Source of the DNA: Saccharopolyspora ipomoeae
GTDB taxonomy: Bacteria > Actinomycetota > Actinomycetes > Mycobacteriales > Pseudonocardiaceae
NCBI RefSeq assembly: GCF_029952525.1
Contig: NZ_JASAOF010000016.1
Span: forward strand, 62,001-126,000
Direction: 5' to 3'
Length of the DNA stretch: 64,000 bases
Below are positions 1 through 64,000 of the stretch, in pieces. Under the pieces are notes generated by a model that saw only the letters and a program-made list of their open reading frames with translations, had not been told where the DNA came from and did no database searches. The number at the start of each line of letters is the position of its first letter. The first letter of the stretch is position 1. The translations under genes were made by a program, and so were the position numbers.

Positions 1-774
1 GTTGACGGTGTCGGCGACGACCACGTCGTAGCCGACCTCGGCGGCGAGCTCGGTGGGCAGCAGCGCGAGACCGGCGGGTTCGGCGAAGGTCGGTTCGGTG
101 CCGTCGGCGCGACCGCGCTCACCGGTGCCGATGCGGCGCACCACGGTCTCGCCGTCGGGTTCGAACTCCACCAGCGAGTGGTTCGCCGAGTCCGAGACCA
201 GCAGGTTCCCGTCGTCCAGCGCGACGACCTTGCCGGGGAACCGCAGCGTCGTCTCCGGCGCGGGCGGCGGAACGTAGGGACCGTCGCCGCGGTGCAGCGT
301 GCCCTTGGCGTCGTGCTCGGCGATGACCTCGGTGATCACGCTGCGCAGCGCCTCGACGTGCCCCTCACCTGCGGCGACGTGCACGACGTAGCCCTCGGGG
401 TCGACGACGACCAGCGTCGGCCAGGCCTTCACCGCGTAGTTCTGCCAGGTCGTCAGCTCCGGGTCGTCGAGGACCGGGTGGTGCACGGCGTAGCGCTCGA
501 CGGCCGCGATCAGCGCGTCCGGGTCGGCCTCGTGCTCGAACTTCGGCGAGTGCACGCCGACGGTCACGACCTCGTCCGCGAACTCGGCTTCCAGCGGCCG
601 GAGCTCGTCGATCACGTGCAGGCAGTTGATGCAGCAGAAGGTCCAGAAGTCGAGGATCACGACCTTCCCGCGGAAGTCCTGGAGCCGGAGCTCCCTCCCC
701 CCGGTGTTCAACCACTGCCGCCCCACGAGCTCGGCGGCCCGCACCCGACCTCGACGTTTCTGCTGCTCACTCAC
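1..774 (-). CDS. Thioredoxin-like / NHL-repeat protein (NHLRC2-like), C-terminus cut by window edge
   Basis: Read leftwards from a GTG at 774 (an in-frame GTG at 792 is also possible; neither has a clear ribosome site). Early in the protein, KVVILDFWTFCCINC is followed by LHVIDEL. This is the redox-active segment of a thioredoxin-like fold with an unusual CCINC motif, and a segment AWPTLVVVDPEG about 80 residues later carries the cis-proline loop. After a linker the chain becomes beta-propeller-like (SDSANHSLVEFEPDGE and similar), typical of NHL repeats. This order matches the NHLRC2-type family: cytosolic proteins with a thioredoxin-like domain fused to a propeller and no settled biochemical role. 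The gene continues beyond position 1, so only the first ~258 residues are visible. Confidence 0.85.
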   Translation of the reverse strand, partial: MSEQQKRRGRVRAAELVGRQWLNTGGRELRLQDFRGKVVILDFWTFCCINCLHVIDELRPLEAEFADEVVTVGVHSPKFEHEADPDALIAAVERYAVHHPVLDDPELTTWQNYAVKAWPTLVVVDPEGYVVHVAAGEGHVEALRSVITEVIAEHDAKGTLHRGDGPYVPPPAPETTLRFPGKVVALDDGNLLVSDSANHSLVEFEPDGETVVRRIGTGERGRADGTEPTFAEPAGLALLPTELAAEVGYDVVVADTVN

Positions 775-857
775 ACGGGGAGTCAACAACACGCCACCAT
801 CCCGTGTTCCCGGAGGTGGTCGGGTTCATGACGTCGACCACCCGGCCCTCGGAGGCT

Positions 858-903
858 CGCGATTTCAAGGGAAGTCGGGTCCCCGATTTCCATTGAGATC
901 GGG
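858..903. repeat. Palindromic 22-bp repeat array A (two units)
   Basis: Two 22-bp units lie in the gap between the thioredoxin/NHL gene and the LysR gene, at 858-879 (inverted) and 882-903. They read CCCGAYTTCCMTTGARATCGSG and are imperfect palindromes bounded by CCCGA and TCGGG. The same architecture recurs at 5980-6082 and 32024-32123. Confidence 0.6.
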
Positions 904-917
904 AACCCCCGCACCGG

Positions 918-1829
918 TCACGGGGCCGGGAGGAGGGTCGCGGCCGTGGTGGTGAGGGTGGTGAGGGCTGTTTCGACGACCGGGTGCCGGGCGCCTCCGA
1001 GGCGGGTGGCGGCGAGGATGCGGCGGGCCGGGGCGGGTTCGCCGCGCAGCGGGATGCGCACGACCGGCCAGTCGTGGAGGCGGGCGAGGCGCGGGACCAG
1101 GATGATCCCGAAGTGGTGCGCGACCAGGGCCGTTCCGGTGTCCCACTCGTCGGCGTAGTGGGCGATGTTCGGGCTGAAGCCTGCTGACGTGCAGGCCGCG
1201 CGGACCAGCTCGTGGTACGTGCTGCCCGGGCGGCCGACGATCCACTGCTCGTCGGCGACGTCGGCGAGCGAGACGCGGGAGCGCTCGGCGAGCCGGTGCC
1301 CGGCGGGCACGACCAGGTCCAGCGGATCGTCGACGAGGTGTTGCTGGTCGAAGCGCTCATCCGCGGACGGCGGCAGGTCCGCGGTGTTGATCACCAGCGC
1401 CAGGTCGGCCTCACCCGCCAGCAGCAGGTCGAAGCAGCGAGCGGGTTCGGCTTCGATCACCCGGACCCGGACCTGCGGGTAGTGCTCGCGCAGCGCGGCC
1501 GCGGCGGGCGGGAGCAGGTGGGTGGCGGCGGTGGAGAAGCCGCACAGCGTGAACGGGCCGCTGGGCTCGTCCGCCGCGGCGGCGAGCTCGGCGTAGGCGC
1601 GCTCGACCTGGGCGTGCAGCAGCTCGGCGTGCCGCAGCACGGTCCGCGCTGCGGCGGTGAGCTTGACGCCGCGCCCGGACTGCGCGATCAGCTCGGTCCC
1701 GAGCTCGTCGGCGAGCTGGCGCAGCTGGTACGACACCGCCGACGGCGTGTAGTTCAGGGCCGCCGCGGCGGCGGTGACGGTGCCGTGGTGGGACACCATC
1801 TGCAGCACCTTGAGCCGAGGATCGATCAT
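918..1829 (-). CDS. LysR-family transcriptional regulator
   Basis: 303 residues from the ATG at 1829. The N-terminal winged helix is clear: MIDPRLKVLQMVSHHGTVT, then a recognition helix around LNYTPSAVSYQLRQLADEL. The remainder is a type-2 periplasmic-binding-like effector domain (for example FTLCGFSTAATHLLPPAA and DLALVINTADLPPS). A longer in-frame reading back to 1940 exists but would overlap the divergent transporter and precedes the conserved helix, so the shorter start is preferred. LysR proteins typically control a divergently transcribed neighbour; here that is the MFS transporter at 1903, 73 bp away, the best candidate target. The ligand cannot be inferred from sequence. Confidence 0.93.
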   Translation of the reverse strand: MIDPRLKVLQMVSHHGTVTAAAAALNYTPSAVSYQLRQLADELGTELIAQSGRGVKLTAAARTVLRHAELLHAQVERAYAELAAAADEPSGPFTLCGFSTAATHLLPPAAAALREHYPQVRVRVIEAEPARCFDLLLAGEADLALVINTADLPPSADERFDQQHLVDDPLDLVVPAGHRLAERSRVSLADVADEQWIVGRPGSTYHELVRAACTSAGFSPNIAHYADEWDTGTALVAHHFGIILVPRLARLHDWPVVRIPLRGEPAPARRILAATRLGGARHPVVETALTTLTTTAATLLPAP

Positions 1830-1902
1830 GCAACCATTTTGCACGATCTGATGAAGGAACGTCTGATTTTCTTCAGCGGTTTCCGTCGGCAACCTGGAGA
1901 CC

Positions 1903-3402
1903 GTGATCCCCTCGGCGTCCCCCGCTAGCTCGGTCCGCACCGGCCTCTACGTCCTCGTCGTCCTCACCGTCGGCGCCTACCTCCCGAGCCCGCTGCTGCC
2001 CGGTTACCAGCACGACTTCGGGTTCAACGACCTGACCACGACCCTGATCTACGCCACGTTCGCCCTGGTCAGCGCGCCCGCACTGGTACTCCTGGGGCCG
2101 GTCACCGACGTCGTGGGCCCGCGTTCGGTGCTGCGCGCGAGCCTCGTCGCGGGCGCGGTGGCCTCGCTCTGCTTCGCCCTCGCCTCCGGCCCGCTGTGGC
2201 TGGTGGCCGGCCGAGCGGCCCAGGGCATCGCGCTCGGCTCGGCCACCGGCGCCGCAGGCGTGCTGATTAGCGATAACTCCCGCCGAGGCGCCTTCCTCGC
2301 CAGCACCGCCTTCGTCGCGGGCACCGCCGCGGGCCCCATCGCGGGCGGCGTCCTCGCCCAGCACGCCCCGGCCCCCTACGTCCTCCCGTACCTCCTCCAC
2401 CTCGCCCTCCTCGGCTACGCCTGGCTCCGCGTCTCCGCCCTGACCGCTCCTCGCGTCGAGAACCGCGGTTCTCGCGCGGCGAATGCAGGGGTTCTCGACG
2501 CGAAGCTCCTGTCCGGCGTGGTGCGGTTGGGGCTTCCGGTGGGGGTGCGTCGAATCTTCTGGTTCTCGGCCGCGAGCGGGTTCTCGGCCTGGACCGCGGT
2601 GGGGTTGTTCCTCTCGTTGATCCCGGTGCTGCTCGACCGGGCCGGGAACACCGACCTGGCAGTGTCGGGCTGCGTGGTGGGGTCCGTGCTGATCTGCTCG
2701 GTCGCCGCTCAACCTCTGGTGCCGCGTCTCGGGGCGGTGCGGGCGCAGGGGCACGGGCTGGTCGCGCTGTTCGCGAGCCTCGTCCTGCTGGCCTTGACCA
2801 GCGGTGGGTCGATGGTGGTCACGACGATCGCGGCCGTCGCGGCCGGGATCGGGCACGGACTCGCCTACGGCGGTGCCGCCGGGGCCGTGGAATCCGCCGC
2901 CCCCGCGGGTCGGCGGGGTGCGATCACCGGGGCTCTCTACCTCGCCTTCTACCTCGGGGCCGGGTGCCCGGCGATCGCGGTCGGACTCATCACGCTCGGG
3001 TACCCGCTGGAGACCGCGATGTCGTGGGTGACGGCCGTGGCGGCCGCGTTCGTGCTGCTGACGGCGTTGTTCGGAAAATCGCTCGCCCCGGTCACCGCCA
3101 CCCGGCACCATCAGCGGAATGCGAGCGGACGAATCGGATCGCACTTCACGAGCGCTGAACGCGGCGGTGGCCGCAGGCCGGGACCTCGGCCTCGACGTGA
3201 GCGGGGCGACGGTGCTGCACGACCTGTTCTCCGTCGTCGTCCACCTCGCACCGGCGCCGGTGGTCGTGCGGGTGCCGGTGGTGCTGCCCCGGAGCAGCGA
3301 CGTCACCGCCCTGGCGGCGCGCCAGCGGACGGAGCTCGACGTGGTGGCGTGGCTGGCCGAGCAGGGGCATCCGGTGATCCCGCCGAGCCCGCTGGTGCCT
3401 AG
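1903..3402 (+). CDS. MFS transporter, with an anomalous C-terminal extension
   Basis: Starts at GTG 1903. About 400 residues show the alternating hydrophobic segments of a major facilitator transporter, with the inter-helix 2/3 loop (GPVTDVVGPRSVL) and a helix-5-like AGTAAGPIAGGVL. It probably exports or imports a small molecule sensed by the divergent LysR protein. Two oddities are seen. First, the central cytoplasmic loop (residues ~184-200, ENRGSRAANAGVLDAK) is encoded by a 51-bp palindromic repeat. Second, the frame fails to stop after the last membrane segment (near 3110) and runs 284 bp into the next gene as a low-complexity Arg/Gly/Ala tail. A stop exists in another frame at 3156-3158. 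A frameshift or lost stop would explain the tail. Substrate unknown. Confidence 0.85.
   Translation: MIPSASPASSVRTGLYVLVVLTVGAYLPSPLLPGYQHDFGFNDLTTTLIYATFALVSAPALVLLGPVTDVVGPRSVLRASLVAGAVASLCFALASGPLWLVAGRAAQGIALGSATGAAGVLISDNSRRGAFLASTAFVAGTAAGPIAGGVLAQHAPAPYVLPYLLHLALLGYAWLRVSALTAPRVENRGSRAANAGVLDAKLLSGVVRLGLPVGVRRIFWFSAASGFSAWTAVGLFLSLIPVLLDRAGNTDLAVSGCVVGSVLICSVAAQPLVPRLGAVRAQGHGLVALFASLVLLALTSGGSMVVTTIAAVAAGIGHGLAYGGAAGAVESAAPAGRRGAITGALYLAFYLGAGCPAIAVGLITLGYPLETAMSWVTAVAAAFVLLTALFGKSLAPVTATRHHQRNASGRIGSHFTSAERGGGRRPGPRPRRERGDGAARPVLRRRPPRTGAGGRAGAGGAAPEQRRHRPGGAPADGARRGGVAGRAGASGDPAEPAGA
2452..2502. repeat. In-frame palindromic element inside the MFS gene
   Basis: Outer arms CGCGTCGAGAACC (2452-2464) and GGTTCTCGACGCG (2490-2502) are a perfect 13-bp inverted repeat enclosing an inner palindrome GAGAACCGCGGTTCTC. 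The arrangement resembles the intergenic hairpins at 9818-9865 and 48072-48119. Its length is 51 bp, a multiple of three, and it encodes part of the central transporter loop, where an insertion is tolerable. Confidence 0.7.
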
Positions 3403-4042
3403 GGAACCGGTTCTGCGCGACGGGTTCTCGATGACGTTCTGGCAGTTCACCGAGATCCTGGAGACCGTCGAACCCGACTACGCGCGCAACGCCGGCCTGG
3501 TCGCCGACATGCACCGCGCGTTGCGCGGGTATCCCGGCGAGCTGCCGTTCCTGTCGGCGGCCGAACCGCAGATGATCACCGATTCCCTGGAGGACCTCGG
3601 CGGCGAGGTGGATCCGGCCGATCTCGACCGCGCCCGTCGGGAGTGGGCTGTGCTGGAACCGCTGGTGCGCTCGCGCTCGGCGTTCCAGGCGGAGTTCGGC
3701 GTCGACCTGCAGCCGATCCACGGCGACGCCCCGCCGTTCAACATCGTGCCGACCCCGAACGGCGAGCTCTACGCGGACTTCGAGCTGGTAGCTCTGGGCC
3801 CGCCGGAATGGGACCTGGCGGCGTTCGGACCGGAGTGCGAAGCCTCCTACGACGCCCGCGCCCGCGCGCTCGGCCTGCGGGAGCTGGACGAACGGGTGCT
3901 GCGGTTCGTCAACGCCGTCGGCATGCTGCGGTCGCTGTCGTGCCTGGCACTGGTACCGCAGCTGCCGATGCTCGCCGACGCCCTGAAACCCGCGATCGAG
4001 CAGTGGCGGGAGATGCCGTTCGCCGGAGGACTGACCAGCTGA
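3119..4042 (+). CDS. Aminoglycoside phosphotransferase-family (APH/choline kinase-like) enzyme
   Basis: 307 residues from the ATG at 3119. The kinase-like fold is recognised by the catalytic loop IHGDAPPFNIV (His-Gly-Asp, with Asn six residues after the Asp) and the metal-binding segment that follows, YADFELVALGPPEWDLA, where DFE stands in for the usual DFD/DxD. The N-lobe (LFSVVVHLAPAPVVVRVPVV) is as in small-molecule kinases of the APH family. The substrate could be an antibiotic, a sugar or another hydroxylated metabolite and cannot be told from sequence. The start lies inside the open frame of the upstream MFS gene, consistent with co-transcription, although the long overlap probably reflects an MFS frame defect. 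No strong ribosome site is visible. Confidence 0.85.
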   Translation: MRADESDRTSRALNAAVAAGRDLGLDVSGATVLHDLFSVVVHLAPAPVVVRVPVVLPRSSDVTALAARQRTELDVVAWLAEQGHPVIPPSPLVPREPVLRDGFSMTFWQFTEILETVEPDYARNAGLVADMHRALRGYPGELPFLSAAEPQMITDSLEDLGGEVDPADLDRARREWAVLEPLVRSRSAFQAEFGVDLQPIHGDAPPFNIVPTPNGELYADFELVALGPPEWDLAAFGPECEASYDARARALGLRELDERVLRFVNAVGMLRSLSCLALVPQLPMLADALKPAIEQWREMPFAGGLTS

Positions 4043-4200
4043 ACCCGGCCGCCCGGTGGTCGCGCGGCGGTTCGGGGCAGAGCGAGCTGTTCGACGAGCT
4101 TCCCGCTCTGGGCGGAGCACCGGACCAGAACGATCCGGCGGAGGTCCGGCGCACCTGCTGGGACGACAGGGGCCTCGTGCTGGACGAGATGCAGGGCTGA
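4043..4200 (+). other. Open stretch after the phosphotransferase; possible gene remnant
   Basis: Directly after the phosphotransferase stop, one frame stays open to a TGA at 4198-4200 and ends in FDELPALGGAPDQNDPAEV and then DDRGLVLDEMQG, which looks like genuine protein composition. It has no start codon of its own and no recognisable domain. It may be a decayed gene end or chance. Weak call. Confidence 0.2.
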
Positions 4201-4211
4201 TCAGGCGCTGC

Positions 4212-4277
4212 GCGGCCTGGAGCTCAGGGCGGCCTGGAACTCGGGCGGCCTGGAACTCGGGCGGCCTGGAACTGCGG
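4212..4277. repeat. Short tandem repeat, four units of 16-17 bp
   Basis: Units beginning GCGGCCTGGA start at 4212, 4229, 4245 and 4261, with consensus GCGGCCTGGAACTCGG and a slightly diverged first copy. The repeat lies in a non-coding gap. No function is visible; copy number may vary by slippage. Confidence 0.75.
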
Positions 4278-4301
4278 GAACGAGGCCCGGAAATTGGAAA
4301 G

Positions 4302-4344
4302 CCCCGCGATGCTGCCAGGTCGGGGGTCCGACAGCACCGCGGGG
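4302..4344 (+). terminator. Stem-loop downstream of the phosphotransferase
   Basis: CCCCGCGATGCTG (4302-4314) pairs with CAGCACCGCGGGG (4332-4344), 12 of 13 positions, around a 17-nt loop. There is no U-tract, so this is a hairpin that may stop or stabilise the upstream transcript. The rest of 4345-4571 shows nothing codable. Confidence 0.45.
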
Positions 4345-4571
4345 TCATCAGGAATATCGACACCCACCCAGCGTTCGTTACACACGTCCCGCAGTGTGTC
4401 TTAGGTCACTTCGAATCACCTGTACCGGCGACCCTTCGCGGCCGCACCCCCACGACCCGTGTCGATCTCACCGCCCCTGCCGACATCCCGCATCGCCCCG
4501 TATACCCGGTTCTAGATCTTGCGCTATACACCGGTAGAGAGCGGAATCGAGCGGTAGCGGGTCGGGGCAGT

Positions 4572-4641
4572 GGACAGTTTTAGCCATAATCACCCATGAT
4601 CGATGTCCTTTTTGTCCGGACAATTATGGCTAAAACTGTCC
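4572..4641. repeat. 70-bp cruciform element, copy 1
   Basis: Arms GGACAGTTTTAGCCATAAT (4572-4590) and ATTATGGCTAAAACTGTCC (4623-4641) are a perfect 19-bp inverted repeat. The 32-nt interior contains CCATGATCGATGTCC and TTTTGTCCGGAC, itself able to fold (GTCC with GGAC). Related copies are at 19046 and 41037. It ends 5 bp from the ATPase stop codon, so it could also terminate that transcript. Confidence 0.85.
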
Positions 4642-4646
4642 CCGCC

Positions 4647-5837
4647 TCAGTCCTGGGTCAGCAGGTAGCGGCCGAAGTGGGGCACCGTGAACGCGATCTG
4701 GCCGCGTTCGCCGGAGTAGACGAGGCCCTTCTTGATCAGCGCGTCGCGGGCCGGTGAGAGCGAGGAGGGGCGGCGCTCCAGGTACTCGGCGATCTTGGCC
4801 GTGGGGGCGGGTTCGTCCTTGCCCTCCACCAGCTCGGCCATCGCGCGCAGGTACTCGCGCTCGGCCGGGGTGGCGCGCTCGTAGCGGGAGCCGAAGAACC
4901 CGACCGCCAGCTCCGACTCCGCCTCGGGCGCCGCGAGCCGGACGTCCTCCTCGGCGATCTCGGTGCGCACGGCCGCGTCCCAGGTCGCCTTGCCGTACGC
5001 CTGCACGAAGTACGGGTAGCCGCCGGAGACGGTGAACAGCGTGTCGAGCGCGTCCGGGGTGATCTCGGCTTCCTCCCGCTCGATCGGCGCGATCACCGCG
5101 CGGTCGGCGTCGGAGCGGTCCAGCCGGTCGATGCGGACGTAGCGGAACAGCCGCTCCGAGTAGGACTTGCTGGCCGACAGCACCGCGGGCACGTGCGGCA
5201 GGCCCGCGCCGACGACCACCAGCGGAGCGCCCGACTGGGACAGCTCGTGGCACGCCGCGCACAGCGCCGAGACGTCCTCGGCCTGCACGTCCTGCATCTC
5301 GTCGAGCAGCAGCGCGATGCCCGTGCCGACGTCGGCGGCCAGGTCCGCGACCTCGGTGAACAGCTCCACCAGGTCGATCTCGATGTCGCCGGAGTCCGCC
5401 CGGCCGACCGCCGCGGGCACGTCGATGCCGGGCTGCCAGCGGTCGCGCAGCTTCGCGTCGTTGGGGTTCGCCTTGAGCGCGAAGGCCTTGAGCACGGCCA
5501 GGACCTCCTCGACCCGGTCCGGCGCGCGGTGCCGGACGGCCAGGTCGCGGATCGCGCGGTGCAGGGCCGCGGACAGCGGACGCCGCAGTCCGGCCTCCGG
5601 ACGGGCCTCGACCTTGCCCGCGCCCCAGCCGCGGCGGACCGCCATCGAGCGCAGCTCGCCGAGCAGCACCGTCTTGCCGACGCCGCGGAGTCCGGTGAGC
5701 ACCAGGCTCCGCTCCGGACGACCTCGGGCGACGCGTTCCAGCACGACCTCGAAGGCGTCCAGCTCGCGGGTGCGTCCGGCCAGCTCCGGCGGTCGCTGTC
5801 CGGCGCCGGGGGCGAAGGGGTTGCGGACCGGGTCCAT
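4647..5837 (-). CDS. Lone AAA/STAND-like ATPase with C-terminal winged helix
   Basis: 396 residues from the ATG at 5837. The P-loop GLRGVGKT (residues ~48-55) and Walker B IALLLDEMQD (~175-184) are intact, followed by a sensor-like VVVGAGLPHVP and a small lid domain. The C-terminal ~70 residues (PTAKIAEYLERRPSSLSPAR, ALIKKGLVY) look like a winged helix-turn-helix. The architecture is that of Orc1/Cdc6-like or signalling (STAND) NTPases; single genes of this type are common in actinobacteria and are mostly uncharacterised. No partner gene is adjacent: it is isolated between the cruciform at 4572 and the palindromic array at 5980, which together make it look like a self-contained islet. Function not assigned. 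Confidence 0.85.
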   Translation of the reverse strand: MDPVRNPFAPGAGQRPPELAGRTRELDAFEVVLERVARGRPERSLVLTGLRGVGKTVLLGELRSMAVRRGWGAGKVEARPEAGLRRPLSAALHRAIRDLAVRHRAPDRVEEVLAVLKAFALKANPNDAKLRDRWQPGIDVPAAVGRADSGDIEIDLVELFTEVADLAADVGTGIALLLDEMQDVQAEDVSALCAACHELSQSGAPLVVVGAGLPHVPAVLSASKSYSERLFRYVRIDRLDRSDADRAVIAPIEREEAEITPDALDTLFTVSGGYPYFVQAYGKATWDAAVRTEIAEEDVRLAAPEAESELAVGFFGSRYERATPAEREYLRAMAELVEGKDEPAPTAKIAEYLERRPSSLSPARDALIKKGLVYSGERGQIAFTVPHFGRYLLTQD

Positions 5838-5979
5838 AACCCTCGGACTGTATCCGCGTCTCTAGCGCAGATTCGATACTTGACGAGATTCCGGTAGCCC
5901 GTGTTGGTCCCGGCCACCTCCCACCCGAACTCCGGACCTCTCCCTCAACACTCCGGTAGGACACCCACCCGGGTGGTTT

Positions 5980-6082
5980 GACCCGAATACGGCGGTAATC
6001 GGGTCCCCGATTACGGCGGTAATCCGTCCACGACACGGAATACCGCCGTATTCGGGTGCCGGATTACCGCCGTATTCGGGTC
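5980..6082. repeat. Palindromic 22-bp repeat array B (four units, large inverted repeat)
   Basis: Units at 5982-6003 and 6006-6026 (direct) and at 6036-6056 and 6059-6080 (inverted) follow CCCGAWTACGGCGGTAWTCSG. The two direct units form a 47-nt arm (5980-6026) and the two inverted ones the opposite arm (6036-6082), matching at all but about five positions around a 9-nt loop. The whole can fold as one long hairpin or as four small ones. The array lies upstream of the ATPase and downstream of the thiolase. Confidence 0.85.
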
Positions 6083-6147
6083 ATCCTCGGGGAGTATCCG
6101 GGTGTATTGGGGATTTGCTAGAGAGGGGTATTCGGGGTGATGGAGGT

Positions 6148-6193
6148 GCGAAAGCCCCCGGTGACCTGGGGGGAGGTCTCCGGGGGCTTTCGC
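6148..6193 (-). terminator. Strong hairpin terminator of the thiolase gene
   Basis: GCGAAAGCCCCCGG (6148-6161) and CCGGGGGCTTTCGC (6180-6193) are perfect 14-bp arms around an 18-nt loop, 26 bp past the thiolase stop codon. No long U-tract follows, as is common for actinobacterial terminators. Confidence 0.75.
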
Positions 6194-6218
6194 GGGGGTG
6201 GGGCTTCGGAAGAGCGGG

Positions 6219-7496
6219 TCAGCGCTCGATGATCGCGGTGAGGCCCTGGCCGCCTGCGGCGCAGATCGAGACCAGGCCCTTGCCCTCGCCCTTCTCGGCG
6301 AGGAGCTTGGCCAGGGTCGCGACGATGCGGCCGCCGGTGGCGGCGAACGGGTGGCCCGCGGCCAGCGAGGAGCCGTTGACGTTGAGCTTCGCCGTGTCGA
6401 TGTCGCCGAGGACCTTGTCGCGGCCGAGCCGGTTCTTGCAGAACTCCGGGTCCTGCCAGGCCTTCAGCGTCGCCAGCACCTGCGAGGCGAACGCCTCGTG
6501 GATCTCGTAGAAGTCGAAGTCGCCCAGCTGCAGGCCGTTGCGGTCCAGCAGCTTCGGGACCGCGTAGGCCGGGGCCATCAGCAGACCCTCGTCGCCGCTG
6601 ACGTGGTCGACGGCGGCCGGGGCGATGTCCGACAGGTAGGCCAGCACCGGGATGTTGTTGGCCTTGGCCCACTCCTCGCTGGCGAGCAGCACGGTGGACG
6701 CGCCGTCGGTCAGCGGGGTCGAGTTGCCCGCGGTCATGGTCGCGCCCTCGCCCTTGCCGAACACCGGCTTGAGCTTCGCGAGCTTCTCCACGGAGCTGTC
6801 CGCGCGCAGGTTCTGGTCCTTGGCCAGGCCCTGGAACGAAGTGATCAGGTCGTCGAAGAAGCCGCGGTCGTAGGCGGCGGCGAGCCGGTGGTGGCTGCGG
6901 GCGGCCAGCTCGTCCTGGGCCTCGCGGGTGATCTCCCAGGCCAGCGCGGTCTTGGCGGCGTGCTCACCCATGGACAGACCGGTGCGCGGCTCGGAGTTCT
7001 GCGGGATCTCCGGCACGACGTGCTGCGGCCGCGCCCCGGCCAGTGCCTTGATCTTGGCGCCGGTGGTCTTGGCGTGGTTGGCCTTGAGCAGCACCCGGCG
7101 GAAGTCGTCGTTGACGGCGATCGGTGCGTCGCTGGCGGAGTCGACGCCGCCGCCGATGCCGACCTCGATCTGGCCGAGCGCGATCTTGTTGGCGACCGAG
7201 ACGACGGCCTCCAGGCCGGTCGCGCACGCCATCTGCACGTCGTGGGCGGGGGTGCGCGGGTCGAGCTGGGAGCCCAGCACGGTCTCCCGCGCGAGGTTGA
7301 AGTCGCGGCTGTGCTTGAGCACGGCGCCGGCGACGAACTCGTCGACGGTCTTGTCGGCCAGCCCGAAGCGGGCGACGAGCCCGTCGAGCGCGGCGGTGAG
7401 CATGTCCTGGTTGGAAGCGCGAGCGAAGGGACCGCCGGATCGCGCGAACGGGATCCGATTGCCGCCGAGGATCGCGACTCGCCGAACGGTGGCCAT
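6219..7496 (-). CDS. fadA2: Thiolase, acetyl-CoA C-acetyltransferase (FadA2-like)
   Basis: 425 residues from the ATG at 7496. Catalytic features of degradative thiolases are all present: the acyl-accepting cysteine in VQMACATGLEA (~residue 90), the histidine in YEIHEAFASQ, a second His in AGHPFAATGGR and the C-terminal cysteine in SICAAGGQG. The enzyme cleaves or forms beta-ketoacyl-CoA in the cytoplasm. It lies divergently from a FabG4-like reductase and an HtdX-like dehydratase, the same trio as M. tuberculosis Rv0243-Rv0242c-Rv0241c, which supports the fadA2 assignment and a role in beta-oxidation or reverse chain elongation. The 126-bp divergent gap holds a near-perfect palindrome (7534-7555) likely to be its operator. 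Confidence 0.93.
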   Translation of the reverse strand: MATVRRVAILGGNRIPFARSGGPFARASNQDMLTAALDGLVARFGLADKTVDEFVAGAVLKHSRDFNLARETVLGSQLDPRTPAHDVQMACATGLEAVVSVANKIALGQIEVGIGGGVDSASDAPIAVNDDFRRVLLKANHAKTTGAKIKALAGARPQHVVPEIPQNSEPRTGLSMGEHAAKTALAWEITREAQDELAARSHHRLAAAYDRGFFDDLITSFQGLAKDQNLRADSSVEKLAKLKPVFGKGEGATMTAGNSTPLTDGASTVLLASEEWAKANNIPVLAYLSDIAPAAVDHVSGDEGLLMAPAYAVPKLLDRNGLQLGDFDFYEIHEAFASQVLATLKAWQDPEFCKNRLGRDKVLGDIDTAKLNVNGSSLAAGHPFAATGGRIVATLAKLLAEKGEGKGLVSICAAGGQGLTAIIER

Positions 7497-7533
7497 ACCT
7501 ACTCCCTCGTTGCTGGTTCGTTCCTGGCCAATC

Positions 7534-7555
7534 TAACCTACCCGCGGGTAAGTTA
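7534..7555. promoter_or_regulatory. Palindromic operator between fadA2 and fabG4 (TTACC-N4-GGTA type)
   Basis: TAACCTACCCGCGGGTAAGTTA is a 22-bp palindrome with only two mismatched positions. Read on the minus strand its core is TTACC-CGCG-GGTA. The same core spacing occurs at 10630-10643, 38716-38729 and 47934-47949. Position and symmetry suit a TetR-family dimer, possibly the one encoded at 9871-10542. Confidence 0.6.
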
Positions 7556-7622
7556 GCCGTCGAGTGACCGTGCGACTTCGTGTCCGAACCCTCATGAACC
7601 GCCTCCTCGGGAGTGTCCAGAG

Positions 7623-8954
7623 ATGTCCGATCGATACCAGCAGTTCACCCAGTCCGCGTTCGGGCGCCAGCTCGTCAAGAAGCTGGGGCTGCCCGACCCG
7701 ACGCCGCTGCGCCGCTTCACGCCGGGCGAGCCGCTGATCGCCGGGCCGGTGCTGCTCGGCGGTTCGGGCAGGCTCGCCGACTCGGTCAACGCGACGCTGC
7801 AGGACGTCGGCGCCGACGTGCGCAAGGAGCGCGCCGACGACGAGCGCTACGCCGCGCTGGTCTTCGACGCCACCGGCATCACCTCCAGCCAGGGCCTGCG
7901 CGAGCTGTACGACTTCTTCGGCCCCGCCATCCGCCAGATCGACCGCTGCGGCCGGCTGATCGTGCTCGGCACCCAGCCCGAGACCCTGTCCGACCCGCGC
8001 GCGGCCACCGCGCAGCGCGCGCTGGAGGGCTTCACCCGCACCGCGGGCAAGGAGCTCAAGCGCGGCGCCACCTCGCAGCTGGTCTACGTCGCCGAGGGCG
8101 CCGAGAAGGCCACCGACTCCACGCTGCGGTTCCTGCTGTCCGGCAAGTCCGCCTACGTGTCCGGCCAGGTCGTGCGCATCGGCCAGGCCGACGTGCCGGA
8201 GATCGCCCAGGACCGCCCGCTGCAGGACAAGATCGCGCTGGTCACCGGCGCCTCCCGGGGCATCGGCGCGGCCATCGCCGAGACCCTGGCCCGCGACGGC
8301 GCGCACGTGGTCTGCCTGGACGTGCCCGCCCAGGGCGGCGAGCTCGCCGAGGTCGCCAACCGCATCGGCGGCTCGACGCTGCAGCTCGACATCACCGCCG
8401 AGGACGCCCCCGCCAAGCTCGCCGAGCACTTCAGCGAGCGGTACGACGGCCTCGACGTCGTGGTGCACAACGCGGGCATCACCCGCGACAAGACGATCGG
8501 CCGGATGAGCGAGGCCCAGTGGGACTCGGTGCTCGCGGTGAACCTGACCTCGCAGGAGCGGATCGACGAGAAGCTGCTGAGCGAGGACTCGCCGCTGCGC
8601 GCGGGCGGCCGGATCATCTGCGTGTCGTCGATGAGCGGCATCGCCGGCAACGTCGGCCAGGGCAACTACGCCGCGTCCAAGGCGGGCGTGATCGGGCACG
8701 TGCAGTCCACCGCGCCGCTGGCCGCGAAGAAGGGCGCCACCATCAACGCCGTCGCGCCGGGCTTCATCGAGACCAAGATGACCGCCGCGATCCCGCTGTT
8801 CGTGCGGGAGGCCGGTCGCCGGATGAACAGCATGTCGCAGGGAGGCAAGCCGATCGACGTCGCCGAGACCATCGCCTGGTACGCCAACCCCGCCTCGGCC
8901 GGGGTGAACGGCAACGTGGTCCGGGTCTGCGGCCAGAGCCTGCTCGGCGCCTGA
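7623..8954 (+). CDS. fabG4: High-molecular-weight 3-oxoacyl-ACP/CoA reductase (FabG4-like)
   Basis: 443 residues, far longer than a normal ~245-residue FabG. The first ~200 residues form a degenerate nucleotide-binding-like domain (VFDATGITSSQGLRELYDFF), and the C-terminal half is a canonical short-chain dehydrogenase: cofactor loop TGASRGIG (~residue 209), NAG motif in VVHNAGITRD, serine in VSSMSG and the YxxxK pair in GNYAASKAG. This is the layout of mycobacterial FabG4 (HMwFabG), an NADH-dependent beta-ketoacyl-CoA reductase. It is followed after 14 bp by the HtdX-like dehydratase, so the pair would perform successive reduction/dehydration (or the reverse) on acyl-CoA substrates, with the divergent thiolase completing the cycle. 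Confidence 0.93.
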   Translation: MSDRYQQFTQSAFGRQLVKKLGLPDPTPLRRFTPGEPLIAGPVLLGGSGRLADSVNATLQDVGADVRKERADDERYAALVFDATGITSSQGLRELYDFFGPAIRQIDRCGRLIVLGTQPETLSDPRAATAQRALEGFTRTAGKELKRGATSQLVYVAEGAEKATDSTLRFLLSGKSAYVSGQVVRIGQADVPEIAQDRPLQDKIALVTGASRGIGAAIAETLARDGAHVVCLDVPAQGGELAEVANRIGGSTLQLDITAEDAPAKLAEHFSERYDGLDVVVHNAGITRDKTIGRMSEAQWDSVLAVNLTSQERIDEKLLSEDSPLRAGGRIICVSSMSGIAGNVGQGNYAASKAGVIGHVQSTAPLAAKKGATINAVAPGFIETKMTAAIPLFVREAGRRMNSMSQGGKPIDVAETIAWYANPASAGVNGNVVRVCGQSLLGA

Positions 8955-8968
8955 GGTCTGGAGGGACG

Positions 8969-9805
8969 ATGCCGGAACTTTCCACCGCCCCCAGCCTGGG
9001 GCCGCTGTACCTCAAGGCCGCCGCGACCGGCCCGACCCGCCGCGGCGGCGAGCTGCCGGAGACCGAGTACGTGCGGCGCGGGATCACCGTCGACCCCGTG
9101 GAGCTGGCCGAGTACAACCGGGTCTGCGGGTTCAGGTTGCGCGACGAGCTGCCGATCACCTACCCGCACATCCTGTCGTTCCCCGCGTCGGTGCAGCTGA
9201 TGACCGACAAGGGGTTCCCGTTCCCGCTGGTGGGGCTGGTGCACGTGGCCAACCGGATCCAGCAGGACCGGCCGGTGCTGGTGACCGACGAGCTGACCCA
9301 GGTGGTCAAGGTCGCCGACCTGCGACCGCACCCGAAGGGCAAGCAGTTCGACGTGGTCACCGAGACCAGCGTCGACGGCGAGGTGGTGTGGCGGGAGACC
9401 TCCACCTACCTGCGCGTGGGCAAGCGGGACGAGAGCGCGCCGCAGAAGCCGCGCCGGGAGATCGAGCCGGGCGCGGCTTCGGGAACGTGGCGGGTGCCCG
9501 CGGGTCTCGGCCGCGAGTACGCGGCGGTCTCCGGTGACCGGAACCCGATCCACCTGCACGCCCTGACGGCGAAGGCCTTCGGCTTCCCGAAGGCGATCGC
9601 CCACGGCATGTGGTCCAAGGCCCGCTGCCTCGCGGCCCTGGAAGGACGTCTGCCGGAGGCGTTCACCGTGGACGTCGACTTCGCCAAGCCGCTGCTGCTG
9701 CCGTCGAAGGCCGACTTCACGATGCGCCGGACCGCCGCGGGCTGGGACTTCGCCCTCCACTCCCGCTCCGGAAAACCCCACCTCACGGGCTCCGTCACGG
9801 CCTGA
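8969..9805 (+). CDS. htdX: MaoC-fold 3-hydroxyacyl-thioester dehydratase (HtdX-like)
   Basis: 278 residues from the ATG at 8969, preceded by GGAGGGACG as ribosome site. The C-terminal hot-dog domain has the hydratase-2 motif YAAVSGDRNPIHLHALTAK followed by FGFPKAIAHGMW; the Asp and His of this motif are the catalytic pair of R-specific enoyl hydratases. The N-terminal half is a second, non-catalytic hot-dog-like repeat. Synteny with fabG4 and a thiolase matches M. tuberculosis htdX (Rv0241c). The likely reaction is reversible dehydration of R-3-hydroxyacyl-CoA in the cytoplasm. It is the last gene of the operon and is followed by a hairpin. Confidence 0.92.
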   Translation: MPELSTAPSLGPLYLKAAATGPTRRGGELPETEYVRRGITVDPVELAEYNRVCGFRLRDELPITYPHILSFPASVQLMTDKGFPFPLVGLVHVANRIQQDRPVLVTDELTQVVKVADLRPHPKGKQFDVVTETSVDGEVVWRETSTYLRVGKRDESAPQKPRREIEPGAASGTWRVPAGLGREYAAVSGDRNPIHLHALTAKAFGFPKAIAHGMWSKARCLAALEGRLPEAFTVDVDFAKPLLLPSKADFTMRRTAAGWDFALHSRSGKPHLTGSVTA

Positions 9806-9817
9806 CGACCTGTCCCA

Positions 9818-9865
9818 CGTCGACGACCCCGGTTCTCATCGCGCGAGAACCGGGGTTCTTGACGG
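9818..9865. terminator. Bidirectional hairpin between htdX and the TetR gene; palindrome family copy
   Basis: ACCCCGGTTCTC and GAGAACCGGGGT pair perfectly around a short loop, flanked by GTCGACG on the left and TTGACGG on the right. It sits between convergent genes and can serve both. The sequence closely matches 48072-48119 and resembles the in-gene element at 2452-2502. Confidence 0.75.
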
Positions 9866-9870
9866 AGGGA

Positions 9871-10542
9871 TCAGGAGGGGGTGGGGGTTTCGGAGGTGGG
9901 GAACCAGGAGCGGCCTTCGACGAGTTCTCCGAAGCCGAGCCAGAGCATGTTCATCAGGCGCATGGCCATGCCCTCGGCCGTGTAGTCGGGGTGCTGGAAC
10001 CACCACTCGACCAGGGCCTCACCGGCGCCGACCAGGGCGGCGGCGAAGGGTTCGGTCTGCTCGGACTGCATCGGCTGGGGCGAGTCCGTGGTCGCCTCGG
10101 CCAGCAGAGCCGCGATCAGGTCGGTGGCGCGAGCGCGCCACTCGGAGAGCTCCTGGACGTAGGGCTCGCCGGGCACGTCGCCCTGGCGGTGCAGCAGCTG
10201 CCACCCGGCCTTGTTGATCTTCACGTAGTCGAAGAACATGTGCAGCCGGTGCCAGAGCTGATCGGCAGGGGTCGCGGTCTCGCCGATGTCGGCGCCGATG
10301 GCCTCGACGAGCTTCGCCGCCTCGCGCCGGACGCACGCGATGAACAGCTCGTCCTTGGCACCGAGGTAGGCGTAGAGCATCGGTTTCGAGATGCTCGCGG
10401 TCTCGGCGATCTCGTCCATCGACGCGTTGTGGAACCCGTGCTTGGCGAACACCTCCACGGCGGCGTCGAGAATCTGACGCTCCCGCACCTCCCTGGGCAG
10501 GCGCCGGGACCGGGGGCGCTCGCTGTCCCGATGTTCTTCCAT
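9871..10542 (-). CDS. TetR-family transcriptional regulator
   Basis: 223 residues. The N-terminal helix-turn-helix is typical: ILDAAVEVFAKHGFHNASMD, then IAETASISKPMLYAYLGAK. The C-terminal helical ligand domain is the length usual for regulators binding acyl-CoA or other hydrophobic ligands, but the ligand is not readable from sequence. It sits between the fabG4-htdX operon (convergent) and a sterol-carrier-like gene (divergent), with TTACT-N4-AGTAA palindrome 10630-10643 in the divergent gap. It is therefore the natural candidate to control both lipid units, and perhaps the acyl-CoA oxidase at 45871. Confidence 0.9.
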   Translation of the reverse strand: MEEHRDSERPRSRRLPREVRERQILDAAVEVFAKHGFHNASMDEIAETASISKPMLYAYLGAKDELFIACVRREAAKLVEAIGADIGETATPADQLWHRLHMFFDYVKINKAGWQLLHRQGDVPGEPYVQELSEWRARATDLIAALLAEATTDSPQPMQSEQTEPFAAALVGAGEALVEWWFQHPDYTAEGMAMRLMNMLWLGFGELVEGRSWFPTSETPTPS

Positions 10543-10629
10543 CTCACCTCATACGCTGGTAATTCGCCTCAGGTTAGTGGAGCGACTCAAGTCTGTGCGG
10601 CTTGCCCGCCAACCTACTCGCACGTAGTC

Positions 10630-10643
10630 TTACTCCCCAGTAA
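10630..10643. promoter_or_regulatory. Operator-like palindrome TTACT-N4-AGTAA
   Basis: TTACTCCCCAGTAA is a perfect 5+5 inverted repeat with a 4-nt spacer, ending 3 bp before the ATG of the SCP2 gene, in the gap shared with the TetR gene. Binding here would block the start of the SCP2 transcript or its translation region. Confidence 0.55.
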
Positions 10644-10646
10644 CCA

Positions 10647-11216
10647 ATGGAGGTGGCAGCGTTGCCGCAATCCCCACCGGACCCGATCGCCACCCTCGGC
10701 AGCGTCGATCCCCGTTCGATCGACAAGGCCGAGCTGGTCCGCCTGCTGCGCGCCGCCTCCGAGACCGCCACCTCCGGCGGCCTCGACCTCAGCTCCCTCA
10801 CCCCCGAGCAGTTCGCCCGGCTGATCTCCCGATCGTCGGTCGACCAGCTCAACGCCGTGCTCGCCGAACCCGCGCTGCGCGAGAGCATCCTCGACGAGAT
10901 CTTCCGGCGCATGGGCGAGCACTACCAGCCCGAACACGCCAAGCGCAGCCACGCCGTCGTGAACTGGCGGATCGGCAAGGGCGACGACCTGCTGCACTTC
11001 GAGTGCGTGCTGGCCGACGGCCGCTGCCAGGTGACCAAGGGCGCCCAGCACGCCTCGCCCACGGTCACCATCACCATGACCCCGCTCGACTTCCTCCAGC
11101 TGACCTCGGGGAACACCACCGCGCCGAAGCTGGTCATGGCGCGACGGGTCCGACTCGCCGGGGACATCGGCTTCGCCGTCAACCTGCCCAAGCTGTTCCA
11201 GATCCCGAAGGCGTGA
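10647..11216 (+). CDS. SCP2 sterol-carrier domain protein
   Basis: 189 residues from the ATG at 10647. The sequence GGAGGTGG just after that ATG is a near-ideal ribosome site for a TTG at 10662, so the real protein may begin LPQSPPDPIATL and be five residues shorter. The C-terminal ~110 residues have the SCP2 pattern (VVNWRIGKGDDLLHFECVL, PTVTITMTPLDFLQL, ending ARRVRLAGDIGFAVNLPKL), a soluble hydrophobic-ligand pocket for lipids or acyl-CoA. The helical N-terminus has no known domain. Its divergent position to TetR and nearness to fabG4-htdX suggest a lipid-handling role. Confidence 0.85.
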   Translation: MEVAALPQSPPDPIATLGSVDPRSIDKAELVRLLRAASETATSGGLDLSSLTPEQFARLISRSSVDQLNAVLAEPALRESILDEIFRRMGEHYQPEHAKRSHAVVNWRIGKGDDLLHFECVLADGRCQVTKGAQHASPTVTITMTPLDFLQLTSGNTTAPKLVMARRVRLAGDIGFAVNLPKLFQIPKA

Positions 11217-11688
11217 ATCTCGCGCACCAGACACCGGGTCGCCGGAAAGCCCCCCACGACGACCCGGGCCCAAGCGGACGGGCCGCGCTCCCGAACCCCC
11301 AGCGGAGCCCGGTCCGTTCGCGCGTTCCCCGGTGATTGCCCTAGCAGATCAACTTGTTCGCAGGGTTAACCGCAGGTCAGTGGCATATGACACGGTGCGG
11401 AATTGCACAACCGGTACCGGTGTTGATTCGGTAGAGGGCAGTATGCAGCCTGGCCGCGTTGTGAGATCGGTTCATCTCGCTGGATCGTGATCGCTGATGC
11501 ACCATGTGCGTGGACAGGTGCAACGGCATTCGTCCGATTGGATGAATCGCAGACCGATGCGTCAGGATGAGCACCGGTCCGCGTCCCACCGATGAGTGAA
11601 GGGCCGACGGCCCGGAGCGCATCGAACGAGTTCTGCGGGGAGAGCTCGGCTCGGCCAACGCTTCGATGACGAACGGGAGGGCGAAGCG
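11217..11688. other. Gene-free gap
   Basis: About 470 bp between the SCP2 gene and a small downstream gene. Open frames here lack start signals and sensible composition. It presumably holds the promoter of the 11689 gene, but no convincing -35/-10 pair or RNA structure was seen. Confidence 0.5.
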
Positions 11689-11973
11689 GTGAAGAAGTTG
11701 AGTACGCCTGAGGCGGAGACTCCGATCTTCCGAGAGATCAACAAGGAGCTCGGCGAGCTGCCGGAGATCGACATCCACGACTTCGACAAGCACGCGTTCG
11801 ATTTTCTCCGCGAGTACGACGAGCAGAAGTCCCAGGAGGCCGTGCAGGAGACCCCTGCTGAGGAGGCCGAACCCGTCGCCGTGTCGGCAGGCTCCACCAC
11901 CTCGGAGTCCGGTTCCGCAGGCTCCGAGACGTCCGGAGGCCGCCGAGGCGGGCGCCGCCGCAAGGGCAACTGA
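11689..11973 (+). CDS. Small acidic protein with basic tail, unknown function
   Basis: 94 residues from GTG 11689, chosen because GGGAGGGCG lies seven bases upstream. The N-terminal half is helical and acidic (FREINKELGELPEIDIHDF, FDFLREYDEQK), then a Ser/Thr/Glu-rich linker (TTSESGSAGSETS), then a strongly basic end GGRRGGRRRKGN. No signal peptide, membrane segment or recognised domain is present. The basic tail could contact nucleic acid or acidic polymer. The acidic-linker-basic plan resembles the protein at 38785. Function unknown. Confidence 0.65.
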   Translation: MKKLSTPEAETPIFREINKELGELPEIDIHDFDKHAFDFLREYDEQKSQEAVQETPAEEAEPVAVSAGSTTSESGSAGSETSGGRRGGRRRKGN

Positions 11974-12067
11974 CCAGACTTGACCGACGGCCCGCGCCAT
12001 CCGGGGGGATGGCGCGGGCCGTTCGGCTGTCCTGAGGTTGTCGGACACCCGTGCCAGCCTGGTCGGC

Positions 12068-12538
12068 GTGACCGGATGGCGGGAATTCACCGAACAAGCA
12101 CCTGAGCTGGCCGAGGCCGCTCGGGCACGACTCGAATCCGCGCGGCACCACGTGCTGGCGACGCTGCGCGCGGACGGATCGCCGCGGGTCAGCGGCAGCG
12201 AGGTCGGCTGGTACCGGGACGAGCTCGTGCTCGGCTCGATGCCGGGCGCGCGCAAGGCCCGCGACCTGCAGCGCGACGGGCGGTTCGCGATCCACACCAA
12301 TCCCGGCGACGGCACGATGACCGAGCCGGACGTCAAGATCTCCGGGCTGGCCACCGAGGTGACCGGCGACGACCAGGCCGCCTGGGTCGCCGAGGCCGGG
12401 CCGCCGCAGTCCGACGCGCACCTGTTCCGCTGCGCGATCACCGAGGTCGTCACCACCGCCGTCGCCGACGACCAGACCCACCTGGTGATCACCTCGTGGA
12501 CCCCGGACCGGGGCGTTCGCGTCTTCGAGCGCGCGTGA
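12068..12538 (+). CDS. Pyridoxamine-5'-phosphate-oxidase-fold protein (PPOX/FDOR family)
   Basis: 156 residues from GTG 12068; an in-frame TTG at 12038 is an alternative. The split-barrel signature is visible: LESARHHVLATLRADGSPRV, then VLGSMPGARKARDLQRDG and FAIHTNPG. Proteins of this fold bind FMN, F420 or haem and carry out small redox reactions or act as cofactor-binding proteins. In actinobacteria many are F420-dependent, but the cofactor cannot be assigned here. It stands alone between the small acidic gene and the convergent bkd operon and shares a bidirectional terminator with the latter. Confidence 0.85.
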   Translation: MTGWREFTEQAPELAEAARARLESARHHVLATLRADGSPRVSGSEVGWYRDELVLGSMPGARKARDLQRDGRFAIHTNPGDGTMTEPDVKISGLATEVTGDDQAAWVAEAGPPQSDAHLFRCAITEVVTTAVADDQTHLVITSWTPDRGVRVFERA

Positions 12539-12574
12539 GAAGGGCGCCCCCGGGAACTCCCGGAGGCGCCCTTC
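12539..12574. terminator. Bidirectional terminator between PPOX gene and bkd operon
   Basis: GAAGGGCGCC (12539-12548) pairs with GGCGCCCTTC (12565-12574), with an inner CGGGAACTCCCG loop stem. The 43-bp gap between convergent stops is essentially filled by this hairpin. Confidence 0.75.
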
Positions 12575-12581
12575 GCGCGGA

Positions 12582-13949
12582 TCAGTAGGTGAAGGCCAGG
12601 CTCGGGTTGGCCAGCAGCGCGCCGACGTCGGCGAGGTACTGGGAACCCTGCTGACCGTCGACCACCCGGTGGTCGAAGCTCAGCGCGAGCTGGCAGATCT
12701 TGCGCGGCACCACCTGGCCGTCGACCACCCACGGCATGTCGCGGATCGCGCCGAAGGCGAGGATCGCGGACTCACCGGGGTTGATGATCGGCGTGCCGGT
12801 GTCGACGCCGAAGACGCCGACGTTGGTGATGGTGATCGTGCCGCCGACCATGTCGGCCGGGGCCGTCTTGCCGTCCCGGGCGGTGTTGGTCAGCTGCTCC
12901 AGGGACTCGGCGAGCTCGCGCAGCGACATCCCGTCGGCGTCGCGGACCTTGGGCACCACCAGGCCGCGCGGCGTGGCCGCGGCGACCCCGAGGTGCACGT
13001 AGTCCTTGTAGACGATCTCGCCGGCCGCCTCGTCCCACGTCGCGTTGACGTCCGGCGTCCGGCGGGCGGCCAGGCACATGGCCTTGGCCGCGAACGCCAG
13101 CGGCGTGATCTTCACGCCGCGGAACGCCGGGTCCGACTTGAGCTGCTCGCGCAGCTCCATCATCGGCGTGACGTCGACGGTCAGGAACTCGGTGACGTGC
13201 GGCGCGGTGAACGCGCTGTCCACCATCGCCTGCGCGGTCGCCTTCCGGACGCCCTTGATCGGCACCCGTCGCTCGCGCGCACCGGACGGGGTGGCCGCCG
13301 GTGCCGCGGGGGCGGCCGCGGTCTGGACGTCCTCGCGGGTGATCACGCCGCCCGTGCCGGACCCGGCCAGCGAGCGCAGGTCCACGCCGAGGTCCTTGGC
13401 CAGCTTGCGGACCGGTGGCTTGGCCAGCGGAACGGAGCCGCGCACCTCCTCGACCTGCGGAGCCCGCGGTTCCGGCGGCGCGGCGGTGGCCGTGCCGCGG
13501 GTGTCCGTGCCGGTGTCCGTGTTGGGGGTCGCCGTGCCGTGGGTCGCCGTGCCGTTGACCCGGTCCTTGCGGGGACGCCGCTTGGCCGACGAGGTCCGCG
13601 GGCCGTAGCCGACGAGCGTGGCGATCCGGCCGTTGGACTCCTCGCCGATCTTGCCGGAGGTCTCCTGCGGTTCCGGTTCCGGTTCCGGCTCGGGTTCGGG
13701 CTCGGCACCGGCCATCTCGATGCTGATGATCGGCGTGCCGACCTCCACGGTCTGGCCCGGCTCCACCAGCAGGTCGCGGATCGTGCCCGCCCACGGGCAC
13801 GGCAGCTCCACCGAGGCCTTGGCGGTCTCGATCTCCACGATCACCTGGTTGACGGTGACGTTCTCGCCGGCCTGCACCTTCCAGCCGACGATCTCCGCCT
13901 CGGTCAGCCCCTCACCGACGTCGGGCAGGGGGAACTTCTTGAGCGCCAT
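12582..13949 (-). CDS. bkdC: Branched-chain 2-oxoacid dehydrogenase E2 (dihydrolipoyl acyltransferase)
   Basis: 455 residues. The N-terminal lipoyl domain carries the modified lysine in EIETAKASVE (Lys44). It is followed by an Ala/Pro/Thr linker with an unusual EP run encoded by hexanucleotide repeats (13669-13707) and a Thr-Gly-Thr-rich stretch. Next are a peripheral-subunit-binding domain (VRKLAKDLGVDLRSLAG, ~183-200) and the acyltransferase domain ending with the catalytic FDHRVVDGQQ. E2 transfers the branched acyl group from E1 to CoA. The order bkdA-bkdB-bkdC on one strand matches M. tuberculosis Rv2497c-Rv2495c. The products (isobutyryl-, isovaleryl-, 2-methylbutyryl-CoA) prime branched fatty acids and polyketides. 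No E3 gene is present here. Confidence 0.95.
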   Translation of the reverse strand: MALKKFPLPDVGEGLTEAEIVGWKVQAGENVTVNQVIVEIETAKASVELPCPWAGTIRDLLVEPGQTVEVGTPIISIEMAGAEPEPEPEPEPEPQETSGKIGEESNGRIATLVGYGPRTSSAKRRPRKDRVNGTATHGTATPNTDTGTDTRGTATAAPPEPRAPQVEEVRGSVPLAKPPVRKLAKDLGVDLRSLAGSGTGGVITREDVQTAAAPAAPAATPSGARERRVPIKGVRKATAQAMVDSAFTAPHVTEFLTVDVTPMMELREQLKSDPAFRGVKITPLAFAAKAMCLAARRTPDVNATWDEAAGEIVYKDYVHLGVAAATPRGLVVPKVRDADGMSLRELAESLEQLTNTARDGKTAPADMVGGTITITNVGVFGVDTGTPIINPGESAILAFGAIRDMPWVVDGQVVPRKICQLALSFDHRVVDGQQGSQYLADVGALLANPSLAFTY

Positions 13950-13962
13950 CGATGAACTCCCC

Positions 13963-14979
13963 TCAGTACGCCAGCGAACGGTCGACCACGTCCAGCACCC
14001 GGTCGAGGTCGGGCAGGAAGCCCTCCTCCAACTTCGACGGCGGGTAGGGCGTGTCGAACCCGGTCGCCCGCAGCACCGGGGCCTCCAGCGAGTAGAAGCA
14101 CTCCTGCTGCACCCGGGTGGCGATCTCGGAGGTCACCGACGACTCCGCCGGGGCCTCGCTGACCAGCACCAACCGGCCGGTGCGGCGCACCGACTCGAAC
14201 ACCGGCCCCAGGTCCAGCGGGGACAGCGCGCGCAGGTCCACGACCTCCAGGTCCAGCCCGTCCTCGGACGCCGCGGCCGCGGCGTCCAGGCAGGTCCGCA
14301 CCATCGGGCCGTAGGCCGCGACGGTGACGGCCGAGCCGGACCGCGCGACGCGGGAGCTCAGCAGCGGCAGCGGGTCGATCGAGGTGTCGAGCTCCGCCTT
14401 CTCGTAGTAGCGGCGCTTGGGCTCGAAGAACAGCACCGGGTCGTCGCACTCGATGGCCTGCTGCAGCATCCAGTAGGCGTCCACCGGGTTCGAGCAGGAC
14501 ACCACCTTGAGGCCGGCGATGTGCGCGAACAGCGATTCCGGCGACTCCGAGTGGTGCTCGACCGCACCGATGCCGCCGCCGTAGGGCACCCGGATCACGA
14601 TCGGCATCTTGACCTTGCCCTGGCTGCGGTAGTGCAGCTTGGCGAGCTGGCTGATGATCTGGTCGAAGCCGGGGAAGATGAACCCGTCGAACTGGATCTC
14701 GCACACCGGCCGGTAGCCGCGGATGGCCAGGCCGATCGCGGTGCCGATGATCCCGGACTCGGCCAGCGGGGTGTCGAGCACGCGGTGCTCGCCGAAGTCC
14801 TTCTGCAGTCCGTCGGTGATCCGGAAGACGCCGCCGAGCTTGCCGACGTCCTCACCCATGATCAGCACCTTCGGGTCGCGCTCCAGCGACGCGCGCAGGC
14901 CCATGTTCAGCGCCTTGGCGATGGTGACCGTCTGGGTCCCCGACGGGGTGGTCGGGCGTTCGAGAGCGGGCGCGGCCAT
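13963..14979 (-). CDS. bkdB: 2-oxoacid dehydrogenase E1 component, beta subunit
   Basis: 338 residues from the ATG at 14979. Typical E1-beta sequence: KVLIMGEDVGKLGGVFRITD, then the phosphate/TPP and interface region (LAESGIIGTAIGLAIRGYRP, QFDGFIFPGFDQI), PYGGGIGAVEHHSESPE, and the C-terminal transketolase-like domain (LEVVDLRALSPLD). With the alpha subunit it forms the thiamine-diphosphate decarboxylase of the complex. Its start overlaps the stop of the alpha gene by one base (TGATG), so the two are probably translationally coupled at 1:1. The E2 gene follows 13 bp later. Confidence 0.96.
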   Translation of the reverse strand: MAAPALERPTTPSGTQTVTIAKALNMGLRASLERDPKVLIMGEDVGKLGGVFRITDGLQKDFGEHRVLDTPLAESGIIGTAIGLAIRGYRPVCEIQFDGFIFPGFDQIISQLAKLHYRSQGKVKMPIVIRVPYGGGIGAVEHHSESPESLFAHIAGLKVVSCSNPVDAYWMLQQAIECDDPVLFFEPKRRYYEKAELDTSIDPLPLLSSRVARSGSAVTVAAYGPMVRTCLDAAAAASEDGLDLEVVDLRALSPLDLGPVFESVRRTGRLVLVSEAPAESSVTSEIATRVQQECFYSLEAPVLRATGFDTPYPPSKLEEGFLPDLDRVLDVVDRSLAY

Positions 14980-16205
14980 CAGCGAACACCTCCTGCCACG
15001 GTCTCGTCGGCGAATCCGGCCAGGTAGGACAGGTACTCCTCGCGCTGCGCGGCGAGCTGCGGGCTCTCCTCGGCGTAGACGTTCGAGAAGATCCGCTCCG
15101 GCGGCGGCTCCTGCATGGTGAAGCAGAACTCGCGGAAGCGCTCGGCGAGCTGGTCGGCTTCGGCGTCGACGGAGTCGAAGAACTCCTGGTCGGCGGCGTG
15201 CTCGCGGATCAGGTGCACACGCAGCCGCTCGATCGGGTCCTTGAGCTTCCAGGCCTCCTGCTCGTCGGTCATCCGGTAGCGGGTCGGGTCGTCGGAGGTG
15301 GTGTGGGCGTCCATCCGGTAGGTGAACGCCTCGATGAGCACCGGGCCGTTGCCGTTGCGGCACTCGTCCAGCGCCCACTTCGAGACGGCGAGGCTGGCCA
15401 GCACGTCGTTGCCGTCCACCCGGATGCCGGGGAAGCCGTAGCCGCTGGCGCGCTGGTAGAGCGGTACTCGGGTCTGCCGCTCCAGCGGCTCGGAGATCGC
15501 CCACTGGTTGTTCTGGCAGAAGAAGACCACCGGCGAGTCGTACACGGCCGACCACACCATCGCCTCGTGCACGTCGCCCTGGCTGGTGGCGCCGTCGCCG
15601 AAGAAGACCATGGTGGCCTCGCCGTCGGGATCGCCGACCTTGCCGTCGAAGCGCTGCCCCATCGCGTAGCCGGTGGCGTTGAGGCACTGGTTGCCGATGA
15701 CGATCGTGTACAGGTGGAACCCGGTGCTCGTGGGGTCCCAGCTGCCGTGGTCGGTGCCGCGGAAGATGCCGAGCAGTTCGGTGGGGTCGATGCCCCGAGC
15801 CCAGGCCACGCCGTGCTCCCGGTAGCTCGGGAAGGCCATGTCCTGCGGTTTCAGCGCCCTGCCCGCCCCGATCTGGGCGGCTTCCTGGCCCAGCAGCGGC
15901 ACCCAGATGCCGAGCTGGCCCTGGCGCTGCAGCGCGTTGCCCTCCCGGTCGGCGCGGCGGACCAGCACCATGTCCCGGTAGAGGTCGCGCAGCTGCTCGG
16001 GTGAGATGTCGATGTCGAAGTCCGGGTGCTGGACCCGCTGACCTTCCGGGGTGAGGAGCTGAACGAGGTCAGCCCCACCTTCACTCGTCGCGCGCAAACC
16101 GGCGATCACCTGCTCCCGTGTGGGCTTGGCTGCGGTTGCGGCAGGGAGGTCGGTGCGCTTCGCGGGCGGTTCGCCGGATGAGGACGTCCATTGCTCGGGG
16201 GACAT
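14979..16205 (-). CDS. bkdA: 2-oxoacid dehydrogenase E1 component, alpha subunit
   Basis: 408 residues from the ATG at 16205. The thiamine-diphosphate motif is intact (GDGATSQGDVHEAMVWSAV, then FFCQNNQWAIS; GDG to NN). MVLVRRADREGNALQRQG and AFPSYREHGVAWARG are usual for branched-chain alpha subunits, and YRMDAHTTSDDPTRYR is the regulated loop region. It is the first gene of the operon. Roughly 45 extra N-terminal residues (Ser/Pro/Ala-rich) precede the conserved part, so a later start is possible, although the first ATG has an acceptable ribosome site (GAGGAGATC). Confidence 0.95.
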   Translation of the reverse strand: MSPEQWTSSSGEPPAKRTDLPAATAAKPTREQVIAGLRATSEGGADLVQLLTPEGQRVQHPDFDIDISPEQLRDLYRDMVLVRRADREGNALQRQGQLGIWVPLLGQEAAQIGAGRALKPQDMAFPSYREHGVAWARGIDPTELLGIFRGTDHGSWDPTSTGFHLYTIVIGNQCLNATGYAMGQRFDGKVGDPDGEATMVFFGDGATSQGDVHEAMVWSAVYDSPVVFFCQNNQWAISEPLERQTRVPLYQRASGYGFPGIRVDGNDVLASLAVSKWALDECRNGNGPVLIEAFTYRMDAHTTSDDPTRYRMTDEQEAWKLKDPIERLRVHLIREHAADQEFFDSVDAEADQLAERFREFCFTMQEPPPERIFSNVYAEESPQLAAQREEYLSYLAGFADETVAGGVR

Positions 16206-16618
16206 GTGTGATCTCCTCGTGTCGCGCCGATGTCACCGCTTGTGGCGGTGCTGATCGGCTGCCCCGCCGGCCTGCCGGTGACCTGGTGGGTCACCCGGTC
16301 GGCCGAGCGGAGCGGTGGATCGCTCCTCGTCATCCTGGCACGAAAACCCCGTGATCCGTGAGCCCTGCCACAGGGAGTGGATCGGTACAGCGGCGAGCGA
16401 TCAACTCCCGTGCGGTCACGTTAGTTCTTCTGAGGACAGTGCGAATTCGCAGGTCATCGAATTAATGGAGGACCGACTAACGAGTTCCGGACCATTGCGG
16501 TACCGATATTGGGTCCGCCCTCGCTCCCGTTGCGGGAATACGACAACCGCCCACCCCGGTGACCGTGACCCGAACAGAGCAGCCACCATCCCGGCACCCC
16601 CGGTGCCACACTGCGCTC
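16206..16618. other. Divergent promoter gap of bkd operon and GPP34 gene
   Basis: 413 bp without a supported gene. It should contain the bkd promoter on the minus strand. No Lrp-like regulator gene is adjacent. A lower-GC stretch (16420-16480) is the most promoter-like part, but no clear operator was found. Confidence 0.4.
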
Positions 16619-17260
16619 ATGACGCACCTGAGCCTGCCCGAGGAGTTCGTGCTGCTGCTGCACAAGCCCCGCGGCTCCTACTACGCCACCGCCGACCACA
16701 CCGGCGCCGCCGAGCTGGGCGAGCTGGTGCTCACCGAGCGCTTCGCGCTCACCGACAAGAAGCTGACCGTGCTCGACCCGGCGCCCACCGGCACCGCCTG
16801 GATCGACGAGTCCGTCGATTTCGTGCAGCGCAAAGCGGGACCGAAGGGCAGGCCGCTGGCCGCGACGACGTTCATCCAGAGCCGCCGCAAAGCCCGCGAG
16901 CGGCACGCCGAAGCGCTCGTCGAGCGCGGGCTGATGCGCCGCGAGCGGCGGAAGGCGCTGTTCATCCCCTACGACCACTTCACCCCCGATCCGGGGACGC
17001 GGGACGCGCTGGCCGCCCGGATCCGGGCCGCCGCGCGCAACGAGGTCCAGCTCGACGAGCGCCTCGCGATGCTGGCCGCGCTGGTGCAGGCCACCGGGCT
17101 GCAGACGCACCTCGGCCTGGACAAGGCCGAGCGCAAGCGGCTCAAGGAGATCAGCAAGGGCGAGGAGCTGGGCGGTGCGGTCCGCGACGTCATCGCCCAG
17201 ACCACGGCCGTGCTCACCGCCGTGACCGTCGCGGGCGGCGCGGCGGCGTCGGGCAGCTGA
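16619..17260 (+). CDS. GPP34 (GOLPH3-like) phosphoprotein-family protein
   Basis: 213 residues from the ATG at 16619. The GPP34 fold is suggested by SLPEEFVLLLHKPRGSYYA near the N-terminus, AAELGELVLTERFALTDKKL, and the late RRKALFIPYDHFTPDP and LAMLAALVQATGL segments. In eukaryotes this family binds phosphatidylinositol-4-phosphate at the Golgi. Actinobacteria carry many copies whose function is not settled, often called peripheral membrane or secondary-metabolism associated. A short Ala/Gly/Thr-rich C-terminus follows. The gene stands 54 bp before the M20 peptidase gene on the same strand, which probably has its own promoter. Confidence 0.85.
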   Translation: MTHLSLPEEFVLLLHKPRGSYYATADHTGAAELGELVLTERFALTDKKLTVLDPAPTGTAWIDESVDFVQRKAGPKGRPLAATTFIQSRRKARERHAEALVERGLMRRERRKALFIPYDHFTPDPGTRDALAARIRAAARNEVQLDERLAMLAALVQATGLQTHLGLDKAERKRLKEISKGEELGGAVRDVIAQTTAVLTAVTVAGGAAASGS

Positions 17261-17314
17261 CCGACTCGCGCCAGGTCCGGACGCGTCCCACCAGTTGGGC
17301 ATAGGATCGCGCTC

Positions 17315-18730
17315 GTGGATCGAGCTGCTGTTGCCAAGACCGTTGACCAAGCCTGGGACCAGGCGATTCTGCCGAGCCTGTCCGAGCTGGTGAGGATTCC
17401 CGCGGTGTCGCCGTCGTTCGACGCCGAGTGGGAGACCACCGGGCACCTCGACGCCGCGATCGAGCACGTGCGGGCGTGGATCGACGGCCGGGGCATCGAG
17501 GGCGCGGCGATCGAGGTCGTCCGGCTGCCCGGCCGGACGCCGCTGCTGCTGGTGGACGTGCCCGGTTCGGCCGGGGCGCCGGACGAGTCCGCGCTGCTCT
17601 ACGGCCACCTCGACAAGCAGCCGCCGGTCGGCGGCTGGTCGGAGGGCCTGGGCCCGTGGACGCCGGTGGTGCGCGACGGCAAGCTCTTCGGCCGGGGCGC
17701 CGCCGACGACGGCTACGCGGGCTACGCGGCGGTGACCGCGATCGAGGCGGTCCGCGCGCACGGCGGCGAGCACGCGCGCTGCGTGGTGCTGCTGGAGACC
17801 GGTGAGGAGTCCGGCAGCCCCGACCTGCCCGCCTACCTGGAGCACCTGCGCGACCGGCTCGGCGCCGTGTCGCTGGTCGTGTGCCTGGACTCGGGCGCGG
17901 GCGACTACGAGCGGATGTGGCTGACCAACTCGCTGCGCGGCATGGTGCAGCTGGAGGTCACCGTGCAGGTGCTCGACTCCGGCCTGCACTCCGGGATCGC
18001 CAGCGGCATCGCGCCCAGCTCGTTCCGGATCATGCGGCAGCTGCTGGACCGCTTGGAGGACTCCGCGACCGGCGAGATCCTGGTTCCGGAGCTCAACGTG
18101 GACATCCCGGCCAACCGGATCGACGAGGCCCGCTCGGCCGTCGAGGCCGTGCCCGGCATGATCCGCGACTCGGTGCCGTGGCCGGAGGGCGTGCGGCCGG
18201 TCGCCGATGACGAGGTCGAGCTGGCGCTGAACAACACCTGGCGACCGACGCTGTCGATCATCGGCGCGGACGGGCTGCCCAAGCCCGCCGACGCCGGCAA
18301 CGTGCTGCGGCCGTCGACGACGCTGCAGCTGAGCTTCCGGGTGCCGCCGACCGCTGACCCGCAGGCCGCGCTGGACGCGGTGCGCGCGAAGCTGTCCGCC
18401 GACGTCCCCTACGGCGCTCGCGTGACCTTCGGCCACTCGGAGGCCGGACTGGGCTGGAACGCCCCCGACCCGGCCCCGTGGCTGTCGAGCGCGCTGGACG
18501 TCGCGAGCGAGGAGATCTTCGGCGCGGGCTGGCGGACGATGGGCCTGGGCGGTTCGATCCCGTTCATGGGACTGCTGCACGAGGCGTACCCGGACGCGCA
18601 GTTCGTGGTCACCGGCGCCCTCGGCCCGGACAGCAACGCCCACGTCCCGGACGAGAGCCTCGACCTGGCCTTCGCCACCAAGATCACCAGCGCCATCGCC
18701 TGCATCCTCGACGCCCACGCCACCCGGTGA
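17315..18730 (+). CDS. M20-family zinc metallopeptidase (carnosinase-like dipeptidase)
   Basis: 471 residues from GTG 17315. The dinuclear zinc site is complete: His in LLYGHLDKQPP, bridging Asp in FGRGAADDGYAG, the catalytic Glu-Glu pair in ETGEESGSPD, Asp in VVCLDSGAG, and the C-terminal His in SNAHVPDESLDLA. A lid domain (residues ~210-370) interrupts the catalytic domain as in dipeptidases and peptidase T-like enzymes. It hydrolyses dipeptides or N-acyl amino acids in the cytoplasm; the exact substrate is open. A -10-like TAGGAT (17302-17307) ends seven bases before the GTG, so the transcript is probably leaderless. Confidence 0.93.
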   Translation: MDRAAVAKTVDQAWDQAILPSLSELVRIPAVSPSFDAEWETTGHLDAAIEHVRAWIDGRGIEGAAIEVVRLPGRTPLLLVDVPGSAGAPDESALLYGHLDKQPPVGGWSEGLGPWTPVVRDGKLFGRGAADDGYAGYAAVTAIEAVRAHGGEHARCVVLLETGEESGSPDLPAYLEHLRDRLGAVSLVVCLDSGAGDYERMWLTNSLRGMVQLEVTVQVLDSGLHSGIASGIAPSSFRIMRQLLDRLEDSATGEILVPELNVDIPANRIDEARSAVEAVPGMIRDSVPWPEGVRPVADDEVELALNNTWRPTLSIIGADGLPKPADAGNVLRPSTTLQLSFRVPPTADPQAALDAVRAKLSADVPYGARVTFGHSEAGLGWNAPDPAPWLSSALDVASEEIFGAGWRTMGLGGSIPFMGLLHEAYPDAQFVVTGALGPDSNAHVPDESLDLAFATKITSAIACILDAHATR

Positions 18731-18767
18731 CGGGTCGGGGCAGTGCTGGTCAGGAAGCCCCGGGCGC

Positions 18768-18965
18768 TCAGGACTTGGGGATGAGGAGCCAGAGGACGAG
18801 GTAGACCACGAACTGGGGTCCGGGCAGCAGGCAGGAGACCAGGAAGAGGATCCGGACCGTCGTCGGTCGCATCCCGAAGCGGCGGGCGAGGCCCGCGCAG
18901 ACCCCGGCGATCATCGCCTCGTCCTTCGGGCGGGACAGGGACTTGTTCTGGTGCATCGTCGTCAT
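18768..18965 (-). CDS. PspC-domain membrane protein
   Basis: 65 residues. LSRPKDEAMIAGVCAGLARR followed by FGMRPTTVRILFLVSCLLPG and VVYLVLWLLIPKS is the minimal PspC domain: a short amphipathic N-terminal region and one membrane-spanning segment. In enterobacteria PspC belongs to the phage-shock envelope-stress response; small stand-alone PspC proteins are common in actinobacteria with no assigned partner. It is convergent with the M20 gene and alone. Confidence 0.9.
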   Translation of the reverse strand: MTTMHQNKSLSRPKDEAMIAGVCAGLARRFGMRPTTVRILFLVSCLLPGPQFVVYLVLWLLIPKS

Positions 18966-19045
18966 GCCCCCACGATGCGCCGCGCGCCGTCGCGGGACCT
19001 CAGGGACGAGCCCTGACCCCTCCCGGAGACGTCCCCGGCCGTGTG

Positions 19046-19114
19046 GGCAGTTTTAGCCATGATCAACCATGATCAATGCCCGTTTTGTCCGGACGAATAT
19101 GGCTAGAACTGTCC
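19046..19114. repeat. 70-bp cruciform element, copy 2
   Basis: Left arm GGCAGTTTTAGCCAT (19046-19060) and right arm ATGGCTAGAACTGTCC (19099-19114) pair with two mismatches. The interior ACCATGATCAATGCCCGTTT and TGTCCGGAC is nearly identical to copy 1 (4572) and copy 3 (41037). It lies about 70 bp downstream of the secreted-protein gene at 19183. Confidence 0.82.
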
Positions 19115-19182
19115 AACAGCCGGGGACGGCACTCTCGGCGGAGGAGGACCTCAGCGGGAGTCGAGCCGGTGGTGGGGTGTGG

Positions 19183-19647
19183 TTAGCAAGCGGGGGTGTA
19201 GGTGCGGGTGGCGAGGAGCTGGTCCCCGGAGGTGACCTCGACCGTGCTGCGGGCGTTGTTCGGCAGCGGCGTGCTCGCCAGGACCAGGCCCTTGGCACCG
19301 ACCGAGCCGGAGCCCTTGGTCTCGCCGTTGACCTTCACCGCGTAGGGCGTCGTCGGGGCGTCCGGGGCCGCGGTGATGCGGTACTCCACCGACGGCGTGT
19401 GCGCCGGGTCGGGGAACGCCGCCGCGAGCATCGGCATCGAACCGACCAGCGCCGACATGTCCTGGCACCGGGCGTCGCCGAGCTGGACCTGGACCGGGGC
19501 CGGGGCCGGAGCCGGAGCGGCCGAAGCGGTAGCCGCGAACGCGGCGGGAACCGCCACCGCCGCGGTGACGGGAACGGCTGCCGCCGCAGTGACGGGAACG
19601 GCTGCCGCCGCGGCAGCGAGAACGAAGGTCAGCGTGCGACCGGGCAT
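19183..19647 (-). CDS. Secreted Ala-rich protein, unknown
   Basis: 154 residues. It begins MPGRTLTFVLAAAAAAVPV and has an alanine-rich hydrophobic signal region (to about residue 45), then an Ala-Pro-rich linker (APAPAPAPVQVQ) and a beta-rich domain of about 100 residues with two cysteines (GDARCQD and the terminal TYTPAC) that could form one disulfide. The tandem repeats in the signal region (AVPVTAAAAVPVTAA) come from repeated codons at 19570-19610. It is exported, probably by Sec; the C-terminal domain is not recognised. The next gene on the strand is the GT87 enzyme, 30 bp upstream. Confidence 0.75.
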   Translation of the reverse strand: MPGRTLTFVLAAAAAAVPVTAAAAVPVTAAVAVPAAFAATASAAPAPAPAPVQVQLGDARCQDMSALVGSMPMLAAAFPDPAHTPSVEYRITAAPDAPTTPYAVKVNGETKGSGSVGAKGLVLASTPLPNNARSTVEVTSGDQLLATRTYTPAC

Positions 19648-19677
19648 CTGCGAAGCACCTCCACGAGAACGAGCGGA

Positions 19678-21345
19678 TCAGCGCCTCGAAGCTAGAGCTC
19701 CCCGGGTCAGCGCGACCGTCCGTTGCCCCCAACGAGCGACACCGGGTAACACGAACCGGTCGCGAGCACCGTCGAGCACTCCCCCGCACGGGTCGTCGAT
19801 GCCGCCGGCGTGCTCGCCCCGCGTCGCCAGGGCGGTGCGCACCTTGTCGCGAGCCGGGTCGAGGATCTCGCGGACGATCAGCGCGCACAGCAGCACGACC
19901 ATCGCGTCCCGGACCAGCACCGCGCCCAGGAACCAGTCCTCCGGCAGCCCCTTGTTGGCCGTGCCCAGGTAGTAGTACATGCGCGGCGCCCACACCGCGG
20001 CGTCGATGATCATCCAGGACAGCAGCAGCCGCCAGCGCGGCAGCGCCAGCACCGCCAGCGGCACCAGCCACAACGAGTACTGCGGGCTCCACACCTTGTT
20101 CGTCAGCAGGAACGCCGCCACCACCAGGAAGCACAGCTGCGCCACCCGCGGCCGCGTCGGCGCGGCCATCGCCAGCCAGCCGACCGCCAGGCAGGCCACC
20201 AGGAACAGGCCGAGGCTCACCGCGTTGAGCACCACCGGCGTCGCACCCGGCGCCAGGTGACCGTCGAAGCCCTCCCAGGAGGTGAAGTACATCAGCGCGT
20301 TGTACAGCGAGTCCGGGTCGGCGGGACGCGAGCTGTTCAACCGGAAGAACTCGCCCCAGCCGTCCGGGTAGGCCAGCAGGATCGGCACGTTGATCGCCAG
20401 CCAGGACAGGGCGGCGGCCAGCACCGCCCGCATCGCGTCGGGCAGCTTGCCCGCCCGCCAGGCCAGGACCAGCAGCGGGCCGAGGAAGAACAGCGGGTAG
20501 AGCTTCGCCGCGCCGCCGACGCCGATGAGCACGCCCGCCAGCACCGGTCGTCGTCGCGCCCACGCGAGCAACCCGGCGGTGCCCAGCGCCGTGGCGAGGG
20601 TGTCGAAGTTGGTGAAGGCGTGCGCGAACACCAGCGGGGACACCGCTGCCAGCGCGACGTCCCAGACCCGCCTGCGGGCCAGGAGAACCAGCGCCCAGAT
20701 CGTCACCAACCAGGCCGCCGCCAGCCAGAACGAGGTGATGTTGAAGTACAGGACGCTGAGCAGTCCGCCCGGCAACCAGCCGAAACCGGCCAGCGTCGCC
20801 CAGCCGTCGGCGGCCCGCGCGTTGACCCACTGGAAGATCCCGGTCAGCACCGGGTACTCCATGTACCGGGTCTTCTCCTGCGGCGTGCCCTGGTTCTCCA
20901 CCCAGCCCGTCTTGTACGGGAACGCGTTGTCGGGCGCGAGATCGCCCATGCCGTAGCGCGGGATGATGTCGGTGTAGCACATGGCGGTGTACTGCTTGCT
21001 GTTCCGCCAGTCCAGCTGCGGCCCGCTGGTCGTGTCGTAGGTGACCTGGCAGGGAGCCTTGAACAGCCACGCCGCCGCCAGCGTCAGCACCGCCAGCAAC
21101 AGGATCACCCGCAACGGCGTCCAGAACCACTGCCGCCCCACCTGCGCGTGCCTGCCCAGCGGCCCGCCGATGATCCGGCCGGCCTTGCGGCCGAGCGGTT
21201 CGGTCCACGTCGGGGAGACCCGGTCGGCTGGGGAGAGCGACGTCGAGTCCACCGCCGCCGCAAGAGCTTTGCCCGACGCTGCCGCCGCACGAGCGTTGCC
21301 CGATGGTGCCGCTGCTTCCGGATCGGCGGTTTCGTTGGTGGACAC
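19678..21345 (-). CDS. GT87-family membrane glycosyltransferase (Rv0051-like)
   Basis: 555 residues with a ~75-residue cytoplasmic N-terminus and about ten membrane segments (LRVILLLAVLTLAAAWLF, LAAAWLVTIWALVLLAR, AQLCFLVVAAFLLTNKVW and others). GT87/DUF2029 enzymes transfer sugars from polyprenyl-phosphate donors on the outer face of the membrane. GVGGAAKLYPLFFLGPLL resembles the conserved GxxxxxKxxP segment of the family. It lies immediately after ponA on the same strand, as Rv0051 follows ponA1 in M. tuberculosis, implying a cell-envelope role. The extracellular loop (QYTAMCYTDIIPRYGMGD) between the first helices is long. Donor and acceptor are unknown. Confidence 0.85.
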   Translation of the reverse strand: MSTNETADPEAAAPSGNARAAAASGKALAAAVDSTSLSPADRVSPTWTEPLGRKAGRIIGGPLGRHAQVGRQWFWTPLRVILLLAVLTLAAAWLFKAPCQVTYDTTSGPQLDWRNSKQYTAMCYTDIIPRYGMGDLAPDNAFPYKTGWVENQGTPQEKTRYMEYPVLTGIFQWVNARAADGWATLAGFGWLPGGLLSVLYFNITSFWLAAAWLVTIWALVLLARRRVWDVALAAVSPLVFAHAFTNFDTLATALGTAGLLAWARRRPVLAGVLIGVGGAAKLYPLFFLGPLLVLAWRAGKLPDAMRAVLAAALSWLAINVPILLAYPDGWGEFFRLNSSRPADPDSLYNALMYFTSWEGFDGHLAPGATPVVLNAVSLGLFLVACLAVGWLAMAAPTRPRVAQLCFLVVAAFLLTNKVWSPQYSLWLVPLAVLALPRWRLLLSWMIIDAAVWAPRMYYYLGTANKGLPEDWFLGAVLVRDAMVVLLCALIVREILDPARDKVRTALATRGEHAGGIDDPCGGVLDGARDRFVLPGVARWGQRTVALTRGALASRR

Positions 21346-21367
21346 GCCCGGATGCTACTTGGCCCGG

Positions 21368-21411
21368 AAAAACCCGAGGGGCACCCGCCGGGTCGGCGGA
21401 TGCCCCTCGGG
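21368..21411 (-). terminator. Intrinsic terminator of ponA
   Basis: CCCGAGGGGCACCCGCC (21373-21389) and GGCGGATGCCCCTCGGG (21395-21411) pair at 16 of 17 positions around a 5-nt loop. On the minus strand the stem is followed at once by TTTTT (complement of 21368-21372), a true U-tract. It should separate ponA from the GT87 gene. Confidence 0.85.
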
Positions 21412-21426
21412 ACGAACGGGATCGGG

Positions 21427-24400
21427 CTAGCCGCCCCAACCCCCGTCGCGCGTGGGCGCGACGTCACCGGGCTGGTCCGGTTCGCTCGTGGACGACTCGC
21501 ACGGCGGCTCGAAGAACCCGCCGCAATCACTGCCGCCCCCGCCCGGACGCGTCCGGGTGGCCGTCGGGTCCTGGCTCTCCGACTCGCTCGGCGGCGTCGT
21601 CGGGGGCATCGACGACGTCGGCGGCTCCGAGGACGTCGGAGGCGGCGGCAACGGGATGTCCTCGAACTGACCGATGGTGTCGGTCTTCTTGAACTGCTCG
21701 ACCTTGAGGCCCTTGTGGTAGTTGTTCATGAACTGCTGCCACACCATGGCCGGGTACTTGCCGCCGTAGAAGCTGGTGCCCGAGTTGTCCTCCAGCGGCA
21801 CGTTGCGGCCGTTCTCGCTGGCCAGCATCGACACCGAGGTGGACAGCTGCGGCGTCGCACCGATCATCCACGCGGTCGCGTTGTCCTTGGTGTCCAGGTA
21901 CTGGTGGGTACCGGTCTTGGACATCACCGGCCGGCCGCCTTCGAGACCGCGCTTGGCGTGGTCGGCGACGTCGAACATCGACGCGATGGTGTTGTAGGCC
22001 AGCTTCGCGGCCTCCGAGTCCGACTCGTCGTAGAGGTTCTTGGTCGGCTCGTTGTGGATCTTGATCGCCGGGCCCTCGCGCGGCGTGATCTCCCGGACCA
22101 TGTGCGGCACGTGCGACTTGCCCTGGTTGGCCAGCGTCGCGTAGGCGTTCGCCATGTCGATCGGCTTCACCGGGTACATGCCGAGCGCGATACCGGACTG
22201 GGTCTGGCCGTCGGCGTTCTGCAGGGTCTTGGTCTCGCCCTTGCCCGACTTGTAGGCCTCCGGGACGCCCGCGGCGTGCGCTGCCTCGGCCACCGCCGGC
22301 GGACCGACCCGGGCGGCGATGTTGACGAACACGGTGTTGACCGACTTCGTCATCGCCTCGCGGACGCCGCACCGGTTCGGGATGTCGCAGGCCACGCCCG
22401 GGGCGTTGGCGAAGTCCGTGCCCGCGATCTTCTGCGGGCTCGAACCGTCGTAGAACTCGCCGATGCCCAGGCCCTTGTGCAGACCGGCCAGCACCGCGAA
22501 CGGCTTGAACGACGAACCGGGCTCGGTCGGCGCGACCGCCCAGTCGTAGCCGCCGACGTCACCGCCGCCGCCGTAGTAGGCCTTGACCTCGCCCGTCTTG
22601 GGCTCGACCGCCACCAGCGAGGTCTTGATGTTGTCCGGCAGCGTGTTCTCTGCCTGGCTCGTGGCGGCGTCGACCGCGGCCTTCTGGGCCTTCGGGTCGA
22701 TCGTCGTCTTGATCTTGTATCCCTCGCGGGCCAGCGTGTCCTCGTCGTAGCCGGCCTCTTCCAGCTCGCGGAGCACCTGGTCCTTGATCTTGAACTGGTC
22801 CGGCGTCAACCGCTTGTCGATCCGCCAGTCGCTCTGCCCCCGGGTCTCCGGCGGCGTCGTCAGCGGCTCGCGCTCGGAGGCGGGCAGGAACCCGTTCTGG
22901 ACCATCTGGTCGAGCACGTAGTTGAACCGCGAGGTCGCCTGCTCCATGTCCTCGCGCGGGTCGTTGCCCTTCGGGCGCTGGACCATGCCCGCCAGGACCG
23001 CGGCCTCGCCCGGCGTGATCTCGCTGGGCTTCTTGCCGAAGTAGGCGTTGGCCGCCGCCGTGATGCCGTTGGCGCCGCGGCCGTAGTAGGCGGTGTTGAG
23101 GTACGACAGCAGGATGTCGTCCTTGCTGCGCTCGTTGGTGATCTTGAACGCCAGCACGATCTCCTTGACCTTGCGAACGTAGTCGGGGTCCGACTTGTTC
23201 AGCTCCAGGTCGAGCTTGATGAACTGCTGGGTGATCGTGGAACCACCACCGACGCCGGAGCCGGTGAACATGAAGAACACCGACCGGGCGATGCCCTGGA
23301 AGTCGAATCCGGGGTTCGTGTAGAAGCTCGCGTCCTCAGCGGAGATCGTCGCGTCGCGCAGCGGCTTGGACACCTGGTTGAGGTCGCGCACGACCTCCCG
23401 GGACCCGTCCGAGCTCACCGTCGCCAGCGGCGAGTCGTCCGCGTAGGTGATCGTGATCGGCTGCTTCATGTTCAGCAGCTTCTGCTCGTCCGGCGCCTCC
23501 CAGAAGAGGTAGCCGTAGATGAACACGATCGTCGGGATGATCACTCCCGCGGCCGCGGCCACGTAGCAGGCCCTGCGGACGCGCCGCCATATGACGGCGC
23601 GCTTGGCTTGAGCGGCACTCATGTCGTCGTCCGGATCCTCGCTGTCATCCGTGCCTCGGCCGTCCCCGCCCCGGAAACCGGCGGCGCCGACGTCGGCGGC
23701 ACCCCCGGCCCTGCGGTCGCCGAGCGAATCGTTGTCGCCGTACGGGTCGTCATCAAGATCGTCGGCGTAGTAGTTGTACGTCGCCTGATCGGAGTGCGTG
23801 AGCAGGTTCGGCTCGCGACCGACACCCGCACCAGCGCCGGCTGCTCCAGCAGCACCAGCGGCGGCAGCGGCTCCACCGGCGGCAGCCGCTCCACCGGCCG
23901 CCGCGCCGGACGCGCCGGAGCCTCCCCGGTCATCGCCCGGGGTCTGCGGGATGTTCTGGGTGGGCGCCTCACCGGGCGGCGGCGCGGGGCGGCCGGGGGG
24001 AGGCTGCTGGCCGGACGGGGGCTGGCCCGGACGTCCCGGCGGCGGAGGAGGAGGCGACGGCGAGTAGCTCGTCGCGTCGTCCTCCCCGTTTAACCTGCTG
24101 GTCAGCGGTGACGAGCCCGAACCGGGTGCGGAGTCGTCGTCGAACGACGGCGTCCACGCACCGGTCGTCTCCTCCGGCGCCTCGGCACCGGGTCCACCAG
24201 CGCCGGGTCCACCGGCGGGGGCTCCCTCGGCACCGGGCCACTGCGGCTGTCCGCCGGACGGCGCGCCGGGACGCCCCGGCGGGGGCGGCGGCTGCTGGCC
24301 GCCCGCTCCCGGACGGGGACCGGGCTGCTGCTCGCCGGGCCACGCGGGACCACCGCTCGGGGGCGGCGGAGGTCCGGACGGGCGCTGCGGCGGCTGGCCC

Positions 24401-24492
24401 GGGTTCTGCGGCGGGGGTGGCGCGGGGCGACCGTCGGGGTTCGGATGCCGGGAGTGGCGGCCCTTGGCGTGGTCGTCACGCTCGTCGTTCAC
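21427..24492 (-). CDS. ponA1: Bifunctional class A penicillin-binding protein (PonA1-like)
   Basis: 1021 residues. A proline/glycine-rich cytoplasmic N-terminus of ~300 residues (runs such as PPPPPSGGPAWPGEQQ) precedes one membrane segment (ACYVAAAAGVIIPTIVFIYG, ~305-325). The GT51 glycosyltransferase domain follows (catalytic Glu in SAEDASFYTNPGFD, ~386; GGSTITQQFIK), then the transpeptidase domain with SxxK in PGSSFKPFAVL (~658), SxN in KSVNTVFVN and KTG in MSKTGTHQY (~858). A Pro/Ser/Thr-rich extracellular tail ends the chain. It polymerises and crosslinks peptidoglycan. The long low-complexity N-terminus is typical for mycelial and mycobacterial PonA1 and may bind partners or be phosphorylated. 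Context (DUF5318 upstream, GT87 downstream) is as in M. tuberculosis. Confidence 0.96.
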   Translation of the reverse strand: MNDERDDHAKGRHSRHPNPDGRPAPPPPQNPGQPPQRPSGPPPPPSGGPAWPGEQQPGPRPGAGGQQPPPPPGRPGAPSGGQPQWPGAEGAPAGGPGAGGPGAEAPEETTGAWTPSFDDDSAPGSGSSPLTSRLNGEDDATSYSPSPPPPPPGRPGQPPSGQQPPPGRPAPPPGEAPTQNIPQTPGDDRGGSGASGAAAGGAAAAGGAAAAAGAAGAAGAGAGVGREPNLLTHSDQATYNYYADDLDDDPYGDNDSLGDRRAGGAADVGAAGFRGGDGRGTDDSEDPDDDMSAAQAKRAVIWRRVRRACYVAAAAGVIIPTIVFIYGYLFWEAPDEQKLLNMKQPITITYADDSPLATVSSDGSREVVRDLNQVSKPLRDATISAEDASFYTNPGFDFQGIARSVFFMFTGSGVGGGSTITQQFIKLDLELNKSDPDYVRKVKEIVLAFKITNERSKDDILLSYLNTAYYGRGANGITAAANAYFGKKPSEITPGEAAVLAGMVQRPKGNDPREDMEQATSRFNYVLDQMVQNGFLPASEREPLTTPPETRGQSDWRIDKRLTPDQFKIKDQVLRELEEAGYDEDTLAREGYKIKTTIDPKAQKAAVDAATSQAENTLPDNIKTSLVAVEPKTGEVKAYYGGGGDVGGYDWAVAPTEPGSSFKPFAVLAGLHKGLGIGEFYDGSSPQKIAGTDFANAPGVACDIPNRCGVREAMTKSVNTVFVNIAARVGPPAVAEAAHAAGVPEAYKSGKGETKTLQNADGQTQSGIALGMYPVKPIDMANAYATLANQGKSHVPHMVREITPREGPAIKIHNEPTKNLYDESDSEAAKLAYNTIASMFDVADHAKRGLEGGRPVMSKTGTHQYLDTKDNATAWMIGATPQLSTSVSMLASENGRNVPLEDNSGTSFYGGKYPAMVWQQFMNNYHKGLKVEQFKKTDTIGQFEDIPLPPPPTSSEPPTSSMPPTTPPSESESQDPTATRTRPGGGGSDCGGFFEPPCESSTSEPDQPGDVAPTRDGGWGG

Positions 24493-24594
24493 GAGTTGGC
24501 CTCCAGGACAGGCGTCGGGGCGACGCCGGTGATGCGTTCACGTCGGGGGTGCGCCGCATCGGCGCATGCGGTCGTGCCGGGTGCACGAACGATC

Positions 24595-25005
24595 TCACTC
24601 CGCTGCAGTCTTGCGTCCCGAGCGACCGTCGTTCAAGCCGTCGGTCCCGAGAACGTAAGACAGCACCAGGTGGTTCCAGTTACATGTGCGGCACACCTCG
24701 ACGACGTAGACGTTGAACTCCTCGAACAAGGTGGCCATCCGGTCCAGCTCCTCGGGCTTGCGCGCCGATCCGGACGCGTGCTTGAGGGCGTCGCCGAACA
24801 CCCAGGAGACCTGGGTCAGCTCTTCCTTCCTGCACACCGGGCAGGTGGTGTCGCTGGGCTCACCGTGGAACTTCGCCGCCTGCAGCAGGTACGGGTCGGC
24901 GTCGCAGACCTCCATCACCCCGACGCGACCAGCGTGCAACTGCGCCAGCAGCGCTCGGCGCTGCAACGCGTAGTCGACCACTTGCCGTTGGGTCCGCACG
25001 ACCAC
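24595..25005 (-). CDS. DUF5318 zinc-ribbon-like protein (Rv0049-like)
   Basis: 136 residues. Two cysteine pairs, TTCPVCRKEE (~54-57) and VEVCRTCNWNH (~104-107), would form a zinc ribbon. The N-terminal segment RQVVDYALQRRALLAQLHAG is the conserved start of DUF5318 proteins, and the C-terminus is a variable basic tail. The family is restricted to actinobacteria and sits next to ponA, as Rv0049 sits beside ponA1, which hints at a link with cell-wall synthesis that has not been shown. It precedes ponA by 102 bp on the same strand, so it may be in the same transcript. Confidence 0.88.
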   Translation of the reverse strand: MVVRTQRQVVDYALQRRALLAQLHAGRVGVMEVCDADPYLLQAAKFHGEPSDTTCPVCRKEELTQVSWVFGDALKHASGSARKPEELDRMATLFEEFNVYVVEVCRTCNWNHLVLSYVLGTDGLNDGRSGRKTAAE

Positions 25006-25211
25006 AGGGTACGTGCCGCCCCGACGCGCTCCATGCGCCGTTCAGGGCAGGCGGGCACCCCCGGCGTCACGTGCGGTGATGCCGAACACCCCCGGCACCG
25101 CTCGACCGCGTGGTCCGATATATCGGCGCGATATAATCCGCCGGGTGACCCGGTCGGCGTTGACAGTCCTTATTATTCGCGGCGCCTATTAGACGCTGGT
25201 GGGAGGTGCAG

Positions 25212-25877
25212 ATGCTCGAACTCGCGGTGCTCGGGCTGCTGCACAACTCGTCCATGCACGGCTACGAGCTGCGGAAACAGCTCAACGACACGCTCGGCGT
25301 GTTCCGGGCGCTCTCCTGCGGATCGCTGTACCCGACGCTGCGCAGGCTGTGCCGCGCCGGGCTGATCGAGGAGGAGTCGGACGCCGACGAGTCCAAGGCC
25401 TGGGGCCGACGCGCCCGCCGCGTGTACCGCATCACCGCCACCGGCGAGCAGCGCTTCGCCGAGCTGGTCGCCGACAGCAGCTCCCGCGCCTGCGAGGACA
25501 ACGCCTTCGGCGTGCACGTGGTGTTCTTCTCCCGCACCCCCGCCGACGCGCGGCTGCGCATCCTCCTCGCGCGGCGCCGCCGCGTGGAGGAGCGGCAGGA
25601 GGGCCTGCGCAGCGCGCTGGCCCGGTCCGGCGAATGCCTGGACCGCTACACGCGGGAGCTGCACCGGCTTCGGCTGGACCACAGCGAGCGCGAGGTTCGC
25701 TGGCTGGACGAGATCATCGAGACCGAACGAGCCGAGCAGGCCGCTGCCTCGGCGGCAGTGCCCGATTCGACCGGGCCCGATTCGACCGGGCCCAACTCGA
25801 CCGGGCCCGAAACCGGTGGCTGCCCGCACGCGGGCGATCCGCCACCGGCGCAACTCAAGCAAGGACACGACAGATGA
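25212..25877 (+). CDS. PadR-family transcriptional regulator
   Basis: 221 residues from the ATG at 25212; GGGAGGT (25200-25207) is the ribosome site, which rules out the overlapping GTG at 25206. The PadR winged helix is clear: [40 protein letters not shown] and a wing [14 protein letters not shown] helical dimerisation domain follows. The C-terminal tail is a tandem [15 protein letters not shown] repeat from 15-bp units near 25767-25811. It sits 20 bp before ino1 on the same strand, as Rv0047c sits next to ino1 in M. tuberculosis, making it the probable local regulator of inositol synthesis. The low-GC divergent gap (25120-25200) is the likely promoter and operator. Confidence 0.92.
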
Positions 25878-25897
25878 CCAAGAAGGAGGGCCCTGCC

Positions 25898-26995
25898 ATG
25901 GGCGGAGATCGTCCCGGTCGCTCGGTGCGAGTGGCGATCGTCGGCGTTGGGAACTGCGCTGCATCGCTGGTGCAGGGTGTGCACTACTACTCCGACGCCG
26001 AGCCGGACACCCGGGTGCCCGGTTTGATGCACGTCGCCTTCGGCGACTACCACGTCAGCGACGTGAAGTTCGTCGCCGCGTTCGACGTGGACGCCAAGAA
26101 GGTGGGTCGGGACCTCTCCGAGGCCATCGTCGCCAGCGAGAACAACACCATCAAGATCGCCGACGTGCCGCCGCTGGGCGTCACCGTGCAGCGCGGCCAC
26201 ACCCACGACGGTCTGGGCCGGTTCTACCGGGAGACCATCGAGGAGTCCGACGAGCAGCCGGTCGACGTGGTCCAGGCGCTGCGCGACGCCGAGGTCGACG
26301 TGCTGGTGTCCTACCTGCCGGTGGGCTCCGAGGACGCCGACAAGTTCTACGCGCAGTGCGCCATCGACGCGGGCGTGGCCTTCGTCAACGCGCTCCCGGT
26401 GTTCATCGCCTCCGACCCCGAGTGGGCCGCCAAGTTCACCGAGGCCGGCGTCCCGATCGTCGGTGACGACATCAAGTCGCAGGTCGGCGCCACCATCACG
26501 CACCGCGTGCTGGCCAAGCTCTTCGAGGACCGGGGCGTGCACCTGGACCGCACGATGCAGCTCAACGTCGGCGGCAACATGGACTTCCTGAACATGAAGG
26601 AACTGGAGCGCCTGGAGTCGAAGAAGACCTCCAAGACGCAGTCGGTGACCTCGCAGGTCGACCGCGACCTGGGCAAGCGCAACGTGCACATCGGCCCGTC
26701 GGACTACGTGCCGTGGCTGGACGACCGCAAGTGGGCCTACATCCGGCTGGAGGGGCGCGCCTTCGGCGACGTGCCGCTGAACCTGGAGTACAAGCTCGAG
26801 GTGTGGGACTCGCCGAACTCGGCGGGCATCATCATCGACGCGATCCGCGCCGCCAAGATCGCCAAGGACCGCGGCATCGGCGGCCCGATCCTGTCGGCCT
26901 CCTCGTACTTCATGAAGTCGCCGCCGGAGCAGTACTCCGACTCCGACGCCTACCAGGCCGTCGAGGACTTCATCGCGGGCGACGCCGAGCGCTGA
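25898..26995 (+). CDS. ino1: Inositol-3-phosphate synthase
   Basis: 365 residues from the ATG at 25898, preceded by AAGGAGGG at the right distance; an earlier in-frame ATG at 25874 lacks such a site. Glucose-6-phosphate is converted to L-myo-inositol-1-phosphate using bound NAD. Rossmann motif [16 protein letters not shown] near the N-terminus; conserved active-site stretches [33 protein letters not shown] and [13 protein letters not shown]-terminal [13 protein letters not shown] and [15 protein letters not shown]. The length is that of the short actinobacterial/archaeal class. The product feeds phosphatidylinositol, mycothiol and related glycolipids. The PadR gene upstream ends 20 bp away and they are probably co-transcribed. 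Confidence 0.97.
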
Positions 26996-27014
26996 CCCGG
27001 ACCGGAAGCCAGAA

Positions 27015-27046
27015 GCGGGGCACCCACCTCACCGTGGGTGCCCCGC
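27015..27046 (+). terminator. Terminator of ino1
   Basis: GCGGGGCACCCAC (27015-27027) and GTGGGTGCCCCGC (27034-27046) are perfect 13-bp arms around a 6-nt loop, 20 bp after the stop codon. Confidence 0.85.
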
Positions 27047-27130
27047 CTCGTTCAGCAGGGGTTACATGACCCAAGGTGTACCTCCTTCCGGGTCGGCGAC
27101 CAGGTCTTTTTCAGATTCCAATGGTCATCT

Positions 27131-27256
27131 TGCGTAGCGGTGCGGGTAGCGGAACCTCAGACGCCGCCTGGACTCCGTGCGCCGCTCCTGATGTATGCCA
27201 CGCGGCGGTGCCAGCTGCGAGGGTGGGGTTCCACGCCTCGCGGCTCCGCCGCTTGC
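27131..27256 (-). repeat. Dispersed structured repeat, copy III (internally deleted, inverted)
   Basis: On the minus strand this matches the copies at 33380 and 51781: GGCGGAGCCGC hairpin, GCTGGCACCGCCGCG, TGGCATACATCAGGAGCGGC, GCACGGAGTCCA, then GAGGTTCCGC and ACCCGCACCG. It lacks about 45 bp of the central inverted-repeat arm present in the others. It lies between convergent ino1 and the GGDEF gene. Confidence 0.75.
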
Positions 27257-27269
27257 ACTCACTCCTCAT

Positions 27270-28127
27270 TCAGGACCGCACCTTCGAAGTCAGCTGGTGT
27301 TCGGCTCGGGCGAGGACCGAGTGGACCGAGGCGTGGCCGTCGGTGGTGACCCAGGAGACGCGCAGGCCGGGGCGGACGCGCTTGCGCCCGACGCGCATCG
27401 GCCAGCCGGCGACCTCGCGGGCCTGCGCGGCGATCCGCTCGCCGGTGCCGCTCGGGTGCTCGGCGACCACCGCGAACTCGTCGCCGCCGTAGCGGGCCAC
27501 GGTGTGCTCGTCCTTGAGCCCCTCGCGCAGCCGTCCGGCCAGCGTGGACAGCATCTCGTCGCCGCGCTCGAAGCCGTGCGCGGCGTTGAAGTCGGCCAGC
27601 CGCTGCACGTCGATGAGGACCAAGGTGGACAGCGTGCCCCGGGAGCGGGAGCGGACCAGCGACTGCTCCAGGCGGTCCAGCAGCAGCACGCGCCCGGGCA
27701 GCCCGGTCAGCGGGTCGAGCAGGCCGGAGGAGTGCGACACGTCGGTGTGCACCGACTGCAGCAGCACCAGCACTCGCCTGCGACCGCCGACGGTGACCGC
27801 GTGGTAGTCCGCCCAGATGCGGCTCTGGGTGTGACCGCTGATGATGACGAGCGGGATGGACAGCGGGCAGCCCGCCCGCAGCACCTGCCCGGCCAGGTCG
27901 GCCCAGTCCGGCATGGGCGAGCCGGTGTCGTCGCGGACCTCCCAGTCGTGCGGGCGGGTGCCGGTGAGCATGTCGGCCTTGTCGAGCTGCATCAGCCCGG
28001 CGGCGACGTCGTTGGTGGCCAGCACCTGGCCGCGGTCGTCGGTCAGCAGCATCCCGACGTTGAGCCCGCTGACGAGTTCGTCCCACACCGGCGCCAGCTG
28101 GGCAGCAGCCACGTCGAGGACACTCAT
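27270..28127 (-). CDS. PAS-GGDEF protein, probable diguanylate cyclase
   Basis: 285 residues from the ATG at 28127, chosen because GGGAGGGGC lies just upstream; a longer frame to 28361 has no sensible composition. Residues ~15-110 are PAS-like (GLNVGMLLTDDRGQVLATND). A GGDEF domain follows with LDPLTGLPGRVLLLDRLEQ and the active-site loop ARYGGDEFAVVAEH intact, so it may make cyclic di-GMP; the domain is short and its end (VLARAEHQL) diverges from the usual ADxALYxAK. No membrane segment is present, so it is a cytosolic sensor. In mycelial actinobacteria c-di-GMP controls development. A second GGDEF gene is 6 kb away. Confidence 0.85.
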   Translation of the reverse strand: MSVLDVAAAQLAPVWDELVSGLNVGMLLTDDRGQVLATNDVAAGLMQLDKADMLTGTRPHDWEVRDDTGSPMPDWADLAGQVLRAGCPLSIPLVIISGHTQSRIWADYHAVTVGGRRRVLVLLQSVHTDVSHSSGLLDPLTGLPGRVLLLDRLEQSLVRSRSRGTLSTLVLIDVQRLADFNAAHGFERGDEMLSTLAGRLREGLKDEHTVARYGGDEFAVVAEHPSGTGERIAAQAREVAGWPMRVGRKRVRPGLRVSWVTTDGHASVHSVLARAEHQLTSKVRS

Positions 28128-28456
28128 TCGGCCCCTCCCTCCCCACCAAACGGAGCAGTCCGTTCGAGCCTCCCCTTGTGACCGGGCGCTTTTCAAGAGC
28201 GAAGCGACCACCCGTAACGGTGGAATAACCGTCCGTCCAACACAGAGCGTCAAGGCTCTTGTCACACCTTCCCCACGCGTCACCTCGATCCTCGGAAATT
28301 GATCATTCGTGCAGGTGAAACACGATCGGGAAGACCTCGCCGAAACGCCCCGCGTCCACAAGCGATAGAGAGAGCGTCACAACCGGCCTCCGACCGTCGG
28401 AGACGACCGGACTCATCTCTACCCTGGGGCGGCAGTGGTAGCCGAGAGGATGGTGC
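28128..28456. other. Divergent gap upstream of GGDEF and GT87 genes
   Basis: 329 bp with no supported gene. It should contain two divergent promoters; no distinctive operator or RNA fold was recognised. Confidence 0.4.
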
Positions 28457-29755
28457 ATGTCCATGCCCGGAACCGCGGACCTGCGTCCGCTGGCCGAGCG
28501 ACTGCGTGATCACAGGTCGTTGCTGGCCGTCATCGCGATCGCCGAGCTGATCGCCGTGGTGGTGGTCTCGACCGTCAACACCCACGACCACATCGACGGC
28601 GAGGTCTACCGGCAGGGCGCTCAGGCGCTGCTGGCGGGCCGCGATCTGTACCACGGCCTGCCCCCCACCGAGTCCGGGCTGCGGCTGCCGTTCATCTACC
28701 CGCCGTTCGCGGCGATCGTGTTCGCGCCGCTGGCGCTGGTGCCGAAGGCGATCTCCACCGCGGTGATCATGCTGGTCAGCCACCTCGCGCTGCTGACCAC
28801 GCTGTACGTGGTGCTGCGCGAGTCGACGTTCCTGCAGGCGCACCGCGACAAGGTGCTGCTGGTGACCGCCGCCGTGCTGCCGATCGCCACGATCAGCGAG
28901 CCGATCATGGAGACGATCACCTACGCGCAGATCAACATCGTGCTGATGGCGCTGGTCGTCGTGGACTGCCTGTGGCGGGTCGAGGGCACCAAGAAGCTGC
29001 CCTACCCGCGCGGCCTGCTGATCGGCATCGCCGCCGGCATCAAGCTCACGCCGCTGGTGTTCCTGCTGCTGCCGCTGCTGCGCAAGGACTTCCGGATGAT
29101 CGCCGTGTCGCTGCTGGGATTCGCGGGCACCGCGCTGCTCGGGCTGCTGGTCACCTTCGACAACGCCCGTCGCTTCTGGCTGCACGAGATGTTCGCGACC
29201 AGCAACGTCAACTTCGGGCCGAAGTTCACCGGCGACGCCTCGACCTACGCGGGCAACCAGTCGATGAAGTCGCTGCTGGCGAAGCTGAGCGTGCCGCACC
29301 TCGGCCTGCTGCTGGGCGTGCTCGTGGTGCTGGTGCTGGGCCTGGCCGTGCTGGGGATGCTCAACGCGATCCGGCAGCGCGACCTGCCGACCGCCGTGGT
29401 GATCAACGGCGTGCTCGGGCTGCTGCTCTCGCCGATCTCCTGGTCGCACCACTGGGTCTGGGCGATCCCCGGCCTGGTGCTGCTCGGCGGCGCGGCCGTC
29501 GTGCGCCGCGACTGGGCGATGCTGCTGATCACGACGATGATCGGCTGCTTCTTCATGATGGGCCCGCACTGGAAGATGCCCCAGGGCAAGGGCCTGGAGC
29601 TGACCTGGAACGTCTTCGAGCAGTTCGTCGGCAACTCGTACGTCTACTTCGGGCTCGCCTTCCTGATCTACAACGTCGTCCTGTGGTGGCGGGAGCGGGA
29701 CCGGGAACCGGTGGACATCCCACGGGTGGAGAAACCGCCTGCTGTGACGCCCTGA
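28457..29755 (+). CDS. GT87-family polyprenyl-phosphate-dependent mannosyltransferase-like membrane protein
   Basis: 432 residues. About ten membrane helices (SLLAVIAIAELIAVVVVS, FAAIVFAPLALVPKAIST, GLLLGVLVVLVLGLAVLGML and others). The first periplasmic loop holds DGEVYRQGAQALLAGRDLY, with the acidic residue typical of GT-C catalysis, and GIAAGIKLTPLVFLLLPLL is the conserved KxxP segment of DUF2029/GT87 enzymes. Mycobacterial relatives add alpha-1,2-mannose to lipomannan or are uncharacterised. Second GT87 gene of the window; different in length and sequence from the one at 19678. Stands alone, followed by a strong terminator. Confidence 0.88.
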   Translation: MSMPGTADLRPLAERLRDHRSLLAVIAIAELIAVVVVSTVNTHDHIDGEVYRQGAQALLAGRDLYHGLPPTESGLRLPFIYPPFAAIVFAPLALVPKAISTAVIMLVSHLALLTTLYVVLRESTFLQAHRDKVLLVTAAVLPIATISEPIMETITYAQINIVLMALVVVDCLWRVEGTKKLPYPRGLLIGIAAGIKLTPLVFLLLPLLRKDFRMIAVSLLGFAGTALLGLLVTFDNARRFWLHEMFATSNVNFGPKFTGDASTYAGNQSMKSLLAKLSVPHLGLLLGVLVVLVLGLAVLGMLNAIRQRDLPTAVVINGVLGLLLSPISWSHHWVWAIPGLVLLGGAAVVRRDWAMLLITTMIGCFFMMGPHWKMPQGKGLELTWNVFEQFVGNSYVYFGLAFLIYNVVLWWRERDREPVDIPRVEKPPAVTP

Positions 29756-29760
29756 GACGT

Positions 29761-29795
29761 GAAGAAGGCCCCCTCCACCGGAGGGGGCCTTCTTC
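29761..29795. terminator. Bidirectional terminator after the GT87 gene
   Basis: GAAGAAGGCCCCCTC (29761-29775) and GAGGGGGCCTTCTTC (29781-29795) pair perfectly over 15 bp around a 5-nt loop, 6 bp after the GT87 stop and 11 bp past the stop of the convergent secreted-protein gene. Confidence 0.88.
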
Positions 29796-29805
29796 GCTCT
29801 CGCCA

Positions 29806-30906
29806 TCAGATGCGGTTCATGACCACGGTCTCGGCGTTGTCGAAGCGGTGCATCATCTCGGGGCTGACCGCCGGCATCGGCAGCGTGACGTCCGGGGCAC
29901 CGGACAGCAGCGGCAGCTCGGAGCGGGAGGCGACCATCGTCCGCTGCGGCAGGACGGCGTCCTCCAGGGCAGCGGTGATCCGGTTCGGCGTCGGCGCCGA
30001 GGCCGAACCGTTCTGCAGCGCGTTGAGCTCGCCGAGGCCCGGCAGCGGCGCGGACAGGCCCGGGCCGCTGCGCTCGACGGTGCCCGGGACCTTGGACAGC
30101 TCCAGCAGCGACAGGCCGTCCAGCAGCGGCACCTCGGTGACCGGGGCCTGCCGCTCGCCCGGCACGTGCAGCGGCACGAATTCCGCGGGCGAGGCCGGGG
30201 GAGCGGGCGGTTCGGCCAGCGCCGCGGACAGCACCAGCGGCGGCACCGTGTGCAGGTCGCTGCGCAGCCCGCCCACGTCGGACGCGGTCAGGTCGACGGC
30301 GTCGGTGGCCAGCAGGCCGCCTTCCAGCAGACCGGCGGGCTCGGGCTGCTCGCGGGAGGCCAAGGCGCCCTCGTAGAGGTCCATGATCCCGTCGGCCTGG
30401 CCGAAGCCGTCGAAGTAGACGAGGTCGTCGTGCGGGATGACCAGCTCGGCGGTCTGCGGCCCGCTGTCGCCCGCGGGATCGCGGACGACGTCGCCGATCG
30501 AGGCGGACCAGCTCAGCGAGCGGTGGAAGCCCTCGGCCGGGGTGACAGGCGCGGGCCCCTGCGCCGCGCGGCGCAGGTCAAGCGGCTTGGCCTCGGCCGG
30601 GTCCGCGGCCCACCCCGCCAGCTGCAGCGGCGACTCCTGGAAGCGCAGCGCGGGGATCTCGCGGGTCAGCTCGTTGGCGGACTCATCGAGGTGGTCACGA
30701 CGCTGCGCACCCTCTGCGAACAGGTCTCCGGCCAGGCAACGGCCCAGCGGCGCAGTGTCGTCGAGCGCGGGCGGGAACACCGACTCTCCCAACGGCATCG
30801 GACGCTGCTGACAGGCGTCCCCGGCGGAAGCGACCCCCGTTCCGACGGCCAGCATGCCACCAGTGACCAGCGCGGTCTGAACGCCGCGCTTCGCCCAAGT
30901 CTGCAT
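29806..30906 (-). CDS. Secreted protein of mycelial actinomycetes, unknown function
   Basis: 366 residues from the ATG at 30906 with ribosome site AAGGAGAAG. The N-terminus MQTWAKRGVQTALVTGGML ending GVASA is a Sec signal with a cleavage site near residue 28, of a type frequent in abundant secreted proteins of Pseudonocardiaceae. The mature part has two cysteines close together (DACQQR, LGRCLAG) and is otherwise Ala/Pro/Leu-rich with low complexity (EPPAPPASPAEF). There is no recognised catalytic domain. The next upstream gene on the strand encodes another secreted Ala/Pro-rich protein, so they may be a surface-protein pair. No chaplin domain was found. Confidence 0.7.
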   Translation of the reverse strand: MQTWAKRGVQTALVTGGMLAVGTGVASAGDACQQRPMPLGESVFPPALDDTAPLGRCLAGDLFAEGAQRRDHLDESANELTREIPALRFQESPLQLAGWAADPAEAKPLDLRRAAQGPAPVTPAEGFHRSLSWSASIGDVVRDPAGDSGPQTAELVIPHDDLVYFDGFGQADGIMDLYEGALASREQPEPAGLLEGGLLATDAVDLTASDVGGLRSDLHTVPPLVLSAALAEPPAPPASPAEFVPLHVPGERQAPVTEVPLLDGLSLLELSKVPGTVERSGPGLSAPLPGLGELNALQNGSASAPTPNRITAALEDAVLPQRTMVASRSELPLLSGAPDVTLPMPAVSPEMMHRFDNAETVVMNRI

Positions 30907-31067
30907 GGATCTTCTCCTTCACCAGGCTCCCCGCGTTCGGGGGGAAAATCAACTTCGAGCGCCGCACCGCAATCAGAACTTGATCATGGTCGGGCGGCGG
31001 TGGACTCAGATCGCGAAGTGACCGGCGCGCGGCATCGCCACGCTGCGAGTCGCGGCCGGTCAGCGGG

Positions 31068-31838
31068 TCAGTCGGGAGTCGCGCCGGGCTGCGGGGCCGG
31101 GACGCCGCGCGGCAGCTCGTGCCGATCGCCGGCGCAGGCGTCCGGCCGGGCGGCGTCGGCCCTCGGGACCGCCGGGTGCCTGCCGAGCAGACCGGTGCCG
31201 TGCTGCTGCCCGTCCGCCGTCTTGGCGCACCCGGCGGGCGCGGGCAGCGCGGAGCCTCCCTCCGGGAGCTCCGGGTCGGGGGTGTCGGGAACGGGGTGTC
31301 CGCCCGTCCGGACCGGGTCGTCCGCCTGCACCGCGGACGCGGGCTCCGGAACGGGGGCGTCCGCGGCGGGCCGCGGGACGTCCGCCTGCCGGTCCGGCGC
31401 GGCGGCGGTGTTCGGGGTGGGTTCCGCCGGATCCGCGGGCCCAGCGGCCTGCGGGGATTCCGCGACCTCCGGCGGCTCGGCGGCGGTCTCCTCGTCGAGA
31501 TCGCCGGTGAGCAGGTGCCCGACTGGTTCGGCGGGCACCAGGGAGAGCGGGTCGACGCGGTCGAGCGGGAACGAAGCCGGATCGGACACCCGCTCCACCG
31601 CCGCGGCCGGAACTCGCGCGACCTGATCGGTGAGCGCGGCCGCCCCGGACAGCGCCGGGGAGTCCGCCAGGGCGGGGGCGTCGGTGAGCGACTGCGCGGG
31701 CTCGTCCGACGCAGCCTCCGCGGGCTGGCCGATCAGCAGGGCCGCGGAGGTCCCGGCAGCCGCCGTTCCGGCCAGGACCAGGGCACGACCGAGCCACCGC
31801 CGTGCGGCGGTGAGCGTCGTGCGGTCGCGGACGGACAT
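31068..31838 (-). CDS. Secreted Ala/Pro-rich protein, unknown function
   Basis: 256 residues from the ATG at 31838; AGGAGG lies somewhat far upstream (about 13 bases). The N-terminus has an arginine-containing region then RALVLAGTAAAGTSAALLIG and AEAASDEP, a signal peptide cleaved near residue 35. The mature chain is Ala/Pro/Asp-rich with no recognised domain; two cysteines lie late (PAGCAKT, RPDACAG). It precedes the 29806 gene on the same strand with a 161-bp gap that contains GC-rich dyads, so co-transcription is uncertain. Composition suggests a cell-wall-spanning or surface protein. Confidence 0.6.
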   Translation of the reverse strand: MSVRDRTTLTAARRWLGRALVLAGTAAAGTSAALLIGQPAEAASDEPAQSLTDAPALADSPALSGAAALTDQVARVPAAAVERVSDPASFPLDRVDPLSLVPAEPVGHLLTGDLDEETAAEPPEVAESPQAAGPADPAEPTPNTAAAPDRQADVPRPAADAPVPEPASAVQADDPVRTGGHPVPDTPDPELPEGGSALPAPAGCAKTADGQQHGTGLLGRHPAVPRADAARPDACAGDRHELPRGVPAPQPGATPD

Positions 31839-32023
31839 CGCGGTGCCAGAACCTCCTCGGCCTGCTGTGACTCCCCCACGGAGCTTCGTCCTCCCTCGCG
31901 TCCGGAACTCTGTCAAACCAAGGTCGACTTCCGTAAGCGCACGGAAGCCAGTTCGCTACATCGTGTTACACACCCCGACTTGCCGAACCCCCCCGAACCG
32001 GACGTCCCCGACGGGCGGGGTGT

Positions 32024-32123
32024 CCGGATTGCGCCGGTGTTCCGGGTCCCCGATCGCGGCCGCATTCCGCGTGCGACCCGGATTGCGGCCGTGTTCGGGT
32101 TCCGGAGAACCGCTGTGATCCGG
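32024..32123. repeat. Palindromic 22-bp repeat array C (four units)
   Basis: Units at 32024-32045, 32049-32070, 32078-32099 and 32102-32123, each an imperfect palindrome bounded by CCGGA/CCCGA and TTCCGG/TTCGGG with a GC-rich centre (for example CCGGATTGCGGCCGTGTTCG). They share length and edges with arrays A (858) and B (5980), but the centre differs, with paired changes. The array lies between the divergent secreted-protein and AI-2E genes. Confidence 0.7.
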
Positions 32124-32191
32124 TCGCCCAGGGCACGACGGGTGGCGGCGTTGGGGGGTTGCGGAATCAAGATCGGCGATACGGTGGCGGG

Positions 32192-33367
32192 GTGAGCGAG
32201 CCGAAGATCAGCGGGCCGGACGACGCCTCCACGTCGATCCCACGGGTGCTGCGGGTGTCCGCGGCGGTGAGCTGGCGGATGCTGGTGATCGCCGCCGCTC
32301 TCTACGTGATGGGCGTGATCATCACCCGGATCTACGTGGTCGTGATCCCGGTGGCCATCGCGCTGCTGCTGTCGGCGCTGCTGGCGCCCCTGGTGTCGTG
32401 GCTGGCCCGGCACAAGGTGCCCCGGTCGCTGGCGACGGTGATGGTGCTGGTCGGCGGCCTCGCCGTGGTCGGCGGAGTGCTGACCGGCGTCGTCAACGCC
32501 TTCATCAACGGCTTCCCCGACCTGCAGCGCCAGGTCGTGGCCAGCCTCGAAGCGATGCGGCAGTGGCTGGCCGTGTCGCCGCTGCACCTCAACGACGACC
32601 AGATCGCCAACTACATCCAGCAGGCGCGGGACTGGCTGCAGTCCAACCAGGCGATGCTCACCAGCGGCGCCCTGTCCACGGCGAGCACCTTCGGCAACCT
32701 GCTGACCGGGCTGGTGCTGGCGCTGTTCACCCTCATCTACTTCCTGTACGACGGCCGTCGGGTGTGGCTGTTCGTGATCCGGCTGGCCCCGCGCCACGTG
32801 CGCGACAAGGTCGACCGCGCCGGTATCGCCGGGTTCACCTCGCTGGTCGGGTTCGTGCGGGCCACCGCCCTGGTCGCGGTGGCCGACGCGCTCGGCATCG
32901 GTCTGGGCCTGGTGATCCTGGGCGTTCCGCTGGCGATCCCGCTGGCCGCGCTGGTGTTCCTCGGCGGTTTCGTGCCGATCGTCGGTGCGGTCGCCTCGGG
33001 CGCGGTCGCGGTCCTGGTGGCGCTGGTGACCGAGGGCTGGATCGTGGCGCTGATCGTGGTCGGCATCGTGCTGGCCGTGCAGCAGCTGGAGGGCAACGTC
33101 CTGCAGCCGCTGATCCTCGGGCGCGCGGTGCAGATCCACGCGCTGGGCGTGGTGCTGGCGATCAGCATCGGCGTCGTGATCAACGGCATCGTCGGCGCGC
33201 TGCTGGCGATCCCGATGGTCGCGGTGCTCAACGCCGCCATCCGCGCGCTCGTCGCCGTCGAGGAGGAGATCCCGGACACCACCGGCCTCCCGCTCGAACC
33301 GTCCGACGAGGAACCCGAGGACGAACCGGCCGACGAGACCGAGGACGACGAGAAGAAGAAGGACTAG
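32192..33367 (+). CDS. AI-2E family transporter (PF01594-type membrane protein)
   Basis: 391 residues from GTG 32192, placed after GGTGGCGGG; an in-frame ATG at 32159 lies upstream without a ribosome site. About eight membrane segments (VVVIPVAIALLLSALLAPLV, LATVMVLVGGLAVVGGVLTG, AIPLAALVFLGGFVPIVGAV, IVVGIVLAVQQLEGNVLQPL). GGFVPIVGA and QQLEGNVLQPLILG are family hallmarks. Members export small molecules or act as Na+/H+ antiporters; the autoinducer-2 link is historical and should not be assumed here. The C-terminus is a ~30-residue acidic cytoplasmic tail ending in lysines. It stands alone, followed by a dispersed repeat. Confidence 0.9.
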   Translation: MSEPKISGPDDASTSIPRVLRVSAAVSWRMLVIAAALYVMGVIITRIYVVVIPVAIALLLSALLAPLVSWLARHKVPRSLATVMVLVGGLAVVGGVLTGVVNAFINGFPDLQRQVVASLEAMRQWLAVSPLHLNDDQIANYIQQARDWLQSNQAMLTSGALSTASTFGNLLTGLVLALFTLIYFLYDGRRVWLFVIRLAPRHVRDKVDRAGIAGFTSLVGFVRATALVAVADALGIGLGLVILGVPLAIPLAALVFLGGFVPIVGAVASGAVAVLVALVTEGWIVALIVVGIVLAVQQLEGNVLQPLILGRAVQIHALGVVLAISIGVVINGIVGALLAIPMVAVLNAAIRALVAVEEEIPDTTGLPLEPSDEEPEDEPADETEDDEKKKD

Positions 33368-33379
33368 GCGATTCCGCGG

Positions 33380-33557
33380 CATGCGGCGGAGCCGCGTTCT
33401 CTTCCACCACCCCGGCAACTGGCACCGGCGCCTTCGTGGCGAGCACGCCGGGACGCCGCGTGTTCGAAATGCTCGAGGAGCGGCGCGCGGAGTCCACGAA
33501 GGCGCGGCGCTGTCCCCATCGGGGGTTTCCGCCACCCGCACCGCTGAGCAACGCAAG
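33380..33557 (+). repeat. Dispersed structured repeat, copy I
   Basis: Shares long blocks with 51781-51952: ATGCGGCGGAGCCGC, TTCTCTTCCACCACC, ACTGGCACCG, then GCGCCTTCGTGGCGAG and the opposite arm GGAGTCCACGAAGGCGC, ending CCGCCACCCGCACCG. The arms GCGCCTTCGTGG / CCACGAAGGCGC can pair around a ~62-nt centre. It lies between the convergent AI-2E and GGDEF genes. Confidence 0.8.
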
Positions 33558-33570
33558 TCCTCAACGGTTC

Positions 33571-34767
33571 CTAGGCCACCGTCACGGCGTTCCGGCCCGC
33601 TGCCTTCGCCGCGAGCATGGCGGCGTCGGCGGCGAGCAGGAGGTCGGTGAGCTCGTAGTCGAACCGGCCGGTGGCCGCGACGCCGATGCTCACCGTCAGG
33701 CCGGTGAGCTCGCGCTGCTCGCCCCGGATGTCGCGGACGGGCACCGACAGGGCGGTGGTGGCCGCGCGGATCCGGTCGGCCACCCGGTAGGCGGTCTCGC
33801 ACTCGGTGCCCGGCAGCAGCACCACGAACTCCTCACCGCCGAAGCGCCCGGCCAGGTCCTCCCGGCGGACGTTGTTCCTGAGCATCCCGGCGAACCTGCC
33901 CAGCACGGTGTCGCCCGCCACGTGGCCGACCTCGTCGTTGACCCGCTTGAAGTGGTCGAGGTCCAGCAGCAGCACGGCGACCGGCTGCTGCCGCTGCCGG
34001 GCTCGCATCAGCTCCAACCGCGCGAGCCGGTCCCAGTGGGTGGCGTTGGCGAGCCCGGTCTTGCCATCGCTCTGCGCCGACCGCCGCCACTGCGGCAGCT
34101 GGCTGGCCAGGTCCAGCAGCACCATCGACGGACCGGCCAGCAGCGCGGCGAACGGCGCCCACTGCATCGCCACCGCCAGCAGACCGCCGAGGCTCGCCGC
34201 GACGATGCCCAGCAGCACGTCGATCGGCTCGCCCAGCACCGCGGTGCGGGTGGCTTCCGGCCTGCGCAACCGGATCCCGCCCGCGACCACCGAGGACCGC
34301 ACGACCAGCAGCACGACGCCGGTGACGAAGAACCCCGGCGAGGTCCACACCGGCTCGTCCCAGCCCATCACCAGCCGCGCTGCGAACGTGGCGACGGTGG
34401 TGGCCGCGGTGGTGAACAACCAGCGGTGCGGTTCGGGCCGGTCGTGCAGAACCCCGTGCAGCGCGGGCCCGAGCAGCAGCAGGGCCAGGAGATTCGGTGG
34501 CAGCAGCAGGATTCCGGCCGCGAGGTAGACGATGTGCAGCGTCCAGGGGTTGCGCCGGATCTGCCGCCGGAGGTTGATCGACACTGAGGTGACCACGATG
34601 GTCGCGCCCGCCGTCACGGCCAGCGCCGCGAAGTGGGCGAGGTCGTCGGGATCGGGCCGCCGCCCGGTGACGAACACCAGCACGACGAGGGCCAGCGCGA
34701 GCGCTTGGACGAGCAGGACGTAGCCGATCGCAGCAGGGCGCATCCGCCACAGCGACCAATGCCCCAT
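33571..34767 (-). CDS. Membrane-anchored GGDEF protein, probable diguanylate cyclase
   Basis: 398 residues. Seven or so hydrophobic segments in the first ~230 residues (AAIGYVLLVQALALALVVLV, AALAVTAGATIVVTSVSIN, VLLGIVAASLGGLLAVAM) form a MASE-like sensor module. The GGDEF domain is complete: DGKTGLANATHWDRL, DLDHFKRVNDEVGHVAGD, and the loop AGRFGGEEFVVLLPG (GGEEF, active type), ending LLLAADAAMLAAKAAGRN. It should make cyclic di-GMP at the membrane in response to an unknown signal. Regulatory I-site (RxxD five residues before GGEEF): RREDLAGRFGGEEF has R-E-D-L, close to the inhibitory site. The following repeat lies directly past its stop. Confidence 0.93.
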   Translation of the reverse strand: MGHWSLWRMRPAAIGYVLLVQALALALVVLVFVTGRRPDPDDLAHFAALAVTAGATIVVTSVSINLRRQIRRNPWTLHIVYLAAGILLLPPNLLALLLLGPALHGVLHDRPEPHRWLFTTAATTVATFAARLVMGWDEPVWTSPGFFVTGVVLLVVRSSVVAGGIRLRRPEATRTAVLGEPIDVLLGIVAASLGGLLAVAMQWAPFAALLAGPSMVLLDLASQLPQWRRSAQSDGKTGLANATHWDRLARLELMRARQRQQPVAVLLLDLDHFKRVNDEVGHVAGDTVLGRFAGMLRNNVRREDLAGRFGGEEFVVLLPGTECETAYRVADRIRAATTALSVPVRDIRGEQRELTGLTVSIGVAATGRFDYELTDLLLAADAAMLAAKAAGRNAVTVA

Positions 34768-34975
34768 CTCTCACCTCCCGTCCGGAGCCTCGCACAGCGA
34801 TTCGGCGGACCGAAGCACAACGTGAAAACGGTGAACGGCGTTTCGCGCCGAAGACCCCCGACCGGGCGTGACGGCTCGGCGGAACGGAGCAACGCGACGC
34901 GCGTCGCTTTCCCTCCCGCGCGATTCCGCCGCGGGCCGCGCGTGGGGCAGGATGGTCGGTCGGGAGGAGTTCGAG

Positions 34976-36169
34976 TTGACCGGTTCGCAAGCAGCGCCGA
35001 CGCCACCTCAGGTGGCCGACGGGCGCACCCCGCTGTGGCGGGGGCACAACGTCTTTCGCGTCGTGACGTTCCTCTACGCCGCGTTCTGGTTCGGCATGAA
35101 CTACAGCTCCTACGCGCGGCCTTGGCTGGCGGCCATCTGCATCAGCTGCATGGCGGTGTGGACGGTGTTCACGATCTGGCGCTACCGGACCCGGGCCGGG
35201 CGCACGAACCTCCTGGTGGCCACCGACGTGGTGGTGGTCAACGCGCTGTTCCTGCTCAACGAGTTCATCCTGACCGAGGCGCACATGAACACCTCGGACC
35301 CGTCGGTGGTGACGGTCTGGCACTCCACCGGCGTCACCGCGGCGGCGGTGCAGTGGGGGATGAAGGGCGGTGTCGTCGCGGGGATTCTCGCCGCGGGGGC
35401 GAACCTGCTGATCCGCGGCCGGATCGGCTCGGACATGGCGATGGACACGCTGCTGCTGGTCGGGGTCGGGCTGGTGATCGGTCTGAACTCGGACACCGCG
35501 CGCCGGTCGACCGAGCGGCTCGCGCGGGCGCTGCGCGCCGAAGCCGCCACGGCGGAGCGGGAACGGCTCGCCCGGTCCATCCACGACAGCGTGCTGCAGG
35601 TGCTGGCCCGGGTGCGCAGGCGCGGCGCCGAACTCGGCGGCGAGGCGGCGGAACTCGCGGAACTGGCGGGGGAGCAGGAGATCAAGCTGCGCTCGCTGAT
35701 CGCCACCAAGCCGGAGTCCACTGAGGACGGTGAGACGGATCTGGCGGCCCGGCTCCAGGTGCTGCGCACCGCGCGGGTGCACGTGTCGGTGCCGGGAAAC
35801 CCGGTTCGGCTGACGGAGCAGCTCAGCGCGGACCTCGCGGCGGTGGTCCGGGAGGCGCTGGCCAACGTCGACAAGCACGCGGGCGAGAAGGCCCAGGCGT
35901 GGGTGCTGCTGGAGGAGCTGCCGGACGAGATCGTGCTCAGCGTCCGCGACGACGGGCCGGGCATCCCCGACGGACGGTTGGACGAGGCCGCCGCCGAAGG
36001 GCGGATGGGAATTGCGAAATCCATCCGGGGTCGGGTCACCGCCCTGGGTGGGATGATCACCCTCGACACCGCGCCGGGCGAGGGAACCGAGTGGGAGGTG
36101 CGCGTCCCGCGCGCTCCCGAGACCCCCCGCGCCCCCAGGAATGCACGCCGCAGAGGAGGAGAGCGATGA
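34976..36169 (+). CDS. Sensor histidine kinase (MacS/NarX-like)
   Basis: 397 residues from TTG 34976; GGGAGGAG lies six bases upstream, and earlier in-frame starts lack one. Four or five membrane segments occupy residues ~15-180 (VVTFLYAAFWFGMNYSSYA and others). The dimerisation helix has the phospho-accepting histidine in RLARSIHDSVLQVL. The ATPase domain has the N-box DLAAVVREALANVDKHA and G-boxes RDDGPGIPDG and GRMGIAKSIRGRV. Its stop overlaps the start of the response-regulator gene (ATGA), so they form a coupled two-component system. The signal is unknown; a membrane-embedded sensor without an extracellular domain suggests an envelope or lipid cue. Confidence 0.93.
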   Translation: MTGSQAAPTPPQVADGRTPLWRGHNVFRVVTFLYAAFWFGMNYSSYARPWLAAICISCMAVWTVFTIWRYRTRAGRTNLLVATDVVVVNALFLLNEFILTEAHMNTSDPSVVTVWHSTGVTAAAVQWGMKGGVVAGILAAGANLLIRGRIGSDMAMDTLLLVGVGLVIGLNSDTARRSTERLARALRAEAATAERERLARSIHDSVLQVLARVRRRGAELGGEAAELAELAGEQEIKLRSLIATKPESTEDGETDLAARLQVLRTARVHVSVPGNPVRLTEQLSADLAAVVREALANVDKHAGEKAQAWVLLEELPDEIVLSVRDDGPGIPDGRLDEAAAEGRMGIAKSIRGRVTALGGMITLDTAPGEGTEWEVRVPRAPETPRAPRNARRRGGER

Positions 36170-36846
36170 GCGAACCGCCGGTCACCGTGATGGTCGTCGA
36201 CGACCACCCGATGTGGCGGGATGGGGTCGCGCGCGATTTGGGCGAGCGCGGTTTCGAGGTCCGCGCGACCGCGGGCGACGCCGCGTCGGCGCTGCGCATC
36301 GCGCAGGCCGTGACGCCGGACGTGGTGCTGATGGACCTCAACCTGGGCGACACCTCGGGCGTGCAGGCGACGCTGCAGATCACCCAGGAGATCCCCGGGA
36401 CGCGGGTGCTGGTGCTCTCGGCGAGCGGCGAGCACGCCGACGTCCTGGAGGCCGTCAAGGCCGGCGCCTCGGGCTACCTGGTCAAGTCCGCCTCGGCGGA
36501 GGAGCTGGTGGACGCGGTCCGCCGCACGGCCGCCGGCGACGCGGTGTTCACCGCGGGCCTGGCCGGCCTGGTCCTCGGCGAGTACCGCCGCATGGCCATC
36601 ACCCCCGACTCGGAGCACCAGGCCCCGCAGCTCACCGAGCGCGAGACGGAGGTCCTGCGCCTGGTGGCCAAGGGCATGACGGCCCGCCAGATCGCGACGA
36701 AGCTGGTCATCTCCCACCGCACGGTCGAGAACCACGTCCAGTCGACGCTCCGCAAGCTCCAGCTGCACAACCGCGTGGAACTCGCTCGCTACGCGATCGA
36801 GCACGGCCTCGACCAAGACGGAGACCCCGACCCCGAGGACTCCTGA
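36166..36846 (+). CDS. NarL/LuxR-type response regulator
   Basis: 226 residues from the ATG at 36166. Receiver domain: acidic pair VVDDHPMWRDG, phospho-acceptor Asp in VVLMDLNLGD, switch Ser in VLVLSASGEH and Lys in GYLVKSASAEEL. The output domain is a LuxR-type helix-turn-helix: LTERETEVLRLVAKGMTARQ, KLVISHRTVENHVQSTLRKL. Partner of the kinase immediately upstream. Targets are not evident; no neighbouring gene is co-directional downstream, so regulation is probably of distant genes or its own operon. Confidence 0.96.
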   Translation: MSEPPVTVMVVDDHPMWRDGVARDLGERGFEVRATAGDAASALRIAQAVTPDVVLMDLNLGDTSGVQATLQITQEIPGTRVLVLSASGEHADVLEAVKAGASGYLVKSASAEELVDAVRRTAAGDAVFTAGLAGLVLGEYRRMAITPDSEHQAPQLTERETEVLRLVAKGMTARQIATKLVISHRTVENHVQSTLRKLQLHNRVELARYAIEHGLDQDGDPDPEDS

Positions 36847-36879
36847 CCCGGCGCCGCGTTGCCGCGTGCGGCGCCGAGG

Positions 36880-38529
36880 TCAGGCGAGGGTGGTCTTGGT
36901 GGTTTGCCGGGCTGCTGCTGCGCTGGGGGCTTCGAGGGCTGCTTCGGCGGCCTTGCGGAACGTGCCGAGGGGGTGTTGGGCGAGGGCTGCGCCTACCGCT
37001 CGGACGGCCGAGGCGTTCATCGAGAGGCTGGTGACGCCGAGACCCGCGAGAACGCCCGCCAGGTGCGGGTCGGAGGCGGCTTCGCCGCAGACACCTACCG
37101 ATTTGTCGACATGTCGACCCGCCTGCCCGATCATCGCGATGAGCCGCAGCAGCGCGGGCTGCCAGGGGTCGTTGAGCCCGGCCAGTGCGCCGGCCATCCG
37201 GTCGGCGGCGAAGACGTACTGGGCCAGGTCGTTGGTGCCGATGCTGACGAAGTCGACGGCCTGCAGGATCTCCGCCGCCGACAGCGCGGCGGCCGGGACC
37301 TCGATCATCACGCCGACTCGATCGATTCCGCGGGCGCGAGCGCGCTCGGCGAACCACGCGGCCTCGTCCGCGGTGGCGACCATCGGCGCCATCACGGACA
37401 CCTCGGCTCCGGAGTCCTGAGCCGCTCCGGCGATCGCCTCCAGCTGGGTGTCGACCAGGTCCGGCCGGTCGAAGGCGACCCGCAGGCCGCGCACGCCCAG
37501 CGCCGGGTTCGGCTCGACACCCATGTCCAGGAACGCCAGCGGCTTGTCCGCCCCGGCGTCGAGGGTGCGCACGACCACGGGCTTGCCCGCGAACGGCGCC
37601 AGCACCTCGGCGTAGGCGGCGCGCTGGGTGGCCACGTCGGGTTCGACGTCGGCGCCCAGGTAGCAGAACTCGGTGCGGAACAGCCCGACTCCCTGCGCAC
37701 CGGCCTCGACGGCCGCGGTCGAGTCGGTGGCCGAGCCGACGTTGGCCAGCACCTTGACCGGCGCGCCGTCGGAGGTCTGCCCGACGCCGTCCCAGTCTGC
37801 GTGCTCGGGTCGCTCGGCGGCGCGGGCCGCGACCTCGACGTCCGAGAGCTCGACCGTCCCCTCGTCGCCGTCGACGGTGGCGCCGGAGGCCGGGACACCG
37901 GAGGCGGGGACACCGAGCACGCCGCGCACCGCGACGACCGCCGGAATCCCGAGCGCGCGCGCCAGGATCGCGGTGTGGCTGGTGGGCCCGCCCTCCTCGG
38001 TGACCAGCGCGAGCACCAGCTCGGGGTCGAGGTCGGCGGTGTCGGCGGGCGCGAGGTCGCGGGCGACCAGCACGCTCGGCGCGGTGATCTCGGGGACGCC
38101 GGGCGGGGTGACGCCCTCGATCACGGCGATGATCCGGTCCCGCACGTCGTGCACGTCGCGGGCGCGCTCGGCCATGTAGCCGCCGGCGGCGCGAAGCGCG
38201 TCGGCGAAGCCGTTGGCGGCCTCGAAGACGGCGCGGGCGGCGGGCAGCGACCGGGTCGACACGAGCTGCTCGGCCTGCGAGGTCAGGGCCGGGTCCATGG
38301 CCATCGCGGCGGTGGTCTCCAGCACGGCCTTGGCGTCGCCGCCGACCTTCGCAGCGCGCTGGAACAGCCCTTGGGCCACCGCGTCGGCGGCGGGGCTGAT
38401 CCGGGCGGCCTCGGCGACGAGATCGGCCGGGGCGGGCGTGGCGGCGGGCTCGGGCAGCGGGTCGGCGACCCGGACGATCGGCCCGGCGGCACGGCCGGAG
38501 CTGACTCCGACACCAGTCAAACGCGACAT
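36880..38529 (-). CDS. ptsI: Phosphoenolpyruvate-protein phosphotransferase, PTS enzyme I
   Basis: 549 residues, normal length. It transfers phosphate from PEP to HPr. The phospho-histidine lies in EEGGPTSHTAILARALG, the PEP-binding barrel has GVGLFRTEFCYLG, VVRTLDAGADKPL and MIEVPAAALSAAEIL, and the catalytic cysteine lies in VGVCGEAASDP. The HPr-binding helical subdomain is at ~40-130. No HPr or EII gene is adjacent, so the rest of the system is elsewhere. A small duplication, VPASG-VPASG, occurs after the phospho-histidine domain. The upstream side is a 255-bp gap shared with a small divergent gene. Confidence 0.96.
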   Translation of the reverse strand: MSRLTGVGVSSGRAAGPIVRVADPLPEPAATPAPADLVAEAARISPAADAVAQGLFQRAAKVGGDAKAVLETTAAMAMDPALTSQAEQLVSTRSLPAARAVFEAANGFADALRAAGGYMAERARDVHDVRDRIIAVIEGVTPPGVPEITAPSVLVARDLAPADTADLDPELVLALVTEEGGPTSHTAILARALGIPAVVAVRGVLGVPASGVPASGATVDGDEGTVELSDVEVAARAAERPEHADWDGVGQTSDGAPVKVLANVGSATDSTAAVEAGAQGVGLFRTEFCYLGADVEPDVATQRAAYAEVLAPFAGKPVVVRTLDAGADKPLAFLDMGVEPNPALGVRGLRVAFDRPDLVDTQLEAIAGAAQDSGAEVSVMAPMVATADEAAWFAERARARGIDRVGVMIEVPAAALSAAEILQAVDFVSIGTNDLAQYVFAADRMAGALAGLNDPWQPALLRLIAMIGQAGRHVDKSVGVCGEAASDPHLAGVLAGLGVTSLSMNASAVRAVGAALAQHPLGTFRKAAEAALEAPSAAAARQTTKTTLA

Positions 38530-38715
38530 GGTCTAGACCATACCTTTCCGAGTTGCTCAGCAGAAGCGCGCGGCGCGGATACGACACGCACCTCAACACC
38601 CCGCTGAAGACCAGCGTAGGGACGGTTTTCCCATTTGGCTTGATCGTGTGAGCCAGCGGGCGCCCGCGGGTCCGCCGCGGGTTCCTACGTCACCCGGATG
38701 CAGCAGCGGGTGGCG

Positions 38716-38729
38716 TTACTCATAGGTAA
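38716..38729. promoter_or_regulatory. Operator-like palindrome TTACT-N4-GGTAA
   Basis: GTTACTCATAGGTAAC reads as TTACT-CATA-GGTAA inside matching G/C edges. It has the same half-sites and spacing as 7534, 10630 and 47934. It lies 55 bp upstream of the small gene at 38785 and about 190 bp upstream of ptsI. Confidence 0.5.
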
Positions 38730-38784
38730 CAACTGAGTAGCCGTACGGATCCGGCTCGCACCCCTGAAATCGCAGGCTGTGGGC

Positions 38785-39090
38785 ATGACATTCACCGCGA
38801 CGCTCACCGAGCCGAAACTGGACGCGCACCGCTTCACCGAGCGACTGGCCGCCCTCGTGACCTTCTTCGCGGCCCAACCCTCACCGTCCGACGACGACCC
38901 CGCGAGCCACCGCTTCCGCACCCAGGCCCCCCGTTCCCGTGCCGAGGAGGACCGGGCCGAAACCGCCCCTGGCGAGCCGGTCGACACGAGCCACCACGAC
39001 GAATCCCAGTCCCCGGTCGCCTCGACCGGGGAACCCGGCGAACGCGAACAGCGGAAAGGCCGGAAAAGACCGGGAAGAAAACGCGAGTAA
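38785..39090 (+). CDS. Small hydrophilic protein with basic tail, unknown
   Basis: 101 residues from the ATG at 38785 (a GTG two codons earlier is possible). The first ~35 residues could form a helix (LDAHRFTERLAALVTFFAA). The rest is disordered, Ser/Asp/Glu-rich, and ends strongly basic (REQRKGRKRPGRKRE). No domain is recognised and the ribosome site is weak, so the gene is only moderately supported. A hairpin with a U-tract follows (39164-39206), and an operator-like palindrome precedes it, which favour a real transcription unit. Confidence 0.45.
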   Translation: MTFTATLTEPKLDAHRFTERLAALVTFFAAQPSPSDDDPASHRFRTQAPRSRAEEDRAETAPGEPVDTSHHDESQSPVASTGEPGEREQRKGRKRPGRKRE

Positions 39091-39163
39091 CGCCCTCACC
39101 AGGGAAAACACCCTGAATGCAGAATTTGATGTGCTTTCGGACACAGCGGATTATTCCGCTTGT

Positions 39164-39206
39164 GATCCACCGTTCGAGCGAATTCCGCTGTCAAGGTGGA
39201 TCTTTT
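39164..39206 (+). terminator. Hairpin with U-tract after the small gene
   Basis: GATCCACC (39164-39171) pairs with GGTGGATC (39195-39202), followed by TTTT. The 23-nt loop is long, but the U-tract supports termination. Confidence 0.5.
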
Positions 39207-39279
39207 CCCCGGGCGTTGCCGTCAAACTGAACGGGTTGTCGCTCGTCGGTAATCGCGCCATCGACGATCGCAACCTGCT

Positions 39280-39317
39280 GTGGGCCGGCCGCAACGCCCC
39301 CCGTGCGGTCGGCCCAC
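39280..39317 (-). terminator. Hairpin downstream of the glutaredoxin-like gene
   Basis: GTGGGCCGGCCGCA (39280-39293) and TGCGGTCGGCCCAC (39304-39317) pair at 13 of 14 positions around a 10-nt loop, 45 bp past the stop of the minus-strand gene. Confidence 0.6.
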
Positions 39318-39361
39318 GGTCTCAGCTCCCCGGGCCCGCTTCCCGGGTCAGGACGACCCGC

Positions 39362-39628
39362 TCAGGCGGGCAGCAGGTGCGGAGCGTGCTCGGCCACCGC
39401 GGCCAGGACCTGCCGGGTCGACGGGTTGACCGCCTGCCAGTCCCCGATCACCACGGTGGGCACGGTCTCGTTGCCGTCGGCGATGGAGCGCACGACGCCC
39501 GCCGCCTCCGGGTCCTGCCAGATGTCGACCTCCTCGAACGCCAGACCGGACCCCTGCAGGCCCGCGCGCAGCGACATGCAGAACGGGCACCCCGGCCTGC
39601 TGTAGACGGTGACGTGTTCCGCGGACAT
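39362..39628 (-). CDS. Glutaredoxin/mycoredoxin-like protein
   Basis: 88 residues. VTVYSRPGCPFCMSLRAGL carries the CPFC redox site near the N-terminus; ETVPTVVIGDWQAVNPS is the cis-proline loop and the following glutathione/mycothiol-binding region. The length is that of single-domain glutaredoxins. Actinobacteria usually use mycothiol, so the likely role is reduction of mixed disulfides as a mycoredoxin, though its CPFC motif differs from the CGYC of characterised mycoredoxin-1. It stands alone between a short gap and the TetR gene (divergent). Ribosome site CTGGAGGTC precedes the ATG at 39628. Confidence 0.9.
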   Translation of the reverse strand: MSAEHVTVYSRPGCPFCMSLRAGLQGSGLAFEEVDIWQDPEAAGVVRSIADGNETVPTVVIGDWQAVNPSTRQVLAAVAEHAPHLLPA

Positions 39629-39804
39629 CCGACCTCCAGTTCGCCAAGCTCCTCTGCAAGCTTCAACGATCCCGGCGCCGAATTCATCCGCCGGGAGACG
39701 CAGCTCATGTCGTCCACACAGGACCCCTTCCAGCGCAGCGGTGACGCCCGTTACGGTCTGACCGTCCGGCCGAGGGGCCGGACCGGGACCGAGGGGTGGA
39801 GGAC

Positions 39805-40524
39805 ATGACGGAGCTGTCCCCGCGCGAGACGGAGCTGTCCCCGCGCGAGCGGGCGCGGGCGGCCACCGAGCAGGACATCCGGCACCACGCCCGGACGCTG
39901 CTCGTCGAGCACGGCAGCGACGCGGTGACGCTGCGCGCGATCGCGCGCGAGCTGGGCATCACCGCGCCCGCCCTCTACCGCTACTACGCCTCCCGCGAGG
40001 ACCTGCTGCGGCAGCTCTGCGACGACGTCTGCGCCGACCTCTCCGAGGAGCTCTCGGCGGCGTTCGACCCGGTCACCGAGCACTTCCTGGACCGCACGTT
40101 CGCGGTCTGCCGCCGGTTCCGCTCCTGGGCGCTGGCGCACCCGAAGGAGTTCGCGCTGGTCTTCGCGACCCCGAAGGACCGCTCCCGGCAGCCGGACCGG
40201 TTCGCGGGCGTGTTCCTGAGCATCGTCGCCCCGATGATCTCGGAGAACCCGAACGCGCAGGAGAAGGTGAAGGCGTCGGTGGACCTGCCGGACCTGTCGG
40301 TGCAGCAGAAGTCGTTGGCCGACGCCTTCTCCCACGAGGGCATCGACATGCCCCCGGAAGCCCTGGACGCAGAGGCGGTGTACTTCCTTATGCGCTGGTG
40401 GGTGCGCCTGTACGGGCACATCGCGCTGGAGGTCTTCGGCCGCTTCCCGTTCGAGGTGATCCACGCCGATCAGCTCTTCGACGCGGCGCTGCAGGAGCTG
40501 GCCGAGGAGAGCGGCCTGATCTGA
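39805..40524 (+). CDS. TetR-family regulator with TetR_C_13-like ligand domain
   Basis: 239 residues from the ATG at 39805, immediately after GGTGGAGG. The helix-turn-helix is clear: ARTLLVEHGSDAVTLRAIA, ELGITAPALYRYYASREDLL. The C-terminal domain (FRSWALAHPKEFALVFATP) is of the type found in many actinobacterial TetR proteins. The very N-terminus is a perfect 21-bp tandem duplication (near 39808-39849), giving TELSPRE twice. Target genes are unclear: the glutaredoxin gene is divergent 176 bp away, and a small membrane protein is convergent. Confidence 0.92.
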   Translation: MTELSPRETELSPRERARAATEQDIRHHARTLLVEHGSDAVTLRAIARELGITAPALYRYYASREDLLRQLCDDVCADLSEELSAAFDPVTEHFLDRTFAVCRRFRSWALAHPKEFALVFATPKDRSRQPDRFAGVFLSIVAPMISENPNAQEKVKASVDLPDLSVQQKSLADAFSHEGIDMPPEALDAEAVYFLMRWWVRLYGHIALEVFGRFPFEVIHADQLFDAALQELAEESGLI

Positions 40525-40531
40525 GCCTCAC

Positions 40532-40909
40532 TCAGTGTGGTCGGATCAGCGCGGGCCCGAGCTCGACCTGCACGCGCGGGTGACAGACGTCCGCGTGGAA
40601 CCTCTCGCGCAGGCGATGCGCCCCGATGTAGGGCGGTGGCTCCGTCCGCGCCCGCATCCGCGCCGTCCCCGGACGCCGGTCCGCCTCCAGCACGGCGATG
40701 AAATACCTTGCGAATTCGGAGAGTTCGCTCCGCTCGCGGATCGACTTCTGCAGCGCCCACACGGTCAGCGCGCCCGGCCCTGACCCCGCGTGCTGGCCGT
40801 TCCCACCGCGCAGCGGGAAGGTCAGCAGGACAACGGCCGTCACCAGGAGTGCACCCACCCCCACGAGCCACCCGGTTGAGAACACCTGAAGCGTGATTTC
40901 GCGAAACAT
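40532..40909 (-). CDS. Small membrane-anchored protein, unknown
   Basis: 125 residues. GGAGGT sits eight bases before the ATG at 40909, a good ribosome site. One membrane segment near the N-terminus (WLVGVGALLVTAVVLLTF) is followed by a ~90-residue hydrophilic, Arg-rich cytoplasmic part (IRERSELSEFARYFIAVLEA). No known domain. It is convergent with the TetR gene with only 7 bp between stops, and has the large 40910-41550 gap upstream. Confidence 0.6.
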   Translation of the reverse strand: MFREITLQVFSTGWLVGVGALLVTAVVLLTFPLRGGNGQHAGSGPGALTVWALQKSIRERSELSEFARYFIAVLEADRRPGTARMRARTEPPPYIGAHRLRERFHADVCHPRVQVELGPALIRPH

Positions 40910-41550
40910 GCTGTCATACCTCCATTTTCATCAGTCCGATGTGGAGAGACTAGCGACGCGCCCCCGAAACCCCGCAGCGGCTCCGGCGGCTCTCCGGCCG
41001 CGCGGCATCGTCCCGTCGTTCCCGGGTTGCGGAGGGGGACGGTTTTTCCTCGAATCACCCGTGATCAATGTCCGTTTCGCCCGGACAGTTCGAGGAAAAA
41101 CCGTCCGCTGGAGAGGCGCGGCGCAGCGCGGAACCACCGCATGATCGTTTTCGGGTGATCGAAATTCGGGGGATTGTAGCCGTTCGGCAGGCTGTTCCGC
41201 GGAGGTTCATCAGATCGGGAAAACAGGGGCGATGGGGTTGTGTTCGCGGCGAGGAATTCGGTTGCGCCGGTTCGCGGATTTCCGTCGTTCGGCGGAGCGG
41301 GAGGGCACCTGGGCGGCGTTGTCACAGAGCGCATCCGAATGGCGATCGGGAACGCCTCCCAGATCACGCGAGTGTCGCAATGGCACGCTACCTAGGCCAC
41401 ATCTTCGCTGGTCATACCGCCCATCTCGTCACGATCAGTGTTTGATTGCGCGGTAAATCGCTTTCGATCGTCGCCCCAACAGCGTGGTAACTTCGTCGTT
41501 CCCGGTGCTTTCGAATTCATTCACGCACGCTAACGACGGAGCACTCCCCA
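40910..41550. other. Large divergent gap before the conservon, with cruciform copy 3
   Basis: 640 bp with lower GC than its surroundings. Apart from the cruciform at 41037-41106 no gene is supported; open frames have shadow-like composition. The last ~120 bp before 41551 should hold the conservon promoter. Confidence 0.45.
41037..41106. repeat. 70-bp cruciform element, copy 3
   Basis: Arms GGACGGTTTTTCCTCGAA (41037-41054) and TTCGAGGAAAAACCGTCC (41089-41106) pair perfectly over 18 bp. The arm sequence differs from copies 1 and 2 at many positions on both sides, keeping pairing, while the centre (CCCGTGATCAATGTCCGTTT, GCCCGGAC) is conserved. Lies between divergent genes, so it is not simply a terminator. 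Confidence 0.85.
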
Positions 41551-42789
41551 GTGGACGTGGCATTGTGGGTTGCCCTCGCGGCAATCGTAGTGATTCTGCT
41601 CGCCTTCCTGGTTTCCCTGCAGCGCCTCAAGTTCCAGATCCGGCTGCGCGATGAGGAAGCGCACCACTTGGTCACGCGGCGACTCCCGGCGCTGATGGAC
41701 GCCGAGCGCGGCCTGCCCATCGACGTGCCCGGGCCGCTGCGCCCCAACCTCGCCGACACCGCCTTCCAGCACGAGCTGCAGACCGTCATCGGCCAGTTCG
41801 CGGGCTTCGCCGACGAGACCCGGCAGCGCGCCGACCGCGCCGCCAAGGCCACGCTGATCTCCACCATGCGCGGCGTGCAGAGCCTCGCCAACGAGCAGCA
41901 GCTGGCCATCACCGAGATGCAGCACGAGCACGACGACCCGGGCGTGCTCGCCGGGCTGATGAAGATCGACCACGCCAACTCGCAGCTCGTGCGGCGCGCT
42001 CAGGCCACCGCCGTGCTGTGCGGAACGTGGCCCGGCCGGCAGCGCTCCGCCGCGCCGGTGCTCGACGTGGTGCGCGGGGCGACCTCCCGCATCCGCGACT
42101 ACCTGCGGATCGAGGCGCACGCCGAGAGCGAGCTCGCCGTGTCCAGCCGCGCCGTCGAACCCGTCGTGCTCGCGCTCGCCGAGCTGCTCGACAACGCGGC
42201 CCGCTACTCGCAGCCCGCCACCCAGGTCCAGGTGCACTTCCAGCCCGCGCACAACGGGCTGTCCATCGTCGTCGACGACGCCGGTGTCGGCATGAGCCCC
42301 GAATCCCGGGAACGCGCGAAAGCGCTGCTCACCGGCCGGGAAGTCGTCGACATCAACAAGCTCGGCGACCCGCCGCAGATCGGGTTCGCGCTCGCCGGGG
42401 TGCTCGCCGCGCGGTACGGGTTCAAGGTCTTCGTGGAAGCCGCCTCGCCCTACGGGGGCATGCGCGCGGTGCTGTTCCTGCCCAACGAGCTGCTCACCAA
42501 GACCGAAACACCCGCTCCCGCAACGGCGATGAACGAACCGGCCGCGAACGAACCGGTCGGGCAGCAGGAGACCAGCAGCGGACTGCCCAAGCGGCAGCGC
42601 CGCAGCAGCACGACCGTGCCGACCCGGTCCCGTGACCAGGGGAACCGACCTGACCAGGGGAATTGGGCCGAGCAGGGGAACTGGGGAAGGGGCAAGCCAT
42701 CGGTGATGGGGGCGTGGCAACGCGGCAGCCTCACCGGTCGCGGGTCCGAGGACAAACCGGCCGACGAAGAGGGAACGACCGCATCATGA
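41551..42789 (+). CDS. cvnA: Conservon sensor-kinase-like membrane ATPase (CvnA)
   Basis: 412 residues from GTG 41551. One N-terminal membrane segment (VALWVALAAIVVILLAFLV) is followed by a coiled helical region and a histidine-kinase-type ATPase fold: N-box AELLDNAARYSQPATQV, G1 DDAGVGMSPESR, later GFALAGVLAARYGFKV. The phospho-accepting histidine of a true kinase is not obvious. The C-terminal ~90 residues are disordered, with QGN repeats (RDQGNRPDQGNWAEQGNWG). This is the first gene of a conservon, an actinomycete-specific operon in which CvnA-B-C-D form a membrane signalling complex likened to G-protein receptors. Stop overlaps the cvnB start (ATGA). Confidence 0.93.
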   Translation: MDVALWVALAAIVVILLAFLVSLQRLKFQIRLRDEEAHHLVTRRLPALMDAERGLPIDVPGPLRPNLADTAFQHELQTVIGQFAGFADETRQRADRAAKATLISTMRGVQSLANEQQLAITEMQHEHDDPGVLAGLMKIDHANSQLVRRAQATAVLCGTWPGRQRSAAPVLDVVRGATSRIRDYLRIEAHAESELAVSSRAVEPVVLALAELLDNAARYSQPATQVQVHFQPAHNGLSIVVDDAGVGMSPESRERAKALLTGREVVDINKLGDPPQIGFALAGVLAARYGFKVFVEAASPYGGMRAVLFLPNELLTKTETPAPATAMNEPAANEPVGQQETSSGLPKRQRRSSTTVPTRSRDQGNRPDQGNWAEQGNWGRGKPSVMGAWQRGSLTGRGSEDKPADEEGTTAS

Positions 42790-43187
42790 ACCGACAACAC
42801 GACCTGGGGTGGATGCTCGACGAGGCGCTGCGGATCCCGGAGGCCAGGCACGCGATCCTGCTGTCCTCCGACGGGCTGCTCATGGCCCACTCCGCGGACA
42901 TCACCTCCGACGAAGCCGAGCGGCACGCCGCGGCCATGTCCGGCCTGCAGTCGCTGGCCCGCGCCAACGCCGCGTTCTGCGGCTCGACCGAGAAGTCGTG
43001 GCAGCAGACCATCACCGAGTACGACCACGGCTTCGTCTTCCTCGTCGCCGCGGGCCCGCGCGCCTACGTCGCCGCCTCCGCAGGTCACGGCGTGGACGTG
43101 GAGAGCATGACCCACCGGTTGATGGAGCTCGTCCAGCGGCTCGGGAAGGAACTCAGCGCCGGTCAGCGCGTCGGTGAGTTCGCGTGA
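42786..43187 (+). CDS. cvnB: Conservon roadblock/LC7-domain protein (CvnB)
   Basis: 133 residues from the ATG at 42786. The roadblock fold is recognised from LGWMLDEALRIPEARHAILL, SSDGLLMAHSADI and the late TEYDHGFVFLVAAGPRAYV segment. In conservons CvnB is the small adaptor that, in mgl-like systems, regulates the GTPase CvnD. Both ends overlap neighbours by four bases (ATGA with cvnA, GTGA with cvnC), so the three genes are tightly coupled. Confidence 0.95.
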   Translation: MNRQHDLGWMLDEALRIPEARHAILLSSDGLLMAHSADITSDEAERHAAAMSGLQSLARANAAFCGSTEKSWQQTITEYDHGFVFLVAAGPRAYVAASAGHGVDVESMTHRLMELVQRLGKELSAGQRVGEFA

Positions 43188-43534
43188 AGCGCCGCGAGAG
43201 CGCGTTGGTCCGACCGCACGTCGTCACCGGCGGCCGAGCCCGACCGTCGCGCAACACCTTCGAGATGGACACCCAGATCTTCGCGGTCCGCCAGGCCTCG
43301 CCCGGCACCGCCGGACCCGAGATGCGGCGCGTGCTGGGGCTGTGCCGGGAGCGGCCGATGTCGGTCGCCGAGCTGTCCGCGCACCTCGCGCTACCGCTCA
43401 GCGTGACGAAGGTGCTGCTCGGAGACCTGCTGGACGGCGGCCACATCGTGACGCGCAGCGCCCAGCGCGACCTCGAAGCACCGCGGCTGGAACTGCTGCA
43501 GGGCGTCCTCGACGGGCTCCGCGCCGGCCTGTAG
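43184..43534 (+). CDS. cvnC: Conservon DUF742 protein (CvnC)
   Basis: 116 residues from GTG 43184. DUF742 signature: RPHVVTGGRARPS near the N-terminus and a winged-helix-like C-terminal half (RVLGLCRERPMSVAELSAHL, PLSVTKVLLGDLLDGGHI). In typical conservons this gene is followed by the GTPase cvnD; here the next gene starts 9 bp later and is a cytochrome P450, with no GTPase sequence in between. Confidence 0.94.
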   Translation: MKRRESALVRPHVVTGGRARPSRNTFEMDTQIFAVRQASPGTAGPEMRRVLGLCRERPMSVAELSAHLALPLSVTKVLLGDLLDGGHIVTRSAQRDLEAPRLELLQGVLDGLRAGL

Positions 43535-43543
43535 GGAGCACTC

Positions 43544-44824
43544 GTGACCGACGACCGAACCCGGCTGCACGCACCGGAATTCGCCGCCGACCCGCAGACC
43601 GCCTACCGGCGGCTGCGGGAGGCGGGGCCGACCGCACCGGTGGAGATCGCGCCGGACGTGCCCGCGACGCTGGTGCTCGGCTACGCCGAAGCCCTGCAGG
43701 TGCTGCGCGATCCGGCGAACTTCCCGAAGGACCCGAGGTCCTGGCAGCGCACCGTGCCGCAGAGCTGCCCGGTGCTGCCGCTGATGACCTACCGGCCGAA
43801 CTGCCTGTTCACCGACGGTGCCACGCACACCCGGTTGCGCGGCGCCGTGACCGACGCGCTCGCCCGCGTCGACACCCGGGAACTGCGCACCAACCTGGAG
43901 GAGACGGCCGACGCGCTCATCGACCGGTTCGCCGCCGACGGCAGGGCCGACCTCGTCGAGCAGTACGCACGGGTGCTGCCGCTGCTGATGGTGACCCGCA
44001 TCTGCGGGGCACCGCCGGTGATCTCGGAGAAGATCGTCTCCGGCGCGCTGGCGCTTTTCGACGGGGTGGACAGCGGGCGGGGGATCGGTGAGGCGGTCGC
44101 CGAGCTCGTCGCCGCGAAGCGGGGCAAACCCGGCCCCGACGTGGTGTCCTGGCTGCTCGCGCACCAGGCCGGGCTCTCCGACGAGGAGGCGGTGCACCAG
44201 GTGGCGCTGCTGTGCGGGGTGGGCAGCGAACCGCTGCAGAACCTGATCGCGAACACGCTGCGGCTGCTGCTGGTCGACGAGCGGTTCGCCGGTGATCTCT
44301 CCGGTGGGAGCCTGCCGGTGGGCGACGCGCTCGACGAGGTGCTGTGGACCGATCCGCCGATCGCCAACCACGGCGCCGTCTTCCCGCCCCGGGAGGTGCA
44401 GGTCGGCGGCAACCCGGTGCCCGCGGACCAGCCGCTGCTGATCAGCTTCGCGGGCGCGAACACCGATCCCGCGGTGGATTCCCCCGGGAGAGCGGGGAAT
44501 CGGGCGCACGTCGCGTTCGGCGCGGGCAGGCACGCGTGCCCGACACCCGCGCAGCGCATCGCGCGGATGACGGGCACCGCGGCCGTCGAACGCGTCCTGG
44601 ACCGGTTGCCGGACCTGGAACCTGCGGTGCCCGCCGACGGGCTGGAGTGGAAACCCGGCCCGTTCCACCGGTCCCTGACCTCGCTTCCGGTGACGTTCCC
44701 GCCACCGCCCCAGCAGATCCGGCCGTGGCTCGGCTCGCCGACACCGGTCGTGCGACGGGAACCGGGCCCCTACCAACCCGCGGGGCGCTGGGGAGCGTTC
44801 GTCCGCTGGCTGCGCGGGGGCTGA
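43544..44824 (+). CDS. Conservon-associated cytochrome P450, CYP157-like, without the ExxR motif
   Basis: 426 residues from GTG 43544. The haem-binding loop is intact (FGAGRHACPTPAQRIA, Cys ligand ~residue 330). However, two usual P450 features are absent. The K-helix ExxR motif reads DEVLWTDPP, with Trp in place of Arg. The I-helix acid/alcohol pair (normally AGxDT) reads CGVGSEPLQN. Streptomyces CYP157 enzymes, which are also conservon members (CvnE-type), are known to lack ExxR, so this fits that group rather than a damaged gene. Oxygen activation must differ from normal P450s or the protein may act as a haem sensor. The stop is 1 bp from the convergent secreted-protein stop. Confidence 0.92.
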   Translation: MTDDRTRLHAPEFAADPQTAYRRLREAGPTAPVEIAPDVPATLVLGYAEALQVLRDPANFPKDPRSWQRTVPQSCPVLPLMTYRPNCLFTDGATHTRLRGAVTDALARVDTRELRTNLEETADALIDRFAADGRADLVEQYARVLPLLMVTRICGAPPVISEKIVSGALALFDGVDSGRGIGEAVAELVAAKRGKPGPDVVSWLLAHQAGLSDEEAVHQVALLCGVGSEPLQNLIANTLRLLLVDERFAGDLSGGSLPVGDALDEVLWTDPPIANHGAVFPPREVQVGGNPVPADQPLLISFAGANTDPAVDSPGRAGNRAHVAFGAGRHACPTPAQRIARMTGTAAVERVLDRLPDLEPAVPADGLEWKPGPFHRSLTSLPVTFPPPPQQIRPWLGSPTPVVRREPGPYQPAGRWGAFVRWLRGG

Positions 44825-44825
44825 C

Positions 44826-45773
44826 CTACAGCGAGCCGACCTTCGCCTGGTGCAGCTTCTTCACGACGTTGAGCGCGTCCGGGTACTGCCCGGAGCCGGA
44901 TTCGTGCAGCACGTAGGCGGTTCCGCCGAGGTCGTCGATGCCCTCGGACATGCTCGGCGAGCGGAAGCAGTGCGTCGCCGGGATGTCGATGTCGGTGGCG
45001 CCCTTGGTGGTGACGTAGAGGTTGCTGCGCACGTCGCGGGACAGCGAGGTGCTGTAGACGAACTTGTCGCCGGTGACCATCAGGCCCTGGGTGCCCTTCG
45101 GGACCTCGTAGGACTTGCCGGTGGTGAGGTCTCCGTTCTCGGCGACGCTGTAGGCGTACATCTTCTCGCGGCCCTCGCGGCTGTACTTGCCCGCGTAGAC
45201 GGTGTTCCCGTCGCCGGCCAGGAACGACGCGCCGTAGACCTCGCGGGCCTCGCCGGTCTGCTTGAGGTACGGGCTGCCCTCGGCCTTCAGCGCGTCGGCG
45301 ATCCGGGAGAGCTCGTACTTGCGGATCGTGTAGTGGCCCTCGGAGTTGTTGCGGCCGGTCACGAACGCCCAGCCGCGGGCGATCGCGATGCCGCTGGCGT
45401 GGGTCTCGGCGATCTCGACGTCGCCGACGGTCTTGCCGGTGGCCGGGTCGACGCCGTAGATCTTGGCGTTCGAACCGTCCTTCCCGTACGCGGTGACCAG
45501 CAGCAGGCCGTGGCCCGCGCCGTCCCAGTCGTTCCAGGCGGCCAGGCCCTGCGGCGTGTGCTCGGGGATGCCCGGGATGTCCGGGCCCGCGCTGAACTTC
45601 TCGTCGTAGGTGTAGCCCGCCGAAGGCCCGCCGTAGAAGGAGGCGTCCTCGCCGCTGGAGTCGGAATCGCAGGTGATCGCCGCGCTCTCGGCGGCCGACC
45701 CCGTCACCGGAACCCCCAGCAGCAAGGCACCGCTCACCGCGGCCACGACGCTCTTCCGGACCAGCGCTCTCAT
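44826..45773 (-). CDS. Secreted beta-propeller-like protein
   Basis: 315 residues from the ATG at 45773. Signal peptide MRALVRKSVVAAVSGALLL to about residue 29 (GSAAESA). The mature chain has repeated four-strand modules (GHGLLLVTAYGKDGSNAKIY, GDGNTVYAGKYSREGREKMY, GDKFVYSTSLSRDVRSN), consistent with a beta-propeller, and one cysteine at each end (ITCDSD, ATHCFRSPS) that could close it. No active site is recognised. It is probably exported and acts at the cell surface. It is convergent with the P450 gene and co-directional with the acyl-CoA oxidase gene 97 bp upstream. Confidence 0.8.
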   Translation of the reverse strand: MRALVRKSVVAAVSGALLLGVPVTGSAAESAAITCDSDSSGEDASFYGGPSAGYTYDEKFSAGPDIPGIPEHTPQGLAAWNDWDGAGHGLLLVTAYGKDGSNAKIYGVDPATGKTVGDVEIAETHASGIAIARGWAFVTGRNNSEGHYTIRKYELSRIADALKAEGSPYLKQTGEAREVYGASFLAGDGNTVYAGKYSREGREKMYAYSVAENGDLTTGKSYEVPKGTQGLMVTGDKFVYSTSLSRDVRSNLYVTTKGATDIDIPATHCFRSPSMSEGIDDLGGTAYVLHESGSGQYPDALNVVKKLHQAKVGSL

Positions 45774-45870
45774 CGTTTCTCCCTCAGTGGTGCTCAACGC
45801 GGACACGGTTGAGACGCAGCGGATCCGATTCGGTTCCCTCCGCTTCGAACACCACCGGGGAAAAATCGCG

Positions 45871-47892
45871 TCAGGGGAGCGGGTTCGCCCTGTCGTGGGC
45901 GATCTGCGCGCCCTGGCGTGCGGATTCGGCCCCGGTCGCGATGGGGGCCGTGAGCCACTGGCGGGGCATGCCGAAGGCCTCGACGAGGTCGACCGCGTGC
46001 GGGCGGAGTTCGCCGCAGAGCGTGTTGATCGCCTGGGTGATGGCCTTGGCGCGGCGCGGGCTGATGCGCTCGTGCTCCAGGAACCAGGCCTTGTCCTCCT
46101 CGACGATCGACAGCGCGTAGAGGTCGCAGAGCTTGTCGAGGAGTTCGGCGTTGCGCGGGTCCCGGCACCGGTCGACGGCGGCGACGAACGCGTCCAGCAC
46201 CAGCCGGTCGATGTGCACCCGCGCGGCGCGCAGCACGTGGTCCTGGGCGTTGTTGAACACGTCGAAGGCGTTGTCCTTGTTGGCCTTCCGCAGCCGGCGG
46301 CCGAGACCGTCGAGCACGTGCTCCTCGCGGTCCTGGAACGCCTTGAGCTGCCAGCCGCGGTCGAGGATGTCGTCCTTGTTCGAGGCGTCGATGATCCGCT
46401 GCACGATCGAGTGCGCGGCGGAGCGCTCGATGACCGCGCCGACGAACTGGTCGGCGACGAACTTCGCCAGGCCCAGCGTGCCGATCCCGTCGAACTGGTC
46501 CTTGTAGTTGGTCAGCAGGCCCTTGGCGACCAGCTGCAGCAGGACCGTGTTGTCGCCCTCGAACGTGGTGAACACGTCGGTGTCGGCCTTCAGCCCCGCC
46601 AGCTGGTTCTCGGTGAGGTAGCCCGCTCCGCCGCAGGCCTCGCGGCAGGTCTGGATGGTGTGCGTGGCGTGCCAGGTGGTGACCGCCTTGAGCCCGGCGG
46701 CGCGGGACTCCAGCTCGCGCTGGGCCCGCTCGTCACCGCCGCGCTGCACCTCGTCGAGGGCCTGCACCAGCTCCTCCTGGGCGAAGTGCAGGGCGAACGA
46801 CTTCGCCAGCGCGGGGAGGAGTTTCCGCTGGTGCGCCAGGTAGTCGAGGACCACGACCTCCTCGTCGCCGCCCGGCCGGTCGAACTGGCGGCGCGCGTCG
46901 GCGTACCGCAGCGCGATCTCCAGGGCCAGCTTGGCCGCGGAGCCCGCGGTGCCCGCCACCGAGATCCGGCCGCGGATCAGCGTGCCGAGCATCGTGAAGA
47001 ACCGCTTGCCCTCGCTGTCGATCGGGCTGCTGTAGGTGCCGTCCTCGGCGACGTCGCCGTAGCGGTTGAGCAGGTTCTCCCGCGGCACCCGCACCCGGTC
47101 GAAGTAGAGGCGGCCGTTGTCGACGCCGTTGAGCCCGGCCTTGCGCCCGCAGTCCTCGATCCGCACGCCCTCGCAGGGGTTCCCGGCCTCGTCCCGGATC
47201 GGGACCAGCAGCGCGTGCACGCCGTGGCTCTTGGCCCCGGTGTTGCCATTGCCGCCGGTGATGAGCTGGGCGAACACCACCGCCATCCGGCCGTCGCGGG
47301 CGGCGTTGCCGATGTACTCCTTGCGCGCCGCCTCGTGCGGGGTGTGGACGGCGAACTCCTGGGTCGTCTCGTCGTAGGTGGCGGTGGTGCGCAGCCGCTG
47401 CACGTCGGAACCGTGACCGGTCTCGGTCATCGCGAAGCAGCCCGGCAGCTCGACGCTCATGATGTCGCGCAGGTAGCGCTCGTGGTGGCGCTCGGTGCCG
47501 AGCGCGACGACGGCGCCGCCGAACAGACCCCACTGCACGCCGGACTTGACCATCAGCGACAGGTTCCCGGCCAGCAGCTCCAGCGAGACGACCGATCCGC
47601 CCTGGTCACCGCCGCCGCCCTGGGCGACGGGGAACCCGAGCTCGGGGACGCCGGACTTGGCCAGCAGCCGCAGCTGCTCCAGCGTCCGCGCCCGGTGGCT
47701 CTCGGTGTCGAGGTCGTCGGCGTTGGCGAGGTCGTTCTCGCGCAGCGACGCGCGGACCTTCTCGCGCACCGACGCCCACCGCCCGTCCAGCAGGGCGCGC
47801 AGCTCAGCGGCGTCGAAAGCGGGCCCCGCCGCGGCGGAACCCACGTCAGCGGACCTCGTTTCAGCGGGCCTCGTGTCAGCAGGCTGGGTCAT
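45871..47892 (-). CDS. Acyl-CoA oxidase/dehydrogenase, long form
   Basis: 673 residues, longer than a ~390-residue acyl-CoA dehydrogenase and matching the oxidase layout with an extra C-terminal domain. FAMTETGHGSDVQRLRTTAT is the FAD/substrate loop; CREACGGAGYLTENQLAGLK and DVFTTFEGDNTVLLQLVAKG are the oxidase-type catalytic region with its Glu. It oxidises acyl-CoA to trans-2-enoyl-CoA with FAD; whether electrons go to oxygen or to ETF cannot be read. The N-terminal ~25 residues show an Ala/Ser/Thr repeat (TRPAETRSADVGSA). A perfect GTTACC-N4-GGTAAC palindrome at 47934 lies 42 bp upstream. Confidence 0.92.
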   Translation of the reverse strand: MTQPADTRPAETRSADVGSAAAGPAFDAAELRALLDGRWASVREKVRASLRENDLANADDLDTESHRARTLEQLRLLAKSGVPELGFPVAQGGGGDQGGSVVSLELLAGNLSLMVKSGVQWGLFGGAVVALGTERHHERYLRDIMSVELPGCFAMTETGHGSDVQRLRTTATYDETTQEFAVHTPHEAARKEYIGNAARDGRMAVVFAQLITGGNGNTGAKSHGVHALLVPIRDEAGNPCEGVRIEDCGRKAGLNGVDNGRLYFDRVRVPRENLLNRYGDVAEDGTYSSPIDSEGKRFFTMLGTLIRGRISVAGTAGSAAKLALEIALRYADARRQFDRPGGDEEVVVLDYLAHQRKLLPALAKSFALHFAQEELVQALDEVQRGGDERAQRELESRAAGLKAVTTWHATHTIQTCREACGGAGYLTENQLAGLKADTDVFTTFEGDNTVLLQLVAKGLLTNYKDQFDGIGTLGLAKFVADQFVGAVIERSAAHSIVQRIIDASNKDDILDRGWQLKAFQDREEHVLDGLGRRLRKANKDNAFDVFNNAQDHVLRAARVHIDRLVLDAFVAAVDRCRDPRNAELLDKLCDLYALSIVEEDKAWFLEHERISPRRAKAITQAINTLCGELRPHAVDLVEAFGMPRQWLTAPIATGAESARQGAQIAHDRANPLP

Positions 47893-47933
47893 CTCGCGGC
47901 CTCCAGGTTCTCCGTCCGACGCCGCCCACCGTA

Positions 47934-47949
47934 GTTACCGACGGGTAAC
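47934..47949. promoter_or_regulatory. Operator palindrome GTTACC-N4-GGTAAC upstream of the acyl-CoA oxidase
   Basis: GTTACCGACGGGTAAC is a perfect 6+6 inverted repeat with a 4-nt spacer, placed 42-57 bp before the start codon. It shares half-site and spacing with 7534, 10630 and 38716. Confidence 0.6.
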
Positions 47950-48071
47950 CCCGCCATGCGACGAACCTCACCACGCACCGTAATACCGGACACCCCGCAC
48001 CGGACCCGGCACACGCCCGAGGCCGAACACCGCAGTTCCCAGCCGCGTCGTTCGACCCGAGGACGTCCGGA

Positions 48072-48119
48072 ACGCCGAGAACCCCGGTTCTCGTGCGACG
48101 AGAGCCGGGGTTCTGGACG
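48072..48119 (-). terminator. Hairpin terminator of leuS; palindrome family copy
   Basis: GAGAACCCCGGTTCTC (48078-48093) and GAGAGCCGGGGTTCT (48100-48114) can pair over about 15 bp, flanked by ACGCC and GGACGT. Nearly identical to 9818-9865 and similar to the in-gene element at 2452. It begins about 20 bp past the leuS stop codon. Confidence 0.75.
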
Positions 48120-48137
48120 TGCGGGGTGCCGGGTGGG

Positions 48138-51023
<2,886 letters not shown>

Positions 51024-51100
51024 GTCGTTTGCGTCCTTCCCTGCTCCGCCGGAACGCGCGCGTTCGTGCGCCCTAGTGTGCCGCCCCCGGAAAACGGAAA

Positions 51101-51131
51101 ACCCCCCAGCCCTGCTCGGGCATGAGGGGTC
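51101..51131 (-). terminator. Leader terminator of the leuS attenuator
   Basis: On the minus strand, GACCCCTCATGCCC and GGGCTGGGGGGT form a stem around GAGCA and are followed at once by TTTT (complement of 51097-51100) and a second T-run. It lies between the leader peptide and leuS, about 75 bp before the leuS ATG, where a constitutive terminator would make no sense. Confidence 0.7.
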
Positions 51132-51132
51132 G

Positions 51133-51164
51133 CCGCGCTGAACCGTCTCATCGGCTCAACGCGG
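51133..51164 (-). promoter_or_regulatory. Leader stem-loop of the leuS attenuator
   Basis: CCGCGTTGAGCCG (complement of 51152-51164) pairs with CGGTTCAGCGCGG (complement of 51133-51145), 13 pairs counting wobbles, around ATGAGA. The 5' arm contains the stop codon of the leader peptide, so a ribosome moving to the stop, or stalled a few codons earlier, changes whether it forms. The loop ATGAG is complementary to CTCAT in the terminator stem. Confidence 0.6.
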
Positions 51165-51191
51165 CCTCGCAAGAAGCAGCTGCGCGTTCAT
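51156..51191 (-). CDS. leuS leader peptide, MNAQLLLARPR
   Basis: An 11-residue open frame (ATG at 51191, TGA at 51156-51158) has three consecutive leucine codons, CTG CTT CTT; CTT is rare in DNA this GC-rich. No ribosome site precedes it, but a -10-like TACTCT (51198-51203, minus strand) ends seven bases before the ATG, so the transcript may start at the ATG and be translated leaderless. Peptide, overlapping stem and terminator are arranged as in ribosome-mediated attenuation: uncharged tRNA-Leu would stall the ribosome on the Leu codons and change folding downstream. Confidence 0.7.
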   Translation of the reverse strand: MNAQLLLARPR

Positions 51192-51197
51192 GGGTCC

Positions 51198-51203
51198 AGA
51201 GTA
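51198..51203 (-). promoter_or_regulatory. -10 element of the leuS transcript
   Basis: TACTCT on the minus strand, 7 bp upstream of the leader-peptide ATG. No strong -35 is seen, which is normal in this group. It predicts a start at about 51191. Confidence 0.5.
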
Positions 51204-51301
51204 GCGGACCAGGCAAAACGGTTTCCGCTCGGCGTGTGGGACAGCGCACCCGGAGCCGGTGTCCGGCCGATCTCCGCCGGGCGGAGGTTTAGGCTGCGGG
51301 G

Positions 51302-51703
51302 GTGCTCGCTGTTCAGGTGATCCTTTGCGCGGTTCTGATCCTCGGCGGAGCGGCCCTGCTGCTGCTCGGGTTCCGGGGCCTTCGGGGTTCGCTGCCCCTC
51401 AACACCTACGTCGGCGTGCGGACACCCGCCGCGATGCGCAGCGAGGAGGCCTTCGAGCTCGCCAACCGGGCCGCCGGTCCGGCGCTGCTGGCCGGCGGCG
51501 GGATCGCCGTGCTGGCCGGGGCGTCGCTGCCCGCGCTGGCGAGCGGCTTCAGCGTCGGGATGGTCGCGGTGCTCGGCCTCGTCGGCGCCTTCGCCCTGAT
51601 GACCGTCGGCGGGGTTGTGGGCAACCGGGCCGCGGAGACGGTCCCGGCACCCGCTCCGGCCGGTGGCTGTGGAGGCTGCGCGGGCGGCTGCTGCAGCGCC
51701 TGA
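51302..51703 (+). CDS. SdpI-like membrane protein with cysteine-rich tail
   Basis: 133 residues from GTG 51302. Three membrane segments (VQVILCAVLILGGAALLLLG; PALLAGGGIAVLAGASLPAL; VGMVAVLGLVGAFALMTVGG). Between the first two lies LNTYVGVRTPAAMRSEEAFE, the conserved cytoplasmic motif of the SdpI/YhfL family, whose B. subtilis founder gives immunity to the SdpC toxin; most members have no known role. The C-terminus is unusual: GGCGGCAGGCCSA, four cysteines in 12 residues, which could bind metal. A TAGGCT (-10-like) ends six bases before the GTG, so it is probably leaderless. Confidence 0.82.
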   Translation: MLAVQVILCAVLILGGAALLLLGFRGLRGSLPLNTYVGVRTPAAMRSEEAFELANRAAGPALLAGGGIAVLAGASLPALASGFSVGMVAVLGLVGAFALMTVGGVVGNRAAETVPAPAPAGGCGGCAGGCCSA

Positions 51704-51780
51704 CCAGCGCGAACGCACTTCTCCCCAAGTTCTCCACAGGCAGTTCTCCACAGGCTGTGGAGAACTAGAGGCGCGTCAAC

Positions 51781-51952
51781 CATGCGGCGGAGCCGCATTC
51801 TCTTCCACCACCCAAGGCACTGGCACCGCCGCGGGTTCTGAGCGCCTTCGTGGCGAGTACGCCGTGACGCCGCGTATTGGCATACATCAGGAGCGGCGCA
51901 CGGAGTCCACGAAGGCGCTCAGGTTCCGCCACCCGCACCGCCAAGCAACGCA
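51781..51952 (+). repeat. Dispersed structured repeat, copy II
   Basis: Longest intact copy. CATGCGGCGGAGCCGC opens, then TTCTCTTCCACCACCC, ACTGGCACCGCCGCGG, a perfect 16-bp inverted repeat CTGAGCGCCTTCGTGG / CCACGAAGGCGCTCAG (51838-51853 and 51907-51922) enclosing TGGCATACATCAGGAGCGGC, and CCGCCACCCGCACCGC. Lies between the convergent SdpI-like and YqgE genes. See also 27131 and 33380. Confidence 0.82.
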
Positions 51953-51968
51953 ACCACTGGAACCAGTC

Positions 51969-52571
51969 TCAGTTGAGCTTGACGTCGCCCGGGTGCGTGG
52001 CGAGGAACGCGAGCGGTGGGCCCTGCCTGCGAAGGACTCTCGACCAGAGCTCGTCGTCGGGGTCGGCGATGACGTCGTCGGGCAGCGCCGGGACGACCAG
52101 CCAGTCGCCGCGCTCGATCTCCCCGGCCAGCTGGCCCGCGTCCCACCCCGAGTAGCCGGCGAAGAACCGCAGCCCGCGCGCCCGGGGCGCCAGCGCCTCC
52201 GGGTCGCCGTCCAGGTCGACCATCCCGACGGGTCCGCGCACGCCGACCACGCCGTCGACCGCCGCGACGTCCTCGCCCGCGCGCAACGTCGCCAGGCAGA
52301 TCGCGGTGCGCTGCTCGACCGGTCCGCCCACGAACAGCGACTGGGGGAGCGTCGCGTGATCGCCCCACTTCGGGAGCACGTCGTGCACGGCGACCTCGCT
52401 GGGCCGGTTGAGCACGACCCCGAGGGTGCCCTCCGAGCGGTGGTGGATGACGTAGACGACGGTTCGCCGGAAGTTCTTGTCCATCAGCTGCGGAGCAGCG
52501 ACCAGCAGCGTCCCCGGCTCCACCCCAGCATCTGGGCTCACAGCGTCTGGGCCCACAGCGTCTGATCCCAC
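51969..52571 (-). CDS. YqgE/AlgH family (DUF179) protein
   Basis: 200 residues if read from GTG 52571; later in-frame GTGs exist, and the conserved domain starts at VEPGTLLVAAPQLMD (~residue 17). The N-terminus before it is a small tandem repeat (SDAVGPDAVSPDA), so the true start is uncertain. Family landmarks: NFRRTVVYVIHHRSEGTLGV, VLNRPSE, LFVGGPVEQ, RFFAGYSGWDAGQLAGEI. The biochemical role of YqgE is unsettled. In M. tuberculosis the relative (Rv0038) lies close to leuS, as here. Immediately downstream of its stop is the dispersed repeat copy II. Confidence 0.92.
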   Translation of the reverse strand: MGSDAVGPDAVSPDAGVEPGTLLVAAPQLMDKNFRRTVVYVIHHRSEGTLGVVLNRPSEVAVHDVLPKWGDHATLPQSLFVGGPVEQRTAICLATLRAGEDVAAVDGVVGVRGPVGMVDLDGDPEALAPRARGLRFFAGYSGWDAGQLAGEIERGDWLVVPALPDDVIADPDDELWSRVLRRQGPPLAFLATHPGDVKLN

Positions 52572-52654
52572 CTCCGCATGATCTCACCGGATCACCGGAG
52601 CTGACCCCGTCCTCGCGCAACAAGATGGGCGGAAAACCGGGAGAAGATACGAAT

Positions 52655-52696
52655 GAGTGGTGACCAGTGAGCATTACTCCTCACCAATCACCACTC
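52655..52696. terminator. Imperfect hairpin between pcnA and yqgE
   Basis: GAGTGGTGACCAGTGAG (52655-52671) and CTCACCAATCACCACTC (52680-52696) pair at 14 of 17 positions around an 8-nt loop. It is 27 bp past the pcnA stop and also lies upstream of the yqgE start, so it could be a terminator or a regulatory dyad. Confidence 0.55.
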
Positions 52697-52722
52697 AGTA
52701 GTAATAGCGAACTTGCTCCAGG

Positions 52723-54207
52723 TCACTGACCTGCGTTTTCGATGCCCTGCTCGCGGGCCCAGCGGTGCAGTTCCGCGATCGCTTCCTCGCGCGACATGGG
52801 TCCGCGGTCCAGCCGGAGCTCCTTGAGGTGCTTCCACGCCCGCCCCACGACCGGCCCCGGATCGACGCCGAGCAGCTGCATGATCTCGTTGCCGTCGAGG
52901 TCCGGGCGGACCTTCGCCAGGTCCTCCTCGGCCGCGATCCGGTCGATCCGCTCCTCCAGGTCGTCGTAGGCGCGCTGCAGCGCGTTGGCCTTGCGCTTGT
53001 TGCGGGTCGTGCAGTCGGCGCGCACCAGCTTGTGCAGCCGGGTCAGCAGCGGGCCCGCGTCGTTGACGTAGCGGCGCACCGCCGAGTCCGTCCACTGCCC
53101 GTCGCTGTAGCCGTGGAACCGCAGGTGCAGGAACACCAGGTCCGAGACCTGGTTGATGACGTCCTTCGGGTAGCGCAGCGCGCGCAGCCGCTTGCGGGTC
53201 ATCTTCGCCCCGACCACCTCGTGGTGGTGGAAGCTCACCCCGCCGCCGGGCTCGAAGCGCCGGGTCGCGGGCTTGCCGATGTCGTGCAGCAGCGCGGCCA
53301 GCCGCAGCACCAGGTCCGGCTCGGCGTCCGGATCGGCGGCCCGCTCCAGGTCGATGGCCTGGTCCAGCACCGTCAGCGAGTGGCTGTAGACGTCCTTGTG
53401 CTGGTGGTGCTCGTCGATCTCCAGCTTCATCGCGGGCACCTCGGGCAGCACGTGCTCGGCCAGCCCGGAGTCCACCAGCAGCTCCACGCCCCGCCGCGGG
53501 AACTCGCCGCACAGCAGCTTCGACAGCTCCACCTGCACGCGCTCCGGCGTGATCCGGGCGATCTCGGCGGACATGGCGGTCATCGCCTCGACCACGCGGT
53601 CGCTGGGGGTGAAGCCGAGCTGGGCGACGAAGCGGGCCGCGCGCAGCATCCGCAGCGGGTCGTCGGCGAAGGAGTCCTCCGGCGCGGCCGGGGTGTCCAG
53701 CCGCCGCTCGACCAGGTCGGTCATGCCGCCGTGCAGGTCGACGAAGGTGCGCGCGGGCAGCTCGATGGCCATCGCGTTGACGGTGAAGTCGCGGCGCACC
53801 AGGTCGCCGGAGATGGAGTCGCCGAAGGCCACCTCGGGGTTGCGCCCGACGCGGTCGTAGCTGTCGGCGCGGAAGGTGGTGATCTCCACCGTCGTGCCGT
53901 GCCGGAAGGCGCCGAGCGTGCCGAACTGGATGCCGGTGTCCCAGATCGTCTCCGCCCACCCGGTCAGCAGCTCGCGGACCCGCTCGGGGTGGGCGTCGGT
54001 GGTGAAGTCCAGGTCCGTGCCCAGGCGTCCCAGCAGCGCGTCCCGCACGCTGCCGCCCACCAGGTAGAGCCGGTGACCGGCGGCGGCGAAGCGCTCACCC
54101 AGCTCCTCGGCGACCGGTGCGACCTTGATCAGCTCGACGACCGCGTTGCGCTGGGCGTCGAGCTCGGAGGAGGTCTGAGGGGTACCGGGTTGCTGCTTGG
54201 TGGACAC
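52723..54207 (-). CDS. pcnA: CCA-adding tRNA nucleotidyltransferase / poly(A)-polymerase family
   Basis: 494 residues from GTG 54207. Class II nucleotidyltransferase head: [15 protein letters not shown] with the metal-binding [11 protein letters not shown]. The neck region has [20 protein letters not shown], and the C-terminal HD domain has [14 protein letters not shown] and [11 protein letters not shown]. The HD motif is complete, implying phosphohydrolase activity as well. It adds or repairs the 3' CCA of tRNAs. It corresponds to Rv3907c, the first gene of a conserved block leading to oriC, and is divergent from the Nudix gene (114 bp gap). Confidence 0.96.
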
Positions 54208-54321
54208 GATTCACCAGGGTATCGGCCGGGTGAGACCACCCACGACGCGCGCCCGAGGTTCCACCGGCCGGGGCCCGTGCGAGACGACCACGCGATCCGA
54301 CCAAGCACTACCATCGGGGCC

Positions 54322-54900
54322 ATGCCCCCGTCGCCCGGCCGCTCCGGCGGTTCCCAGCCGGGGCGTCGGAACCGGCGCCGGCGGCGTCGGCTGCGGACGG
54401 TCGACGAGACCTCGGCCGGCGGACTGGTGATCGACGGCGATCACGGGCTGGCTGCGATCATCGGGAGGCTGGATCGCAGGGGGCGGCTGTTGTGGTCGTT
54501 GCCGAAGGGGCACATCGAGCCTGGTGAGACGCCGGAGCAGACCGCGGTGCGCGAGGTCGCCGAGGAGACCGGCATCATCGGCCGCGTGGTGACCGCGATC
54601 GGCACCATCGATTACTGGTTCGTCGCAGGGAATCGGCGAATCCACAAGACCGTTCACCACTTCCTGCTGGACGCGGTGGGCGGAGAGCTGTCCGACGAGG
54701 ACGTGGAGGTCACCGAGGTGGCGTGGGTGCCGCTCGGTGAGCTGGACGAGGTGTTGGCCTACGCCGACGAACGCCGGCTGGTGCGCCGGGCCCTGAGCCT
54801 GCGCGACCGCGGCGAGCGCGACGGCGGCGCGGACGGTCTCGCGGGAGGCGAGCGCCTCGGGGCACGACCGACGAGAGGGAGCGGGACGGAGCAGACGTGA
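54322..54900 (+). CDS. mutT4: Nudix hydrolase (MutT4-like)
   Basis: 192 residues from the ATG at 54322. The Nudix box is complete: [20 protein letters not shown] followed by TGI. A basic N-terminus ([20 protein letters not shown]) precedes the domain. It hydrolyses a nucleoside diphosphate linked to another group; the exact substrate is unknown. It is first in a run of co-directional genes and corresponds to Rv3908 in M. tuberculosis. The C-terminal ~25 residues are disordered. Its stop overlaps the next start (GTGA), indicating coupling. Confidence 0.94.
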
Positions 54901-57122
54901 GGTTTCTGCTGGCCGCGCTGTGCGCGGTGCTGTTGTTCGCGATGCTGCCGGTCACCCAGGCGACCGCGCAGAGCGGCAACTCAGCCGACTTCGACGTGAC
55001 CAAGGTCACGCCATCGGTGGTGGGTGGCGGATCTCCGGGAGAGGTCGTCGTCAGCGGCACGCTGACCAACCGCAGCGGCCGCGCGCTCACCGGGATCCAG
55101 GCCCACGTCGAGCGCGGCGCACCGCCCACCAGCGAACCCGCCGTGCAGCGCGCCATCCGCGAGGGCTCCAACGGCATCAGCGAGCCCGCCTCCACCCCGA
55201 TCGCCGACCGGCTCGAACCCGGCCAGTCGACCCCCGTCCAGATCCGCGTCCCGCTGACCGGCGCGAACTCGCTGCAGCTCAGCCAGCCCGGCGTCTACCC
55301 GCTGCTGGTCGAGATCCAGGCCGGGCGCACCAGCGTCGCCGAGACCCAGTTCCTGCTGCCGGTCACCGCGGTTCCCGGCCAGCCGCCGATGCGGCCCGCG
55401 CAGGCCACCCCGACGAGCCTGATCGTGCCGATCGTCGACACCCCGCGCCTGGAGCGCGAGGCGCTGCCCGGCGGTCGCGCGGTGCTCGTCGACGACCAGC
55501 TGTCCACCTCGCTCGCGCCCGGCGGGCGGCTCTACGACCTCGTGCAAGCCATCAGCGACAGCGCCCCCGCCGGGTCCTCGCTGGGCAACGCGCTGTGCTT
55601 CGCCATCGACCCGGACCTGCTCATCACCGCCAAGGCGATGCAGGGCGGCTACCAGGTCCGCCAGCCCAACGGCAGCCTCGTCGAGGGCATCGGCCGCTCC
55701 GCCGCCGACCTGTGGCTGACCAAGCTCCGCCAGGCCACCACCGGCCGCTGCGTCATCCCGCTGCCCTACGCCGACGCCGACGTCGTCGCGCTCGGCCGCG
55801 CCGGGCTGCCCGACCTGGTCAACGGCGCGATGGACGGTTCCCAGCTGCTCAGCGCGCCGGACGGGCTCGGCGTCGACCCCCGCGACGTGCTGTGGCCGAT
55901 CGAGGGCGCGATCGCCGACCCGAAGGCCGGCGACCTGCCGTCGACGATGCTGCTCGACACGCGCGCGATGAACATCCCGGTCGGCTCGCTGACCCCGGTC
56001 AAGCTGCGCGGCAGCAACACCACCGCCATCCCGATCGACCCGCTGATGGCCTCCGCGCTGGACCCGAACCGCGACACCCAGCAGGAGGTCACCCAGCCCT
56101 CGCCGCCCGGCGGCGGGTCGCTGACCTCGCAGAACGCGCTCGGCGCGCTCGCGTTCCGGGCCACCGGCGGCTACATCCCCAACGCCACCTCGGTGCTGGC
56201 GCCGCCGCGCCGCTGGAACATGCGCGCCGACGACCTGCGCGGCCTGCTCACCGGGCTGTCCAAGCTCGACGCCGACGGCCTGATCCGGCTCACCGCGCTG
56301 CCCGAGCCGAACCCCGCGACGCTCTCCGAGGCCGACCTGACCTACCCGGTGCAGGCCGGCGGCTCGGAGATCCCGCGCGAGGTGATCGACCAGCTCGCCG
56401 CGCAGAACTTCAAGGTCGGCGACCTGGCCCGATCCTCGGAGTCGGACCGCGCCCAGACCGTCGAACCCGGCCGGGTCACGACCCCGCTGCGCAACGGTCT
56501 GCTGCACGGCGTCTCCAGCGCCTGGCGCGGGAACTCCGGCGCGGCCGAGGACTGGGTGCGCCGCGCGAGCTCGCCGATCAGGGACATGCTCGGCAAGGTC
56601 CGCATCGAGGAGTACCCGGGCACCACCAACCGGCTGTCCTCGGACAGCCCGATCCCGGTCACCGTGGTCAACGACCTGCCGTTCACCGTCGGCATCCGGT
56701 TCAAGATCCCGAACGTGCCCGGCGTCGAGGTGCAGCACGACTTCGGCGGCGGCCTGGCCACCGTGCCCGCCAACGGGCGGCGGCAGTTCATGCTGGAGGC
56801 CTCCGCGCAGCGCGCCGGCCGGTTCATGGTCGACATCAGCGTCACCGCCGGCGCGGGCACCCCGCTGGGCGCCTCCAAGCGGATGCCGATGGAGTCCACC
56901 GAGTACGGCGCGCTGATCCCGTGGCTGACCGGCATCGCCGGGGCCGTGCTGGTGCTGCTGTCGGTGCGCCGGATCCTGAACAAGGCCAGGGCCCGCCGCG
57001 AGCGCAAGACCGCAGCTCAGCAGGCGGCCGACGCGGCTCAGACGCAGCCGCTCGCGCACGCCGTCACCGGCACCCCCGCCGCGCAGCGGCCCACCACCGA
57101 AGGCGACCGCGACCGGGGCTGA
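54897..57122 (+). CDS. DUF6049-family secreted/membrane-anchored protein (Rv3909-like)
   Basis: 741 residues from GTG 54897. N-terminal signal [18 protein letters not shown] ending TQATAQS; C-terminal membrane anchor [20 protein letters not shown] and a basic cytoplasmic tail ([19 protein letters not shown]). The large extracytoplasmic part begins with an immunoglobulin-like beta domain ([19 protein letters not shown]) and has a second beta domain near the end ([19 protein letters not shown]). It is always next to murJ in actinobacteria and is thought to support lipid II export or cell-wall assembly; that is inference from context. It overlaps the Nudix gene by four bases and precedes murJ by 60 bp. 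Confidence 0.9.
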
Positions 57123-57182
57123 GATCCTGGTGCGCACGTCCCGGAACGCCGGGCGGCGCAGGCGCGGGTAAGGATTGAGGTA

Positions 57183-59000
57183 GTGAACCGACACGATCCC
57201 AGGGGGTCCGGCGGGCAGCACGACAGCCCGACGATGCCGATCAACCGCAACCCGCGGCAGGGGCAGGCGGGCCCGAACGAGCGGCACGGCTGGCACGTCG
57301 CCGAGACGCAGCCGATCTCCGCCATCCCCGCCGAGCCCGGACCGGACCAGGCCTTCGAGCAGTCCGCCGAGCAGACCCAGGTCATCCGGCCGGTGTCGCC
57401 GGGCAAGCCGTCGCTGCTCAAGGCCAGCGGTTCGATGGCCATCGCCACCCTGATCAGCCGGATCACCGGCTTCCTCTGGAAGCTGCTGCTGGCGTTCGCG
57501 GTCGGCTTCGGCGTCGTCAACGACTCGTTCAACGTCTCCAACACGCTGCCCAACAGCATCTTCGAGCTGCTCATCGGTGGCGTGCTGACCAGCGTCGTGG
57601 TGCCGGTGCTGGTGCGCTCGCAGAAGGCCGACGCCGACGGCGGCCAGCGGTTCGTGCAGCAGATGATGACGCTGGCCGTGGTGGTGCTGGGCATCGGCAC
57701 GCTCATCGCCGTCGTCGCCGCGCCGCTGCTGACCTGGATCTTCGTCACCGAGTCGGACACCTCGAACACCGAGCTGGTCAACGTCCTGGCCTACCTGCTG
57801 CTGCCGCAGATCTTCTTCTACGGCCTGTCCGCGCTGGCCGGCGCGATCCTGCAGTCCAAGCAGATCTTCAGCCCGCCGGCCTGGGCGCCGGTGGTCAACA
57901 ACCTGGTCGTGATCGTCACGATCGGCGTGTACATGCTGCTGCCGGGCCAGATGTCGCTGAACCCCGTGTCGATGACCGACGCGCACGTGCTGGTGCTCGG
58001 CATCGGCGTCACGCTCGGCGTCGTCAGCCAGGCCGCGATCCAGATCCCGGCGCTGCGCTCGACCGGTTTCACCTTCCGCTGGCGCTGGGGCTGGGACTCG
58101 CGGCTGTCGGAGTTCGGCGGACTGGCGCTGTGGATGCTGGCCTACGTCGCGATCAGCCAGGTCGGCCTGGTCGCGCTGAGCCGCGTGGCCTTCACCGGTG
58201 ACGAGGGCGGCTGGTCGACCTACAACTACGTCTGGATGCTGCTGCAGCTGCCCTACGGCGTCATCGGCTTCTCGATCATGACCGCGATCCTGCCGCGGAT
58301 GTCGGCGGCAGCTGCGGACGAGGACTACGCCAAGGTGATCGACGACCTGTCGCTGGGCAACCGGCTGTCGACGGTGACCCTGATGCCGGTCAGCGCGGTC
58401 ATGACGGCGCTGGGCGTGCCGCTGGCGCTGTCCCTGTTCGCGCTGCGCGGCGAGACCGGCTCGGCCACGACGCTCGGTGTGGCGCTGGCGATTTCGGCCT
58501 TCGGCGTGCTGCCGTACGCGTTGACGATGATGCAGATGCGGACGTTCAACGCGCTCAGCGACGCCCGCACCCCGACGCTGATCATGGTCGTGATGACCGC
58601 GGCGAAGGTGCTGCTGGCGATCCTCGTCGCGGCGATCCTGCCGTCCGATCAGATCGTCTACGGCCTGACCTTCGTCAACTCCTTCACGTTCATCGTCGGG
58701 TGGTTGGTCGGCGAGGCCTGGCTGCGGCACCGGCTCGGACCGCTCGGCAGCGGCCGATTCCTGGCCACAGCGGGGAAATCGCTGGTCGCCTCGGTGATCG
58801 GCGGACTCGCCGCGTGGGGTGTCGCCGTCGGCGTCGACGCGCTGATCCCGGGTGCGGCCGGGGCGGGGACCGGGTGGCTGCAGCTGCTGATCGGCAGCGC
58901 CGTCGGGTTCGCGGTGATCTTCGGGTTGATGTCCATGCTTCGAGTGGCGGAACTTCAGCCTGCGATCGGGCGCCTCACCGGTTTGCTACGTCGTCGCTGA
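57183..59000 (+). CDS. murJ: Lipid II flippase MurJ (MviN)
   Basis: 605 residues from GTG 57183. About 85 cytoplasmic, Pro/Gln-rich residues precede 14 membrane segments beginning GSMAIATLISRITGFLWKLL, the classical MurJ entry with its arginine. VNDSFNVSNTLPNSIFELLI is the next hallmark. MOP-superfamily pattern throughout (GLVALSRVAFTGDEGG, QLPYGVIGFSIMTAILPRMS). It flips lipid II to the outer face for peptidoglycan synthesis. Unlike M. tuberculosis MviN (Rv3910), which carries a pseudokinase in the same chain, this protein ends after the membrane domain and the pseudokinase is the next gene. Confidence 0.96.
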   Translation: MNRHDPRGSGGQHDSPTMPINRNPRQGQAGPNERHGWHVAETQPISAIPAEPGPDQAFEQSAEQTQVIRPVSPGKPSLLKASGSMAIATLISRITGFLWKLLLAFAVGFGVVNDSFNVSNTLPNSIFELLIGGVLTSVVVPVLVRSQKADADGGQRFVQQMMTLAVVVLGIGTLIAVVAAPLLTWIFVTESDTSNTELVNVLAYLLLPQIFFYGLSALAGAILQSKQIFSPPAWAPVVNNLVVIVTIGVYMLLPGQMSLNPVSMTDAHVLVLGIGVTLGVVSQAAIQIPALRSTGFTFRWRWGWDSRLSEFGGLALWMLAYVAISQVGLVALSRVAFTGDEGGWSTYNYVWMLLQLPYGVIGFSIMTAILPRMSAAAADEDYAKVIDDLSLGNRLSTVTLMPVSAVMTALGVPLALSLFALRGETGSATTLGVALAISAFGVLPYALTMMQMRTFNALSDARTPTLIMVVMTAAKVLLAILVAAILPSDQIVYGLTFVNSFTFIVGWLVGEAWLRHRLGPLGSGRFLATAGKSLVASVIGGLAAWGVAVGVDALIPGAAGAGTGWLQLLIGSAVGFAVIFGLMSMLRVAELQPAIGRLTGLLRRR

Positions 59001-59084
59001 CTTTCACGTCACGTACCCTCGTCTACGAAGTCTCCTTCCGTGAGGGCAACCCGTAGGCGGACCGGAAGGAGCGGGAGAGGGAAG

Positions 59085-60647
59085 GTGACCAGCAAACCCA
59101 CCGAGCGGATCGCGGCGGACAGCGACGACGAACCGGGAGCCGATGCTCCGGCGGAGCAGCTCACACCGGGCCGGGTCTTGGACCACGGCCGGTATCGGCT
59201 GCTCTCCCAAGTCGGCTCGGACGAACGCTGCAACGCAGAACTGTGGCGTGCCAAGGACGGAGTCCTCGGCCGCGACGTCGCGCTGACGATCCTGGTCGGG
59301 GATCGCGCGGACGCCGAGGCCGCCACCAACGCGCGACGCACCCTGGAACGCGCGATGCACGCCAGCACCTTCAACCACGTCGGCGTCGCGCGGGTGCTCG
59401 ACGTCGTCACCTCGTCCGCAGGCGACCCGCCCGGAGTCCTCGGTCTGGTCATCGCCGAGTGGACCCACGGCACCGATCTGCTGGACCTGGTCGCCGAGGG
59501 CCCGCTGCCGCCCGGAACCGCCGCCCGGCTGATGCAGCCGCTGGCCGCGGCCGTCGAGGCGGCGCACCACGCCGGTCTCGTCCTCGGGGCCGATCACCCG
59601 CAGCGCATCCGGGTCACGCCGGAGGGCGAAGTGCGGATGGCGTTCCCGGGTCCGCTGGCGCACGCCACCTCCAGCGACGACGTGCGGGGGCTCGGCGCCG
59701 CGCTGTACCTGCTGCTCACCGGGCGCTGGGCGCTGGGCGACGCGCCCGAGGGACTGCCGGCGGCACCGACCGGACCGGACGGGAACCTCGTCGCGCCGCG
59801 CACGCTGCGCCCGACCGTGCCGATGGAGCTGTCCACCGTCGCGGTCCGCGCGCTCGGCAACCCGGACTCGACCGGCACCACCGGGGGAGTCCGCACCGGT
59901 GCCGCCGTGCTGCGGGTGCTGGAGCAGTACGCGACCTACGAGCCGACCAACACCCTGTCCAACGGCGCCCCGCCCGCCGAGTCCAACGAGGTGTGGCGGC
60001 GCGAGGACCCGAAGCCGGACAAGACGCGGAACAAGAAGCTCGCGGTCAGCGTCGGCGTGCTCGCGGTGGCGACGATCCTGGTGATCGGCTGGATCGCGGT
60101 CGGCGTGATCGGCATCTTCACCGAGTCGAACCAGTCCAGCGGCACGGGCACGGTGATCAGCGGCAACAACCCGGGGACCTCCGCCCAGCAACCGTCCCCG
60201 CAGGCGGCACCGGTGCGGATCTCGGAGGGCACGTCGTTCACGGCGCAGGGCAATCCGGACGCGCCCGCGCGGATCAACAACCTCTTCGACGGCGACCCGA
60301 GCACCTACTGGTCGACCTTCGGCTACTTCCAGCAGCTGGGCCCCGGCGGCATCAACACCGCCACCGGTGCCGTGCTGACCCTGGAGCGCCCTGCGGTGCT
60401 GCAGCAGGTCGTCATCAACTCGCCGAGCGCCGGTTCCAAGGTGGAGATCCGCCAGGTCGACGGCTCGCCGAGCATGAACTCCAAGCTGCTGGGCAGCGCG
60501 ACCCTCAACTCCGGTGACACGCCGATCAAGCTGGAGGCGGTCGCCCCGAGCAGCAAGATCATGGTGGTGCTCACCCAGCTCGCGCAGGACGGCGGCGAGT
60601 ACAGCTCCAAGATCAACGAGATCACGGTCTCCGGAAGCGCCGCCTGA
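59085..60647 (+). CDS. Membrane pseudokinase with C-terminal carbohydrate-binding-like domain (MviN C-terminal module as separate gene)
   Basis: 520 residues from GTG 59085 after GGGAGAGGGAAG. Residues ~35-290 have a Ser/Thr-kinase fold (YRLLSQVGSDERCNAELWRA, ARLMQPLAAAVEAAHHAGLV) but without the catalytic HRD and DFG motifs: the HRD region reads LGADHPQRIRV. It is thus a pseudokinase. One membrane segment follows (VSVGVLAVATILVIGWIAVG), then a linker and an extracellular beta domain of discoidin-like type (NNLFDGDPSTYWSTFGYF). In M. tuberculosis the same modules are fused to MurJ; when phosphorylated the pseudokinase recruits FhaA and restrains peptidoglycan synthesis. The same role is inferred here in trans. 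Followed by a strong terminator. Confidence 0.92.
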   Translation: MTSKPTERIAADSDDEPGADAPAEQLTPGRVLDHGRYRLLSQVGSDERCNAELWRAKDGVLGRDVALTILVGDRADAEAATNARRTLERAMHASTFNHVGVARVLDVVTSSAGDPPGVLGLVIAEWTHGTDLLDLVAEGPLPPGTAARLMQPLAAAVEAAHHAGLVLGADHPQRIRVTPEGEVRMAFPGPLAHATSSDDVRGLGAALYLLLTGRWALGDAPEGLPAAPTGPDGNLVAPRTLRPTVPMELSTVAVRALGNPDSTGTTGGVRTGAAVLRVLEQYATYEPTNTLSNGAPPAESNEVWRREDPKPDKTRNKKLAVSVGVLAVATILVIGWIAVGVIGIFTESNQSSGTGTVISGNNPGTSAQQPSPQAAPVRISEGTSFTAQGNPDAPARINNLFDGDPSTYWSTFGYFQQLGPGGINTATGAVLTLERPAVLQQVVINSPSAGSKVEIRQVDGSPSMNSKLLGSATLNSGDTPIKLEAVAPSSKIMVVLTQLAQDGGEYSSKINEITVSGSAA

Positions 60648-60665
60648 CCGGGAGAACCCGACGAA

Positions 60666-60700
60666 GCGGATGTGATCGCAGTCACGATCACATCCGCTTT
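60666..60700 (+). terminator. Terminator after the pseudokinase gene
   Basis: GCGGATGTGATCG (60666-60678) and CGATCACATCCGC (60685-60697) pair perfectly over 13 bp around a 6-nt loop, then TTTCTCGTT. Confidence 0.85.
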
Positions 60701-60714
60701 CTCGTTGCCGACCA

Positions 60715-60737
60715 GCGGAATTCGGTCACAATTCCGC
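60715..60737. promoter_or_regulatory. Inverted repeat upstream of sigM
   Basis: GCGGAATT (60715-60722) and AATTCCGC (60730-60737) are perfect 8-bp half-sites with a 7-nt spacer, 44 bp before the sigM start. It has the look of a dimer operator in the sigM promoter region; no regulator can be named. Confidence 0.5.
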
Positions 60738-60780
60738 ACGCCGCCCTGGCGCCGACTCACGGTCAGTATTGTCTTGAGCC

Positions 60781-61386
60781 GTGTCTGTCCCTGCCCCTTC
60801 CGACGCCGAGCTCATCGCGGCGCACACACACGGGGATCCACATGCGTTCTCCGAGCTCTTCCGACGACATCGGGATCGGCTGTGGGCCGTGGCCCTGCGG
60901 ACCATGCGCGACCCCGACGAAGCGGCGGACGCGCTGCAGGACGCGATGATCTCGGCCTTCCGCAACGCCGCGTCGTTCCGCGCCGAGTCCCAGGTCACCA
61001 CGTGGCTGCACCGGATCGTCGTGAACGCCTGCCTGGACCGGATCCGCCGCCGTCAGGCGCGGCCCACGGTCCCGCTGCCGGAGACCGGACCCGAACCGGC
61101 GGTCCCGCGCGACGCGATCGCCGATCAGGACACCAGAATGGCCGTGCAAGACGCGCTGGCCCAGCTCCCGGAGGACCAGCGCGCCGCGATCGTCCTGGTC
61201 GATGTGGAGGGGTATTCGGTGGCCGAAACCGCCGCGATGCTCGGGGTCGCCGACGGCACCATCAAGAGCCGGTGCGCGCGCGGTCGAGCCAGGCTCGCGA
61301 AACTTCTGGGGCACCTGCGGAACCCAAGTGCAGATGCGAACGTCCCAGATGACGCGATGGCAATGCGTCGACGGGAGGGACGATGA
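60781..61386 (+). CDS. sigM: ECF RNA polymerase sigma factor SigM
   Basis: 201 residues from GTG 60781. Sigma-2 region: AFSELFRRHRDRLWAVALRT, DPDEAADALQDAMISAFRN. Sigma-4 region: LAQLPEDQRAAIVLVDVEGY, SVAETAAMLGVADGTIKSR, CARGRARLAKLL. Placed between the murJ block and trxB as in M. tuberculosis (Rv3911), so SigM is confidently assigned. It is overlapped by the anti-sigma gene (ATGA), the usual coupling. SigM-type factors respond to envelope or oxidative signals in this phylum. Confidence 0.95.
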   Translation: MSVPAPSDAELIAAHTHGDPHAFSELFRRHRDRLWAVALRTMRDPDEAADALQDAMISAFRNAASFRAESQVTTWLHRIVVNACLDRIRRRQARPTVPLPETGPEPAVPRDAIADQDTRMAVQDALAQLPEDQRAAIVLVDVEGYSVAETAAMLGVADGTIKSRCARGRARLAKLLGHLRNPSADANVPDDAMAMRRREGR

Positions 61387-62231
61387 GTGGGGAGAGCGGG
61401 CGCGCGGGGGCGCCGCAGGGACCTCCTTGGTCCCTGGACCTGCTGGCCGATCTGCACGCGGGAGTGCTGGACGGCCCGACCGCCGACGAGCTGCGCCGCC
61501 AGGTCGAGGCCGACCCGGAGGCACGGGAGATCCTGGCCGCGCTGGACGCCACCAGCGCCGACCTCTCCGACCTGCCCCCGCTGACCATCCCGGACGACGT
61601 CTCGGCCCGGATCGACGCGGCGCTGCAGGACGAGGTCCGCGCCTGGACCGCCGAGCAGGAGCCGACCCGGCCGGTGCCAACGATGTCGACCCCGGTGACC
61701 AGCCCGGCAGGCGACTCCAGCCCGGCAGCTGCGACCGGCGGCTCGGCGCAGGTCGTCGACTTCGCCGCGGCCAAGGCCCGCCGTCGCCGCCGGATGACGC
61801 TCGGCGCCGGGCTCGTGGGCGTCGCGGCGGCCGCGGCGGCGGTGATCTTCGCTGTCCTGCCCGGCACCGGGAGCGACAGCCACACCGCGCAGCCACCGGC
61901 CCCGTCGCACCAGCACGGGAACCAGGGCGCACCGCTGGCCCTCTCCGGCGACCAGGTGCACCTCGACGGGCAGCAGTTCTCGCAGGTCATGTCCTCGGAG
62001 CAGTACGTGTCCGCGCTCGCCGACCCGCAGCAGCTGATCGGCTGCCTGCGGGCCAACGGCGTGCAGGGCGGCACACCGATGGGCGCCCGCGAGATCACCC
62101 TCAACGGCAAGCCCGCGCAGCTGCTGATCCTGCCGGGCGGTGGCCTCGGCAAGTTCCGCCTCTTAGCGGTCGGCCCCGACTGCGCCAGCGGCAACCCCTC
62201 GACCATCTCCGACAGCACGTTCGGCGGCTAG
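61383..62231 (+). CDS. Anti-sigma factor of SigM (Rv3912-like)
   Basis: 282 residues from the ATG at 61383, overlapping sigM by four bases. The N-terminal ~90 residues form a helical sigma-binding domain (DLLADLHAGVLDGPTADELR, AREILAALDATSADLSD), without the HxxxCxxC zinc motif of redox-sensing anti-sigma factors. A single membrane segment (RMTLGAGLVGVAAAAAAVIF) follows a basic stop-transfer patch, then an extracytoplasmic His/Pro linker and a domain with two cysteines (QLIGCLRAN, VGPDCASG). The signal would be perceived outside and relayed by proteolysis or release; this is inferred from layout. A hairpin terminator follows. Confidence 0.9.
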   Translation: MSGESGRAGAPQGPPWSLDLLADLHAGVLDGPTADELRRQVEADPEAREILAALDATSADLSDLPPLTIPDDVSARIDAALQDEVRAWTAEQEPTRPVPTMSTPVTSPAGDSSPAAATGGSAQVVDFAAAKARRRRRMTLGAGLVGVAAAAAAVIFAVLPGTGSDSHTAQPPAPSHQHGNQGAPLALSGDQVHLDGQQFSQVMSSEQYVSALADPQQLIGCLRANGVQGGTPMGAREITLNGKPAQLLILPGGGLGKFRLLAVGPDCASGNPSTISDSTFGG

Positions 62232-62247
62232 GTCGCGGCGTCCGCGA

Positions 62248-62290
62248 CGCGCCCGGTTTCTCCCGCATCGTGGGAGGAGCCGGGCGCGTT
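62248..62290 (+). terminator. Terminator after the anti-sigma gene
   Basis: CGCGCCCGGTTTCTCCC (62248-62264) and GGGAGGAGCCGGGCGCG (62272-62288) pair at 15 of 17 positions, with wobbles for the rest, around a 7-nt loop, followed by TT. Confidence 0.8.
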
Positions 62291-62319
62291 GTGCGCTGCA
62301 GCACCGGGTCCCGGAGATC

Positions 62320-62346
62320 GGGAACATCGCCGAATAGGATCGCGTT
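62320..62346 (+). promoter_or_regulatory. SigR/SigH-type disulfide-stress promoter of trxB
   Basis: GGGAAC (62320-62325), 18 bases, then GTT (62344-62346), matching the GGGAA(T/C)-N18-GTT consensus of actinobacterial SigR/SigH promoters. Thioredoxin reductase operons are classic members of that regulon. A vegetative-type TAGGAT (62335-62340) overlaps it and could give basal expression. It lies ~58 bp before the trxB start. Confidence 0.7.
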
Positions 62347-62403
62347 GATGCCAATACGGTCGCGCTCCTTGCGCGGCGCAGACGCGACGAGGGAAGGGGC
62401 ACG

Positions 62404-63384
62404 GTGACCAGCGACGTCCGCAACGTGATCATCGTTGGTTCCGGTCCGGCCGGCTACACCGCTGCGGTGTACGCGGCCCGGGCAGAGCTGGAGCCGGTGA
62501 TCTTCGAGGGAACCCAGTTCGGTGGCGCCTTGATGACCACCACCGAGGTGGAGAACTACCCGGGGTTCAAGGACGGGATCATGGGTCCCGACCTCATGGA
62601 GCAGATGCGCTCCCAGGCCGAGCGCTTCGGTGCCGAGCTGCGCACCGAGGACGTCGAGCGCATCGACCTCGCCGGTGACGTCAAGACCGTCGTCGCCAAC
62701 GGGGTCGAGTACCGGGCCCGCGCGGTCATCCTCGCGATGGGCGCCGCGGCGCGCTACCTGGGCGTCCCGGGCGAGGAGACGCTGCTCGGCCGCGGTGTGT
62801 CCGCCTGCGCGACCTGCGACGGGTTCTTCTTCCGCGACCAGGACATCGCCGTCATCGGCGGCGGTGACTCCGCGATGGAGGAGGCCACCTTCCTGACCCG
62901 CTTCGCGAAGTCGGTGACGATCATCCACCGCCGCGAGGAGTTCCGCGCCTCCAAGATCATGCTGGAGCGCGCGCGGGCCAACGAGAAGATCAAGTGGCTG
63001 ACCAACAAGGCCGTCGACGAGGTGCAGGGCGAGGGCAAGGTCGCCTCGCTGAAGCTGCGCGACACCGTCACCGACGAGACCTCCGAGCTGGCCGTGAGCG
63101 GCATGTTCGTGGCCATCGGCCACGACCCGCGCAGCGAGCTGGTGCGCGGTCAGGTCACCCTCGACGACGAGGGCTACGTGCAGGTGCAGCAGCCCAGCAC
63201 GCACACCGGCATCCCCGGCGTGTTCGCCTGCGGTGACCTGGTGGACCACACCTACCGGCAGGCCATCACCGCCGCCGGTTCCGGTTGCTCCGCCGCGATC
63301 GACGCGGAGCGCTGGCTCGCCGAGAACGAGACCCCGCAGGCCGAGATCGCCTCCGAGCTGGTCGGCGGCGGCTACGGGGCCTGA
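62404..63384 (+). CDS. trxB: Thioredoxin reductase
   Basis: 326 residues from GTG 62404 (ribosome site AGGGAAGGGG). FAD-binding [20 protein letters not shown] at the N-terminus, redox-active CATC in [12 protein letters not shown] (~residues 137-140), NADPH-binding [17 protein letters not shown], and the C-terminal FAD motif [20 protein letters not shown]. It transfers electrons from NADPH to thioredoxin. Followed 54 bp later by trxA, as trxB2-trxC in M. tuberculosis, so the pair is an operon, driven in part by a disulfide-stress promoter. Confidence 0.97.
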
Positions 63385-63438
63385 GGCCCGCCGTCCCGAC
63401 ACCCAGACCACCCCACTTTCAACACAAGGGAGATGAGC

Positions 63439-63765
63439 ATGGCCGGCAACACCGTGACCGTGGACGCCGATTCCTTCAAGAGCACCGTTCTCGACAGCGA
63501 CAAGCCCGTGCTGGTCGACTTCTGGGCCACCTGGTGCGGTCCGTGCAAGATGGTCGCCCCGGTGCTGGAGGAGATCGCCGACGAGCACGCCGACAAGATC
63601 ACCGTCGCCAAGCTCGACATCGACCAGAACCCCACCGTTTCCCGCGACTACCAGGTGATGTCGGTCCCGACCCTGCTGGTCTTCAAGAACGGCGAGCCGG
63701 TCAAGCAGATCGTCGGTGCCAAGCCGAAGGCCGCGCTGCTGTCGGACCTCGAGGACTACCTCTGA
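63439..63765 (+). CDS. trxA: Thioredoxin
   Basis: 108 residues from the ATG at 63439: AAGGGAG ends at the right distance for it, while the ATG two codons earlier would overlap the ribosome site. Active site WATWCGPCKMVAPVLEE, cis-proline loop VMSVPTLLVFKNGE. Full-length canonical thioredoxin that reduces protein disulfides and is recharged by the TrxB encoded immediately upstream. Last gene before a terminator. Confidence 0.97.
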   Translation: MAGNTVTVDADSFKSTVLDSDKPVLVDFWATWCGPCKMVAPVLEEIADEHADKITVAKLDIDQNPTVSRDYQVMSVPTLLVFKNGEPVKQIVGAKPKAALLSDLEDYL

Positions 63766-63825
63766 TCGCGAACCTGTGATTTCGCTGTGAAATCAGCCTC
63801 GTTTCGAGGCAACCGAATAACGCGG

Positions 63826-63868
63826 ACCCGCCGTCTTGTCGATAGGACAGTGACGGCGGGTTCGTGTT
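63826..63868 (+). terminator. Terminator of trxB-trxA
   Basis: ACCCGCCGTC (63826-63835) and GACGGCGGGT (63852-63861) pair perfectly around a 16-nt loop, followed by TCGTGTTTT. A smaller hairpin GCCTC-GTTTC-GAGGC (63797-63811) precedes it. Confidence 0.75.
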
Positions 63869-63965
63869 TTCACCGCCGTGCGGGATCAGTCGTGTACGGT
63901 CCGTCGTCGCACGTCCGACCCGCTGCCCCTGGGCCGCAGCGCCGGGGTGCGCAGCACAAGGCACA

Positions 63966-64000
63966 ATGACCCGACGGGTCCGCCGGCAGCGGGCCCGCTC
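63966..64000 (+). CDS. Possible 5' end of the next gene (expected cwlM-like amidase)
   Basis: An ATG at 63966 opens a frame MTRRVRRQRAR running off the window. In related genomes trxA is followed by the cwlM-type N-acetylmuramoyl-L-alanine amidase gene. With 11 residues visible neither the start nor the identity can be confirmed, and the true start may lie beyond the edge. Confidence 0.25.
   Translation, partial: MTRRVRRQRAR

Follow-up and report, generated by a model that had tools for sequence, protein, structure and literature searches.

The leucyl-tRNA synthetase gene leuS of Saccharopolyspora ipomoeae is directly preceded by a short leader that contains a run of Leu codons, a hairpin, and an intrinsic terminator. 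The locus raises two questions: whether translation of this run gauges charged tRNA-Leu, as an initial annotation made from the DNA letters had proposed, and, if so, how a ribosome waiting on the Leu codons would keep transcription from ending before leuS. The window, that is, the whole stretch of DNA analyzed here, comprises 64,000 nucleotides of contig NZ_JASAOF010000016.1 and carries leuS and every part of its leader on the minus strand.

Organization of the leuS leader

The gene leuS (48138..51023, ATG at 51023) encodes a protein of 961 amino acids, which was identified as a leucyl-tRNA synthetase from its match to the equivalog TIGR00396 (leuS_bact, 879 bits versus a cut-off of 548). The closest named LeuS among the best 80 homologues is that of S. 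flava, with 97% identity. In the direction of transcription, the leader starts with TACTCT (51198..51203), a -10-like box of the form TAnnnT, and a gap of six bases separates this box from an ATG at 51191. The ATG opens a reading frame (51156..51191; ATG AAC GCG CAG CTG CTT CTT GCG AGG CCG CGT TGA, stop codon at 51158-51156) for the peptide MNAQLLLARPR, in which CTG CTT CTT (51171..51179) form the putative control codons. The TGA lies in the 5' arm of a hairpin of 14 pairs, here called hairpin A (51132..51165, transcript nucleotides 27-60, loop AUGAGA), and hairpin A is followed by the intrinsic terminator hairpin of 13 pairs (51100..51131, transcript nucleotides 61-92) and the U tract UUUU at its end (51098..51101). 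Both hairpins are based on RNAfold and on the covariation described below. Further downstream are a G-rich segment (51080..51088), which is complementary to the Leu-codon run and may form a closing helix with it, and GGAAGGA (51034..51040), the likely Shine-Dalgarno sequence of leuS. The box, the peptide, the TGA-bearing hairpin, and the terminator with its UUUU had all been listed in the initial annotation, and each can be read directly in the sequence or in the fold. Its placement of the stop codon in the 5' arm of the first stem is likewise correct, but the 13 pairs that it counted in that stem are 14 according to RNAfold.

The spacing between box and ATG, together with the S. lividans peptide LeuL2, leads us to infer that the leader ATG sits at the expected +1 and that the peptide is of the leaderless type. 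As far as the available text of the two sources goes, leuS attenuators have been predicted in S. avermitilis and S. coelicolor (Seliverstov et al. 2005, PMC1262725), and LeuL2, MRAVRLLLSEPR, is a leaderless peptide that maps before leuS in S. lividans (PMC8079986). Because Streptomyces leuS attenuators and the leaderless LeuL2 are published, the window element is of an already described kind. It shares with them a leader ORF with three Leu codons, one or more hairpins, and a U-rich terminator, all before leuS, whereas its peptide is MNAQLLLARPR and its hairpin A is shorter than in Streptomyces-like sequences. The LeuL2 peptide, MRAVRLLLSEPR, is also encoded at two Streptomyces-like loci in our collection (L089 and L094), and a third (L090) encodes a peptide that differs by one residue. 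The initial annotation had considered it unusual that an attenuator should control an aminoacyl-tRNA synthetase and that a peptide ATG should sit at +1. Both statements were too strong: in Streptomyces, leuS and trpS are examples of synthetase genes under this mechanism, pheST is cited in PMC1262725, and the published text at hand calls seven of the eight S. lividans leader peptides leaderless.

A T-box, too, would make a synthetase respond to tRNA charging; it differs from the present leader in that the window contains no gathering-score match to it, and a search of the window with the Rfam covariance models placed neither a T-box nor any other family in the leader at that score. The sole gathering-level Rfam match of the window is an F6 TB sRNA (RF01791) at 4295-4351 on the minus strand (65.4 bits, cut-off 46). 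Opposite the leuS leader lies a divergent ORF on the plus strand (51259-51768), of which a shorter form (51302-51703) is without an NCBIfam match.

Distribution of the leader

Relatives of the locus were collected by LeuS homology. The upstream regions of the best 80 named loci listed, together with that of the window, gave a set of 81, which was searched with a rule that uses no RNA model and asks for a TAnnnT box followed at 4-9 nt by the start codon of a short ORF containing LL. By this rule, the leader was found in 60 of the 81 regions. The gap between box and start codon is 6-8 nt in all 60 relatives, which had been pre-chosen by a box within 4-9 nt. Counted over all the elements checked, model-found ones together with these 60 pre-chosen ones and some genomes twice, a TAnnnT box lies 4-10 nt before an ATG or GTG in 232 of 232.

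The rule found nothing in 21 of the 81 regions, where diverged leaders could escape it. These loci are Rhodococcus (seven), Prescottella (one), Dietzia (three), a single Mycobacteriaceae MAG, Saccharopolyspora (L006, L009, L010, and L011), Amycolatopsis (L018, L019, L028, and L041), and Pseudonocardia dioxanivorans (L075). No leader is seen at the four Amycolatopsis loci, and a TACCAT box stands 6-7 nt before the GTG of leuS, as if leuS itself had turned leaderless. At L006 and L010 no leader was detected, yet a CCTTCGTG stretch is kept upstream of leuS, and this stretch may be a terminator remnant.

Larger searches were carried out with two RNA models, R1, built from 57 sequences, and R2, a broader model built from 48. 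The element was found with R1 in at least 33 of 396 phylum genomes and with R2 in at least 153 of 394 class genomes and at least 224 of 297 family genomes; some genomes were met more than once, and the counts are lower bounds because stricter filters were applied in the large searches. Inspection covered a subset of the positives, namely loci from three model searches and 109 stretches, most of them chosen for a wide range of families and genera. Among the 180 elements inspected, 173 precede leuS, a few genomes being counted twice. A LeuS search in 41 relatives gave a match in every one (41/41) and added nothing about the leader.

Putative leucine-gauging leuS leaders therefore run through much of the class of the window and extend to a second class of its phylum, and the earlier reports of leuS leaders that we found concern a few Streptomyces only. 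In the same phylum but outside the class of the window, three loci (L086, L087, and L096) have a very similar leader, with LLLSWPR or a similar ending and a GCCGCGCTGA arm, and their LeuS proteins are only 40-42% identical to LeuS of the window. The likeness of these leaders could reflect either a deep constraint or a transfer of the leader. Among the papers listed on leader peptides and attenuation in Saccharopolyspora, none deals with leuS according to its title. Lopatovskaya and colleagues reportedly published a comparative study on the attenuation of amino acid and synthetase operons in 2010, which may already cover part of the distribution given here.

Covariation and spacing

The structure test was carried out on 100 diverse sequences. 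In their alignment, which leans towards structure because it was fitted to the model, 97.6% of the cells of both hairpins are paired as compared to 91.6% in shuffles, and both partners vary in 12 of 16 pairs as compared to 4.8 in shuffles. When the partner is slid by 1-3 columns, pairing falls to 45-57%. RNAalifold recovers both helices from a MAFFT alignment of 57 sequences as well, and there 5 of 16 pairs are changed on both sides. A mutual-information scan of all column pairs placed the top five pairs, and nine of the top 11, within hairpin A or the terminator; apart from these two, the scan shows no series of neighboring pairs that would point to a third helix. Hairpin A and the terminator both covary.

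The element is built to nearly fixed distances around a hairpin of free length. Hairpin A spans 21-59 nt and occurs in 27 different lengths. In model-chosen sequences, whose counts lean to the spacing of the model, the last Leu codon lies 8 nt from the first base of hairpin A in 94 of 99; in the set of 60 relatives, which was not chosen by the model and is free of this leaning, the distance is again 8 nt in 55. The first Leu codon precedes hairpin A by 14 nt in 74 sequences, by 11 nt in 16, and by 17 nt in eight (n = 99), and the distance from hairpin A to the CCC of the terminator is 2 nt in 82, 3 nt in 16, and 4 nt in two (n = 100). In 75 of 99 sequences the stop codon begins within hairpin A, 7 nt from its start; in 15 it begins 2 nt before the hairpin.

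Control codons and downstream genes

In 58 of the 60 relatives the last Leu codon is CTT. This codon makes up 0.86% of the 1508 Leu codons in 34 mechanically chosen ORFs of the window and is therefore rare, in agreement with its first description. The seven inspected elements that do not precede leuS comprise one at a contig end (L188) and six that stand before other genes. The identities of these genes are best NCBIfam matches, most of which fall below full-length cut-offs because the proteins are mostly cut by the ends of the stretches. Two of the leaders precede citramalate synthase (L245 and L249), three leuA (L113, L253, and L280), and one ilvB (L282). The leader peptides of citramalate synthase, MTCATRLIIGLRVD and MNAQLIISRRVG, have ATT ATT at the control position (ATT accounts for 1.6% of the Ile codons of the window), the leuA leaders contain at least three Leu codons, and VVVL stands in the leader of ilvB. 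From a reading of the folds, the last control codon is 8 nt from the hairpin in L245, L249, and L282, and 9 nt in L113 and L253.

At these six loci the control codons match the downstream pathway, which suggests that the codons matter and not the RNA alone, and we consider this match the strongest comparative evidence for a role of the codons. The change of codons with the downstream gene would amount to a natural experiment on amino acid specificity. A literature search over mainly open-access papers returned no report on citramalate synthase attenuators.

The same observations bear on a different explanation, by which the small ORF would be mainly a leaderless entry point or encode a functional peptide, and the hairpins would be an ordinary terminator of upstream transcription. 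The ORF is indeed conserved and of the leaderless type, and in the four Amycolatopsis without a leader it is leuS that follows a TAnnnT box by 6-7 nt. However, the peptide varies towards its N terminus, whereas its control codons and the RNA stems are kept, and the identity of the codons tracks the downstream gene. In addition, a TAG stands before PR in 13 of the 60 relatives (all seven Lentzea, all four Saccharothrix, one Kutzneria, and one MAG), and the CCGCG arm is still kept in them. We regard this explanation as very improbable.

The reading that we prefer, with a probability of about 85%, is that the leader is a transcription attenuator, mediated by the ribosome, through which leuS is adjusted to the supply of charged tRNA-Leu. 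It agrees with the initial annotation, which had proposed an attenuator with Leu codons, a leaderless-type peptide, and a terminator before leuS and had pointed to the upstream regions of leuS in relatives. The Leu-codon frame and the covarying stems were both found in that comparison, and conservation, covariation, the Ile codons at citramalate synthase, and the S. lividans relative all fit. With ample charged tRNA-Leu, the ribosome would reach the stop codon, the terminator would form, and transcription would end before leuS. With scarce charged tRNA-Leu, the ribosome would wait on the Leu codons and RNA polymerase would read through. The sign of this regulation rests on analogy. The same design, fitted with other codons, would serve citramalate synthase, leuA, and ilvB in some Actinobacteria.

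Search for an antiterminator

Attenuators of the E. coli type (trp, leu, his, and pheST) resemble the leuS leader in having a cognate codon run, a stop codon, a hairpin, and a terminator, and a 2:3 antiterminator is among their features. Here, in contrast, no 2:3 antiterminator was detected, and the control codons stand at a fixed distance before hairpin A. A classical trp-type variant of attenuation, in which part of hairpin A or its loop pairs with an arm of the terminator, is nevertheless suggested by related systems. Antiterminators are described for Streptomyces leuS leaders in the available text of PMC1262725, and that of PMC10272879 proposes an antiterminator between the P1 loop and P2 for Corynebacterium ilvB. 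The ilvB-II motif of the latter is alike in being an actinobacterial element with a uORF that overlaps P1 and is followed by a terminator, P2, and it differs in the gene and in the antiterminator proposed.

Our own computations gave no antiterminator, unlike the Streptomyces report. When the front edge of the ribosome is set at any point between 12 nt upstream and 30 nt downstream of the base of hairpin A, the pairing probability of the terminator stays at 0.96-0.98. Over 100 sequences, pairings of the inner part of hairpin A, or of its 5' or 3' arm, with the terminator arms are not better than in shuffles. Altogether, five of six candidate pairings do no better than their shuffles and one, between the Leu run and the 3' arm of the terminator, is slightly better (mean -9.1 versus -7.9, median p 0.30, 7% at p ≤ 0.05), whereas for the two true helices the same test gives p ≤ 0.05 in 99% and 81% of sequences. 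As an antiterminator, the pairing of the Leu run with the 3' arm was discarded because its logic is reversed: the run would be hidden under the waiting ribosome. Upstream RNA might also capture the 5' arm of the terminator while the 3' arm is still to be transcribed; this was likewise rejected, with means of 0.01-0.28 over all ribosome edges and values above 0.5 in 0-17% of sequences, which indicates no conserved antiterminator.

The initial annotation had paired ATGAG of the first loop with CTCAT of the terminator. The complementarity exists, but 19% of shuffled inner sequences have a match of the same length. Across the 100 sequences, a 5-nt match between the inner part of hairpin A and the terminator 5' arm occurs in four, including the window, as compared to 10.9 expected, and among 12 Saccharopolyspora-group loci ATGAG is confined to the window, L002, L014, and L034. 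This complementarity looks like chance.

Therefore, an antiterminator exclusive with the terminator, by which a trp-type attenuator is recognized, did not emerge from computation on naked RNA; the negative result is strong, and it is not final because such energy models omit co-transcriptional folding. Since the top mutual-information pairs also fall in the two known hairpins, we consider a trp-type antiterminator in this leader doubtful.

The Leu run and the post-terminator segment

The G-rich segment downstream of the terminator was compared with the Leu run in the same manner. In Pseudonocardiaceae, the mean pairing energy is -14.5 versus -12.2 in shuffles and -11.7 with a reversed run (mean z -0.99, 24% of 87 sequences at p ≤ 0.05), and in 48% of the 87 no other part of the leader pairs better with the segment than the Leu run. 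Outside the family the mean is -10.9 versus -9.4 (mean z -0.64, 12% of 102 at p ≤ 0.05), and the segment pairs best with the Leu run in 16% of 83 other sequences and in 10% of 19 Streptomyces-like ones; related sequences in all these counts are not independent. The numbers are suggestive of a closing helix between the Leu run and the segment, chiefly in Pseudonocardiaceae.

Such a helix could mean that the leader acts by translational control, with the pairing affecting translation of leuS or the stability of its mRNA. The LEU element of leuA offers a model, in which a G-rich segment at the Shine-Dalgarno sequence, further downstream, is paired with the run of Leu codons, as given in the available text of PMC1262725. 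In the leuS leader, however, the terminator lies between the two partners and the pairing is clear in one family only. Control of leuS mainly by this route seems to us improbable.

A proposed steric block by the waiting ribosome

Within the attenuator reading, the fixed distances and the missing antiterminator leave a simple, testable question of how a waiting ribosome prevents termination. Because no antiterminator was found, we tentatively propose that the waiting ribosome would itself be the antiterminator and would block the terminator sterically. A ribosome covers about 12-13 nt ahead. With the first of the three Leu codons in the A site, its front would come close to the base of hairpin A, which lies 14 nt from that codon. 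The front edge of the waiting ribosome would thus meet that base, and the folded hairpin A would join this point to the terminator, acting as a bridge whose length may vary, set between two fixed distances of 8 nt and 2-3 nt. A ribosome at the stop codon, the front of which would extend up to 12 nt past that codon according to the available text of PMC4833913, would have opened hairpin A and would leave roughly 13 nt of loose RNA in the window, so that the terminator could fold. It should be noted that, once the ribosome stands on the last Leu codon, four or five pairs at the start of hairpin A would already be open, a loss that the simple steric picture must tolerate.

RNA polymerase is known to pause at the motif G-10 Y-1 G+1. 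At hairpin A, the motif is present in 42 of 100 sequences with the G at -10 and in 60 of 100 with the G at -10 or -11; a YG lies within pause range in 99 of 100, though this is likely by chance too. A pause of RNA polymerase at hairpin A is a lead to follow. In the loop or bulge of the terminator, column 140 of alignment A5 is a G in 90 of 100 sequences, often unpaired, and column 139 is T or C in 94. This conserved G is perhaps a pause site.
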